Source: Nitrospirota bacterium
Lineage (GTDB): Bacteria; Nitrospirota; Thermodesulfovibrionia; Thermodesulfovibrionales; Dissulfurispiraceae
Direction: 5' to 3'
Length of the DNA: 45,309 nucleotides
NCBI GenBank assembly: GCA_004321915.1
Contig: SCQE01000006.1
Coordinates: 1 to 45,309 of the forward strand
Position 1 is the first letter of the stretch. Every line of letters starts with the position of its first letter. Position numbers and translations under genes: made by a program. Below the pieces are notes generated by a model. It saw only the letters and a list, made by a program, of their open reading frames with translations. It searched no databases and was not told the origin of the DNA. Of the stretch, positions 1 through 45,309 are shown one piece after another.

Positions 1-2
1 GT

Positions 3-173
3 TCTGTTCTTGAAGAGGTAAAGCGTATTATCAGGATTAAACATTACTCATACAGCACAGAGCGCACATATATTCAATGGGCTGAGCGTTTTTTTAATTA
101 TTTGGCCGATACAGGCGGAATGCCGTATTTTAGGGTCAGGCTTGAAAATAGGAATTTAGCATTTATATTCATT
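3..173 (+). pseudogene. tyrosine recombinase (integrase) N-terminal fragment
   Basis: The frame is open from the left edge of the window and encodes a segment beginning VLEEVKRIIRIKHYS and continuing TERTYIQWAERFFNYL. This is the SAM-like core-binding (N-terminal) domain of tyrosine recombinases, and the HYS..TE..Y..W pattern is shared by IntI-type and related integrases. After about 50 residues the similarity ends and the frame runs into sequence antisense to the next gene, stopping at 332. No catalytic domain (R..H..R..Y) follows. I read it as a decayed remnant of an integrase cut at its 3' side; the exact breakpoint (about 150-180) is inferred. The 5' end may continue outside the window. 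Confidence 0.55.
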
Positions 174-182
174 GCATGCCCT

Positions 183-208
183 CCCCCAATCTTTCACGCC
201 ACCTTCAA
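183..208. repeat. left copy of imperfect direct repeat flanking the DUF1828/DUF6978 module
   Basis: CCCCCAAT-C-TTTCACGCCACCTTCAA spans the stop codon of the DUF1828-like gene. It matches 1631-1655 at 22 of 25 aligned positions with one extra base, in the same orientation. The two copies bracket the two-gene module almost exactly. Confidence 0.45.
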
Positions 209-976
209 AATCTTATCTTTCCACTGCCTTCTTCTGCTCCACAGCAGTATTTTAGCCACGTCCGACAAAAGCACTTTTGGCTCATCCGGCCATTCGTTGT
301 CCTCGTCATCCAAAACAGCATACAGCGTATAACCAGCCTCAGGCTTGTTTTTGAGGTCGTAAAACTCCTGAAACACTGTGGCTATTTTTGTCCAGTCTAC
401 AGCCTGTATGGGATGAGGCAAAGGCTCGATGATTGCATTAGCACTTTTTATAAAATACGTTGCATTATATCTCTTGCCTGAATTGCCCTCAACCTGTTTT
501 TTGAATTCAAGATTTTCTTTGTCATGTGCTATCTCTTTAATAAGCTCTTCAACCTGTCTGAAAAAATCGCTTTTGGGCTTCTTGGCCCTCTGGAGAAGCT
601 GAAAATCGCTTATTCTCAGTATTGTATTTACCAGACTAAGCATATCATCGCTGATATTGCCCTCTTTGCTGTGCTTATAGAAAATGCCGTCTGTAAATTT
701 TGTATCGAATGAGGACATTACCGACTTAAGAACATTTGCCTTATTTTCGGATTCCTCTGGGTCTATCTGGTATGACGCAAGATAGCGCAAGGTCTCCCCT
801 TTATCGGAAAGAATGACTTCACCATTCGGCAGGGTTTCTACAAAGACCTGTATGCCGTCAAGGTTAGGGTAAGTAAATGGCGTATTTACGACGAGATAAT
901 GTGACAAAGGGCGGCATTCAAACCGGTCTCCAAAGGTTGTGGCAATGTTCCTTTTTATAACATCACACGTCATCAT
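194..976 (-). CDS. DUF1828/DUF1829-like protein
   Basis: A 260-residue soluble protein. The N-terminal half has the DUF1828 signature: a TPFTYP motif near residue 33, then acidic FVETLPNGE and LSDKGETLRYL. The C-terminal half (about 125-260) resembles the DUF1829 part that often follows. The biochemical function of these domains is unknown; they are common in accessory regions and phage-related islands. The start is the first of two tandem ATGs at 971-976, one base after the stop of the upstream gene, with a GAGG about 10 nt upstream, so the two genes are probably co-translated. It lies between an integrase remnant and a peptidase operon. A toxin-antitoxin or defence role is only inferred from context. 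Confidence 0.75.
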   Translation of the reverse strand: MMTCDVIKRNIATTFGDRFECRPLSHYLVVNTPFTYPNLDGIQVFVETLPNGEVILSDKGETLRYLASYQIDPEESENKANVLKSVMSSFDTKFTDGIFYKHSKEGNISDDMLSLVNTILRISDFQLLQRAKKPKSDFFRQVEELIKEIAHDKENLEFKKQVEGNSGKRYNATYFIKSANAIIEPLPHPIQAVDWTKIATVFQEFYDLKNKPEAGYTLYAVLDDEDNEWPDEPKVLLSDVAKILLWSRRRQWKDKILKVA

Positions 977-977
977 C

Positions 978-1472
978 TTAAAATAACCTCGGAGCGCTTT
1001 TAATTAACGTCGGTGGAATATGCTCAAGATTATACACCAATCCGGCAAGGCTTTGGAAATATTCAAACCACTCTTTGTGGGTCTTGTCTCTGGCAGGTAT
1101 AGCAACCGGAATCGCACATTTATCACCGTTGTCCGGATTCCATATATGCAGATGACTTCCAACGATTCTTGCGCCGCCATGTGCTGGACATGACAAGGGA
1201 TTAATTCGCATATGGATGTCATCAATATCGAGCCGCCGTATATTCTGACCCCGGTAATCCAAGACAAAGGTAAATCTGTAAAGGTCTTCGTCCTGATTAG
1301 CTGTAAGTATAATTCTTGCAGTAGGTATGCTGATGCCGTCTTCGTCAATAAGTATTGAAGACCATTCAAGAAAAGCCTTCCCTTTGTTCTTCCACTTCAT
1401 CTTACTGTCGATCTCTTTCTTTTTTGTAAGGAAATCGCCGACTTCAGTAAGTGACGGCAAAAGCTCAGACAA
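978..1472 (-). CDS. DUF6978-like hypothetical protein
   Basis: A 164-residue soluble protein, first gene of a two-gene operon with the DUF1828-like gene (one base between stop and start). It has no signal peptide or membrane segment. Conserved-looking parts are HGGARIVGSHLHIWNP (about 98-114), with His residues, and a C-terminal WFEYFQSLAGL segment. It resembles the family NCBI calls DUF6978, which I recall as a recurrent partner of DUF1828 proteins; I cannot check that here. The start is TTG at 1470-1472: an in-frame TGA lies five codons upstream, no ATG is available, and a GGGGG run sits 4-8 nt upstream. Function unknown. Confidence 0.65.
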   Translation of the reverse strand: MSELLPSLTEVGDFLTKKKEIDSKMKWKNKGKAFLEWSSILIDEDGISIPTARIILTANQDEDLYRFTFVLDYRGQNIRRLDIDDIHMRINPLSCPAHGGARIVGSHLHIWNPDNGDKCAIPVAIPARDKTHKEWFEYFQSLAGLVYNLEHIPPTLIKSAPRLF

Positions 1473-1630
1473 TGAGACCCCCGATCAATTTGCTATATCG
1501 TACGCATTTTAATGCATAACTATAACAAAAATGTCCTTAAATTTAAAGCATTTGCCGATTCCGCTGTCACTATCCATTCTCTGACTGCCCACTGTTTCTG
1601 TCCTGTCTTTAATTTATGTGTTTATAGTGC

Positions 1631-1655
1631 CCCCCAATTTTCATGCAACCTTTAA
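1631..1655. repeat. right copy of imperfect direct repeat flanking the DUF1828/DUF6978 module
   Basis: The partner of the 183-208 repeat, same orientation, 22 of 25 aligned positions with one indel. It lies in the 211-bp gap between the module and the peptidase start. A degenerate GACTGCC/CACTGTT pair at 1583-1596 in the same gap resembles the heptamer repeats found in the heme genes. Confidence 0.45.
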
Positions 1656-1683
1656 TGGCCTATTGGTATTCGGAAATCAGGTC

Positions 1684-2832
1684 ATGATAAAATCTCTCAT
1701 GGAAAATGGGTTTGCGGACATAGCTTCGTACATCGATAAAGAGCGGTTGATCAATACATTCACCGATCTGATAAAGATAAATTCTCCCTCATTCAATGAG
1801 CGGGAAGCGGCTGAATACATCGCTTCAAGGCTTCGTTCCTTAGGCTGTGATGTGTTTTTTCAGGATTATGGCGAATCGTTCAACCTCATTGCTCATCGCA
1901 ATGGAGGGACAGAAAGCGCTGCGCCGCTTATGCTCAGCGCGCATATGGACACCATAGAACCTACACAAGGAATATCTTTCAGCAACGACGGCTCTGCGAT
2001 AAAAAGCATTGGCAATACGGTCCTCGGTGCTGACGACAAGAGTGCGATAGCACAGATAATCGAGGCGATTACGGTAGCGCATGAAAAGAAACTGCCGGTT
2101 TGCGATATAGAAATTGTTTTTACATCAGCCGAAGAAAAAGGGCTTTGCGGCGCAAAGAACCTCGATTTTAGCAGGCTCAAAAGCAAACACGCATTGGTGC
2201 TCGATTCCGGCGGGAGTGTGGGCAGCATAGTGGTAGGCGCACCTTCACACCATACCTACGAGATGCTCATAACCGGAAAAGCCGCCCACGCCGGGATAGA
2301 ACCCGAAAGAGGTGTCAGCGCAATAAGATGCGCGGCAAAGATTATTGCGGAAGTTCCGGACGGCAGGATAGATGAGGTCACGACCGCGAACATCGGCATA
2401 ATCAAAGGCGGCACAGCCACAAACGTCGTGCCGAAAGAGGTTGTCATAAACGGCGAGGTTCGAAGCCATAATGCCGAAACCCTCGAACAGGTCAAAAAAA
2501 GAATTTTCGATACTGCGAAAAAGATCGCATCTGAACATGGCGCTTCAATCGATATCAATGTAAAAGAGGAATATAATTCATTCAGGATACGCGAAGACGA
2601 TTCTTATCTCAAATTCCTTTCAGAGATTTTTGCATCAAACGGAATAGAGGCGAAATTGGCCATAACAGGCGGCGGCTCTGACGCGAATATTTTCAACAGC
2701 CACGGCATTAAGGCTCTGAATATATCCAACGGCATGCAGAAGGTCCATTCTGCAGAAGAGTTTATATTGCTGGACGACCTGTATAAAGGGTGTCTCATTG
2801 TTTTGGCCACCATAATCTCTTTTCAAAGATAA
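1684..2832 (+). CDS. M20-family (PepT-like) metallopeptidase
   Basis: A 382-residue zinc aminopeptidase of the M20 superfamily, PepT-like subgroup, probably a cytoplasmic di/tripeptidase. The metal-binding set is complete: SAHMDT (His and Asp), LGADDKS (bridging Asp), TSAEEKG (catalytic and ligand Glu), LDSGG (Asp), and a C-terminal VHSAEE His. A lid/dimerisation domain with GKAAHAG lies in the middle. I place the start at ATG 1684 because family similarity begins near there; the frame is open to a GTG at 1618, inside the flanking repeat region. The stop overlaps the next start as TAATG (2830-2834), so the release-factor-like gene is translationally coupled. Substrate not determinable. Confidence 0.88.
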   Translation: MIKSLMENGFADIASYIDKERLINTFTDLIKINSPSFNEREAAEYIASRLRSLGCDVFFQDYGESFNLIAHRNGGTESAAPLMLSAHMDTIEPTQGISFSNDGSAIKSIGNTVLGADDKSAIAQIIEAITVAHEKKLPVCDIEIVFTSAEEKGLCGAKNLDFSRLKSKHALVLDSGGSVGSIVVGAPSHHTYEMLITGKAAHAGIEPERGVSAIRCAAKIIAEVPDGRIDEVTTANIGIIKGGTATNVVPKEVVINGEVRSHNAETLEQVKKRIFDTAKKIASEHGASIDINVKEEYNSFRIREDDSYLKFLSEIFASNGIEAKLAITGGGSDANIFNSHGIKALNISNGMQKVHSAEEFILLDDLYKGCLIVLATIISFQR

Positions 2833-3251
2833 TGGGAACATTTCCTGTAAGCCTGCAGAAAGAAAAGGCCCTGCTCGAAAAGATGGAGTCGTTCGGCATC
2901 CGCGAGCAGGACATCGAGGAATCGTTCGTCCGCTCGGCAGGAAAGGGCGGGCAGAACGTGAACAAGACCTCTACCTGCGTTTATCTAAAGCATATTCCGA
3001 CAGAGATTGAAGTAAAGTGCCAGAAGGAAAGATCGCAGGGGCTTAACCGTTATCATGCCAGAGTTATGCTTATCGAGAAAATAGAATGTATGATCAAAGG
3101 CAGGGAGAGCGAAGAGGCGCGTAGAATATCAAAGATACGACGGCAGAAGGCCAAAAGGTCCAAGCGCACCAAAGATAAGATACTTGCGGACAAGGCAAAG
3201 GTTTCTGAAAAGAAACAGCTGAGAGCTGCAGTCAGACCTCCTGATGAATGA
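2832..3251 (+). CDS. RF-1 domain (GGQ) peptide-release-factor-like protein
   Basis: A 139-residue protein consisting essentially of the class I release-factor catalytic domain. It carries SAGKGGQNVNKTSTCVYL (GGQ near residue 37), whose Gln triggers peptidyl-tRNA hydrolysis. It lacks the codon-recognition domain (no PxT or SPF anticodon region) and ends in a basic tail (RRQKAKRSKRTKDK). This layout matches ArfB/YaeJ-like rescue factors and the short release-factor-like proteins of many bacteria, so ribosome rescue is likely but not proven. The start is fixed by the TAATG overlap with the peptidase stop. Its last 8 nt overlap the EamA gene. Confidence 0.85.
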   Translation: MGTFPVSLQKEKALLEKMESFGIREQDIEESFVRSAGKGGQNVNKTSTCVYLKHIPTEIEVKCQKERSQGLNRYHARVMLIEKIECMIKGRESEEARRISKIRRQKAKRSKRTKDKILADKAKVSEKKQLRAAVRPPDE

Positions 3252-4155
3252 TCCGGGGGCGGATAAAATCTCTCGAAGGGGTTACTTCTATGTGATGCTG
3301 GCCGCTGTTTTCTGGGCAGTGTCAGGATCGTCGGCAAAATTCTTATTCAATCAGGGCGTGACCGCTTATGAACTGGTACAACTGCGTGTTACTATAGCGT
3401 CAGTTTTGGTTTTTTTCTGGCTCATTGTTTTTAAACGCAGCCTTCTCCGTATTCAAAAAAAAGACATCCTTTATTTTTTTGTTCTCGGCGGCATATGCCT
3501 CGCATCGGTACAGTTTACCTATCTTTTTACCATAAGCAAGATAAACGTGGCTGCCGCAATTCTTATGCAGTATCTTTCTCCGATCCTGATAGCTTTGTAT
3601 TCGGTTATATTTGCTAGGGAGAAGCTGAGTGCAACATTCGTAATTGCCTTGATAGGCGCGACATTAGGATGCTACTTGATTGTTGGAGCATACAACATGA
3701 GCATGCTGAGTCTTAATCTTGCAGGAATAATCGGCGGACTCCTTGCTGCCGCGACTTTTGCGTGGTATTCGATTCAGGGCGAGTACGGCATGATTCGTTA
3801 TGATCCTTGGACAGTGCTTTTTTTCAGTCTCCTCTTTGCAGCTCTGTCATGGAACATTATCACCCCGCCTTTCGGCTCTTTTTTTAAACCTCATGCAGCT
3901 GTAGAATGGCTTTGGATTCTGTATATAGTTGTGTTCGGCACAATAATACCTTACGGCCTGTATCTGAAGGGCATACATCTTATACATGCTACAAGGGCTA
4001 GCATTACCGCAACGCTGGAGCCTATTACTGCAGGCATTCTGGCATACCTGTTTCTCGGCGAGAGGCTGGAGGCTCTCCAGTTATTGGGAGCCCCGCTCAT
4101 AATAGGGTCGATAATATTGCTGCAACTAAAAGATAAAAATCAGGGAAACAAATGA
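3244..4155 (+). CDS. EamA-family (DMT superfamily) transporter
   Basis: A 303-residue inner-membrane protein with about ten hydrophobic segments in two tandem EamA repeats. The first begins FYVMLAAVFWAVSGSSAKFL and the second starts near residue 155 (LAGIIGGLLAAATFAWYSIQ). The C-terminal repeat holds the typical EPITAGILAYLFLGE motif. Such proteins export or import small metabolites or nucleotide sugars; the substrate cannot be told. It overlaps the release-factor-like gene by 8 nt and is the last gene of the rightward operon. No clear terminator is seen before the convergent MazF-type gene. Confidence 0.88.
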   Translation: MNDPGADKISRRGYFYVMLAAVFWAVSGSSAKFLFNQGVTAYELVQLRVTIASVLVFFWLIVFKRSLLRIQKKDILYFFVLGGICLASVQFTYLFTISKINVAAAILMQYLSPILIALYSVIFAREKLSATFVIALIGATLGCYLIVGAYNMSMLSLNLAGIIGGLLAAATFAWYSIQGEYGMIRYDPWTVLFFSLLFAALSWNIITPPFGSFFKPHAAVEWLWILYIVVFGTIIPYGLYLKGIHLIHATRASITATLEPITAGILAYLFLGERLEALQLLGAPLIIGSIILLQLKDKNQGNK

Positions 4156-4187
4156 GTGGCATCTTTTGATATGCTTCGTATAAGTCT

Positions 4188-4511
4188 TTAATAAATATCC
4201 AGTTGGATTTTGATCGCCTCGTTTATGCCAAGCATATCTTCCTCTGATATGGCGCCTGCGCGCTTGAAAAGTCGCAATTTGCTTACGGTTGCCAACTGGT
4301 CGGCCATCGCCTTACTCTCTTTGCCGTCAAATAAGACCATCGCCTCACTCGGATAAATACGATCCGTATTACTGGTTAGCGGAATAACCTGCACTCGATT
4401 AAGGAATTTGTTGGAAGCGTCGTTACTGACAATTATGGCGGGCCGCTTTTTTTTGATTTCCCCACCGACTGCGGGACCGAAATTGACCCACCAGACCTCA
4501 CCTCTTTTCAT
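4188..4511 (-). CDS. MazF/PemK-type endoribonuclease toxin
   Basis: A 107-residue protein with the full PemK/MazF fold signature: N-terminal RGEVWWVNFGPAVGGE, then KKRPAIIVSND, then VIPLTSNT, then a C-terminal AMADQLATVSKLRL segment. MazF toxins cut mRNA at short motifs. It follows its putative antitoxin gene with a 14-nt overlap, the usual antitoxin-first order. No truncation or missing conserved segment is visible, so it looks functional. Confidence 0.9.
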   Translation of the reverse strand: MKRGEVWWVNFGPAVGGEIKKKRPAIIVSNDASNKFLNRVQVIPLTSNTDRIYPSEAMVLFDGKESKAMADQLATVSKLRLFKRAGAISEEDMLGINEAIKIQLDIY

Positions 4512-4728
4512 GTGCCATGTCCTTAAAAGTAGCCTCTGCCCAATCTAAAGCAGTTGCCTCTCTCTTTTTGTCTTTTGACATAAGGGAGTAAGCCATTTCC
4601 AGATTCGGGCGAACTACATGCGGGCGGACCAGATCCTCGATAAATTTACCGATCTTGCGGGGGCCGATTGTTTTATGAAGACCTGCATAGACCTCTTCTT
4701 CCACGGTTATCGTCAACTTTTTTTGCAT
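4498..4728 (-). CDS. antitoxin partner of MazF-type toxin
   Basis: A 76-residue small protein directly upstream of and overlapping the MazF-type gene. The N-terminus (KKLTITVEEEVYAGL) is a short beta strand plus helix as in ribbon-helix-helix DNA-binding antitoxins, and the acidic/basic C-terminus would bind the toxin. It has a strong Shine-Dalgarno (AAAGGAGG) about 6 nt upstream of ATG 4728 and a near-consensus promoter just before it. Assignment is by position and size; sequence similarity alone is weak. Confidence 0.75.
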   Translation of the reverse strand: MQKKLTITVEEEVYAGLHKTIGPRKIGKFIEDLVRPHVVRPNLEMAYSLMSKDKKREATALDWAEATFKDMAHEKR

Positions 4729-4752
4729 TGGCCGCCTCCTTTATATACGTAT

Positions 4753-4781
4753 AGTGTACGTACAATAAATGACTATGTCAA
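4753..4781 (-). promoter_or_regulatory. sigma70-type promoter and candidate operator of the MazEF-like pair
   Basis: On the minus strand TTGACA (4776-4781) is followed after 17 bp by TACACT (4753-4758). Two TACGTA palindromes separated by 5 bp overlap the -10 region (about 4745-4762). This is the arrangement expected for autoregulation by the antitoxin-toxin complex. Confidence 0.65.
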
Positions 4782-4799
4782 ACACAGGGCGATGTGCGT

Positions 4800-5174
4800 T
4801 TATGAGGCATTTGCGCCATAGCTATGCATGGATAGGCGAGTCTTAATATCTTCAAATAGTGTCTTGTAGTTCGGGGATAACCCGGATACATCGAGTCTTA
4901 CGAACTTTTTTCGGCGAAAAACAGAATTTAGACCGATGAATAGGGATACGAAGCCTATCTGGCTTGAATGATCAAGACGTTTTCCTAACAGGAATGAAAA
5001 AAACATTCCACCTAACGAAATATCAGGGGCTGGAGATGCAAACGGTATAATAATGCCGCCGCAAAACGGTATGCCGGCAAAAAAAGTTACGGTATATCCA
5101 AATCGGCCGTATGTTGAGATATGGTAATATCTGTTAGTTTTCTGTCTTGAAGTTAGTTCGTCTGCATCAAGCAT
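4800..5174 (-). CDS. hypothetical protein
   Basis: A 124-residue open frame, last gene of a possible operon with the AICAR formyltransferase and a small membrane protein (16-bp gap). The middle (about 28-85) is moderately hydrophobic with Gly and Phe rich stretches (FAGIPFCGGIIIPFA; GMFFSFLLG) that could form one or two membrane segments; the C-terminal third is polar. No family is recognised. No good Shine-Dalgarno precedes ATG 5174, so the gene or its start is uncertain. Confidence 0.4.
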   Translation of the reverse strand: MLDADELTSRQKTNRYYHISTYGRFGYTVTFFAGIPFCGGIIIPFASPAPDISLGGMFFSFLLGKRLDHSSQIGFVSLFIGLNSVFRRKKFVRLDVSGLSPNYKTLFEDIKTRLSMHSYGANAS

Positions 5175-5190
5175 CGTATGAATGTTACTT

Positions 5191-5433
5191 TTATTCTTTA
5201 ATTCCGTAATCCCTCAGGCATTCATGATACGTGCGGGTCCGTCTTTTCATCGGGTCATTGACCGGGCGTTTTCGCGCGTTAACTATCTCTTCGTGGGTGC
5301 ACCTTGATCGTATCTCGACCGGTCTGTATACAATCCAGTAAACCAAAAGAAGTCCGATCAGGCATAGCAGTACAACTACGGCAAATATAATGCTCCATGT
5401 TTCGTAACTGAGTAGTTTTTGTTTTCTTTTCAA
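5191..5433 (-). CDS. small single-pass membrane protein of unknown function
   Basis: An 80-residue protein with one strong transmembrane segment (about 14-35, IIFAVVVLLCLIGLLLVYWI) followed by a short basic soluble tail containing two Cys residues (RCTHEE and YHECLRDYG). The only usable start is TTG 5431-5433, directly after an in-frame TAA. It lies 7 bp after the AICAR formyltransferase stop and has no obvious Shine-Dalgarno, so translation may depend on coupling. Function unknown. Confidence 0.5.
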   Translation of the reverse strand: MKRKQKLLSYETWSIIFAVVVLLCLIGLLLVYWIVYRPVEIRSRCTHEEIVNARKRPVNDPMKRRTRTYHECLRDYGIKE

Positions 5434-5440
5434 TTAGGTT

Positions 5441-6742
5441 TTAGTGCCTGAACGCCCTCTGTCCTGTGAAGACCATGCTGACTTTAGGGTTTGCCTCATT
5501 ACAGGCCCCTATGACTTCGAAGTCTCTCTCGGAACCGCCCGGCTGGACAATAGCGGTGATGCCCTCTTTTATGCCGACATCCACGCCGTCCCTGAACGGG
5601 AAGAATGCGTCCGATACCATGGTTGATCCTATCAGTCCGCCTTTTTGTTTTTTCGCTTCTTCGTCTATTTCGCGCAGCGCCGAAATGTCCCTCTTGCCTG
5701 CCGCAGCCTCAAGCTCGAATGTTTTGTATGGAACGCCGTATTTTCTGAAGCAGAGCGCGTCCGCATATTTTGTGTATGCCTTGAATATCGCTATTTCCGC
5801 GACCCCGACCCTGTCCTGCTCGCCGGTGCCTATTCCGACTGTGCAGCCGTCCTTCACGTATATGACCGAGTTCGATGTTATGCCCTGCTCGACATTCCAG
5901 CCGAACAGCATGTCGTCGTATTCTTGCGCCGTAGGCTGACGTTCGATAGAGTACTCTTTGCCTTTGAAAGTTGTTTTTGCAGGCAGAAAATCCTCTTTTG
6001 TCCTGATTTTGTTCAGGGGGGACTGCTGGACGATAAGCCCGCCGTCGATCAGCGATTTGAACTCCACAAAACGTGTCGACCTGTACTTTTCGAGGTCGGA
6101 TATTTTTTGTATCCTGACTATCCTGAGGTTTTTTCTCTTTGCCAATATTTCGACCACGCCTTCCTCGAAGTCTGGGGCGGCCACAACCTCAAGATAGTTT
6201 GCGCTGACCATTTCGGCAGTGGCCTTGTCCATGGCCCTGTTGACGACGAGACATCCTCCGAAGGCCGCGATCCTGTCGGACATGTTGGCCCTGTCGTAAG
6301 CCTCTGCTACGGTCTTTCCGTATGCCGCGCCGCACGGGTTGTTGTGTTTGAGTATGGCCGCAGCCGGTTTGTCCGGGAGGAATTTCAGGATATTAAGCGC
6401 GTTATCGAGGTCCGTAAGATTCGTCTTTCCGGGGTGTTTGCCCGCCTGTATCATGTCCTGCTCCGTAATGCTGCTTACAAGCCCGTTGCCTGCGTCGATA
6501 AACCTGCAGTCGCCGAGCATAAGGTTGCCGTTTGCGAGTTCGTATAGCGCAGCCTGCTGGTCAGGGTTTTCACCGTAGCGCAGACCCTTCTCTATGAGTT
6601 CGCCGGTTTTCTCGTCCGGGATCTTCCATGCCCGTTTTTTATAAACGAGAGTCTGGTCTCCGAACCTGACGCTCATTTCATCAGGAAAATTATCGTCCAT
6701 TATGGTTTTGTACATTTTTTTCAGGTCTGTCATTTGTTTCAT
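5441..6742 (-). CDS. stand-alone AICAR formyltransferase (PurH C-terminal domain)
   Basis: A 433-residue protein matching the AICARFT domain of PurH, which transfers a formyl group from 10-formyl-THF to AICAR in the penultimate step of IMP synthesis. Motifs are LRYGENPDQQAALY (about 53), the catalytic KHNNPCGAA (about 132), and the C-terminal end VFTGQRAFRH typical of PurH. The N-terminal MGS-like IMP cyclohydrolase domain (about 200 residues in bifunctional PurH) is absent; only about 50 unrelated residues precede LRYGENP. IMP cyclohydrolase must therefore be encoded elsewhere, or this protein has a related role. Start ATG 6742, with an inner ATG at 6733. It has an unusual leader described separately. 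Confidence 0.85.
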   Translation of the reverse strand: MKQMTDLKKMYKTIMDDNFPDEMSVRFGDQTLVYKKRAWKIPDEKTGELIEKGLRYGENPDQQAALYELANGNLMLGDCRFIDAGNGLVSSITEQDMIQAGKHPGKTNLTDLDNALNILKFLPDKPAAAILKHNNPCGAAYGKTVAEAYDRANMSDRIAAFGGCLVVNRAMDKATAEMVSANYLEVVAAPDFEEGVVEILAKRKNLRIVRIQKISDLEKYRSTRFVEFKSLIDGGLIVQQSPLNKIRTKEDFLPAKTTFKGKEYSIERQPTAQEYDDMLFGWNVEQGITSNSVIYVKDGCTVGIGTGEQDRVGVAEIAIFKAYTKYADALCFRKYGVPYKTFELEAAAGKRDISALREIDEEAKKQKGGLIGSTMVSDAFFPFRDGVDVGIKEGITAIVQPGGSERDFEVIGACNEANPKVSMVFTGQRAFRH

Positions 6743-6744
6743 TA

Positions 6745-6781
6745 TGTCAGTCTGTTGAATTAATCAACCTGACATGCCTCC
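6745..6781 (-). promoter_or_regulatory. hairpin between Shine-Dalgarno and start codon of the AICARFT gene
   Basis: Reading the minus strand, AAAGGAGG (GGAGG at 6777-6781) is separated from ATG 6742 by about 34 nt. The intervening sequence folds as TGTCAG-GTTGA-loop-TCAAC-AGA-CTGACA (arms 6769-6774 with 6745-6750, and 6764-6768 with 6754-6758, loop 6759-6763, 3-nt bulge). Folding would bring the Shine-Dalgarno to within a few nt of the ATG. The palindrome could also be a protein operator. Confidence 0.5.
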
Positions 6782-6934
6782 TTTAATTGGTTTATCGGAT
6801 ATGCAATAAAAAAACGCTGAATAAGTTCAGTATGTGAAAAAGGTACAAAATTTTAAAATTACAAGTACGATAAATGCAAATCTCTCTGCCGTCACATTGA
6901 AAAACGGATTTTATTATGCAATACTTGTAACAAT

Positions 6935-7345
6935 ATGAGGAAAAGGATTATGAGGTTTATATATTTATTTTTTGTTTTATATTTTTCGGGATTTTTTGTA
7001 GCTCCGATATCCGCCCTCCTACCTTGTGAGCAAGAAATGCTTCTAGAGGGAAAACAGAGTTTACTGGAGAAGCGGAAAGAGCAAATAAGCGTTTTATTAT
7101 ATGACATCGCTATGTGGGAGGTACTAAAAAAAACAAAACTGCCTGACGATCTAAAACGCATTGAAATCTATAATAATGACAACAATAATGGCAAACTAAA
7201 CATCTCCGCTAAAACAGTATTATCCTTAACCGACACCGCCACCTTCCATGAAATATATGCTTATGGCATATCTGCATATATCGATACACGCAGTTCAATA
7301 GATAAACAATACAATTCCGGGCTTTCTCCTCCCCCTATAGCTTGA
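6935..7345 (+). CDS. hypothetical secreted protein
   Basis: A 136-residue protein with an N-terminal signal peptide (basic MRKRIMR, then about 18 hydrophobic residues ending VAPISA before a predicted cleavage site). The mature part is short and polar, with one Cys close to the N-terminus and an Asn/Asp-rich stretch (YNNDNNNGKLN). No domain is recognised. A second ATG at 6950 has a better spaced GAGG upstream and would still give a signal peptide. The gene is AT-richer than its neighbours. Its 180-bp downstream gap holds nothing I recognise. Confidence 0.5.
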   Translation: MRKRIMRFIYLFFVLYFSGFFVAPISALLPCEQEMLLEGKQSLLEKRKEQISVLLYDIAMWEVLKKTKLPDDLKRIEIYNNDNNNGKLNISAKTVLSLTDTATFHEIYAYGISAYIDTRSSIDKQYNSGLSPPPIA

Positions 7346-7525
7346 CTTTACAATAGATATTTCCGAAGAACAGTATCGTGATAGTGTTTGCAAGCCGCTC
7401 CGGCATTATTCACGAGCTCTTCTCCGGATTGTTCTTTTGGCGGCGTCCCAATGAAATATTTGTAATCATTAATATCGGGCGCAATTATGATTGCCTAACA
7501 ATAAAACGGCCAATCGGAGGAATAT

Positions 7526-7993
7526 ATGAAACGGTGCATCCTGTCAGGAGTTGTAGTTGCGATTATTTTATTCGGTTTCTCAAGCCGCTCATTTTCACAG
7601 GTAAAGATGCAGAAAGGGCAAACAGTATATGTCCCTGCGTACTCGCATATATTGAAGGGTGATAAGGCTGCGGAACATAATCTCGCCATCACGTTAATGA
7701 TTCGAAATACGGATATAAAAAACACTATTACGATCACGGCAGTCGATTATTACGATGATGACGGAAAACTGGTAAAGAATATGGTGCTTAAACCAGTTAA
7801 GGTTGGACCTATGGCATCAATCGCCTTCTTCATAAAGGAGAGCGATACCACGGGAGGGATAGGGGCCAATTTCATAGTCAAATGGGAATCAGAAAAAGCT
7901 ATAAATGTGCCCATCATTGAAGCGGTGATGGCCGGGGTCCGTCTGAATCAAAGCACAGTATTTATCAGTCCGGGCCAAGTAATAAAAGAATAA
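7526..7993 (+). CDS. DUF3124 family secreted protein
   Basis: A 155-residue protein with a signal peptide (KRCILSGVVVAIILFGFSSRSFS), followed by a domain matching DUF3124: GQTVYVPAYSHI, then ITLMIRNTDIKNTITITAVDYYDDDGKLV, and a conserved SIAFFIKESDTTGG. Probably periplasmic or membrane-anchored; the role is unknown. A good Shine-Dalgarno (CGGAGGAA) precedes ATG 7526. Its stop overlaps the start of the Kef-type antiporter gene (TAATG), so the two are translationally coupled and may work together, for example in ion or pH homeostasis (inference). Confidence 0.8.
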   Translation: MKRCILSGVVVAIILFGFSSRSFSQVKMQKGQTVYVPAYSHILKGDKAAEHNLAITLMIRNTDIKNTITITAVDYYDDDGKLVKNMVLKPVKVGPMASIAFFIKESDTTGGIGANFIVKWESEKAINVPIIEAVMAGVRLNQSTVFISPGQVIKE

Positions 7994-9978
7994 TGGACAC
8001 CGTATTTCTAAAGGCGCTTGTTATCATTTTCAGCGCATCGGCGGTGATGGTGTATGTGCTGCACAGGCTGAACGTACCTTCCATAGTAGGATTTCTTATA
8101 GCCGGGGTTGTAATAGGTCCTTACGGGATAGGGCTGGTAAAAGACATACATTCTGTTGAAGTGCTTGCCGAACTCGGGGTCATCCTGCTTCTCTTTACAA
8201 TAGGCATCGAGTTTTCGACCTCAAGGCTTGGTCGTATGAAAAAGGCGATCATAAGCGGCGGCGGCTCTCAGGTTTTGCTCACTATAGGTTTGTCGTCCGC
8301 GTCGGCCTATTTGCTGACCGAACGTGTCGAGCAATCCGTCTTTATCGGCTTCCTGATAGCATTAAGCAGCACCGCAGTAGTTCTCAAGATACTATCGGAC
8401 AGGGGAGAAACAGACACACCACATGGAAGGATGATGCTGGGCATACTGATCTGTCAGGATTTATGCGTCGTTCCTTTGATGCTTCTTGTTCCGATACTGT
8501 CAGGCGAAGGGAACAGCATTATCGAAGTCATGCTTAAAATGGGCAAAGCCGCACTGATAGTAGGGCTTGTGCTTTTAAGTTCGCGCTGGATAGTTCCGTC
8601 CGTTCTTCATAAGGTAGTGCATACCAGAAGTCGCGAATTATTCATTACGACAATTATACTTCTATGTCTCGGGATAGCTCTGCTCACCGCTGAGTTTGGA
8701 CTTTCTCTGGCGCTCGGGGCTTTTCTTGCGGGTATTATAATCTCGGAATCGGAGTATGCGCATCAGGCGACTTCGGATATCCTGCCTTTTAAAGACAGTT
8801 TCATAGGGATGTTTTTTGTTTCTACCGGAATGCTTATGGATATCGGTTTCTTTGTGAATAACTTTTTCAAAATAACAATAGCTGTTGCAATTATCTTAGT
8901 TCTAAAAACAACGGCGGGACTGATCGCTTCGCTGATTGCTGGAGCGCCTTCGAGAAGCGCTGTCCATGCAGGCTTGGGAATCGCACAGATAGGTGAATTT
9001 TCTTTTGTCCTTGCCGTTACGGGCAAAGCATCGGGACTTATAAATGATAACTTTTACCAGCTATTTCTTTCTTCGTCGGTGGTGACCATGATGCTGACCC
9101 CTTTTGTTTTGATGGCAGCCCCTTCGTTGTCCGCATGGATAACCGCGAGACATCTACTGGCGAAAGCTGGCAGACGCAGAAATGTGTCGGAGGCGGAAGG
9201 GTCCCCTCGTAAAAAACAGGACCATGTGATCATTATCGGTTTCGGGCTTAACGGTAGAAACTTGGTGAGGGTGTTAAAAGAAACAGGCATCCCGTATGTA
9301 GTGCTGGAAATGAACAGCGATACTGTACGAGAGATGAAAAAAAAGGGTGAGCCTATCTACTACGGAGACGGTACAAGCAGGGAACTGCTGCACAAAATCG
9401 GACTGGAAAGAGCGCGTCTTCTTGTAATAGCTATATCCGATCCTGCTGCTACAAGGAGGACCGTATCTATTGCAAGACATGAAAATCCGGGGATAGAAAT
9501 ATTGGTCAGAACGCGCTATGTGTCAGAAATAGACGACCTGAAGTCCCTAGGCGCAAACGAGGTGATCCCTGAGGAGTTTGAGACATCTATCGAAATATTT
9601 TCAAAAGTGCTTCACAAGTACAACTTTCCGAACAATATCATTCTGGATATGGTCGAGAAAATCAGGAGCGATAGCTATACGGCATTGAGGGGCGGAGGAC
9701 TTCATAAAAGCCATCTTTTTGAAAAATATTCGTGGCTTCCTGACATGGAGATAGATGGATATATGGTCACGGAAGGGTCCCGGCTGGTAGGGAATACTAT
9801 TGCCGGACTTCAGGTAAGAAAAAAAACAGGTTCTACTATTATAGCCGTGAGAAGAGGATCGGAAGTTCATACCAATCCTTCGCCTGATTTTTCCATACGA
9901 GCAGGCGACATAATATTATTTACAGGCAACAGGGATAATATGAATGCTGCACTGACTTATTTTGTAACAGCAAGATAA
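7993..9978 (+). CDS. CPA2-family cation:proton antiporter with RCK domains
   Basis: A 661-residue inner-membrane transporter of the KefB/RosB type. The first about 385 residues form 12 or so transmembrane segments with the CPA2 motifs (NVPSIVGFLIAGVVIGPYG; GVILLLFTIGIEFS; ICQDLCVVPLML). A TrkA-N domain follows (about 412-530; Rossmann glycine motif IIIGFGLNGRNLV) and then a TrkA-C domain to the end. Such proteins move K+ or Na+ against H+ under nucleotide or glutathione-adduct gating. No KefG/KefF ancillary gene is adjacent; the partner is the DUF3124 gene, overlapping by 1 nt. Ion specificity is not evident. Confidence 0.92.
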   Translation: MDTVFLKALVIIFSASAVMVYVLHRLNVPSIVGFLIAGVVIGPYGIGLVKDIHSVEVLAELGVILLLFTIGIEFSTSRLGRMKKAIISGGGSQVLLTIGLSSASAYLLTERVEQSVFIGFLIALSSTAVVLKILSDRGETDTPHGRMMLGILICQDLCVVPLMLLVPILSGEGNSIIEVMLKMGKAALIVGLVLLSSRWIVPSVLHKVVHTRSRELFITTIILLCLGIALLTAEFGLSLALGAFLAGIIISESEYAHQATSDILPFKDSFIGMFFVSTGMLMDIGFFVNNFFKITIAVAIILVLKTTAGLIASLIAGAPSRSAVHAGLGIAQIGEFSFVLAVTGKASGLINDNFYQLFLSSSVVTMMLTPFVLMAAPSLSAWITARHLLAKAGRRRNVSEAEGSPRKKQDHVIIIGFGLNGRNLVRVLKETGIPYVVLEMNSDTVREMKKKGEPIYYGDGTSRELLHKIGLERARLLVIAISDPAATRRTVSIARHENPGIEILVRTRYVSEIDDLKSLGANEVIPEEFETSIEIFSKVLHKYNFPNNIILDMVEKIRSDSYTALRGGGLHKSHLFEKYSWLPDMEIDGYMVTEGSRLVGNTIAGLQVRKKTGSTIIAVRRGSEVHTNPSPDFSIRAGDIILFTGNRDNMNAALTYFVTAR

Positions 9979-10008
9979 ATAAGGGGCTAAAAGGTTATTT
10001 TTATAATA

Positions 10009-10905
10009 TCACATCTGTTCAACGGCATAACCTTTTTGCCTTAACAGCTGCACGATGCCTTTATCTCCCACTAGGTGTCCTGCTCCGACGACCACAAAGT
10101 AGGTTTCGTTCGAATTCAGATACGCTTCGATTTTATAGGTCATGCTTCTGTTTCTGGCGAACAGCAATTTTTCGCCGAGTTCCGATTTGGCGCCTTGCGC
10201 CGCAAGCTCTTTCATGGTCAGTCTTTCAACAGCCTTTGTATTGCCTGTTCTCCACGCTGTTATAAGCTGCTCCATGTCTTCTTTCAGGGCGTCCCTGTCT
10301 TTTACGGACGAGAGGAGCAATACTTCCTGTTCAGCGTCGGACAGGTCGTTAAAAAGATTCAGCTGAAATTCTATGCTCTCCAGCTCTACCACCCTTTTGC
10401 TTCCGCTGCTCTTTGTCAAAAAATGAGAGTCTATACCGTATTCAGGCTTATATCCCAGTTTATCGAGTTCCATCGAAGCCAGCGTGATCCCGAGCACCCA
10501 TGCCTTGTATCTGCTCATTATGTTGTACGGAAGGCCTGACTCGCTCATCCTCGCTTTTACGAGGTCTGCGGTTTTTGCCGAGACATGTTTTTCGAAGCCT
10601 TCGCCGTCCGGATAAGCCACACTCAGGGCAAGCAGCATAGGATTGACCTTTTCAAGGTCGTTTATGTTTGCCTCCACCGCAAGCACCGAAGAGCGGGCGA
10701 ACGAATCCTCGATGGTTTTCGAGAGGGGATAGACGTCCTGCTTCATGGAATGTATGGAGCCCAGAAGGTAAAGGGTGTTGGTCTTCGAACGTACTTTCCA
10801 TAGGAAATTGTTTCCGCCGTAGCAGGTCGATGGAATGTATACGAAAAGACATATGAGCGCGACCGCCGTAAAAAGCGATAATTTCTTAATGCGAGAAATG
10901 TTCAT
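10009..10905 (-). CDS. TraB/GumN family protein
   Basis: A 298-residue protein with an N-terminal signal peptide or anchor (about 8-30). It carries the TraB/GumN signature motifs: YLLGSIHSMKQ near residue 47 (GxxH), KPEYGIDSHF in the middle, and VVGAGHLVGDKGIV near the C-terminus (second GxxH). These motifs are thought to bind metal in a peptidase-like (Tiki-related) fold; the substrate in bacteria is unknown. Start ATG 10905 has GAGAGG upstream. Convergent with the antiporter gene (30-bp gap) and divergent from the nuoE-like operon. Confidence 0.85.
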   Translation of the reverse strand: MNISRIKKLSLFTAVALICLFVYIPSTCYGGNNFLWKVRSKTNTLYLLGSIHSMKQDVYPLSKTIEDSFARSSVLAVEANINDLEKVNPMLLALSVAYPDGEGFEKHVSAKTADLVKARMSESGLPYNIMSRYKAWVLGITLASMELDKLGYKPEYGIDSHFLTKSSGSKRVVELESIEFQLNLFNDLSDAEQEVLLLSSVKDRDALKEDMEQLITAWRTGNTKAVERLTMKELAAQGAKSELGEKLLFARNRSMTYKIEAYLNSNETYFVVVGAGHLVGDKGIVQLLRQKGYAVEQM

Positions 10906-10934
10906 CCCGGTCCTCTCTTGGCGCTGTTTTGTTT

Positions 10935-10964
10935 AATGTAGTACGAAGAAACAGGATCCGTCAA
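10935..10964 (-). promoter_or_regulatory. candidate sigma70 promoter of the TraB/GumN gene
   Basis: On the minus strand TTGACG (10959-10964), 18-bp spacer, TACATT (10935-10940), about 30 bp upstream of the start codon at 10905. Confidence 0.5.
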
Positions 10965-10984
10965 GAAATACGAAAGGTCGTCCT

Positions 10985-11060
10985 GCCCGGTTTTTTGCCG
11001 GGCCCCCGGTTATTTAAATTTTAAATATTTGTATAGTTCTGTACACCGGCAAAAAACGGC
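10985..11060 (+). promoter_or_regulatory. inverted-repeat leader upstream of the nuoE-like operon
   Basis: Two competing structures are visible. A local hairpin pairs GCCCGG (10985-10990) with CCGGGC around 10998-11003. A long-range 12-bp perfect inverted repeat pairs 10990-11001 with 11046-11057 across 44 nt. The loop contains an AT palindrome (ATTTAA...TTAAAT, about 11011-11026). No good sigma70 or sigma54 promoter is obvious. It could be an alternative-fold leader or a pair of regulator sites; it may also include the start region of the divergent TraB transcript. Confidence 0.35.
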
Positions 11061-11113
11061 ATGCTAAAGTTATAAACTATCCCGCAAAAAGGTCAGGCCG
11101 ACGGAGGAAGATA

Positions 11114-11602
11114 ATGAAGACGTCCGAATTTAACATCGATGAATATTACGGAGAGATTGGCAGCGTACTTACCGACGACAAAAAAAAGAGAGGGCTTCTG
11201 ATACATGCCTTTCAGGAGATACAGAAAGATTACAACTATCTGCCTGATGAGAAGCTGAGGGAGCTGTCCAAAAATCTCGACATCCCCCTTGCAGACGTTT
11301 ACAGCACCGCATCATTTTATAAGCATTTCTATTTCAAGCCGCGCGGCAAGAACATAGTCTGCGTTTGCATGGGTACGGCGTGTCATGTCAGAGGCGCATC
11401 CAAGGTCCTGCATAAGCTTGAAGAGGAGTTCGGTGTCAAAGAGGGTGAAACCACCGAGGACATGTCCATGACCCTCGAAACCGTAGGATGCGTGGGCTGC
11501 TGCGGTCTTGCGCCCGTGGTTACCGTTAACGAGGAGGTTATCGGCGGCGTAGGAAGCGGCAAGCTTAAAGATATCATAGACGGCGTAAGAAAAAGCCGCT
11601 AG
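11114..11602 (+). CDS. NuoE-like NADH oxidoreductase 24 kDa subunit
   Basis: A 162-residue thioredoxin-fold [2Fe-2S] protein of the NuoE/HndA/HydC family. The N-terminal helical part (LLIHAFQEIQKDYNYLPDE) is typical. The cluster ligands are visible as CMGTAC (near residues 85-90) and GCVGCCG (near 126-131). It passes electrons next to the flavin subunit of complex I-like or bifurcating enzymes in the cytoplasm. First gene of a four-gene operon, 21 bp before the NuoF-like start. ATG 11114 is preceded by GACGGAGGAAG. No membrane complex I subunits are in the window, so it belongs to a soluble diaphorase module. Confidence 0.9.
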   Translation: MKTSEFNIDEYYGEIGSVLTDDKKKRGLLIHAFQEIQKDYNYLPDEKLRELSKNLDIPLADVYSTASFYKHFYFKPRGKNIVCVCMGTACHVRGASKVLHKLEEEFGVKEGETTEDMSMTLETVGCVGCCGLAPVVTVNEEVIGGVGSGKLKDIIDGVRKSR

Positions 11603-11623
11603 ACGGGATTGAAAGGAGGGACG

Positions 11624-13966
11624 ATGGCTAACAGACTTGGAAGCATAGATGATTTAAGAAACCTGAGACAAAGACTGTCAACCGAGACTTTCGATCCCGG
11701 CAAACCGAGGATCAGGGTCTGCTGCGGAACGGCCTGCACGGCGTCAGGCTCCCATAAGGTCATAGATTCCTTAAACGGAGAGGCGTCAGGAAAAGGGATC
11801 GATATGGAGATAGTCAAGACCGGCTGCCAAGGCATGTGCCAGAACGGCCCTATAATGAAGGTCGAACCATATGAGATCTTTTATCAAAAGGTAAAGCAGG
11901 AGCAGGCGGCCTCCCTTATCAGTTATACGTTTGTCGGCGGACTGCCTTACAGACAGGCGCTCTACAGGGAGAACATCTCAAGCGAGCCCATAAGTGAAAT
12001 GCCGGACTTGCCGTTTTACAAGAAACAGGTGAGGATAGCGCTGAGGAACAACGACAAGATCGATCCCACCAACATCGAGCACTATATTGCGGTCGGAGGT
12101 TATTCCGCGCTCGAAAAAGCCCTCGCTTCGATGACACCGGAAGATGTTCTGGACGAGGTGGACAGGGCCAACTTAAGGGGAAGGGGCGGCGCAGGTTTTC
12201 CCGCAGGCCAGAAATGGAGGCATTCCAAGGGGGCCAAGGGCAAGGTCAAATTTGTCATAGCTAACGGAGATGAGGGCGACCCCGGCGCATTTATGGACAG
12301 GTCTATCATGGAAGGCGATCCGCACAGCCTGTTTGAAGGAATGATATTATGCGCTTACGCCATGGGCGCGGAATACGGTTTTGTGTATGTAAGACATGAA
12401 TATCCGCTTGCCGTCAAAAATTTAAAACATGCCATAAAACAGGCCGAAGAACTCGGCTTGCTCGGCAGCAACATACTCGGCAGCGGTTTTAACTTCCATC
12501 TCGATGTAAGGGAAGGCGCGGGCGCTTTTGTTTGCGGCGAGTCCACCGCTCTTATAGCATCGATCGAGGGTGAGAGGGGCTTTCCCCGTCCGCGTCCTCC
12601 GAGGCTTTCGGAGCAGGGCGGTGGTGTCTGGGGGTTCCCGAGCAACCTGAACAATATAGAAACTTACGTATGCGTCCCCCCTATCATCGAAAAAGGGGCC
12701 GACTGGTTCAACGGTATAGGGACCATAACCTCTCCCGGCACCAAGGTCTTTGCGCTTACCGGAAAGGTCGTCAATACCGGGCTGGTAGAGGTGCCTATGG
12801 GAATGACGCTGCGCGAGATTATTTTCGATATCGGCGGCGGCATACTGAACGATAAAAAATTCAAAGCGGTGCAGACCGGCGGGCCGTCGGGCGGATGCCT
12901 TCCGGCAAAATATCTGGACCTGAAAGTGGATTTCGACAATCTGTTTGCGGTCGGCTCCATGATGGGGTCGGGCGGCATGGTCGTACTCGACGAGGACACC
13001 TGCATGGTGGACGTGGCCAAATATTTTCTTTCGTTCACCCAGTCCGAATCCTGCGGCAAATGCCCTCCATGCAGGATAGGCACCTCCCAGATGCTGCAGA
13101 TACTGCAGAACATAACGGAAGGAAAAGGGAAGCCCGGAGACATAGAGAAGCTTATAGACCTCGGCAAACACATACAGGCAACCTCTCTTTGCGGCCTCGG
13201 ACAGAGCGCGCCTAATCCGGTGCTTTCTACGATCAAATATTTCAGGGACGAATACGAGGAGCATATCTACGGCAATTTCTGCAGGGCCAACGTCTGCAAA
13301 GGCACCGGCGTTTTCGTGATAAATCTCGCCGAATGCTTCAGGTGCGGTCTCTGCAAAGAGGCATGCGCTTTCGACGCGGTGAAAGAGGGCAGGAACAGCT
13401 ACTTTATAGACCGTGATTATTGCACGCAGTGCAAGGCCTGCTATAATGCGTGCCCGATAGGCGCGGTGAAGATAAGGAAACAGAGCGTGGTTAAGCTCGA
13501 AGAGCAGTTCAGGATACCGACGGACAAAATAGAGATACTCGAAAGGAGGGCAAGGATGACGCTTAAAGACCTGTTGGCTGTAAAGCCCACGAAGATACTC
13601 ACATGCAAGACAACCTGTGTTGTCGCCGATGCCGTGACAATGATGGACGGGACGAATGTAGGCTCTATTCTCGTTTACGATGAAGAGGGCAATCTGGCCG
13701 GAATTTTCACCGAAAGGGACATCATGCATTGCTTTGCCAAGAATATTCCGTTCAAGGAACAGACCATGAAGACGGTCATGACGGCAAACCCGATAACCCT
13801 CGACTCGGCAACCGATATCAGCGTTGCCATAGGCGTTATGTCTCAGAAGAGGATAAGGCACCTCCCTGTTATGGAAGACGGCAAGATCGTCGGGCTTGTA
13901 AGTTACCGCCATCTCGTCTCTTATCTCCTGCCCGAGGTCATATATATGGCAGAGGATATTTATTAG
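11624..13966 (+). CDS. NuoF-like flavoprotein with N-terminal 2Fe-2S, C-terminal ferredoxin and CBS-pair domains
   Basis: A 780-residue multidomain cytoplasmic subunit that oxidises or reduces NAD(H). Order: thioredoxin-like [2Fe-2S] domain (CCGTAC near 33, GCQGMC near 69); NuoF FMN/NAD domain with GRGGAGFPAGQKW (about 184) and NGDEGDPGAFMDR (about 215); SLBB; the 4Fe-4S motif SCGKCPPCRIGT (about 475); two ferredoxin clusters CFRCGLCKEAC (about 570) and CTQCKACYNAC (about 600); then a CBS pair from about 645 to the end. All but the CBS pair matches HydB/Bfu-type B subunits of electron-bifurcating enzymes. CBS pairs bind adenosyl compounds, so adenylate control is inferred. I choose ATG 11624 (GAAAGGAGGG 4 nt upstream) over an upstream TTG. 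An equally strong ribosome binding site lies inside the gene before Met 645. Confidence 0.9.
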   Translation: MANRLGSIDDLRNLRQRLSTETFDPGKPRIRVCCGTACTASGSHKVIDSLNGEASGKGIDMEIVKTGCQGMCQNGPIMKVEPYEIFYQKVKQEQAASLISYTFVGGLPYRQALYRENISSEPISEMPDLPFYKKQVRIALRNNDKIDPTNIEHYIAVGGYSALEKALASMTPEDVLDEVDRANLRGRGGAGFPAGQKWRHSKGAKGKVKFVIANGDEGDPGAFMDRSIMEGDPHSLFEGMILCAYAMGAEYGFVYVRHEYPLAVKNLKHAIKQAEELGLLGSNILGSGFNFHLDVREGAGAFVCGESTALIASIEGERGFPRPRPPRLSEQGGGVWGFPSNLNNIETYVCVPPIIEKGADWFNGIGTITSPGTKVFALTGKVVNTGLVEVPMGMTLREIIFDIGGGILNDKKFKAVQTGGPSGGCLPAKYLDLKVDFDNLFAVGSMMGSGGMVVLDEDTCMVDVAKYFLSFTQSESCGKCPPCRIGTSQMLQILQNITEGKGKPGDIEKLIDLGKHIQATSLCGLGQSAPNPVLSTIKYFRDEYEEHIYGNFCRANVCKGTGVFVINLAECFRCGLCKEACAFDAVKEGRNSYFIDRDYCTQCKACYNACPIGAVKIRKQSVVKLEEQFRIPTDKIEILERRARMTLKDLLAVKPTKILTCKTTCVVADAVTMMDGTNVGSILVYDEEGNLAGIFTERDIMHCFAKNIPFKEQTMKTVMTANPITLDSATDISVAIGVMSQKRIRHLPVMEDGKIVGLVSYRHLVSYLLPEVIYMAEDIY
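13541..13558 (+). promoter_or_regulatory. internal ribosome binding site before the CBS-pair module
   Basis: GAAAGGAGGG (13541-13550), identical to the decamer before the gene's own start (11611-11620), lies 5 nt before an in-frame ATG at 13556. Initiation there would give a free CBS-pair protein of about 136 residues (13556-13966) besides the full-length fusion. Confidence 0.5.
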
Positions 13967-13975
13967 GAGCAGACC

Positions 13976-14569
13976 ATGTCCGATACCGTTACTTTGGAAC
14001 TTAAAGTCGAAGACATAAAGAAGAACGCAGACGTTAAAGGCTGCCCTGTAGAGCGTTCATTGTACTACATCACCGAGTTTCTTGCCGGACCCATGTGCGG
14101 CAGATGTTTTCCCTGCATGATGGGGAGCTACGAGGCCAAGATACGCCTTCAACACCTTGTCGAAGGCCGTGGAGAGACCGGGGATGTCGAGGCTATACGC
14201 AGGATCGCGACAGACATGCTTGAGGCCTCGATGTGCAAGAAGGGCAAAGACACCGCCAAGTTCATAATGGAATGGATGGCCTCCGGAGTGTTTGAGGCCC
14301 ATGCCGGGAAAAGGTGTCCGGACAATCTGTGCAAGGCGTTCATCGAATACCGTATTGTCGGCAATAAGTGCGAGATTTGCGGGGCCTGCAAGGAAGCCTG
14401 CAAATACGGGGCCATATTAGGAGAGAAGCGCAAAACCTATCTGAGCGGTTATCTGCCTTATGAGATACGCCAAAAAAGGTGCGTCAAGTGCGGTGAGTGC
14501 ATAAAGGCTTGCCCTTACGGCGCGATTATAATAGTAGAAACCAAGACCAACCGACTGGTTGGGGTCTAA
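13976..14569 (+). CDS. NuoF C-terminal Fe-S domain plus 2x[4Fe-4S] ferredoxin protein
   Basis: A 197-residue iron-sulfur protein that repeats only the C-terminal part of the preceding subunit. It has a NuoF-type 4Fe-4S helical domain (MCGRCFPCMMGSYEAK, about 40-52, with a later conserved Cys in ASMCKKGKDT). Two ferredoxin clusters follow: CEICGACKEACKYGAI (about 131) and CVKCGECIKACPYGAI (about 168). It has no FMN or NAD motifs. It probably relays electrons within the NuoEFG-like complex or to ferredoxin (inference). The Shine-Dalgarno AGGAG overlaps the stop codon of the upstream gene, indicating tight coupling. Confidence 0.8.
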   Translation: MSDTVTLELKVEDIKKNADVKGCPVERSLYYITEFLAGPMCGRCFPCMMGSYEAKIRLQHLVEGRGETGDVEAIRRIATDMLEASMCKKGKDTAKFIMEWMASGVFEAHAGKRCPDNLCKAFIEYRIVGNKCEICGACKEACKYGAILGEKRKTYLSGYLPYEIRQKRCVKCGECIKACPYGAIIIVETKTNRLVGV

Positions 14570-14588
14570 TATCAGGCAGGAGGATTTA

Positions 14589-16604
14589 ATGGCAAACAAA
14601 TTGAACGTAACTATAGACGGAATAAAGGTCCAAGCGCCTGAAGGGTCAAACCTTATAGACGCAGCTTCGCTGGCCGGCGTGCATATACCGAACCTTTGCT
14701 ACCTCAAGGGTCTTAAGGGCATAGGCGCATGCAGGCTTTGCATGGTAGAGATAGAAGGGCTGAAAGCCCCGATGATAGCCTGCACCACCAAGGTCAAGGA
14801 AGGCATGAAGGTAAACACAAAGAGCGAGAGGCTGATAGAGATGAGGAAGTTTGTCATAGACCTCATCCTCTCGATGCACCCCCTCGACTGCATGACCTGC
14901 ACTAAAGCAGGCGTCTGCAATCTTCAACAGTATGCTTACGATTTCGAGATAAAAGAATCTTCTTTTACGAGGAAGAAATTCGGGTTTGCAGTAGATGAAG
15001 GCAATCCTTTCATCAAGCGCGATCCCGACTACTGCGTGCTTTGCGGCAGGTGCGTGAGGGTCTGCAAAAATCAGGGCACCAATGTATTGGAGTTCATGGG
15101 CAGGGGCGTAGGCTCGAAGGTCACTACCGCAAACGACAAGCCCCTTCAGGATTCGGGCTGCACCTTTTGCGGAAGCTGCATAGATGTCTGCCCTGTCAAC
15201 GCTATACTTGAGGCGGACAGATGGAAGAAAGGCCGTGAATGGGACTATGAAAAGACCGCCTCGGTCTGTCTTCTCTGCGGCAACGCCTGCGATATTACGG
15301 TTTGCACAAAAGACGGCATGGTCATGAAGATCAATTCGGGCGGCGAGGAAGGCGCAGCGGAAAAATATATCTGCGCGTACGGAAGATACGGGTTCGACAG
15401 CGTGAGTTCCGACATCAGGGTTTCGGTCCCGATGAAAAGGGTTGACGGAAAACTTCAGGAAACCACGTGGGAGGACGCCCTAGGAATCGTAGCCGCAGAA
15501 CTCGGCAAAGCAGGCGGCAAGGCCGGTTTTGTAACAAACGCGGCCCTGTTGAATGAGGATGCGCTTGCATTAAAGAAACTTGCAGCCGATTCGGTCGGCA
15601 CAAAAAATATCGATTCCACATTGGGCCTGTACGGAGGAGAGGAAGTGTTCGCCTGCGGCAGCGCGGACTTAGAGCATGCGGATGCGATCGTTCTTGTTGA
15701 CATGGAACCTTGCCAATGGAAGAGGTCTCTTCCTGCGCTGGATGCCGTGATAAGAAGACGGGTCAATTCAGGCGCCAAGCTTGTTGTTGTGAACTCAAAA
15801 GAGACCGCCCTTTCTTCCGTAGCGGCGGTAACTATGACCGGGGACGAATCCGCTTCGCTTATGTCTGTGGCCAAGGCCCTCATCGATAAAGGCGTAAAGG
15901 CCGACAAGAAAATATCAGACGCCGTAGGGCAGGCTTCCGTGTCCGAAGAAGCGGCCAAGGCCGCCGAGATAATTGCAGGCGCTGCAAACCCTGTGATAAT
16001 TTCATCACCGGCGCTGTTCGATTCTGCAGCAAATATCGGGGCCATGAAAGGCAGCGCTATAGCTGCGGCGCCTGAAAGCAATGCAAAAGGGATTGCCTTG
16101 GTCGGACTGAACGGCGGAGGCAAATCGTATAAAGAAATGCTTGAAGCAGAGCTCGACTTGCTTTATGTCGTGGGAGACATTACCGTTGATAAAAGACCCG
16201 ACGCTAAATTCCTGATAGTCCAAACACCGTATATGGGCGGGCTTGCCAAGGATGCGGACATTGTTCTTCCTGCAGCTTCGTGGCTTGAGGCTGACGGCTC
16301 GATAGTCGACGGTTCCGGCCGGCTGAGAACGGTTTCCGCAGCGATAGAAAAGTCAGCCGACGCCAAGGCCCACAAGGATATTTTTATCGGAATATCCAAG
16401 GCCTTAGGCAAACCCGTAAAAGACGCGACTGCTGCCGAAGTGAAGAAACTTGCCAAAACGAAGACAAAGGCGGCTTCCGGTAATTTCTCCCGAAACACGG
16501 CGGCTGAATTTGCTGCTCAGGATGTAATGAGAAAGATTAATGTCTCTGTTGTTGAAGGTTCGAGACTGCTCTGGCTTAAAGAATCCGAAAAAGCTGCCGT
16601 TTAA
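14589..16604 (+). CDS. NuoG-like NADH oxidoreductase / molybdopterin-oxidoreductase-type subunit
   Basis: A 671-residue subunit. Order: plant-type [2Fe-2S] domain (Cys near 36-52 and ACTTK); His-Cys motif SMHPLDCMTCTKAGVC (about 95, HX3CX2CX5C); two ferredoxin clusters (CVLCGRCVRVC about 149; CTFCGSCIDVC about 191); a molybdopterin-family 4Fe-4S motif CLLCGNAC (about 228, fourth Cys in YICAYGRYG); then a molybdopterin-oxidoreductase fold to the end. No Cys or Sec is evident at the usual Mo-ligand position, so as in NuoG the domain may be structural. ATG 14589 has AGGAGG upstream; a longer open frame begins at 14559. Last gene of the operon. Confidence 0.85.
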   Translation: MANKLNVTIDGIKVQAPEGSNLIDAASLAGVHIPNLCYLKGLKGIGACRLCMVEIEGLKAPMIACTTKVKEGMKVNTKSERLIEMRKFVIDLILSMHPLDCMTCTKAGVCNLQQYAYDFEIKESSFTRKKFGFAVDEGNPFIKRDPDYCVLCGRCVRVCKNQGTNVLEFMGRGVGSKVTTANDKPLQDSGCTFCGSCIDVCPVNAILEADRWKKGREWDYEKTASVCLLCGNACDITVCTKDGMVMKINSGGEEGAAEKYICAYGRYGFDSVSSDIRVSVPMKRVDGKLQETTWEDALGIVAAELGKAGGKAGFVTNAALLNEDALALKKLAADSVGTKNIDSTLGLYGGEEVFACGSADLEHADAIVLVDMEPCQWKRSLPALDAVIRRRVNSGAKLVVVNSKETALSSVAAVTMTGDESASLMSVAKALIDKGVKADKKISDAVGQASVSEEAAKAAEIIAGAANPVIISSPALFDSAANIGAMKGSAIAAAPESNAKGIALVGLNGGGKSYKEMLEAELDLLYVVGDITVDKRPDAKFLIVQTPYMGGLAKDADIVLPAASWLEADGSIVDGSGRLRTVSAAIEKSADAKAHKDIFIGISKALGKPVKDATAAEVKKLAKTKTKAASGNFSRNTAAEFAAQDVMRKINVSVVEGSRLLWLKESEKAAV

Positions 16605-16614
16605 GTCCAAATAA

Positions 16615-16665
16615 AAAGGCAGGGCTTGGAAAATTGATTTTCCAAGCCCTGCCTTTGATTTTTTT
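16615..16665. terminator. bidirectional intrinsic terminator
   Basis: A near-perfect 20-bp stem (16615-16634 with 16637-16656, AAAGGCAGGG... arms) is followed by seven T (16659-16665) for the rightward operon. It is preceded by TATTTTT complement for the leftward scpA operon. It separates the convergent nuoG-like and scpA genes. Confidence 0.9.
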
Positions 16666-17461
16666 ATGACTCTGTTTTTTCAGCCGGCGTGTCCTCTTCT
16701 CCCTGAGCTTGCGTGTCTTCCTGCCCGCGCATTATCCAGATGGCGCCGAACTCCTTGTCCTGAAACACCTTGACTATGCCGAGTTTCAGTAATTCGAGAA
16801 GCGCGAGAAATGTGACGATGACCTGAAGCCTTGATTTGTCCGAAGAGAAGACATCTTCGAACTTTACGGTCAGTTCGCTTTCGAGCTTTTCGATGATGGC
16901 CGCGATACGGTCTTTTATGGTCAGGGTTTCCCTCGAAATCATGAGCGCTTCGGGCGGCACGCGTGTGATCATCTTTTTGAGCGCACCCAGCAGATCGAAA
17001 AGATTTACATCGAAAAGGTACGGTTCGGAAGGAACGGTGGTCAGCTCTTTGGTGTCTATGGCCGGTCCCGGGAACACGTTGCTCCAGATGTCCTCCCTCT
17101 CTCTAAGGGTGGTTGACGCCTCTTTGTAGGCCTGATACTCCAGCAGTCTTTGCACAAGGCCTGCGCGCGGGTCTTCCTCATCGGTCACCTCTTCCACATC
17201 CGGGTCCGGGGGCAGCAGCATCCTCGATTTGATATAGATGAGGGTAGCTGCCATCACGAGAAACTCCGACGCGATTTCTAGGTTCAGTTCCTTCATGATC
17301 TCTATGTATTCGAGATACTGCCTTGTTATCACCGCTATCGGGATATCGTAGATGTCGATCTTGTTCTCTTTGATAAGGTGCAGCAGCAGGTCGAGAGGGC
17401 CTTCGAATATAGGCACTTTTATATTGTATTTGTTTACGTCTTCGGCAATATTGGGTTGCAT
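16664..17461 (-). CDS. scpA: segregation and condensation protein A
   Basis: A 265-residue kleisin-family protein that, with ScpB and SMC, forms the chromosome condensation complex. Diagnostic N-terminal sequence: FEGPLDLLLHLIKENKIDIYDIPI (within about 19-42), followed by EFLVMAATLIYIKSRMLLP; a C-terminal winged-helix region ends before a short acidic/polar tail rich in Glu, Gln and Thr. Start ATG 17461 overlaps the hisG stop (TAATG), so it is co-translated with hisG. scpB is not in the window. Confidence 0.93.
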   Translation of the reverse strand: MQPNIAEDVNKYNIKVPIFEGPLDLLLHLIKENKIDIYDIPIAVITRQYLEYIEIMKELNLEIASEFLVMAATLIYIKSRMLLPPDPDVEEVTDEEDPRAGLVQRLLEYQAYKEASTTLREREDIWSNVFPGPAIDTKELTTVPSEPYLFDVNLFDLLGALKKMITRVPPEALMISRETLTIKDRIAAIIEKLESELTVKFEDVFSSDKSRLQVIVTFLALLELLKLGIVKVFQDKEFGAIWIMRGQEDTQAQGEEDTPAEKTES

Positions 17462-18345
17462 TAAGGTATTACCTTGTTGAGAGGATATTCCACTATTCCC
17501 GAAGCCCCGGCGCTCTTTAGTTTAGGTATTATGTCCCTGACCGTTCTTTCGTCTATTATCACATCTATCGCGTACCACTTCTTGTCCGTAAGCGAGGACA
17601 CGGTGGGCGAATGCATTGCGGACAGGAGGCTGAGCACCCGTTTGAAAGATTTGTCCGGCACGTTCATTTTCAGTCCGACCTTCTCTTCCGCTGCAAGCGC
17701 ACCTTTCAGCAGAAGCGCGATATTCTCCATCTTGCGGCGCTTCCATTTGTCCTGCCATGCCTTTTTATTGGCTATAAATCTTGTGGTGGATTCTATAAGA
17801 GTTTCGACTATTCTGAGGTTGTTTGCCCTTAGAGAAGAACCTGTTTCCGTCAACTCGACTATCGCGTCGGCGAGCTTGGGTGGTTTTACTTCGGTTGCGC
17901 CCCATGAAAAATCGACTTCAGCCTTGATGCCTTTGGATTTCAGGAACCTTTTGGTGAAGCCCACAAGTTCGGTTGCTATGCGCTTGCCCTGAAGGTCTTT
18001 TAAAGATTTTATCTTTGAATCGTTAGGTACCGCCACAACCCAGCGCACCGGCCTGAACCCCTCTTTGGCGTATTTGAGTTCAGCAATCTCGACAATATCG
18101 GCATTCTGTTCCTGCACCCAGTCGTACCCGGTCAGACCGCAATCCAGATGCCCGTCCTCAACGTAACGCGCCATTTCCTGCGCCCTGATGAGCATCGACT
18201 CTATTTCCATGTCCTCAAACACCGGATAATAAGAGCGCGAAGAGACGCTGATGTGGTATCCGGCCTTTTTAAAAAGCCTGAGAGTGGATTCCTGAAGGCT
18301 GCCTTTAGGCAAGCCTAGTTTTATAATATTTTTCGAGTTTTTCAT
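17461..18345 (-). CDS. hisG: ATP phosphoribosyltransferase (long form)
   Basis: A 294-residue first enzyme of histidine synthesis, joining ATP and PRPP. N-terminal [23 protein letters not shown] and the PRPP-binding-type [14 protein letters not shown] (about 188) are visible. The C-terminal about 75 residues form the HisG_C regulatory domain, so this is the long, hexameric, histidine-inhibited form that does not need HisZ. ATG 18345 is chosen because AAAGGA lies 9 nt upstream; the frame is open 3 codons further to a TTG. First gene of a two-gene operon with scpA and preceded by a clear promoter. Confidence 0.94.
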
Positions 18346-18384
18346 CAGATGCAATCCTTTCCGTAAGTTTAGATAGAAACTAAT

Positions 18385-18413
18385 ATTTTAAGGGCTGCGC
18401 TTATTTGTGTCAA
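18385..18413 (-). promoter_or_regulatory. sigma70 promoter of hisG-scpA
   Basis: On the minus strand TTGACA (18408-18413), 17-bp spacer, TAAAAT (18385-18390), about 40 bp upstream of the hisG start. Near consensus. Confidence 0.75.
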
Positions 18414-18454
18414 ACCGTTTTTCTACGCGTGGAACTGTTTTAAAAAAGGCCAAA

Positions 18455-18895
18455 TCATTTTGCCCGTTCGAACTCAGCCGGCGACCACCCCGGAACAGTC
18501 AGGGACAGGCGCGATTTATCGAGCGAGTAACCGTAAGCTATCGGCGCAGCTGCCCATTCCATCTGCGGGTTCGGCTTGACAATCAACAGCTCCATGTCTT
18601 TCAGCCCCGGTATCCTTGTCTGTATAGCTTGCTTTTCTTCAGCGGTCAGATCGGTCTTGTACTGCATTTTGTTACCCGGCATGTTTGACATGGACATTGT
18701 TTTATCGTTGAAAAATTCCATCTCAGCCGGGATAAAAGGGCAGGGATTTCCCGCCATGTCCGTAGGTTGGTTTATCAGCTTCCATTTCCCGACAATCTCG
18801 TCCGCCTGCCCGGAATTTGAAGGGGTTGACGACAGGTGAAGCGCGATAAGCATTAATACCGATACAAGTACAGTGGCGATAAATGATCTTTTCAT
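18455..18895 (-). CDS. hypothetical secreted protein
   Basis: A 146-residue protein with an N-terminal signal peptide (KRSFIATVLVSVLMLIALHLSS). The mature part starts with EIVGKWKLINQPTDMAGNPCPF, the GxW strand found in lipocalin-like and related small beta-barrel proteins. A KLINQP...FFNDKTMSMS pattern fits a strand-rich fold. There is a single Cys in the mature part and no lipobox. Start ATG 18895 follows GAGAGG; a GTG lies two codons upstream. Function unknown. Monocistronic, with its own promoter. Confidence 0.65.
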   Translation of the reverse strand: MKRSFIATVLVSVLMLIALHLSSTPSNSGQADEIVGKWKLINQPTDMAGNPCPFIPAEMEFFNDKTMSMSNMPGNKMQYKTDLTAEEKQAIQTRIPGLKDMELLIVKPNPQMEWAAAPIAYGYSLDKSRLSLTVPGWSPAEFERAK

Positions 18896-18925
18896 AAACA
18901 CCTCTCAAGTTGATTTTTTGTTTCT

Positions 18926-18954
18926 ATTATACATTTCTGTTGCCTTTCTGACAG
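18926..18954 (-). promoter_or_regulatory. candidate sigma70 promoter
   Basis: On the minus strand CTGTCA (18949-18954), 17-bp spacer, TATAAT (18926-18931), 31 bp upstream of the secreted-protein start. The -10 is perfect and the -35 weak. Confidence 0.5.
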
Positions 18955-19029
18955 TTCTCAGCATACTTTCCTTTGGCTTAACGCCGGAAATATGCGGCGG
19001 AGTGAAAGATTGATTTAGCACCCATTTCT

Positions 19030-19311
19030 TTATCTTCGCTTTAAATAGTTTTTCAGTTCGCTATAATAATTTTTATGTGGACCAATCATGATTAATTCCA
19101 AGCCGTCTTTAATTACCCTGTATGATAGAAGGTATTGGATTGATTTGATTTTGAATTTATAGACGTGTATTCCTCTGATGTCCCCTTTCTTTTCTTCCCC
19201 AATCAGCTGATTTTTAAGTATCTTTCCAATCTCGTCATCCAATAGGGCTTTTTCTTGTTTTGAGAGCTTTTTGATTTTATTTTCAAACGATCTTGATTGA
19301 TAGATTTTCAT
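19030..19311 (-). CDS. RelE/ParE-type toxin
   Basis: A 93-residue basic protein of the RelE/ParE superfamily: SFENKIKKLSKQEKALLDDEIGKIL (helical N-terminus), then IHVYKFKIKSIQYLLSYRVI and LELIMIGPHKNYYSELKNYL, the strand pattern of the toxin fold. RelE proteins cut mRNA on the ribosome and ParE proteins inhibit gyrase; which applies is not clear. Start ATG 19311, 7 bp after the antitoxin stop. The reading frame is open 21 codons further but that part overlaps the antitoxin gene. Confidence 0.85.
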   Translation of the reverse strand: MKIYQSRSFENKIKKLSKQEKALLDDEIGKILKNQLIGEEKKGDIRGIHVYKFKIKSIQYLLSYRVIKDGLELIMIGPHKNYYSELKNYLKRR

Positions 19312-19318
19312 TATGTGC

Positions 19319-19537
19319 TTATCCAAACTTATATTCTGATTTCTCGCCTTCTTCCAGTTCTTGCAGACCGACAAGTATTTCCTTGATAAGACTGTACGTT
19401 AAGTCTGGATTTTCTTCTGCGCACTTGCCGATTTGTGCCCAGTGTTCGATTTGTCCGGTAACGGATCTATGGTCAATACGACTGTATCTCTTGGCGTCAT
19501 CTACTAATTTCTCTGATATTCTTACGGCAGTTGCCAT
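19319..19537 (-). CDS. ParD-like antitoxin
   Basis: A 72-residue protein matching the ParD-like antitoxin family (ATAVRISEKLVDDAKRYSRI, then HRSVTGQIEHWAQIGKCAEENPDLTY): a ribbon-helix-helix DNA-binding N-terminus and an acidic toxin-binding tail. Shine-Dalgarno AAGGAGG is 8 nt upstream of ATG 19537. It lies directly upstream of the RelE/ParE gene with a palindromic operator in its promoter. Confidence 0.85.
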   Translation of the reverse strand: MATAVRISEKLVDDAKRYSRIDHRSVTGQIEHWAQIGKCAEENPDLTYSLIKEILVGLQELEEGEKSEYKFG

Positions 19538-19576
19538 TTTAAAGTCCTCCTTGTTTTATCGATATTATTCGGTTTT

Positions 19577-19615
19577 ATTTTAACCATTTGCATAGCAAAA
19601 TGCAACGCTATGCAA
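19577..19615 (-). promoter_or_regulatory. promoter and palindromic operator of the ParD-like/RelE pair
   Basis: A perfect 9-bp inverted repeat TTGCATAGC (19588-19596) and GCTATGCAA (19607-19615) has a 10-bp spacer. The -35 TTGCAT (19600-19605, minus strand) lies in the spacer, and TAAAAT (19577-19582) follows after 17 bp. Binding here would block the promoter, as expected for autoregulation. Confidence 0.65.
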
Positions 19616-19656
19616 CAGTTTTATTCATGGGTGCTCTGGAAGTGAGATGTTAACGA

Positions 19657-20193
19657 TTAGTTTGTCGTTTTTTTAATTGCATCACAGCCACCTTCAATAT
19701 CAGGCAAATTTTTGAAATGTAGATATTTCATTCCATTCCACCGCAATACAGCATGGCAGAATCCAGGACCAGCAAGAATTAGATCAGGATATCCTTTATT
19801 TGTAGTTTTTAAACGCTCATAGCCTATGGAGGGAAGATCAAAAATTAATTCATACTTGCCTTTTGAGTTTTTCACGAACAGTGATAGGCATGCTCCTGCG
19901 TGACCACAAGTTAGCCACGTCCCATATGTCACAAATATTTCATCTACTTTATCATTATTAAGATCAACTACTTCCACTCTGGGGGCTGCGACTTCTCCCC
20001 CATACAGCAATCCCTGAGCTGTCTTTGATTCTGTAAATTCAAGCTGTGAGTATATGTATTTTTTATCTTCTTCAGAGAGATTAGATTCTATATCTCCAAA
20101 TAGCAATCGATAACCTTGGGCGTCTTGACTTTGTCCCATTTTCGGAAAAACAAGCAGACTAGCAATGGAAATTATTATTAATATTTTTTTCAT
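19657..20193 (-). CDS. hypothetical secreted protein with FG-GAP-like motif
   Basis: A 178-residue protein beginning with a signal peptide (KKILIIISIASLLVFPKMGQSQ). The mature part contains VEVVDLNNDKVDEIFVTYG (about 90), a Ca-binding FG-GAP/EF-hand-like DxNxDxxxE motif, and four Cys residues (GHAGAC, GFCHAVL and GGCDAI regions) that could form disulfides. ATG 20193 is chosen because it starts the signal peptide; the open frame extends 28 codons further with no similarity. Function unknown. Confidence 0.55.
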   Translation of the reverse strand: MKKILIIISIASLLVFPKMGQSQDAQGYRLLFGDIESNLSEEDKKYIYSQLEFTESKTAQGLLYGGEVAAPRVEVVDLNNDKVDEIFVTYGTWLTCGHAGACLSLFVKNSKGKYELIFDLPSIGYERLKTTNKGYPDLILAGPGFCHAVLRWNGMKYLHFKNLPDIEGGCDAIKKTTN

Positions 20194-20464
20194 ATTATTT
20201 ACGTTCCAGATGCGCGCAGCACGTCGGGAATGAACGTGCTCAGGAGCGCGGGAGCAACCAGCTTCATTGAAAACCAAACAGGCGTTATTTTCCGCAGCCT
20301 TGATTGAGGTGGTCGGTATTCATATAGCTCCGAGTGAGTTTGCTTGTGATGCCCAACATTCATTCTTATATTTATTCTGCATTTTATAGCACAAGGCATA
20401 GTGTGTCAAGCGTTTTTCGGGAAAATTACGGCTTAAAGATTTGAAGATCTGCAGAAGGATGGAA
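20194..20464. other. intergenic region
   Basis: 271 bp without a convincing gene. It contains a perfect 7-bp inverted repeat (AGCACGT 20218-20224, ACGTGCT 20234-20240) inside a GC-rich patch and an AT-rich part near 20355-20400. I see no tRNA, promoter pair or complete attC site. Confidence 0.4.
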
Positions 20465-22018
20465 TTATGATTTTTCCGGCGCTGCCCAAGCTATTATGTT
20501 TTCGACCATCGCACTAATGGTCGCTGTTTCGGGCATTATCGAAACTTTCAGTCCTGATTTCTCTACAGCCTTTGCCGTGACCGGGCCTATGACTGCGATA
20601 GCGGAGTGTTTTAAAAACTCTACCGCGTCTTGACCGAGCATGTCCGTGAAATTGTTGAAGGTGGCTGCGCTTGTGAATGTAGCGATAGAAATTCTGCCCT
20701 CTTTTAAAAAACGGATGAGGCGTTTACCGTGTTTTTCGGGCTTAACAGTGCGGTAGGCCGTAGGCACGTCTATCTCGGCTCCGAGTTCTCTCGCTTTCTG
20801 TGGGAATATTTCCCTTGCCGTCTCAGCCCGTGGGAGCAGAAATCTCATGCCTTTTAGACTATCGACTGCCGACTGTTGACTGTTGACTGCCGAGTGCTGA
20901 CTGAAGACTTTTATCAGTCCTTCCGCATTGAATTCATCGGGGATTAGATCCACCTTCAACGCGTAACTGTTGACCAATTCTGCGGTTTTTGGACCTATGG
21001 CGCAGATCTTTACGCCTTTCATATCCCTAATGTCCCTGCCGCTTTTCACAAATCTTCTGATGAAATATTTAAAGCCGTTTGCGCTTGTGAAGATAAGCCA
21101 GTTGTAGGTTTCTATTTTTGCTATGGCCGCATCCAGTTCTGAGTAGTCTTCAGGCGGCACGGTTTTTATGGTCGGGAATTCGAATATCTCAGCGCCTAGA
21201 TCTTCGAGGGGTTCATAGTCAGCGGAGTACTCGCGGGTGATGAGTATTCTGTGTCCGAACAGAGGTTTTTTCTCGTACCAGTTGAGCGTGTCCCTCAGTT
21301 TTACAACGTCTCCGATGACCATCACAGCAGGTGGTTTTATGTTCTCTTCGGTGATAAGGTCTGCGATGTCTTTAAGCGTGCTCACTACGGTCTTTTGGTC
21401 AGGTCTTGTGCCCCACCTAACGACTGCGGCGGGTGTTTGCGGGGCCTTGCCTTGTTCGATGAGCTTTGATGTTATAGCTCCGATATTTTTTATACCCATA
21501 AGGAATACAAGAGTGTCAAAGCCTGACGCTAATTTCGACCAGTCAATCGTGCTTTCGGGTTTTGTTATGTCTTCGTTGCCGGTTATGACGGCAAACGATG
21601 ATGAGTAGTTTCTATGCGTGAGCGGTATTCCTGCATATGCCGGGGCAGCTATTGACGAGCTTACTCCGGGCACTACTTCAAAGGGAAGGCCTTCGGCAAC
21701 TAGGGCCTCTGCCTCTTCTCCGCCGCGGCCGAAGACAAAAGGGTCGCCGCCTTTGAGCCTGCAAACGATCTTGCCCTCTTTCGCTTTTTCAACTATGGCG
21801 CGGTTTATCTCGTCCTGAGTCATGGCGTGGTGGCCGCCGCGCTTTCCGGCGTAGATGAACTCAGCCTCGTGGTCTATGTAGTTGAGTATCTGCGCGTTGA
21901 GATGAAAATCATAGACTACGGCTTGGGCTTTTTTCAGGCAACGCAGGCCTTTTACAGTCATAAGCCCGATGTCGCCGGGGCCCGCGCCTATCAGGTAGAC
22001 CTTGCCTTTATTTGGCAT
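20465..22018 (-). CDS. cobA-hemD: fused uroporphyrinogen-III C-methyltransferase / uroporphyrinogen-III synthase
   Basis: A 517-residue bifunctional protein. The N-terminal about 245 residues are the SAM-dependent methyltransferase CobA/SUMT (GAGPGD near residue 10; LKGGDPFVFGRGGEEAEAL; VPGVSSSIAAPAYAGIPLTHR), making precorrin-2. The C-terminal part (from about 255) is uroporphyrinogen-III synthase HemD, with a typical FTSANGFKYFI motif. Between residues about 370 and 390 a 7-residue periodic stretch (SQHSAVN-SQQSAVD) is encoded by heptanucleotide repeats. ATG 22018 overlaps the hemC stop by 11 nt; the longer frame lies inside hemC. Last gene of the heme run; it feeds both heme and siroheme/cobalamin branches. 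Confidence 0.92.
   Translation of the reverse strand: MPNKGKVYLIGAGPGDIGLMTVKGLRCLKKAQAVVYDFHLNAQILNYIDHEAEFIYAGKRGGHHAMTQDEINRAIVEKAKEGKIVCRLKGGDPFVFGRGGEEAEALVAEGLPFEVVPGVSSSIAAPAYAGIPLTHRNYSSSFAVITGNEDITKPESTIDWSKLASGFDTLVFLMGIKNIGAITSKLIEQGKAPQTPAAVVRWGTRPDQKTVVSTLKDIADLITEENIKPPAVMVIGDVVKLRDTLNWYEKKPLFGHRILITREYSADYEPLEDLGAEIFEFPTIKTVPPEDYSELDAAIAKIETYNWLIFTSANGFKYFIRRFVKSGRDIRDMKGVKICAIGPKTAELVNSYALKVDLIPDEFNAEGLIKVFSQHSAVNSQQSAVDSLKGMRFLLPRAETAREIFPQKARELGAEIDVPTAYRTVKPEKHGKRLIRFLKEGRISIATFTSAATFNNFTDMLGQDAVEFLKHSAIAVIGPVTAKAVEKSGLKVSIMPETATISAMVENIIAWAAPEKS
20857..20912. repeat. heptanucleotide tandem repeat inside cobA-hemD
   Basis: Eight consecutive 7-bp units with consensus GACTGCY: GACTATC, GACTGCC, GACTGTT, GACTGTT, GACTGCC, GAGTGCT, GACTGAA, GACTTTT. 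Because 3 units equal 21 bp, the array keeps the frame and encodes a 7-residue period (SQHSAVN, SQQSAVD) in the HemD half. Confidence 0.85.
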
Positions 22019-22970
22019 AGACCTCTGCCAGTATCTCTTTCGCGCCTTTTGAGAGGAGTTCTTCCGCGAGCGCGATGCCGAGGGATTCAGGATTATCAAT
22101 GCTTCCGGAGGATGATGCTCGTATTATGCGGTCTCCGGTCACGCTCCCGACAAGACCATTTATGACTATCTGTTGACCGCCGACTGCTGACTGCTGAACT
22201 ATTGTCGCATATGCCGCTATCGGCACCTGACAGCCGCCTTCTAATTTTTTGAGGCAGGCCCTCTCTGCGCGCACGCAGATGGATGTTTCTTTGTGGTCGA
22301 GTTGTTTTATAAAATCGTTTATGAACTTGTCGTCGATCCTGCATTCAATGCCGACTGCGCCCTGACCTATTGCGGGCAGGCTTATTTCAGGCTCCAGCAG
22401 TTCGGTTATCCTGTCCGTCCAGCCGAGCCTTTTCACCCCTGCTGCGGCCAAGATTATCGCATCGAAAAGGCCTTCGTCCAACTTACGCATACGCGTGTCC
22501 AAGTTGCCCCTTAACTGCTCGATTTTCAAGTCGGGCCTGATGCTCAACAACTGGCAGGCGCGTCTAAGGCTGCTGGTTCCGACCTTTGCGCCTTTCGGCA
22601 GGTCTTTAAAACTTTTGACTGCTGACTTGCCTTTGCTGAATGGCGTTATAAATGCGTCCCTCGGGTCTTCTCTTTTTGTAATTACCGCGAGATGCAGGTT
22701 CTCGGGGAATTCGGTAGGCACATCTTTCATGCTGTGGACCGCAATGTCCGCCTCATTCCTGAGCATGGCCTCTTCTATCTCTTTAACGAAAAGCCCCTTG
22801 CCGCCAACCTTTGCGAGCGGCACATCAAGAATCTTGTCGCCTGTGGTTTTGATCTTGTTCAGTTCGATCTCAAGGGCGGGGTCCAGTTTTAGCAGTTCGG
22901 ACTTTATCCATTCGGCCTGCCAGAGCGCCAATTTGCTGCCCCTCGTGCCGATCACTATTTTATTCTTCAT
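22008..22970 (-). CDS. hemC: porphobilinogen deaminase (hydroxymethylbilane synthase)
   Basis: A 320-residue enzyme polymerising four porphobilinogens. Motifs are IGTRGSKLALWQAEW at the N-terminus, VHSMKDVPTEFP (about 80), VGTSSLRRACQL, LRGNLDTRMRKLDEG, and the dipyrromethane-cofactor Cys in LEGGCQVPIAAYA (about 246). Domain 3 contains an insertion VQQSAVGGQQIV just after that motif, encoded by GACTGCT repeats. A second short copy gives KGKSAVKSF near residue 115. Start ATG 22970 has GGAGGAC upstream. It is separated from hemA by the DUF433/DUF5615 pair. Confidence 0.95.
   Translation of the reverse strand: MKNKIVIGTRGSKLALWQAEWIKSELLKLDPALEIELNKIKTTGDKILDVPLAKVGGKGLFVKEIEEAMLRNEADIAVHSMKDVPTEFPENLHLAVITKREDPRDAFITPFSKGKSAVKSFKDLPKGAKVGTSSLRRACQLLSIRPDLKIEQLRGNLDTRMRKLDEGLFDAIILAAAGVKRLGWTDRITELLEPEISLPAIGQGAVGIECRIDDKFINDFIKQLDHKETSICVRAERACLKKLEGGCQVPIAAYATIVQQSAVGGQQIVINGLVGSVTGDRIIRASSSGSIDNPESLGIALAEELLSKGAKEILAEVYAK
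22164..22202. repeat. heptanucleotide repeat inside hemC domain 3
   Basis: Units GACTATC (22164), then after a 4-bp phase shift GACCGCC (22175), GACTGCT (22182), GACTGCT (22189) and GAACTAT (22196). It encodes VQQSAVGGQQIV, extra residues between the conserved cofactor-Cys region and the following strand. Confidence 0.75.
22617..22630. repeat. short heptanucleotide repeat inside hemC
   Basis: Two units, GACTGCT and GACTTGC, encode KSAVKS in the loop before the SFKDLPKG segment. This is the third copy of the same repeat family in adjacent heme genes. Confidence 0.5.
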
Positions 22971-22999
22971 AAAAACTGTTGTCCTCCATATAAAAGCTT

Positions 23000-23353
23000 T
23001 TATTTATAATCCTGCAGCCACATTATACGGTTTTTTACGGCCTCTCTGGAATTTGAAGAGAGAAATTTCAACGTCCGGCGCAGAAGTTCATTGAAAGGCA
23101 ACTGGTCGGAGACGACAACGCCGAAGTGGTCTCTGTTTTCTTTTATATAAGACCTTGACAGCTTGATGTAGTCGCCTATGTTGTGAGTAAATACTGTCAT
23201 CTTTTTGCCTACGGCATATGCTAATTGTTCTTCGTCGCTTTTCCCGGTTCTCTTTGCTTCAAGAACGTGAAGCGCTTTATAATCCCTGCTGCGCAGTACT
23301 TCCGCCAACAGGACTCTGACGTCTTCGTCAAGATACAAAGAAATCTCAGGCAT
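23000..23353 (-). CDS. DUF5615 PIN-like protein
   Basis: A 117-residue protein of the DUF5615/Mut7-C PIN-like group: N-terminal LYLDEDVRVLLAEVLRSRDY and TGKSDEEQLAYAVGKKMTVFTHNIGDYIKL, with the conserved acidic residues expected of a PIN nuclease core. These are putative RNase toxins paired with DUF433 antitoxins; activity is not experimentally clear in general. ATG 23353 overlaps the DUF433 stop by 8 nt. The pair sits inside the heme gene run between hemA and hemC, same orientation. Confidence 0.82.
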   Translation of the reverse strand: MPEISLYLDEDVRVLLAEVLRSRDYKALHVLEAKRTGKSDEEQLAYAVGKKMTVFTHNIGDYIKLSRSYIKENRDHFGVVVSDQLPFNELLRRTLKFLSSNSREAVKNRIMWLQDYK

Positions 23354-23642
23354 GAACCGCTTCTTCAACCTGCTCTCTTATATATTTTTCATTGACGGTC
23401 AATTCTTTGTCTATCTGTTGCTTGTGCTCATAGTAATACGAAAGGGCATCGTATATTTGAGGAAGGGTCAGATGAGAAAATTCCTTTATCAACTCTTCCG
23501 GGTTTATGCCTTGCCTGAGAATGTAAAAGACGATAGAACGCACAGGAAACTTTGTTCCTACGATAACAGGATTTCCCCCGCAATGTTTTTTTGAGGAAAC
23601 AATATAGGGGTGTTTTGTCTTTAATCCATGTGCTATTGGCAT
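23346..23642 (-). CDS. DUF433 putative antitoxin
   Basis: A 98-residue protein with a DUF433 domain: PYIVSSKKHCGGNPVIVGTK, FPVRSIVFYILRQGINPEELIKEF, LTLPQIYDALSYYYEHKQ, a winged-helix-like DNA-binding unit found as antitoxin to DUF5615 proteins. ATG 23642 has AAGGAG 7 nt upstream; the frame is open further but runs into hemA. Starts 28 bp after the hemA stop. Confidence 0.85.
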   Translation of the reverse strand: MPIAHGLKTKHPYIVSSKKHCGGNPVIVGTKFPVRSIVFYILRQGINPEELIKEFSHLTLPQIYDALSYYYEHKQQIDKELTVNEKYIREQVEEAVHA

Positions 23643-23670
23643 GATTTGCTCCTTATTTATTTTAGAGACC

Positions 23671-24945
23671 TTATTCTTCACTATCGTCTCCGTTTATTCC
23701 GTAGATTTTCTTTATCAGCGCGACCGCCTCGTCCCTGTCGCTCGAATCTTCCTTCATCGCCGCGGTAGGGGGGTGGATCAATTTGTTCACAATGGCCCCG
23801 GCCGTGTATTCGAGGGCCTTCATGGTCGCCTCGTCAATATCCGGAAGTTTGTTTTTGAGTTTTTCGAGTTCTTCTTTCTTGATCTCTTCCGCCTTCTGTC
23901 TCAGAGCTACTATTACAGGCACGGAATCGAGCGACGACACCCATTTCGAGAATTTTTCGACCTCTTCGAGAACTATGGCTTCGGCTTTTTCAGCCTCTTT
24001 CTGCCTTTCGAGTATGTTCGTATCGATGACCTCCTGAAGGTCGTCCACATTGTAAAGGTACACGCTGTCGAGGTCGTTTATTTCGGGGTCTATGTTTCTA
24101 GGCACAGAGATGTCTATTATGAAAACAGGCTTATGCCGTCTGTCTTTCATCACCTTATGCATCTGCTCTTTTTTCAGCACGTAAGTCGGTGCGCCTGTCG
24201 AACAGAGTATTATATCGACATGGCTGAGTTCATCGATGAAGTTTTCGTATTTTACCGGACTGCCGCTGAACTCTTTGGCCAACTCGCATCCGCGTTCGTA
24301 GGTCCTGTTTGCGACCATCACGTTGGAAACCCCGTTGTTTACGAGATGTCTTGCCGCAAGTTCGGCCATCTCACCCGCGCCCAGAAGCATGCAGGAAGTG
24401 CCTGCAAGCTCCTTGAAGATCTTTCTTGCGAGTTCTACCGCAGCAAAGCTTATAGAGACCGCGTTCTCGGCGATGCGCGTTTCGGTGCGCACCCTTTTTG
24501 CCGTCGATATGGCCTTCTTCATAAGCTTGTTCATCATTACGCCGGTGGTCTTTTTTGCAAGCGAGAAATCGAAGGCGTCTTTAAGCTGGCCGAGTATCTG
24601 GGGCTCGCCGAGCACCATCGAATCAAGGCTTGAAGCCACTCTGAATATATGGCGCACCGCTTCGGTTTCGGACAGCAGGTATAGATGGGGCTCGAAGCTG
24701 TTCCTGTTCAAGTTGTGGAATTCGGCCAAAAAGAGTTTTATTTTCTCTATGGCAGGGCCTTCGTCGGTCACGCATATATACATCTCGACCCTGTTGCAGG
24801 TCGAAAGCACAGAGACCTCTTTGACTTCCGGGATTTCTCTAAGCCGGAGCACGCCCGTTTCGAGCTTTTCCCCGTTAAAGGCGAGCTTTTCTCTTACTTC
24901 CACATCAGCAGTCTTGTGGTTGAGACCTATGACCAAAACCTTCAT
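23671..24945 (-). CDS. hemA: glutamyl-tRNA reductase
   Basis: A 424-residue first committed enzyme of the C5 heme pathway, reducing glutamyl-tRNA to glutamate-1-semialdehyde with NADPH. Visible are GLNHKTADVEVREK at the N-terminus, the catalytic Cys in LSTCNRVEMY (about 50), MVLGEPQILGQLKDAF (about 110), the Rossmann LLGAGEMAELAARHL (about 190), and the C-terminal dimerisation helices. ATG 24945 overlaps the ccsB stop (ATGA, 4 nt). Length is normal. Confidence 0.96.
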   Translation of the reverse strand: MKVLVIGLNHKTADVEVREKLAFNGEKLETGVLRLREIPEVKEVSVLSTCNRVEMYICVTDEGPAIEKIKLFLAEFHNLNRNSFEPHLYLLSETEAVRHIFRVASSLDSMVLGEPQILGQLKDAFDFSLAKKTTGVMMNKLMKKAISTAKRVRTETRIAENAVSISFAAVELARKIFKELAGTSCMLLGAGEMAELAARHLVNNGVSNVMVANRTYERGCELAKEFSGSPVKYENFIDELSHVDIILCSTGAPTYVLKKEQMHKVMKDRRHKPVFIIDISVPRNIDPEINDLDSVYLYNVDDLQEVIDTNILERQKEAEKAEAIVLEEVEKFSKWVSSLDSVPVIVALRQKAEEIKKEELEKLKNKLPDIDEATMKALEYTAGAIVNKLIHPPTAAMKEDSSDRDEAVALIKKIYGINGDDSEE

Positions 24946-25757
24946 TTGAATATATGCACGCTTTTTAGCAGAAGATTAACGCCGAAGAATGTGAACATCA
25001 CGACAACAAAGCCTATTATCGAAAGTATCGCCGCCTTTTTGCCGCGCCAGCCTGCGGTAAGTCTTATGTGCAGGATAAGGGCGTATATAAGCCATGTGAT
25101 CATAGACCAGACTTCTTTCGGGTCCCATCTCCAGTAACTGCCCCACGCGTTGTTGGCCCAGATTATCCCGGTGATTATAGCTAACGTCAGCAGAGGGAAG
25201 CCTATGGATATGAGCTTGTAGTTTATTTCGTCCAGCACCTGTATGCTCGGCAGCCTCTGGAACAGGCCGTGCAGGTGTTTTGATTTCAGGTAATGCTCCT
25301 GTATCAGGTACATTATGCCGATGCCGAAAGCGGTCGCGAACGCCGCGTTGCCGAGGAAGGCCAGCAGCGTGTGTATGCCCAGCCAGTAGCTCTGAAGCAC
25401 GGGGTCGAGGGGCATTATCTGGCGCGGCAGCACAGAGGACGAAAGCATCAGCACAAAGACCACCGGAAGTATGAAGGAGCCGATAAGCCCGATCTTGTAT
25501 TGGTATTCGAGCAGGAAGTATATAAACACTATGCACCACGCGAAGAATGAGGACGCTTCGTGCATACTCGTTATCGGCAGGTGGCCGGAACTGAAATAGC
25601 GGAACAGTATGCATGCGGTATGGATTGCGAAGCCCGCGCAGGTGGCGTAGAACGTAAGACGCGAGGCTTCCTTGCTGCCTCTGAAGAGTTCCACGACGCT
25701 TATTATTGCGGCAGCGAAATAAAAGGTGAGGGCGAGTTCGAAAAGCAGTGTACCCAT
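24942..25757 (-). CDS. ccsB: cytochrome c assembly protein CcsB/ResC-type (HemX-like position)
   Basis: A 271-residue membrane protein with about eight transmembrane segments and the tryptophan-rich heme-handling motif WGSYWRWDPKEVWSMITW (about 217) of the CcmC/CcmF/CcsA superfamily. His residues flank it as in heme exporters of system II. Located directly upstream of hemA with a 4-nt overlap, the position where HemX-type proteins are often found, so a role coupling heme synthesis and delivery is plausible (inference). ATG 25757 overlaps the upstream stop as TGATG. Confidence 0.88.
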   Translation of the reverse strand: MGTLLFELALTFYFAAAIISVVELFRGSKEASRLTFYATCAGFAIHTACILFRYFSSGHLPITSMHEASSFFAWCIVFIYFLLEYQYKIGLIGSFILPVVFVLMLSSSVLPRQIMPLDPVLQSYWLGIHTLLAFLGNAAFATAFGIGIMYLIQEHYLKSKHLHGLFQRLPSIQVLDEINYKLISIGFPLLTLAIITGIIWANNAWGSYWRWDPKEVWSMITWLIYALILHIRLTAGWRGKKAAILSIIGFVVVMFTFFGVNLLLKSVHIFK

Positions 25758-26509
25758 CAGAAGCAACCGAGTTCGCAGTTTTTGATCTTTATTTTTAAGG
25801 CGTCCGCAGTTTCGCCCACCTCTTTATAAGACAGGCCGAGTTCTTCGGCTATTTTCCGGGCCGCGCCGCAGGGGATTTTGCCTTCGATCGCTTTTTGCCG
25901 CAGTGTTTCTTCAAGCCTGTTTATGTTGGCCGTATCTTTCATAAGGTTTAAAAGCTCTTCTATCGGCAGTTCTTCAAAAGATTTAAAACTCAGACATTGG
26001 GCCGGTTTTTTCTCTATCTCCGGATAGTCTTTTAATGCGTCTTCGCAGCCTTCCGGGATGAGGACAATGTCCGCATTTTTCAACGCCGAAAAGGCGGAAG
26101 GCTTGCTTTTCGAACGTGAAAAGCCTAATAAAAATATTACTATATCGGGCTTTAAAAACTCAATCGCGCTGTTGCCTTCGACCACAACGCAGTCAAGGCG
26201 GGAAAGCCTGCTCATCGCGATGGGGATTGTTTCCGGGATCTCCCTTCTAGGACATCTTACCCATTGGACTTCGGACGCTCCGGCACTGAGCATGCGGCCT
26301 GTGTCCTTGTCCATTTCCTCAGGCGGGGGAGTGCCGTCCTCTATCGATGTGAAGAGGTCTGTCTTTGTGTATTTGATCGCCCCGACATTTGTAAAAGAGA
26401 GAGGCCTTGTTTTGTTTTTTGTCAGATATTTTATAAGCGCAACTGCGAGCGTGGTCTTGCCCGAGCCGCTGTGGCTGCCGCCTATGCCTATGATAAAAGG
26501 ACGCTCTAT
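25757..26509 (-). CDS. MobB-like P-loop protein with C-terminal Cys/HTH-like region
   Basis: A 250-residue protein. Residues 1-25 carry a Walker A loop (GIGGSHSGSGKTTLAVALI) that is missing if the first canonical ATG (26314) is used. A Mg/GTP-binding layout like MobB (molybdopterin-guanine dinucleotide synthesis) follows: VGAIKYTKTD, EEMDKDTGRMLSAGASEV, LDCVVVEGNSAI. The last about 55 residues form a helical, HTH-like segment ending IKIKNCELGCF with paired Cys. No ATG, GTG or TTG lies between the Walker A and the in-frame upstream stop inside topA. ATA at 26507-26509, after AGAGGCGG, is the likeliest start. Role: probably molybdenum-cofactor related. The gene lies between topA and ccsB. Confidence 0.7.
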   Translation of the reverse strand: MERPFIIGIGGSHSGSGKTTLAVALIKYLTKNKTRPLSFTNVGAIKYTKTDLFTSIEDGTPPPEEMDKDTGRMLSAGASEVQWVRCPRREIPETIPIAMSRLSRLDCVVVEGNSAIEFLKPDIVIFLLGFSRSKSKPSAFSALKNADIVLIPEGCEDALKDYPEIEKKPAQCLSFKSFEELPIEELLNLMKDTANINRLEETLRQKAIEGKIPCGAARKIAEELGLSYKEVGETADALKIKIKNCELGCF

Positions 26510-26523
26510 GAGACCGCCTCTGT

Positions 26524-28839
26524 TTAGTCCTTGTTTATCTCTTCTCTGAAGTCGCAGTCTTTATTCGGGCATTCGTGGTGGCTGTCCCCGGCCTTGGTCC
26601 ATTTTTCGACCAAGAAGGGCGAGTTGCATTTGGGACAGCTTTTGGGCACCGGCCTGTACCACGTGGCGAATTTGCAGTTCGGATAGTTGCTGCAGCTCCA
26701 GAAGGGCTTGCCTCTTTTCGATTTTCTCTCGACTATGTCCCCGCCGTCCTCCGGGCATTTGATGCCGGTAGCTATAGGTTTTGCGTTCTTGCATTCGGGG
26801 TATTTCGAACAGGCCAAAAATTTGCCGAACCGTCCTCTTTTTATCAGCATCGGAGAGCCGCATTTATCGCAGACCTCATCGGTTTCCGTCTGCTCCTCTT
26901 TTTTCGGGGTGCCGTCGCTGTCAACCGGCATTGTATTTTTGCATTCAGGGTAGCCTGAGCAGGCCAGAAATCTACCGTGCCTTCCCCATCTTATGACCAT
27001 AGGCTTCCGGCATTTGTCGCAGACCTCGTTCGTTTCTATGTCCTGAGGCTTGACCTTGCCCATGTCTTTCTGCGCCTCTGCAAGGTCTTTGCTGAAAGGT
27101 ATGTAAAAGTCGTTGATGACATTTACCCAGTTCATGTTGGCGTTCTCTATGTCGTCGAGTTCGTTTTCCATCTTGGCTGTGAAGCCTATGTCTATGACCT
27201 CGGAAAACTTTTCTATGAGCAGATCGTTTACCAGAACTCCAAGTTCGGTCGGAGAAAAACGTCCTTCCGTCTTCACTGCGTATTTCCTGTCCTGAATGGT
27301 CGAGAGTATCGCGGCGTAGGTGCTCGGTCTGCCGATGCCCTTTTCTTCCAGCGCCTTTACCAGTGTTGCTTCGGAATACCTCGGAGGAGGCTGCGTGAAA
27401 TGCTGAGAAGGTTTGATTTCGAGCTGTTTTAAATTTTCACCTTCGGACAGGGACGGCAGCAGCCCGCCTTCTTCCTCCTCGATGTCGTCCATACCTTCGG
27501 TGTAAAGCGCCATAAAGCCCGGGAAACTGATTATTGTCCCGGTCGCCCTGAGCTCCGTGCCTTTTATAGGGGAGCCGTTTTCCTGCGCTCCGATTATAAA
27601 GGTTGTTTGTTCAAGAAGAGCGGGCGACATCTGGCTCGCTATAAAACGGTTCCATATAAGGGTGTAGAGATTGTATTGGTCCTTGTTCAGAAACGGCTTG
27701 ATCTTGTCGGGGGCCTTGTCCGGATAGGTGGGCCTGACCGCTTCGTGGGCCTCTTGAGCGTTGCCTTTGCTTTTATATACAGGGGGCTTTTCCGGAACGA
27801 ACTTGGCCCCGAACTTTTCGGATATCAGTTCGCGCGCCCACTCTTGGGCTTCAGGCGCGACCCTGAACGAGTCGGTCCTCATGTATGTTATCAAGCCGAC
27901 CGAGCCTTCGCTGCCGAGTTCTATGCCTTCGTAGAGCTGCTGGGCCGTCATCATGGTCTTCTTTGCCGCGAAGCGCAGTCTTCTCGAAGCTTCCTGTTGA
28001 AGCGTGCTTGTTGTAAAAGGCGGAGACGGGGACTTTCTTCTCTGGCGTTTGTCTATCTTTAAGAGAGAGAAATTCTTGCCTGCAAGCTCTCCGGCTATTT
28101 GCCGGGCTTCTTCGTTGTTTTTTATAAGGAAGCGTTTGCCTTCTTCCCCGTCCCTGTTTATAACGAGGTTGTCGGAATATTTGTAAAGGTTTGCTGTGAA
28201 GCGTCGCGATGCGTTTTCGGAGCCTGCCTCGGGTTGCAATACCGCCTCTATGGTCCAGTACTCTTCCTTGTTGAACGCCTCTATCTCCCTTTCCCTCTCT
28301 ACTACAAGCCTGACCGCAACCGACTGCACCCTTCCTGCGCTCAGACCCCTGCGGACCTTTCTCCAGAGGAACGGACTAAGTTTGTAGCCCACCAGCCTGT
28401 CGAGCACCCTTCGAGCCTGCTGCGCATCCACTTTGTTTATATCGATTTCACCCGGATTCTTTATCGCCTCTTTGACCGCCCTTTCGGTTATTTCATGAAA
28501 GGTCACGCGGTATATTTTTTTCGCATCTTTTTTAGACCTTTTTGGGGTGAGTTCCTCCGCAATATGGTAGGCGATGGCCTCTCCTTCCCTGTCAGGGTCT
28601 GTAGCTATGTATATGGACTCTACGCTTTTCGCAGCGGCCCTGAGTTCCTTGACCACCTTGTCTTTGCCGGGTATTATCTGGTAGACAGGGGCGAAGTTGT
28701 TTTCAACGTCCACGCCGAGGTCGCTTTTCGGAAGGTCTTTTATATGGCCGATAGAGGCCTTGACCCCGAAATCTTTTCCTAATATTTTGTTTATGGTCTT
28801 CGCCTTTGCCGGCGATTCAACAATAACGAGCGATTTCAA
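26524..28839 (-). CDS. topA: DNA topoisomerase I
   Basis: A 771-residue type IA topoisomerase relaxing negative supercoils. TOPRIM at the N-terminus (LVIVESPAKAKTINKIL; DPDREGEAIAYH) and the active-site Tyr in GLITYMRTDS (about 313) are visible. The C-terminus holds four Cys4 zinc-ribbon modules (from about 590: CDKCRKPM, CDKCGSPM, CPEDGG and CPKCNSP, each closed by C...C). The start is TTG 28837-28839, with AAGGAGG about 10 nt upstream and no ATG that preserves TOPRIM. It lies 24 bp after a small unknown gene in the dprA-topA cluster. Confidence 0.96.
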   Translation of the reverse strand: MKSLVIVESPAKAKTINKILGKDFGVKASIGHIKDLPKSDLGVDVENNFAPVYQIIPGKDKVVKELRAAAKSVESIYIATDPDREGEAIAYHIAEELTPKRSKKDAKKIYRVTFHEITERAVKEAIKNPGEIDINKVDAQQARRVLDRLVGYKLSPFLWRKVRRGLSAGRVQSVAVRLVVEREREIEAFNKEEYWTIEAVLQPEAGSENASRRFTANLYKYSDNLVINRDGEEGKRFLIKNNEEARQIAGELAGKNFSLLKIDKRQRRKSPSPPFTTSTLQQEASRRLRFAAKKTMMTAQQLYEGIELGSEGSVGLITYMRTDSFRVAPEAQEWARELISEKFGAKFVPEKPPVYKSKGNAQEAHEAVRPTYPDKAPDKIKPFLNKDQYNLYTLIWNRFIASQMSPALLEQTTFIIGAQENGSPIKGTELRATGTIISFPGFMALYTEGMDDIEEEEGGLLPSLSEGENLKQLEIKPSQHFTQPPPRYSEATLVKALEEKGIGRPSTYAAILSTIQDRKYAVKTEGRFSPTELGVLVNDLLIEKFSEVIDIGFTAKMENELDDIENANMNWVNVINDFYIPFSKDLAEAQKDMGKVKPQDIETNEVCDKCRKPMVIRWGRHGRFLACSGYPECKNTMPVDSDGTPKKEEQTETDEVCDKCGSPMLIKRGRFGKFLACSKYPECKNAKPIATGIKCPEDGGDIVERKSKRGKPFWSCSNYPNCKFATWYRPVPKSCPKCNSPFLVEKWTKAGDSHHECPNKDCDFREEINKD

Positions 28840-28863
28840 ATTCAGGATTCCTCCTTAAAAGGT

Positions 28864-29163
28864 TCAGTTCCAGATGATTTGTCTGCCTCTGCCGAAGGTA
28901 TAGGCATAAATATCTTCTATTCCGAGGTCCGTGTCTTTCATGAGAACATACGCCAAAAGCGCATTAATGCTGTCTATTTCCGCTTCGCCGATGAACTGGG
29001 ACAATTCAATGGCCGCAAGTTCATCCTTTACGGTGATAAAATCTATGTCCTGCGCGTCGATCTTTCTGACGGTTTTATCTGCGTCGTAACCCTGCTCCAC
29101 AAGCTCGATCGCAAGCATCTGTAGGGCTTCCACGAATTTTCTCGCCACTTTTATCTCCTTCAT
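28864..29163 (-). CDS. hypothetical protein between dprA and topA
   Basis: A 99-residue, mostly helical acidic protein, no signal peptide (for example LAAIELSQFIGEAEIDSINALLAYVLM). It occupies the slot where many bacteria have smg/DUF494 between dprA and topA, but I see no convincing similarity. ATG 29163 overlaps the dprA stop as ATGA. GTG 29148 has AAGGAG 6 nt upstream and is an equally good start. Function unknown. Confidence 0.65.
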   Translation of the reverse strand: MKEIKVARKFVEALQMLAIELVEQGYDADKTVRKIDAQDIDFITVKDELAAIELSQFIGEAEIDSINALLAYVLMKDTDLGIEDIYAYTFGRGRQIIWN

Positions 29164-30275
29164 GCCTTAGAGAAGTTTTTCCCTTCGGTCTGTCTCACGA
29201 GGCCTTTTATCTCTAGAGTGAGTAGTAAACCTAAAAGTTTTCCGGGCATAATGTCAAGTTCTCTCGCTATGTCGTCCGCGTGTTTCGGCGTGTAATCGAG
29301 CGCGTTTAATATTGCCGATTCCTCGCCGGTCAAGGAATATTCGCCTGTTTCCTCGCCGCTGCCGGCCCCGCAATCTAGGGGTTTCTTGAGCATCCCTTTC
29401 AGCTGTCCAGCCAGTTCTTCGATCACATCCTCGGGCCTTTGTACGAGCTTGGCGCCCTTTTTTATAAGCTTGTTCGTCCCTTCCGAGGATTTGGAAGTTA
29501 TATTGCCCGGGACCGCAAAGACCTCTCTGTTCTGGTCGAGCGCCATGTTTGCGGTTATAAGCGAACCGCTGTCCGTGGTCGCCTCTATGACAACGGTGCC
29601 GAGAGAAAGCCCGCTTATGATCCTGTTCCTTCGCGGGAAGTGCTCCCGTAAAGGAGGGGTCCCTGTCGGGAATTCGCTCACTATGCAGCCGGCCTCCCGT
29701 ATTCGTTCGAACAGTTTAAGGTTTTCGGGAGGATAGGGCCTGTCCAAGCCGCAGCCCAGTACGGCTGTTGTCCTGCCTTTTACGTCGAGGGCGGCCGTAT
29801 GCGCGACCGTATCTATGCCCCTCGCCATGCCGCTTACTATTGTAAGGCCGCACCGCGCTAAACCGGAGGACATACGGCCTGCGACTGTCCTGCCGTATCC
29901 CGTCATCTTTCGCGAGCCGACGATCGCAACGGAATACCTGTCGTCTTCCGTAAGGGCGCCTTTTACAAAAAGCACGGGGGGCGGGTCCGGTATCTGTCTG
30001 AGTATTCCCGGATACGCTTCATCCGCCGCAGTTATTGCCGCTATTCCGAAGCGGTCCATATTATCGATCTCTCTGTTTACCCCGTCCCAGTCGTTGAACC
30101 CGGTGAGCGCCTTTATCTTGGCAGCGGTCATTCCTTCAACCGCTCCCAGTTCCGGGGCCGGAGCGCTGAATATCCTTTCCGGGGTGCGGAATGCGGAAAG
30201 CAGTCTGCCTGCGGACAGCGGTCCAACCTCCCGCGCCAATACGAGGGCTATCCAGTAACGGAGGTCGTCGGCCAT
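29160..30275 (-). CDS. dprA: DNA processing protein DprA
   Basis: A 371-residue DNA-binding protein that loads RecA on incoming single-stranded DNA. An N-terminal SAM-like region is followed by the DprA Rossmann core: VAIVGSRKMTGYGR (about 118), IVSGMARGIDTVAH, TTAVLGCGLDRPYPPEN, FPRRNRIISGLS. A C-terminal winged-helix domain (DYTPKHADDIARELDI) completes it. ATG 30275 overlaps the argG stop (TAATG). The length is normal. Confidence 0.94.
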   Translation of the reverse strand: MADDLRYWIALVLAREVGPLSAGRLLSAFRTPERIFSAPAPELGAVEGMTAAKIKALTGFNDWDGVNREIDNMDRFGIAAITAADEAYPGILRQIPDPPPVLFVKGALTEDDRYSVAIVGSRKMTGYGRTVAGRMSSGLARCGLTIVSGMARGIDTVAHTAALDVKGRTTAVLGCGLDRPYPPENLKLFERIREAGCIVSEFPTGTPPLREHFPRRNRIISGLSLGTVVIEATTDSGSLITANMALDQNREVFAVPGNITSKSSEGTNKLIKKGAKLVQRPEDVIEELAGQLKGMLKKPLDCGAGSGEETGEYSLTGEESAILNALDYTPKHADDIARELDIMPGKLLGLLLTLEIKGLVRQTEGKNFSKA

Positions 30276-31468
30276 TATTTACGGAGCAGTTTTAGTACCT
30301 TAAGCCTCAACGAATTGAGCTTGATGAACCCTTCCGCGTTCTTCTGGTCGTAAATTTTTTCGGACTCGAATGTTGCCAATTCCGGATGATAAAGCGATTT
30401 CGGGGATTTTCTGCCGACAACTATGCAGTTGCCTTTATAAAGTTTAAGCCTTACGGTGCCGGTAGCTTCGCTTTGGGACGAGTCTACGGCGGTCTGGAGC
30501 ATTTCGCGTTCAGGGGCGAACCAGTATCCGTAATAAACGAGTTGGGCGTATTTGGGTATCCAAGAGTCCCTCAGATGCAGCACCTCCCTGTCGAGGGTCA
30601 ATGATTCGACGGCCCTGTGCGCGATCTGTAAAATGGTGCCTGCGGGTGTTTCGTAAACGCCTCTGGATTTCATTCCGACATATCTGTTTTCGACTATATC
30701 CACCCTTCCGATCCCGTTTTCTCCGGCTATCCGGTTCAGTTTGTCGAAGAGATCCACAGGCATAAGCGGCTCGCCGTTCAATCCGATAGGGTTGCCTTCC
30801 TTATAATTTATTTCTATGTATGTAGGTTTGTCGGGCGCCTTTTCCGGCGACGTCATCATCGTGTACATGTCGGCAGGCGGCTCCGCCCAAGGATCTTCGA
30901 GCACCCCGCCCTCGTAGCTGATATGAAAGATGTTCCTATCGGTGCTGTAGGGCTTTTCTTTTGTCGCGGTCACGGGGATGCCGTGTTTTTCGGAGTATTC
31001 TATGAGCGACTGTCTCGAATCGAAAGCCCATTCGCGCCAAGGGGCTATCACCTTTATATCGGGCTTCAGAGCATAGTATGTGAGTTCGAACCTGACCTGA
31101 TCGTTGCCCTTGCCGGTTGCGCCGTGGGCCACGGCGCCGGCGTTTTCTTTAAGCGCTATCTCTATCTGTTTCTTTGCTATGAGAGGCCGGGCTATCGAGG
31201 TGCCCAAGAGATAGGTGCCCTCGTAAACGGCATTGGCCCTGAGCATAGGGAATATGTAATCCACGACGAACTCGTGGCGCAGGTCCTCCACGTAAACCTT
31301 CGACGCGCCTGTCTTCAGTGCTTTCTCCCTGACTGCTTCGAGGTCTTCGCCCTGTCCCAAGTCGGCGCAAAACGCGATAATCTCTGCGTCGTACTTCTCT
31401 ATCAACCATTTTATCGCTACCGAAGTATCGAGTCCCCCCGAGTATGCGAGCACTATTTTGTTGGCCAT
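30275..31468 (-). CDS. argG: argininosuccinate synthase
   Basis: A 397-residue enzyme joining citrulline and aspartate with ATP. The PP-loop [19 protein letters not shown] is at the very N-terminus; [13 protein letters not shown] (about 115) and [10 protein letters not shown] (about 195) are further family motifs. ATG 31468 has GGAGGAGA upstream; a 71-codon open extension upstream is not conserved and is rejected. First gene of the long leftward run that continues into dprA, topA and the heme genes. No near-consensus promoter was found in the 137 bp upstream. Confidence 0.96.
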
Positions 31469-31605
31469 TATCTCCTCCGATGAATCGAATGTTTTGAGAG
31501 TATAAACGATATCATAACGGCTGCGTTGTTGTGAAGTGGTTGTCGGGCGTACTTTGAGTCTTGACGCGCGGGGCCGTCCTTTTGCCGCGAAATTAAGGCT
31601 TGCCG

Positions 31606-32568
31606 CTATTTCATGGGACCGGGCCCGGAGGACAATCTCTTCCAGTATTCCGGGTACAATTTTTCCATGCAGTCGGGACACATGCCGTGGCTGAACTCAG
31701 CTTCGGTATGCTCCCTGATGTAGGCCTCCATTTGCTGCCATGATCCGTGGTTGTCCCTGATCTTCTTGCACGAGGCGCAGATCGGCAGAAACCCGCGTAA
31801 TGTTTTTACCTCGGCAAGCGCCTTTTTCAAATCCTCTATAAGATGCTCGCGTTCTTCCTCGATAAGTCTTCGCTTTTCGATCATGCTATTGAATATCTTT
31901 GCCAGTTCGCCGACCTCGTCCTTCGAAGAGACCACCACCTGATGGTTGAGCTCGCCCCGGCCAAAGCCCTCAGCCGCGTTGGCAAGCTCCCTCAACGGTC
32001 TTGTGATGATATGCGAAAAAGCGATGGAAGCCGATATTCCGGCGACCAGCACAAGGACCGAAAATATAGTGATCAGTTTTACGATATGGGCCACATCTTT
32101 GATTATTCCGGTCTGGGACACTCCCATATGAAGCACCCCTATCTGTTCCTTCAGCAGCGGTACCCCGATATCCATTATCCGTCCCTTGTCCGTGGACAGC
32201 TCTTTTATGGAGTACGGCTTGCTAAAATCCACGCGATGGGCCTCTTTCAGTCCCGGCGGAACGGCTGAGGCAAAGGTGTGGGCCAGCTCGCGGTTGTCCG
32301 GGCTCAGGACGTAAATATAAACTATATCGCTTTCGGATTTCTGTATGTCTTTGAACAGCATCTTCATTTCGAAATAACGTTCGGTAAGCACCGGATTTAC
32401 ACAGTCCGCAGCCGTTCTCCTTGCAAGCATCACGCCTTTTTCCTGAAGCTTGTTAAGGAGTTTGTCGTAGATGATTGTTTTGGAGAAGAGTATCATGCCC
32501 AGCCCGAAAAACAGCGTCAACATGATCAGGCTCGCGATAATCTTCATTCTTACGCTTAGAAAGGGCAT
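31606..32568 (-). CDS. HAMP-domain membrane sensor with C-terminal Cys4 module
   Basis: A 320-residue inner-membrane protein. Transmembrane helix 1 (about 10-30), a periplasmic sensor region (about 31-175), transmembrane helix 2 (about 176-200), a HAMP linker ([20 protein letters not shown]), and a coiled coil ([20 protein letters not shown]). The C-terminus reads [19 protein letters not shown]...[10 protein letters not shown], a CxxC...CxxC module seen at the ends of many PAS/GAF or receiver proteins. No histidine kinase, GGDEF or methyl-acceptor domain is present, so the output is unknown. It is preceded by a PhnD-like lipoprotein gene (14-bp gap), suggesting ligand-binding protein plus sensor. 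ATG 32568 has GGAGAG upstream. Confidence 0.8.
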
Positions 32569-32582
32569 GGATAACGCTCTCC

Positions 32583-33506
32583 TTATTTTCTGTTCTGCTT
32601 TATGACCCAGTCTTTCATTTGCCTTACGGAATCGTAGGCTTTATCATGGATAACGACGAATTTATCGATTTTCATTTTGTTGAGTATGTCCCGCCCCCTC
32701 GGATCGAGATGGGCGTTCAGAAATGCTTCTTTCAGTTTTTCCTTGATTTCAGGTGGAAGCGTTTTAGGCACCGCAACCGGAGGAATGGCGTAAGGAGGGG
32801 ATTTCAGCAGGACCCGGGTCTGTGAGGTGAATTCCGGATTTGTTGCATTCAGATATTCCCATATGAGGCTGTCTACGGCGGCCGCATCGATGACACCTTG
32901 CGCTACGGCCTTGATGGACTTGTCGTGAGATTTTGTGAATATGCGCTCGCTGAAGAACGACTCAGGCGTTTCGTTCATCTTCGCCAGCATATAGGTGGGC
33001 ACCAGCTTGCCGGTATTGGACAGGGGGTCCGTGAAGGCAAATCTCTTGCCGCGCAGTTCAGGGAAAGAGCGTATAGGGTTGTCTTTCTTTACGATTATGT
33101 AGGAATAATAAACGGTCTCTCCGTAAGCCTGCGGCGCCGCGAGGAGTTCGAGCCCGAATTCCTTGCGGCCGTCCACGTAGGGACCGCTGCATACAAAGGC
33201 GGCATCCAACCTTCCGGTCCTGAGCAGCTCATTTATCTCGGCATACCCCTCCCGGTCCACGTACTCGACTTTTGTCCCGATCTTGTCCTGAACGTAATTC
33301 AAGAACTCGCGATAATAGGCGTTCCCCTCTTTCGGGGTTATCATGCCTCCTACCGCTATCCGCACACGCTTCTCTTCTTTTATTGGAGTTGTTCCTGCCG
33401 GAGCGGCGCTTTCCAGAGAAATCTTTTTTTCTTCCTCTTTCTTGCATCCGCCTGCCCCCATCGACATCATAACGACCAATGCTGCGCAGTAGAATATTCT
33501 GAACAT
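32583..33506 (-). CDS. PhnD-like periplasmic substrate-binding lipoprotein
   Basis: A 307-residue lipoprotein with a signal peptide and lipobox (MGAGGC, Cys near 21). The mature part is a PhnD/PhnS-type phosphate/phosphite/phosphonate binding protein fold (RIAVGGMITPKEG; LRTGRLDAAFVCSGPYV; SFPELRGKRFAFTDPLSNTGKLVPTYML across about 145-175). No ABC permease or ATPase gene is adjacent. Instead the HAMP sensor follows, so it may present ligand to that sensor. ATG 33506 follows GGGGGTGG; a GTG lies two codons upstream. Confidence 0.85.
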   Translation of the reverse strand: MFRIFYCAALVVMMSMGAGGCKKEEEKKISLESAAPAGTTPIKEEKRVRIAVGGMITPKEGNAYYREFLNYVQDKIGTKVEYVDREGYAEINELLRTGRLDAAFVCSGPYVDGRKEFGLELLAAPQAYGETVYYSYIIVKKDNPIRSFPELRGKRFAFTDPLSNTGKLVPTYMLAKMNETPESFFSERIFTKSHDKSIKAVAQGVIDAAAVDSLIWEYLNATNPEFTSQTRVLLKSPPYAIPPVAVPKTLPPEIKEKLKEAFLNAHLDPRGRDILNKMKIDKFVVIHDKAYDSVRQMKDWVIKQNRK

Positions 33507-33527
33507 ATCCACCCCCGAATGCTTATT

Positions 33528-34766
33528 CTATCTTACTTTCCCGAGCATTTCAATGAACTCTTTCAGCAGTGCGCAGTCGAAATCCTGTTTTTCTTTGACC
33601 AGTATCGAGAGTGCGTAGAAAGGCGTAAAGGCAGGCTTGTACGGTCTCGGCGTTGTAAGCGCGTCATAGCAGTCCGCCACTGCGGCGATCCTGCCGAAAA
33701 GGCTTATCTGCTTGTTGTCCAGTCCGCGAGGGTAGCCTTTACCTGTCAGTTTTTCGTGGTGCTGGGCAACTGCCGGAAGCGACTCCGGAGGGATGTTGCG
33801 ATGCCCCCTAAGTATCTTTTCGCCTTCGACCACATGATTTTGTATTATCCGGTATTCGGTTGAAGTCAGCTTGCCCTGCTTGTTCAACACTTCGCTCGGC
33901 ACGTTGCTTTTACCTATATCGTGGAGCATGGCGCCCAGTCCCAGTTTTTCGATTTCTTTGCGTTCGAGGTTTATCGAGCCTGCCAAGCCTATGGACATGA
34001 CGGCGACATTCACGGAGTGGGTGTAGGTGTAAAAATCGTATTTGCTCATATCCAGCAGGTCGTATACCGCGTCTTTGCTGTCAAGGACCGTGTCTACAAT
34101 GTAGTTCACCATGTCGTGAGATCTTTTAATGGCCTCGCCGCTGCGCGGGTTCTCAAGAAGTTCTTCCATTATGAGTTTTGAATTTTCCCTGATGGCGAGG
34201 GCCTTTAATTTGGCTTCCGACTGCTTGCTCATCAGCGACTGGAGGTATGCGTTGAAAAGCGGCATATCGGTTTTCTTTATCATGAAGTCTCCGCCTGACG
34301 ATAAAATAGTCTCGTCTATGGTCGCCGGAGATTTCTCGTTTGCTTCGACGAGGATGCTGAAATTGAAGCCGTAGAGCAGATGCAGGTCGAAGTTTATTCG
34401 GGTGCCCGGTATCAGGACCTTGCTGTCTATCTGATGGTACTGTTCTTTCTCATGTGAATACTCCCGGAACAGCAGCGAGTCCTCGTCTTCCCGTATCTTG
34501 TAGAGGAGCGGGTTGGCGAGATAGCTTTCGAGGTTGCCCTCATCCTGAGCGTTGACATAAAAGACGGTTATGCCTTTGTCTCGCAGAATATCTCCGGTAT
34601 AACTTGTGTACACCATCCCTTTATTAAAGAGATGCCGGATATTGCCGGCCTCTTTAATGAATACGTCAAAGGGGATCCTTGCGCCGGTTATAAGCCTGTC
34701 AACGCTTGCGCTGTGGTAAGACGGGTCTTCGCTATCGATATAGCGAAACGCTGTTTTGGAAGCCAT
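33528..34766 (-). CDS. HD-GYP domain protein (putative c-di-GMP phosphodiesterase)
   Basis: A 412-residue cytoplasmic protein. The N-terminal about 200 residues have no recognised domain. The C-terminal HD-GYP domain carries LGAMLHDIGKSNVP (HD near 283), the helix HVVEGEKIL, and HHEKLTGKGYPRGL with the GYP-type signature, then AAVADCYDALTTPRPY. HD-GYP proteins hydrolyse c-di-GMP to pGpG or GMP. Last gene of an operon with STAS, an 81-residue unknown and a small Cys protein (17 bp after the STAS stop). Confidence 0.9.
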   Translation of the reverse strand: MASKTAFRYIDSEDPSYHSASVDRLITGARIPFDVFIKEAGNIRHLFNKGMVYTSYTGDILRDKGITVFYVNAQDEGNLESYLANPLLYKIREDEDSLLFREYSHEKEQYHQIDSKVLIPGTRINFDLHLLYGFNFSILVEANEKSPATIDETILSSGGDFMIKKTDMPLFNAYLQSLMSKQSEAKLKALAIRENSKLIMEELLENPRSGEAIKRSHDMVNYIVDTVLDSKDAVYDLLDMSKYDFYTYTHSVNVAVMSIGLAGSINLERKEIEKLGLGAMLHDIGKSNVPSEVLNKQGKLTSTEYRIIQNHVVEGEKILRGHRNIPPESLPAVAQHHEKLTGKGYPRGLDNKQISLFGRIAAVADCYDALTTPRPYKPAFTPFYALSILVKEKQDFDCALLKEFIEMLGKVR

Positions 34767-34783
34767 AGCAGATATCTGCCTTG

Positions 34784-35125
34784 CTAAACTTCAGCAGGCT
34801 GTGGGCTCTTTTCGACGAGGCGGCAGACGTTTTTGATAAATGAATCGTCTGTTTTTACAGGCGGACTGTCGTTTAAGTAAGGCGGCAGGTTCATCACGGT
34901 CATTCTTTTCTTCAGGTTCTGGGCCACTTCCTTGAATTTGCGCATCTGCTCGAAAAAGAAGCTGTCTATCATCGAGACCTTGCTGAAATCCAGAAGCACA
35001 TGGTCCGAATTGTCCAGCGACATATAGAGCGCCTCTTTTAAGACCGTTGCGGAGTGGTATGTGATTTCTCCCTCAAACCTGATTACGCCGGTGTTGTTGA
35101 ACATTTCAAACGAGAATTTCAGCAT
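34784..35125 (-). CDS. STAS-domain protein
   Basis: A 113-residue protein with a STAS fold: FEMFNNTGVIRFEGEITYHSATVLKEAL, then VLLDFSKVSMIDSFFFEQM. The Ser at the DS position (about 65) corresponds to the phosphorylatable site of anti-anti-sigma factors, though the flanking sequence differs from the usual DSSG. No cognate anti-sigma or kinase is adjacent. It overlaps the 81-residue gene by 7 nt and precedes the HD-GYP gene. Confidence 0.82.
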   Translation of the reverse strand: MLKFSFEMFNNTGVIRFEGEITYHSATVLKEALYMSLDNSDHVLLDFSKVSMIDSFFFEQMRKFKEVAQNLKKRMTVMNLPPYLNDSPPVKTDDSFIKNVCRLVEKSPQPAEV

Positions 35126-35364
35126 AATTTCTCTCTCTGCCGGACGGTTCCCTGCTGATCTATTATAAAGTTTACGAATTTGCGCATGCGGTCTATCTGT
35201 TTCTTGCCCATCCCCGCGAGGCTTCCGTAAGCGTTGAAACCTTCACCTTTGAAAAATTTTATGCTGTCATGCCGTTCGTCTCTCCGCCAAAGGTCGCTCA
35301 AAGACTGGAGTATGACGGCTTCCGCCAGATTCATTATATGTTTGTTCTTATCAGGCTGCGGCAT
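35119..35364 (-). CDS. hypothetical protein in STAS/HD-GYP operon
   Basis: An 81-residue mostly helical, charged protein (NLAEAVILQSLSDLWRRDER, then MGKKQIDRMRKFVNFIIDQQ) with no signal peptide or recognised domain. It overlaps both neighbours (14 nt with the small Cys gene, 7 nt with STAS), which supports it as a real, co-translated gene. Possibly a signalling adaptor by context only. Confidence 0.6.
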   Translation of the reverse strand: MPQPDKNKHIMNLAEAVILQSLSDLWRRDERHDSIKFFKGEGFNAYGSLAGMGKKQIDRMRKFVNFIIDQQGTVRQREKLC

Positions 35365-35536
35365 ACTCTTCCTTAACTTTATTGTAAAACGGGCATCTCA
35401 TGAAATTTTTTGTTTTGCAGTACTCTTCGAGCTGGAATATGCTCGGTATATAATAGGCGCCTTTGCCGTTTTCGTTCGAAACCGATGCGTTGCACTGGTT
35501 AAGTATCACCCACTTTTCGAGATTAGGGCAGTTCAT
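35351..35536 (-). CDS. small Cys-containing protein
   Basis: A 61-residue protein beginning MNCPNLEKWVILNQC and ending EEYCKTKNFMRCPFYN. Four Cys (about positions 3, 15, 43 and 50) are placed so that a metal or Fe-S site is possible (inference). ATG 35536 has CGGAGGGA upstream; the longer frame is not conserved-looking. First gene of the STAS/HD-GYP operon. Confidence 0.6.
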   Translation of the reverse strand: MNCPNLEKWVILNQCNASVSNENGKGAYYIPSIFQLEEYCKTKNFMRCPFYNKVKEEYAAA

Positions 35537-35540
35537 TGTT

Positions 35541-35606
35541 CCCTCCGTAGGTTTTTCCCTGTTTTCCTCCTTGTTTCCCCCCTCCCGGGGAGGAGGGGGG
35601 AGGAGG
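35541..35606 (-). promoter_or_regulatory. purine/pyrimidine-rich leader with anti-Shine-Dalgarno-like tract
   Basis: As minus-strand RNA it contains CCUCCU-type tracts (35587-35606) followed by three GGAGG/GGGAGG tracts (about 35576-35586, 35566-35570, 35541-35546), the last being the ribosome binding site of the small-Cys gene. The tracts can pair with each other. Candidate translational control element; it may instead be a remnant of a low-complexity repeat. Confidence 0.35.
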
Positions 35607-36007
35607 ATTCTGAGGGGTAATTGGGGAAGATTCATTCTTAAAAGCATAAAACGTGCCATTGTTCCAACTCTTTGATAAACAATAATTTTACTTGGAATGT
35701 ATAATAAAAAGGGTGCGACAATATTTGCGGCAGTATTTCATAAACGGGGTTTGTCACTATTTTTGTCTCATACTTCATCACATTCATAACTTTACGATGG
35801 GGCTAAGTTTTTTTACGTAACGGGCATTTTAGAGATGTCAAAGCTCAGCTCCGGACCTAAGGAATTTTCCGCATTGCAGATCAAATCAGCTTTGCGTTCA
35901 AGGCCAGCCTTGAAAAAAGGACAGGGATGCTTTTACAATAAACTGCTTGCGGTAACGGCTTCTTATCTTTAATATAAAATCCAATCTGAAAATAGAGGCG
36001 TTTAATA
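35607..36007. other. divergent intergenic region between the small-Cys operon and galU
   Basis: About 400 bp of AT-rich sequence with no convincing gene. It holds the galU promoter (see separate entry), a small AAGGCC..GGCCTT-like dyad near 35906-35917, and AT-rich tracts near 35680-35705 that may drive the leftward operon. I see no tRNA or repeat element. Confidence 0.4.
35947..35975 (+). promoter_or_regulatory. candidate sigma70 promoter of galU
   Basis: TTGCGG (35947-35952), 17-bp spacer, TAATAT (35970-35975), 32 bp upstream of the galU start codon. Confidence 0.5.
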
Positions 36008-36877
36008 ATGAAGAGTTCGATAAAAAAAGCGGTATTGCCGGCAGCCGGTCTCGGCACGAGGTTTTTGCCTGCCACAAAGGCGTCACCCAAAGAGATGCTT
36101 CCCATCGTAGACAAACCGCTGATCCAGTATGCGGTCGAAGAGGCCATGTCTTGCGGTATGGAAGAGTTTGTGATGATAACCGGCAAGAACAAACGCGCTA
36201 TCGAGGACCACTTTGACGTTGCGTATAGACTTGAAGAAAAACTGAGGTCTTCGGGCAAAGAGAGCCTGCTTGAGGAAATAAACAAACTTAACCATATCCA
36301 TATAGCCTTCATCCGTCAGAAATCTCCTCTCGGGCTGGGCCATGCGATACTCTGCGCCAAGCCGTTTATGGGTGATGAGCCTTTTGCGGTAATATTGAGC
36401 GATGATATCATTGACCCCGACTACCATCTTCTTAAAGAGATGATCGAAATTTACGAACAGTTCGATGCGCCTGTAGTAGCGCTTGAAGAAGTGCCCCGGT
36501 CCGAAGTCGACCGCTACGGGATAATTGACGGTAAACTCGAAGGCGGGGTCTATAAGATCAACGACCTGATAGAAAAACCCTCTCCGGACAAGGCCCCGTC
36601 GAACCTTGCGATAATAGGCAGGTACATACTGACCCCGGACATTTTCGGATATCTGGAAAACCAGAAACCGGGCGCCGGGGGAGAGATACAACTTACCGAT
36701 GCGATGAAAGATCTCGTAAAGGAACGTCCGATATACGGCCTGCTGATGAAAGGCAAGCGGTATGATGCGGGCGATAAACTCGGGTATCTTAAAGCGACCG
36801 TAGATTTTGCCCTGAAGAGCCCGGAGCTTGCGGAAGGGTTCAAGGAATTTCTTGTAAAGAAGGCAGAGACGATCTGA
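36008..36877 (+). CDS. galU: UTP-glucose-1-phosphate uridylyltransferase
   Basis: A 289-residue nucleotidyltransferase making UDP-glucose. The N-terminal signature AAGLGTRFLPATKASPKEML and PIVDKPLIQYAVEEA, then VILSDDII and NDLIEKPSPDKAPSNLAIIGRY, are typical and complete. ATG 36008 has GAGG upstream. Its stop overlaps the Hsp20 start (TGATG). First gene of a rightward operon with hsp20, lon and thiL. Confidence 0.95.
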   Translation: MKSSIKKAVLPAAGLGTRFLPATKASPKEMLPIVDKPLIQYAVEEAMSCGMEEFVMITGKNKRAIEDHFDVAYRLEEKLRSSGKESLLEEINKLNHIHIAFIRQKSPLGLGHAILCAKPFMGDEPFAVILSDDIIDPDYHLLKEMIEIYEQFDAPVVALEEVPRSEVDRYGIIDGKLEGGVYKINDLIEKPSPDKAPSNLAIIGRYILTPDIFGYLENQKPGAGGEIQLTDAMKDLVKERPIYGLLMKGKRYDAGDKLGYLKATVDFALKSPELAEGFKEFLVKKAETI

Positions 36878-37251
36878 TGCACAGTCTGCTCAAGGGCATG
36901 TTTTTCTACGAGGCCTCGTCCGAGTGGCCGTCGATAGACCTTTATGAAACCGAAGAGGACCTGGTATTTGAGATAGACCTTCCGGGAATAAACCCCGATG
37001 ACCTGAACATCAGGACCTATGAGGACCTGCTGGTGATAGAAGGTATAAGGACGGAGGACATAAATGAGGCGCGCATCAAATACCTCTGCATGGAGAGGCG
37101 CGTCAAGGACTTCAGAAGGGTGATGAATATGCCGGTAAGCGTCAATACTATGGGCGGCAAAGCGGCCTATAAGCACGGAGTCCTTACGGTCAGGTTCCCC
37201 AAGCTGAAGGGCAGGATAACCGAAGTAAAGATCGAGAAGGAGAAAATTTAG
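36877..37251 (+). CDS. Hsp20/alpha-crystallin family small heat-shock protein
   Basis: A 124-residue protein with an alpha-crystallin domain (PSIDLYETEEDLVFEIDLPGINPDDLNI, then LVIEGIR, then FRRVMNMP...AAYKHGVLTVRFPKL). The N-terminal arm is very short and no clear C-terminal IxI motif is seen, so it may form small oligomers. ATG 36877 overlaps the galU stop; 17 bp before lon, which suggests joint protein quality control. Confidence 0.9.
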   Translation: MHSLLKGMFFYEASSEWPSIDLYETEEDLVFEIDLPGINPDDLNIRTYEDLLVIEGIRTEDINEARIKYLCMERRVKDFRRVMNMPVSVNTMGGKAAYKHGVLTVRFPKLKGRITEVKIEKEKI

Positions 37252-37268
37252 ATTTAAGGAGACTTTTA

Positions 37269-39761
37269 ATGGCAGAATCCGCTAAAGAAGATAGAGAACT
37301 TGAGATCCCGGACGTTATGCCGGTGCTGCCGGTCAGGGACATAGTAGTATTTCCGTTCATGATACTGCCGCTTTTTGTCGGCAGGGACATGTCCATAAAG
37401 GCGATAGACCATTCGCTGAATACGAACAGGATGGTCTTATTGCTCACGCAGAAGGACATCAGCGTGGAGTCGCCGCAGCCTCAGGACCTTTATTCTATGG
37501 GCACCGTATGCATGATCATGCGTATGCTCAAGCTGCCGGACGGAAGGGTGAAGATACTGGTCCAAGGACTTGCAAAGGCGCGCGCGAAAAAGATAGTTCA
37601 GGACGACCAGTTGTATATGGCCCATATAGAACGGGTGGGAGAGGAAAAGACGGCCGAATCTACGCTCGAAAACGAAGCTATTATAAGGAACGTTAAGGAG
37701 CAGATGGAAAAAGCGGTGTCTCTCGGTAAGACCATACTTCCTGATGTGATGGTGGTAATAGAGAATATCGAGGACCCGGGCAGGCTTGCGGACCTTATAG
37801 CCTCCAACTTGGGAATGAAGACAGACCAGTCTCAGGAAATCCTCGAGATGGCGGACCCGATCGCGAGGCTGAAAAAGATAAGCGAGGTTTTGACGAGAGA
37901 GATACAGCTTCTCTCCATACAGCAGAAGATACAGACCGAAGCGCGCGGCGAGATGGACAAAACCCAGCGCGAGTATTTTCTTAGAGAGCAGCTTAAGGCC
38001 ATACAGCGCGAGCTCGGCGATATAGACGAGAGGGGTGAAGAGATCCGGGAGTTCAAGAAGAAGATAACAGACGCAAAGATGCCCGAGAGGGTGGCGAAAG
38101 AGGCCGAGAAACAGGTGCGCCGGCTTGAGAAGATGCACCCTGACAGCGCGGAATCAGGCACGATAAGGACTTATCTCGAATGGCTTACGGAACTGCCGTG
38201 GTCCAAGGCTACAAAAGACCAGCTCGAAATAAAGACCGCAGAGACGGTCTTGAACGAAGACCACTACGACCTCGAAAAGGTCAAAGAAAGAATACTCGAA
38301 TACTTGAGCGTAAGAAAGCTCAAGGAAAAGATGAAGGGGCCCATACTCTGTTTTATAGGCCCTCCGGGCGTGGGCAAGACTTCTCTTGGACGTTCCATCG
38401 CCCGCTCGCTCGGCCGTGAGTTCGTCAGGATGTCTCTGGGCGGGGTCAGGGACGAGGCCGAGATCAGGGGCCACCGCAGGACTTATGTCGGGGCCCTTCC
38501 GGGAAGGATAATTCAGGGCATAAAGAACGCAGGCACCAACAACCCCGTTTTCATGCTCGACGAGATAGACAAGATAGGAAGCGATTTCAGGGGAGACCCT
38601 TCGTCCGCCTTGCTCGAAGTGCTGGACCCCGAACAGAACAACTCGTTTATGGACCATTACCTTGCCGTGCCTTTCGACCTTTCTAATGTGATGTTCATAA
38701 CGACCGGCAACCTTGCCGACACTATCCCCGGTCCGCTTAAAGACAGGATGGAGATACTCTATCTCTCGGGCTATACCGAAGAGGAGAAGCTAGAAATCGC
38801 CAAAAAATATCTGCTGCCGAAACAGCTCGAAGAGCACGGCATAACCAAAAAGATACTCGATATAAAAGATTCTGCCGTGCGCATGATGATCTCTCACTAT
38901 ACCCGCGAGGCGGGCGTCAGAAACTTGGAGCGCGAGATAGCGAACCTCTGCCGCAAGATTGCCAAGCAGGTCGCTGAAAACAAGGCGAAGAAGTTTATCG
39001 TTACGAATGAGAATCTTCAGAAATACTTGGGCGTGCAGAAGTTCCTGCCGGAAGAGGAGATGAAGAAAAACGAGGTCGGAGTTTCCACCGGACTCGCTTG
39101 GACCGAGGCGGGCGGAGATGTCATTTATGTGGAAGCTACGACGATGAAGGGCAAGGGGAGCCTCACCCTTACCGGACAGCTCGGCGAAGTAATGAAAGAG
39201 TCGGCGCAGGCCGCTTTGAGCTATGTGCGCTCAAGGGGCAGCGAGCTCGATATTGCCGAAGATTTGTTTTCGGGTATAGATATGCATATCCACGTCCCTG
39301 CGGGCGCGATACCTAAAGACGGGCCTTCCGCCGGAATTACCATGGCCACCGCGATAGCATCGGCCTTGACAGGCCGGTCGGTCAGGAGGGATGTGGCGAT
39401 GACCGGAGAGGTGACTTTGCGCGGCAGGGTCCTTGCCATCGGAGGGCTTAAAGAAAAAACACTCGCCGCAAAGAGGATGGGTATTAAAACGATAATTGTT
39501 CCGAAGCGGAACAAGAAGGACCTCGACGACCTTCCTGCCTATGTGAAAGAGGGAATGAAATTTATTCTTGCCGATACTATGGACGATGTTCTGAGGGAGG
39601 CCCTTTCCGTCAGGCCGGTGAGCAAGGTAAAGCCTTCCGGGAAGAGCGAGAAGAAGGGCGGCGGGGCCGCCAAAACCAAGACCCCTTCAAAGAAGGCAAA
39701 GGGCGGTAATGCGGCTAAATCAGGCAGGCGAGCTAACCCTTCTAAAAAAGCTAAAAGATAG
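37269..39761 (+). CDS. lon: Lon ATP-dependent protease with Lys-rich C-terminal tail
   Basis: An 830-residue LonA protease. Order: N-terminal substrate domain (VLPVRDIVVFPFMILPLFVGR), central helical part, AAA+ module with Walker A GPPGVGKTSLGRS (about 363) and Walker B FMLDEIDKIG, then the protease domain with catalytic Ser in KDGPSAGIT (about 688) and Lys in GGLKEKTLAAKRMG. The last about 45 residues are almost only Lys, Ser, Gly, Ala (GKSEKKGGGAAKTKTPSKKA) and are not part of the normal fold. The final 53 nt overlap thiL in another frame. The Shine-Dalgarno is TAAGGAG. Confidence 0.95.
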   Translation: MAESAKEDRELEIPDVMPVLPVRDIVVFPFMILPLFVGRDMSIKAIDHSLNTNRMVLLLTQKDISVESPQPQDLYSMGTVCMIMRMLKLPDGRVKILVQGLAKARAKKIVQDDQLYMAHIERVGEEKTAESTLENEAIIRNVKEQMEKAVSLGKTILPDVMVVIENIEDPGRLADLIASNLGMKTDQSQEILEMADPIARLKKISEVLTREIQLLSIQQKIQTEARGEMDKTQREYFLREQLKAIQRELGDIDERGEEIREFKKKITDAKMPERVAKEAEKQVRRLEKMHPDSAESGTIRTYLEWLTELPWSKATKDQLEIKTAETVLNEDHYDLEKVKERILEYLSVRKLKEKMKGPILCFIGPPGVGKTSLGRSIARSLGREFVRMSLGGVRDEAEIRGHRRTYVGALPGRIIQGIKNAGTNNPVFMLDEIDKIGSDFRGDPSSALLEVLDPEQNNSFMDHYLAVPFDLSNVMFITTGNLADTIPGPLKDRMEILYLSGYTEEEKLEIAKKYLLPKQLEEHGITKKILDIKDSAVRMMISHYTREAGVRNLEREIANLCRKIAKQVAENKAKKFIVTNENLQKYLGVQKFLPEEEMKKNEVGVSTGLAWTEAGGDVIYVEATTMKGKGSLTLTGQLGEVMKESAQAALSYVRSRGSELDIAEDLFSGIDMHIHVPAGAIPKDGPSAGITMATAIASALTGRSVRRDVAMTGEVTLRGRVLAIGGLKEKTLAAKRMGIKTIIVPKRNKKDLDDLPAYVKEGMKFILADTMDDVLREALSVRPVSKVKPSGKSEKKGGGAAKTKTPSKKAKGGNAAKSGRRANPSKKAKR

Positions 39762-40761
39762 CTTCCGTTCTGCGGACAGCGGCGTCATCATAGGCATCGG
39801 CGATGACGCCGCCGTTATAGCGCCGCAAAACCGACAACTGCTCGTAACTACCGATATGATGAACGAGGGTGTCCATTTCGACCTCGGCTTCACATCGGCC
39901 TTTCAACTCGGCTTCAAACTGGTATCCGTAAATGTCAGCGACATCTTTGCTATGGGCGGAGTTCCGAAATATCTCTTTCTTGACATCTCGATGAAGGAGA
40001 CGGGCACCACCGAATTCTTCGACGAGTTATACGAAGGCATTGCCAACGCCATGAAGATTTACGGCCTGTCCCTGCTCGGCGGGGACCTGACCGGAACAAT
40101 GAACGACATGGCGCTTTCGGCCACCGTGATCGGCACGACAGAAAAAGCGGTGCTCCGCAAAGGCGCATCGGTCGGGGACAAAATATACGTTACCGGCACC
40201 CTCGGCGACTCTGCTTGCGGCTTGGAACTGCTGAAGAAAATGAGACCCGAATACAAAGAACATGTCCGTGCCTTGAGGTCCGATGTCTCGAAAAAACTTA
40301 ACGGACAATTGTCTTTTGCAAATGGTCCGTCTCATATCACCCTTGACTTTGTTTCAGCCGGACCGCTTATCCGCCGTCATCTCATGCCGCTTGCGCGTGA
40401 GGCCTCATCGATCGCCGGTGTTGCCGCTTCCATGATCGACATAAGCGACGGGCTTTTCATCGACCTTTCGAGGATATGCGACGAAAGCGGCACAGGGGCG
40501 AGGATTTATCTCGATAGACTGCCGCTCTCTGACGGGCTGAAACAGGCGTGCGGAGCGTTAGGGCTCGACGCACTGCGTTTCGCATCATCGGGCGGCGAGG
40601 ATTATGAGCTTCTGTTCACAGCACCGGCAGATGCGGATATGACGGGCATTTGCGCAACATGCATAGGCGAGATCATAGAAAAAGAGCGCATAGCCGTTGA
40701 TGCCTCAGGCAGAGAGGAGGAGTTAAAGGCTGAGGGGTATCAACACTTCGGGGCCGGGTGA
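39709..40761 (+). CDS. thiL: thiamine-monophosphate kinase
   Basis: A 350-residue ThiL, phosphorylating thiamine phosphate to the diphosphate. N-terminal QAGELTLLKKL, then IGIGDDAAVI, TTDMMNEGVHFDL, SVNVSDIFAMGG, GGDLTGT, VTGTLGDSACGLE, and SSGGEDYELLFT show a full AIRS/PurM-type ATP-binding fold with the DD and ND metal motifs. ATG 39709 matches the family N-terminus, so the 53-nt overlap with lon is real at the sequence level. Confidence 0.93.
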   Translation: MRLNQAGELTLLKKLKDSFRSADSGVIIGIGDDAAVIAPQNRQLLVTTDMMNEGVHFDLGFTSAFQLGFKLVSVNVSDIFAMGGVPKYLFLDISMKETGTTEFFDELYEGIANAMKIYGLSLLGGDLTGTMNDMALSATVIGTTEKAVLRKGASVGDKIYVTGTLGDSACGLELLKKMRPEYKEHVRALRSDVSKKLNGQLSFANGPSHITLDFVSAGPLIRRHLMPLAREASSIAGVAASMIDISDGLFIDLSRICDESGTGARIYLDRLPLSDGLKQACGALGLDALRFASSGGEDYELLFTAPADADMTGICATCIGEIIEKERIAVDASGREEELKAEGYQHFGAG

Positions 40762-40784
40762 CACTGCGGAAGAATTTGTTTTAA

Positions 40785-40814
40785 TTGACGCTTTAACTCC
40801 GATAATGCTATTCT
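40785..40814 (+). promoter_or_regulatory. candidate promoter of cspA
   Basis: TTGACG (40785-40790), 18-bp spacer, TATTCT (40809-40814). A transcript from here would start near 40822 and carry an about 110-nt leader before cspA. Confidence 0.45.
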
Positions 40815-40846
40815 AAATATAGAGTTTCGGAGGTTTTTGGACTGTT

Positions 40847-40882
40847 AAGGCCGCAAAGACTTTTAGCTTTGGGGCCTTTTTT
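40847..40882 (+). terminator. terminator-like hairpin in the thiL-cspA gap
   Basis: AAGGCC-G-CAAAG (40847-40858) pairs with CTTTG-G-GGCCTT (40867-40878) around an 8-nt loop, followed by T's (40877-40882). It may end the lon-thiL transcript, or attenuate a cspA transcript started at 40822. Confidence 0.65.
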
Positions 40883-40933
40883 ATTGTAGTGACGGGTTCT
40901 GTAACTCAATTTGTAAGCAAGGAGGTAAAAGAA

Positions 40934-41134
40934 ATGGCTAATGGAAAAGTGAAGTGGTTCAACGAATCCAAGGGTTTCGGTTTTATCACAAGTGAAGACG
41001 GCAGCGATGCTTTTGTACACTATTCTTCCATCCAAGGCAACGGGTTTAAATCCCTTGTCGAGGGTGACTCGGTCAGCTTTGATACTGAAAGGGGTCCTAA
41101 GGGTCCCAAGGCTATCAACGTGGTAAAACTGTAA
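40934..41134 (+). CDS. cold-shock protein (CSD family)
   Basis: A 66-residue single cold-shock domain with RNP1-type KGFGFIT and RNP2-type DAFVHYS; binds single-stranded nucleic acids as an RNA chaperone. N-terminus [17 protein letters not shown] is conserved. ATG 40934 follows AAGGAGG with 8 nt spacing; the longer upstream frame is rejected. Closed by a clear terminator 16 nt after the stop. Confidence 0.96.
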
Positions 41135-41149
41135 AAAAAACTATGAAGT

Positions 41150-41185
41150 CCCTCTTGTCGTCGAGGCAAGGGGGATTTTTATTTT
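41150..41185 (+). terminator. intrinsic terminator after the cold-shock gene
   Basis: CCCTCTTG (41150-41157) pairs with CAAGGGGG (41167-41174, one G-T pair), 9-nt loop, followed by ATTTTTATTTT. Confidence 0.8.
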
Positions 41186-41197
41186 GGGGAGGAGCAG

Positions 41198-41593
41198 ATG
41201 ACGAACAACAAGAATTATGCCTTGAGGATGGAACTGAAAAAACAGAACATTGCCGTTGCGGGCCTTGTTTCGGAACGCTTTCCCACGGTCTCAAAAATGG
41301 TGATCAAAATGACGTACTACCAGAAAAGGGCCAACCCCGTTCTTATGACCCGCACCCTTAATGTGCTCCCCACCTCATACGCCTATTTCAAGATGGACTG
41401 CATGATAAAAGAGTGTGCCGGAGGCGGTTTCGATCTTACCCCCGTGATCTCTAATATGGTCAAGTCACGCATGAAGGTAAAAAAAAGCTCTATCTCATGT
41501 CACGGCAATATAGATTCTCACCCGTCGGAACATGCAAGCATAGAGTATGAGACCTTGATTCATTATAAAAAAAGCCTGAAGAATAATCAGTAA
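41198..41593 (+). CDS. hypothetical protein
   Basis: A 131-residue basic protein (many Lys, Met and Tyr), no signal peptide. Possible motif: DCMIKECAGGGFDLTPVISNMVKSR with two Cys, and a third in SSISCHGN. Good Shine-Dalgarno (GGAGGAG) before ATG 41198, right after the cold-shock terminator. No family recognised; could be a regulator-like or nucleic-acid-binding protein given its charge (inference). Confidence 0.6.
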   Translation: MTNNKNYALRMELKKQNIAVAGLVSERFPTVSKMVIKMTYYQKRANPVLMTRTLNVLPTSYAYFKMDCMIKECAGGGFDLTPVISNMVKSRMKVKKSSISCHGNIDSHPSEHASIEYETLIHYKKSLKNNQ

Positions 41594-41646
41594 ACAGGCA
41601 AGAATAAATTCTTTCGCTCTTGATTCTTTAATGAGGCATCGACAGT

Positions 41647-42075
41647 TTGGGGCTTAGGGACAAATTAAGGGAAATCGTAAGGATCAAAGAATCCCCCCGA
41701 AGAATCGCGCTTGCCTTCGCGGTCGGAGTATTCTTGGGCATGTCTCCGTTTTTGGGCTTGCATACCGTTATGGGCATTGCGGCCGCCTATGCATTCAGGT
41801 TCAATAAATTCGTTACTATGGTCGGAGTTTATGTGACAAACCCGTGGACTATCGTGCCTATCTACACTTTTTCGACATGGTTCGGCGCAAAACTGATGGG
41901 CATGGAGCAGGTAATCCCTGATATAGACTGGAACAATCTGACACTCTCTTCATTCTTTTCGGAAATGCGGCATCTGCTGTGGCCTTATCTGTTAGGCACC
42001 ACTCTCATCAGTATTATCTCGGCGGTTGCAGGCTACTTCGTCATTTACTATGCAGTCGTAAAAGGCAGGGAATAG
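41647..42075 (+). CDS. DUF2062 family membrane protein
   Basis: A 142-residue integral membrane protein of the DUF2062 family: RIALAFAVGVFLGMSPFLGLHTVM, then KFVTMVGVYVTNPWTIVPIYTFSTWFG, the conserved NPWT core, and a final hydrophobic segment. Three transmembrane segments are likely. Function unknown, sometimes near glycosyltransferases. The start is TTG 41647 because in-frame ATGs are absent upstream; GAGG lies about 12 nt before it. Confidence 0.8.
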   Translation: MGLRDKLREIVRIKESPRRIALAFAVGVFLGMSPFLGLHTVMGIAAAYAFRFNKFVTMVGVYVTNPWTIVPIYTFSTWFGAKLMGMEQVIPDIDWNNLTLSSFFSEMRHLLWPYLLGTTLISIISAVAGYFVIYYAVVKGRE

Positions 42076-42078
42076 TGC

Positions 42079-42363
42079 TTATTTGTCTCTCGGCCACTTT
42101 CTTGCAGCGTGAAGCACCCGTAATATTTCGATCCGATTGTTTTTCATTCTGTAAGGGATGATATACGGCAGCGGGGCAAGGACAAGCTCCCGTGTTCCTT
42201 CAACCCTTCCCGGTCGGCCGATGTCTGTGTGTTCGGCAAGCCTGTCAACGCTCGATTTGATTAAGGCTGCAACTTTGTTTGCGGTTTGTGGTTTGTCGGC
42301 TGCAATGTATTTTCTGATTTCGATTAAATCCTGAACAGCGTCATCCAGCCATACTATGCGCAC
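42079..42363 (-). CDS. ParE/RelE-type toxin
   Basis: A 94-residue RelE/ParE-fold protein: WLDDAVQDLIEIRKYIAADKPQTANKVA, TDIGRPGRVEGTRELVLAPLPYIIPYRM, IEILRVLHAARKWP. The C-terminal RVLHAARKWP is typical of ParE-like toxins that target gyrase. Overlaps its antitoxin gene by 10 nt. Confidence 0.88.
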   Translation of the reverse strand: MRIVWLDDAVQDLIEIRKYIAADKPQTANKVAALIKSSVDRLAEHTDIGRPGRVEGTRELVLAPLPYIIPYRMKNNRIEILRVLHAARKWPRDK

Positions 42364-42623
42364 TGCGGCGGTTCCTTCTCATTCTCTGTGCCCCATGTTT
42401 CAAGCCATGCCGAAACATCCTCGTGGACCGCAAACTTTGCGTCATGCCTGTCGGCTTTGTCCACAGCTTTTTTGATCGCATTCACCTGCCATTCGTTCGC
42501 TTCAAGATAATCCTGAATGGCGCGTGATACAAGATATGATTTTGTTCGCGCTACCGAACCCGCAAGACGGTCAAGCCTCTCTTTTGTCTGTTCATCCAAT
42601 CTTATTGTTAATGTTGTGCTCAT
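42354..42623 (-). CDS. ribbon-helix-helix antitoxin
   Basis: An 89-residue CopG/ParD-type protein: STTLTIRLDEQTKERLDRLA, then ARTKSYLVSRAIQDYLEANEWQVNAI, with a ribbon-helix-helix DNA-binding N-terminus and an acidic C-terminus. ATG 42623 has GGAGG 8 nt upstream; a further in-frame ATG lies 3 codons upstream (42632). It is directly upstream of the ParE-type gene. Confidence 0.87.
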   Translation of the reverse strand: MSTTLTIRLDEQTKERLDRLAGSVARTKSYLVSRAIQDYLEANEWQVNAIKKAVDKADRHDAKFAVHEDVSAWLETWGTENEKEPPQCA

Positions 42624-42640
42624 GTCCGTCACCTCCGTAA

Positions 42641-42660
42641 CACATTATAACACATTATAA
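42641..42660 (-). promoter_or_regulatory. tandem 10-bp repeat operator/promoter of the ParE pair
   Basis: Two identical 10-mers (CACATTATAA on the plus strand, 42641-42650 and 42651-42660), each containing a TATAAT -10 on the minus strand. Likely antitoxin binding sites overlapping the promoter; no strong -35 was found. Confidence 0.55.
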
Positions 42661-42661
42661 G

Positions 42662-42920
42662 ACAGGCAAAAAAATGGATAGATGCCAATTATGGGGCGCA
42701 GGCCAACAGCCCTCCATTATTCGCGATTAGTCCGTGGCTTCAATCCTTAAAGTTTTCTGATAATTTCTCTTGCAGCTTCAATTGCAGGTTAGCGGGCAGG
42801 GCGTTACCTGCCCCTCGGATAACCCAGACGCTCATTGCTGAAAAGCAGTTGGACCGCGCCCTTTTCTGTCATGCCCGAAGTTTCCTATCGGGCATCCAGT
42901 TCACGCCGCCCTCCTCGTTT
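42662..42920. other. intergenic region
   Basis: About 260 bp between the ribbon-helix-helix antitoxin and the DEAD-box gene. It contains a GGGCAGG...CCTGCCC hairpin near 42798-42817 and the palindromic repeat at 42867-42899. No gene supported. Confidence 0.45.
42867..42899. repeat. short palindromic dispersed repeat (TGTCAT...ATCCAG type)
   Basis: TGTC-ATGCCCGA (to 42878), 9-nt loop, TCGGGCAT (42888-42895), CCAG. It has the same outer signature and stem character as the element at 45223-45293. It could double as a terminator of the DEAD-box gene. Confidence 0.6.
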
Positions 42921-44183
42921 CTATTTTCGCTTGGTTCTGTCAGGTCGGCGGCGTTTTTCTGTGCCTTGTTTGTGGGGCTGCTTAGAAGATGCAGAGAAAG
43001 GTTTTTTTCTATACGATTTTGACGCGGGTTGTTTGTAGTCTGTGACGATGAGCGAATCATCCATCGGCACTACTGGGATCTTTTCTTTTATGTACTTTTC
43101 TATGTCATCAAGAGAATAGACATAATCTTCGCACGCAAAACTTATCGCCTTGCCCTCTGCGCCCGCCCTCGCGGTTCTTCCGATGCGGTGAACGTAATCC
43201 TCGCTGTCTTGCGGCAGGTCATAATTGATGACATGGGTAACGCCGTCTATATGCAGCCCTCTGCTTGCAACATCCGAAGCCACGAGCACCGGCAGTTCGC
43301 CGTTTTTAAATCGGTCCAAAATATTCAGCCGCTCTTTTTGTGATATGTCGCCTGTTATTACGGCGACTTTGATGTTGTTGGCTTTTAGTAACCTTTCCAG
43401 CTTATCGGCAGTGACCTTCATGTTCACAAAGATCAGTATGCGGCCTTCCTGCTCGCGCCGCAGAATACCGAGCAGCAGCCCCTGTTTCTCGGAATTGCCG
43501 ACATGATAAAGCGCCTGCTCTATCTTGTTCACGGTAATCTGCTCCGGCGTAACCGAAATCTTTTCGGGCAGATTCATGTGCTCGTAGCAAAGCTCCATTA
43601 CCCGATAAGATAGCGTTGCCGAAAAGAGCATGGATTGGCGTTTTAGGTAAGGCGGCATCCTGCGCAGAAGAAAGCGGATGTCCTTGATGAAACCCAAATC
43701 GAACATGCGGTCCGCCTCGTCAATAACGAGGAAGTCGGTCTTCTTCAGGTTGTACACCCCCTGCTTCAGATAATCTATAAGTCGGCCGGGCGTGCCTATT
43801 ATCATGTCAACGCCCTGCTGGAGCGCGTTTCGCTGTTTGTTGTAGTCCATGCCTCCGAATACAGGGACTATCTTAAAGTTTGTGAACTGCCCGATGATTG
43901 AGGCCTCGGAATGTATTTGCGCCACAAGTTCTCGTGTGGGGGCTATAACAAGCGCACGGGGCGAATGTCCTTGCTTTATGGTTTGCTGCGCTAACATGCG
44001 CGAGAATACCGCTATAAGGAATGCTGCGGTCTTTCCGGTGCCTGTCTGCGACTGCGCTGCTATGTCCTTTCCGCTTAACGCATCCGGCAGTGTTGCGGCC
44101 TGAACAGGTGTGCAGTACACAAAACCTGCCGCTTTAATGCCTTGCTGGATCGGTTCGGGAATTTTCAGGTCTTCAAAAAGCAC
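42921..44183 (-). CDS. DEAD-box RNA helicase (RhlB-like)
   Basis: A 420-residue ATP-dependent RNA helicase. Motifs: Q-motif region, QTGTGKT (about 45, motif I), PTRELVAQ (Ia), TPGRL (Ib), DEADRMF (II), SATL (III), IFVN (IV), ASDVASRGLHIDGV (V), HRIGRTARAG (VI). The about 65-residue C-terminal tail is basic (ends KRRRPDRTKRK), as in RhlB/RhlE-type proteins that bind RNA or RNase E. The start is GTG 44181-44183 overlapping the greB stop (TAGTG), so the two genes are translationally coupled. Confidence 0.93.
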   Translation of the reverse strand: MLFEDLKIPEPIQQGIKAAGFVYCTPVQAATLPDALSGKDIAAQSQTGTGKTAAFLIAVFSRMLAQQTIKQGHSPRALVIAPTRELVAQIHSEASIIGQFTNFKIVPVFGGMDYNKQRNALQQGVDMIIGTPGRLIDYLKQGVYNLKKTDFLVIDEADRMFDLGFIKDIRFLLRRMPPYLKRQSMLFSATLSYRVMELCYEHMNLPEKISVTPEQITVNKIEQALYHVGNSEKQGLLLGILRREQEGRILIFVNMKVTADKLERLLKANNIKVAVITGDISQKERLNILDRFKNGELPVLVASDVASRGLHIDGVTHVINYDLPQDSEDYVHRIGRTARAGAEGKAISFACEDYVYSLDDIEKYIKEKIPVVPMDDSLIVTDYKQPASKSYRKKPFSASSKQPHKQGTEKRRRPDRTKRK

Positions 44184-44680
44184 TAACTATTATACCTTAT
44201 TGCGGTTATAATGAAAGAGCTTGTGCCGTTGGGCCTGTTAACAACAACCTCGTCCCCCTCGGTTTTGCGCATTAAAGCCTTCGCCATCGGCGAATCGATA
44301 CTTATGAAACCTTTGTCAGGATCGAACTCGTCAGGCCCGACAATGCGATAACAATAAGTATTGCCCTCGATATCTTCTAGATCGACCCATGCGCCGAAGA
44401 ATATCTTTGAAGTGTCGTCCGGCGTCCTGTCCACAATGATCAACTCGCTCAATCTCTTTCTTAAAAAGCGGACGCGGGAGTCGATCTGTCTTAACTGCTT
44501 TTTTCCGTAGATATACTCCGCGTTTTCGGAGCGGTCGCCCATTGCGGCCGCCTCGGCAACCGCCTGAGTGACCTGCGGGCGTTTTACCTTCCAGAGATAC
44601 GACAGTTCCTCGCGCAGACGTTTTTGTCCTTCAGGGGTGATGTATGACGAGCAGCTTGTTTTTGCAGTAGAAGGTTTCAT
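44183..44680 (-). CDS. greB: transcript cleavage factor GreB
   Basis: A 165-residue Gre factor. SSYITPEGQKRLREELSYLW and the GDRSENAEYIYGKKQLRQID coiled-coil tip (acidic residues of MGDRSENAEY, about 48) are typical, and FFGAWVDLEDIEG, ISIDSPMAKALMRK belong to the GreB C-terminal domain; the YLW and FFGAWV wording fits GreB better than GreA. It reactivates backtracked RNA polymerase. No good Shine-Dalgarno is seen before ATG 44680; a weak TATAAT lies about 40 bp upstream. Coupled to the helicase gene. Confidence 0.92.
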   Translation of the reverse strand: MKPSTAKTSCSSYITPEGQKRLREELSYLWKVKRPQVTQAVAEAAAMGDRSENAEYIYGKKQLRQIDSRVRFLRKRLSELIIVDRTPDDTSKIFFGAWVDLEDIEGNTYCYRIVGPDEFDPDKGFISIDSPMAKALMRKTEGDEVVVNRPNGTSSFIITAIRYNS

Positions 44681-44854
44681 TTTTTATTTGTTTTTCTGAA
44701 ATGTTTGTGACTCCATTTAATTATAAGACATTAAGAGATGTAAAAGGATACAAACTAGGAAGTTTTGTTTTGTATCTGAAACGGAGTCCTGCCTTACAAC
44801 GCTGTATTTGTGATATAATTTTTTAAAGAGGATTTAACGGAGGCTTGTGCGGCG

Positions 44855-45070
44855 ATGTTCGAGAGAATCACATTTACACCACAAATTATGGGCGGCAGGG
44901 CATGCATAAGGGGAATGCGTATTCCAGTATCTGTTATTGTAGGACAGATAGCCCACGGCGCCACGGTTAACGAGATACTTCAGGACTATCCCGATCTTAC
45001 CCGCGATGATGTTATGGAATCGCTCGAATATGCCGCGTGGTTAACGCAAGAAGAAGTGCACGCAGTCTAA
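44855..45070 (+). CDS. DUF433 putative antitoxin
   Basis: A 71-residue DUF433 protein: RITFTPQIMGGRACIRGMRIPVSVIVGQIAHG, EILQDYPDLTRDDVMESLEYAAWL. ATG 44855 has CGGAGG 11 nt upstream and a TATAAT -10 near 44815. Its expected DUF5615 partner follows but is truncated, so this copy is an orphan antitoxin or a decaying pair. Confidence 0.88.
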   Translation: MFERITFTPQIMGGRACIRGMRIPVSVIVGQIAHGATVNEILQDYPDLTRDDVMESLEYAAWLTQEEVHAV

Positions 45071-45074
45071 AATA

Positions 45075-45203
45075 ATGCGTTTTCTTGCCGATATGGGCGT
45101 ATCTATGAGAATCGTCCATTGGCTTCGTTCAAATAATCACGACGTCGTACATCTTAGAGAACAGGATCTTCACAAACTTCCTGATGCAGATACTAAGAAC
45201 TAA
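45075..45203 (+). pseudogene. truncated DUF5615 PIN-like toxin
   Basis: A 42-codon frame encodes MRFLADMGVSMRIVHWLR...DVVHLREQDL, the N-terminal third of a DUF5615 protein, then ends DADTKN at a TAA. The expected continuation (FTHD-type motif, about 70 more residues) is missing, and a dispersed palindromic repeat begins 20 bp later. It starts 4 bp after the DUF433 stop, the usual spacing. Confidence 0.7.
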
Positions 45204-45222
45204 CATGACAAAGCCTCATATC

Positions 45223-45296
45223 TGTCATCCTCGGGCTTGACCCGGGGATCCAGTATTTTCAAGATATTTCTGGATTCCCGCCTTCGCGGGAATGAG
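45223..45296. repeat. composite palindromic repeat (dRS3-like)
   Basis: Two hairpins with signature TGTCAT...GGATCCAG (45223-45253) and CTGGATTCCCGCC...GGGAATGA (45270-45296). The second core ATTCCC-N8-GGGAAT (45274-45293) equals the consensus given for the neisserial dRS3 repeat. A MITE-like or REP-like dispersed repeat, incomplete at the window edge is possible. A shorter relative is at 42867-42899. Confidence 0.75.
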
Positions 45297-45309
45297 TGCG
45301 CCTGAGAGT

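Follow-up and report, generated by a model that had tools for sequence, protein, structure and literature searches.

The window analysed here, a stretch of 45,309 nucleotides, is an entire contig (G000:C103) of a Nitrospirota assembly. Near its left end lie a DUF6978-like gene (978–1472, minus strand) and a DUF1828 gene (194–976, minus strand), separated by a gap of 1 nt. The first-pass annotation had described the two genes as tightly coupled, and both the coordinates and the gap were reproduced. The features of this end of the contig are:

3–122, plus strand: remnant of a decayed integron-type tyrosine integrase, its N-terminal part of about 40 codons, where the contig ends, from Pfam and TIGR02249 matches
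131–158, plus strand: terminal motif GGGTCAGGCTTGAAAATAGGAATTTAG, closing the dispersed repeat on its 3′ side and common to both ends of a Y1 (IS200-like) element in G000:C8
134–267, minus strand: full copy of the dispersed repeat (DUF1828 3′ end plus about 60 nt downstream), holding the left direct repeat 183–208; 95.6 bits with model R2, in whose training set this copy was included
194–976, minus strand: DUF1828 (+DUF1829) gene, PDC-M24B, 260 amino acids, from profile matches and a structure model
978–1472, minus strand: DUF6978-like gene, weak PDC-M24A, 164 amino acids, TTG start, with R-L-D, N-P and H-x-H kept
1604–1659, minus strand: second repeat copy, decayed or truncated, lying upstream of the module and holding the right direct repeat 1630–1655 and LKVA-stop; 4.1 bits with model R2, E = 0.14
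1683–2832, plus strand: M20 peptidase gene, at which DNA homology to a sister species without the module (G001) starts

The product of 194–976 matches the Pfam family DUF1828 above the cut-off (E = 4e-13) and DUF1829 with E = 0.002, and that of 978–1472 matches DUF6978 at 22 bits (E = 2e-4), under the 29.6-bit cut-off. Sequence searches of the PDB gave no match for either protein, and P0001 had none among phage records. In the rest of the window, the six large proteins scanned are all housekeeping: a Na+/H+ exchanger with TrkA domains, a NuoF-like protein, topoisomerase I, argininosuccinate synthase, an HD-domain protein and Lon.

A probable divergent member of the PDC-M24 candidate system

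The PADLOC profile PDC-M24B matches the DUF1828 protein of the window from residue 9 to residue 256, which amounts to full-length coverage (E = 7.9e-32), whereas PDC-M24A matches the DUF6978 protein weakly and over residues 77–123 only (E = 5.4e-4, 17.9 bits) and does not match its orthologue in L095 at a threshold of 0.01. The gene order and the invariant H-x-H of the DUF6978 protein agree with canonical PDC-M24 members, and R-L-D, N-P and H-x-H are invariant across the seven sequences of alignment A10. We read the pair as a probable divergent form of PDC-M24, an already catalogued candidate anti-phage system; it agrees with PDC-M24 in gene order, in tight coupling and in its two families, DUF6978 by the weak match only, and it differs in that its DUF6978 protein is divergent. 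Orthologous pairs with 69–72% identity, in the same order, are directly observed in three other Nitrospirota metagenome-assembled genomes (L095, L098 and L100). PDC systems are unpublished candidates (PMC11811056), and two others showed no activity when assayed in a native host (PMC12409345). Our literature search found no paper on PDC-M24.

Strong matches to the PDC-M24 profiles place relatives of the pair in a type I restriction–modification operon and in viral (prophage) contigs. Within type I restriction operons, relatives sit between an N-6 methylase gene and a specificity gene, both in the genome of the window (C114, L033) and in L027, and the viral-contig relative L169 adjoins an S24-type repressor. 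Neither the DUF6978 subfamily of the window nor the DUF1828 subfamily linked to restriction–modification was found in the viral contigs searched. The PADLOC match, together with relatives inside hsdM–hsdS operons and in viral contigs, supports the link to defence that had been proposed from the letters of the window. As a separate observation, the genome of the window carries a second, canonical PDC-M24 pair (L033, G000:C114:70174-73521), located between a type I methylase and an HsdS-like specificity gene.

The structure model of the DUF1828 protein is of moderate confidence (pLDDT 73; best Foldseek E = 2.7e-3). Its N-terminal domain resembles YbjN and secretion chaperones (8q8o, Z = 10.5; 3cxj, Z = 10.2), and its C-terminal domain resembles PD-(D/E)XK nucleases (Cdn1, Z = 9.5; BstEII, Z = 8.4; Can2, Z = 8.0). 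Alignments of the C-terminal domain with Cdn1, Can2, BstEII and PspGI extend over 110–123 residues with an rmsd of 3.3–3.8 (Z = 7–9.5), in a part of the model with pLDDT values of 50–83. Because common arrangements reach Z values not far from these, we treat the fold assignments as leads. No invariant D...(D/E)xK motif was found in the C-terminal domain in alignments A3 and A9, and the window protein has T in place of the common D of ‘FDF’; the nuclease-like domain of the model is probably non-catalytic. The model of the DUF6978 protein was set aside (pLDDT 45).

We hypothesize from the DUF1828 model that this protein binds its partner and senses nucleic acid, and that DUF6978 is a small effector. 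The DUF6978 protein, with its conserved H-x-H, would probably be the effector, and DUF1828 its probable partner, the chaperone-like N-terminal domain of which may bind and restrain DUF6978 while the C-terminal domain would sense nucleic acid during infection. The window offers a natural, compact PDC-M24 pair, along with a hypothesis on the structure of DUF1828.

A dispersed repeat derived from the DUF1828 gene

Imperfect direct repeats of 25 nt lie at both edges of the module (183–208 and 1630–1655), as the first-pass annotation had noted, and agree at 22 of 25 aligned positions with one indel (CCCCCAAT-C-TTTCACGCCACCTTCAA versus CCCCCAAT-TTTCATGCAACCTTTAA). With up to three mismatches allowed, the window contains two occurrences of the pattern, against 0 expected from shuffles, and the whole 3.6-Mb genome likewise two, which makes the repeat unique to this locus. 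The left copy consists of the last codons, stop and trailer of the DUF1828 gene: it reads ATT TTG AAG GTG GCG TGA (I-L-K-V-A-stop), followed by AAGATTGGGGG. On the same strand, the right copy reads TTA AAG GTT GCA TGA (L-K-V-A-stop), followed by AAATTGGGGG; it is divergent upstream of LKVA and scarcely above background with model R2. We rejected neutral target-site duplications as an account of the repeats, the left copy being the gene’s own 3′ end and part of a dispersed repeat.

A tblastn-type search with DUF1828 of 396 Nitrospirota genomes returned one full-length relative at 69% identity and many at 20–30%, along with six stretches at 61–72% identity, all from the last 25–60 residues and lacking the remainder of the gene. 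Run against about 85,000 genomes, a degenerate DNA pattern hit seven contigs, exclusively from Nitrospirota, three with the complete pair and the others with tails only. The C terminus L-W-S-x-R is common to other DUF1828 subfamilies, so the gene has its share of the repeat, the coding part, by inheritance, and it is from the gene that the solo tails derive. Aligned tails run about 65 nt beyond the stop codon and terminate in AAGCCTGACCC(C). In a census, the sequence-only model R1 found the repeat at 21 places in 13 of the 396 genomes, and model R2, run on 19 selected genomes, at 30 places in 15 of them. Eight genomes have two or three same-strand copies that are 0.4–1.6 kb apart, a spacing that, with one to three copies per 2–4-Mb genome, is not due to chance. 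The repeat was found neither in plasmids (distant blastn) nor in viral contigs (exact pattern), and a literature search for this kind of repeat or cassette returned nothing matching.

Copies of the repeat usually lie directly beside small toxin–antitoxin modules. Those that we observe enclosed by same-strand copies are MNT–HEPN, HicB–HicA, BrnT–CopG, DUF4258–MqsA-like and DUF2281 modules and, in L095, DUF6978–DUF1828 itself. Among the modules between or directly beside copies are MNT–HEPN and a DUF2281 antitoxin in G317:C196; DUF4258–DUF2283 and then HicB–HicA in G370:C216; BrnT–CopG and then an Unstab_antitox gene in G260:C45; DUF4258–zinc ribbon in G063:C44 and L096; DUF7718–DUF5647 in L096 and G081:C220; HEPN genes in L094, G022 and G098; and Phd–YafQ in C121 of the window’s own genome. 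Strict matches to toxin–antitoxin, MNT or HEPN families were obtained for 15 of 30 repeat-neighbour proteins and for 0 of 10 control genes away from repeats, a comparison that is indicative rather than blind, given the hand-chosen neighbours and the few controls. Several copies have no toxin–antitoxin neighbour (G063:C4, G407:C71 and C4 of the own genome), the last of which adjoins a DNA methyltransferase and two genes without assignment. The new element here is that the 3′ end of PDC-M24 recurs as a low-copy repeat bracketing toxin–antitoxin and defence modules in Nitrospirota.

The pair of the window resembles type II and MNT–HEPN toxin–antitoxin systems in being small, co-oriented and on accessory DNA, with the same repeats as HicAB, BrnTA, MNT–HEPN and Phd–YafQ, but belongs to no known toxin–antitoxin family, and DUF1828 exceeds the usual size of an antitoxin.

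Two gene sets deserve mention in their own right. A small HEPN-type protein followed by a protein of 85–88 amino acids without a Pfam match (MK.A...LADAVAEL.E.LHQKYPGI) recurs at L094 6236-6622, L130 629-1499 and L128 4537-5198, and is a probable new toxin–antitoxin pair. At L035 6252-9175 (G000:C4), beside a solo DUF1828 tail, a D12-class DNA methyltransferase gene is followed by genes for a ParB-like protein of 367 amino acids and a 308-amino-acid protein without a Pfam match, possibly an unnamed defence module.

Mobility of the modules and its possible routes

The first-pass annotation had pointed to an integrase N terminus cut off at the left edge. The fragment is present, with matches to Phage_int_SAM_4 (E = 8e-5, under the Pfam cut-off) and to the integron integrase model TIGR02249 (E = 5e-4), but the ‘edge’ is an assembly break, the window being a whole contig. 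Positions 1–123 are 99% identical to G000:C49:21491-21613; there the contig ends, and the two contigs then diverge. The integrase of C49 reads on past the shared 123 bp but is internally deleted, and both copies are broken. A search of the assembled genome for a complete integron integrase gave no score exceeding the TIGR02249 cut-off; the broken C49 copy ranked highest.

That the module is an integron gene cassette, moved by the integrase whose remnant sits at the contig edge, would fit the adjoining integron-type fragment and the cassette-like, co-oriented organisation. Chromosomal integron arrays likewise consist of co-oriented cassettes with a repeat at each 3′ end, carry toxin–antitoxin cargo and vary in order between genomes. 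Their repeats, however, differ from those described here, which have no attC core sites, hairpins or working integrase, come from the coding end of a gene and number only one to three per genome. No RYYYAAC...GTTRRRY (R″/R′) pair was found in window positions 1–1800 on either strand; four tail sequences, all ending before the terminal motif, gave no single-stranded DNA hairpin (z-scores −0.9 to +0.7); and the module is on the wrong side of the integrase. With only broken integron integrases in the assembled genome, a module without attC and a tail without a hairpin, the remnant is not a credible driver. We consider this origin very improbable, and the attC reading was dropped.

A transposase of the Y1 (IS200/RAYT-like) type could instead mobilise the units in trans, with the repeat as its recognition end. 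The 3′ end of the repeat, AAGCCTGACCC(C), matches both ends of the Y1_Tnp element in G000:C8 (96% and 84% over 28–38 bp), which recalls RAYT/REPIN systems (PMC2817692, PMC3116915), in which a terminal motif of the repeat is likewise common to a Y1 transposase element of the same genome. Against this, the motif is absent from the copies in L098, L100 and L094, most copies lack a matching left end, and no hairpin was detected in the four tails, which end before the motif; unlike those systems, the repeat is low-copy, showed no palindromic REP hairpin in its tail, and carries or flanks coding modules. Y1-driven movement appears improbable.

Signs of movement come from comparisons between relatives. 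In G063:C44, a 2.8-kb array lies between cysG and a gene for a 700-amino-acid protein, in the order promoter-like left segment, repeat, DUF4258–MqsA-like pair, repeat, TPR gene and MNT–HEPN. In G081:C228 the flanks of this array are 20 bp apart without the repeat, an empty site observed directly. At the same cysG end, G317, of the genus of G063, has a different insert (an AAA/DUF4143-type gene) and then a displaced 90-bp copy of the cysG 3′ end, 88% identical. The modules that follow the [DUF7718–DUF5647–tail] unit, moreover, differ between L096 and G081:C220. The inserts at cysG and the varying neighbours suggest that modules insert at the 3′ ends of genes and leave displaced 3′ ends behind; the DUF1828 tails look like displaced ends of that kind. 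The cysG 3′ end is itself an insertion hotspot in this Nitrospirota family (L127, G063:C44; L184, G317:C243; L186, G081:C228).

For the window, G001, a relative of the same genus, is without the module and, rather than keeping both repeats, has no copy of the repeat at all; homology to the window resumes at 1683. The outcome named in advance as speaking against the earlier reading thus did not occur, and the description of an accessory gene pair that shows signs of mobility is supported. Of the two flanks, G001 shares the right one only. Its left neighbour, a TolC-type gene, was dropped as a marker for that side, a close orthologue being absent from the genome of the window; because the left flank is not shared, this comparison gives no clean two-sided empty site for the insertion in the window.

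The main rival to a cassette mechanism holds that there is no cassette system, and that the tails are leftovers of DUF1828 modules decayed by illegitimate recombination in dense toxin–antitoxin and defence islands with fast turnover. In its favour, the tails differ in their 5′ break points, fragments of other genes (HEPN, MNT and the CysG tail) occur in the same places, and no hairpin, attC or recombinase was found. The last 15 codons of the tail have the highest synonymous identity in the gene (0.80 versus 0.54), an excess that is not significant in a maximum-window shuffle test (243 of 2,000) and so fits decay as well; DNA-level constraint on the tail was accordingly dropped as an argument. 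Harder to reconcile with it are the high-identity fragments, which all come from the 3′ end, the conservation of the downstream non-coding 60–70 nt, the co-oriented copies bracketing single modules, and the recurrence of one toxin–antitoxin pair plus tail with different downstream neighbours (L096 versus G081:C220). We regard decay as a real possibility, at somewhat less than even odds.

Our leading interpretation, to which we give a probability of about 0.45, is that DUF6978–DUF1828 is an accessory immunity or toxin–antitoxin-like module of PDC-M24 type, within a pool of toxin–antitoxin and defence cassettes bounded by repeats. The bounding repeat would be the DUF1828 3′ end with its trailer, and recombination between its copies, or template switching from one to another, may be what lets cassettes enter, leave and replace each other; alternatively, a Y1 transposase might act on the GGGTCAGGC terminus. 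No recombinase is tied to the repeats, and plain recombination or template switching, which needs no dedicated enzyme, is the reading that we prefer, as an inference that is unproven; the cassette mechanism as a whole is plausible and equally unproven. A stronger version, in which Nitrospirota possess an integrase-free cassette system that uses the tail of a DUF1828 defence gene as the shared recombination site for these modules, seems unlikely. The locus bears on how very small toxin–antitoxin and defence modules without a recombinase of their own move between genomes and, since the repeat is defined, copies of it bracket modules and one empty site is at hand, makes such movement directly testable in this lineage.

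A conserved promoter-like segment of 90–130 nt with two TATAAT-like boxes precedes different toxin–antitoxin modules in five genomes (L122 1160-1287, L126 4004-4127, L123 2040-2129, L187 3028-3110 and, in reverse complement, L127 4792-4915). The left segment of the G063:C44 array is seen again ahead of toxin–antitoxin genes in G317, G098, G370 and G081:C115.
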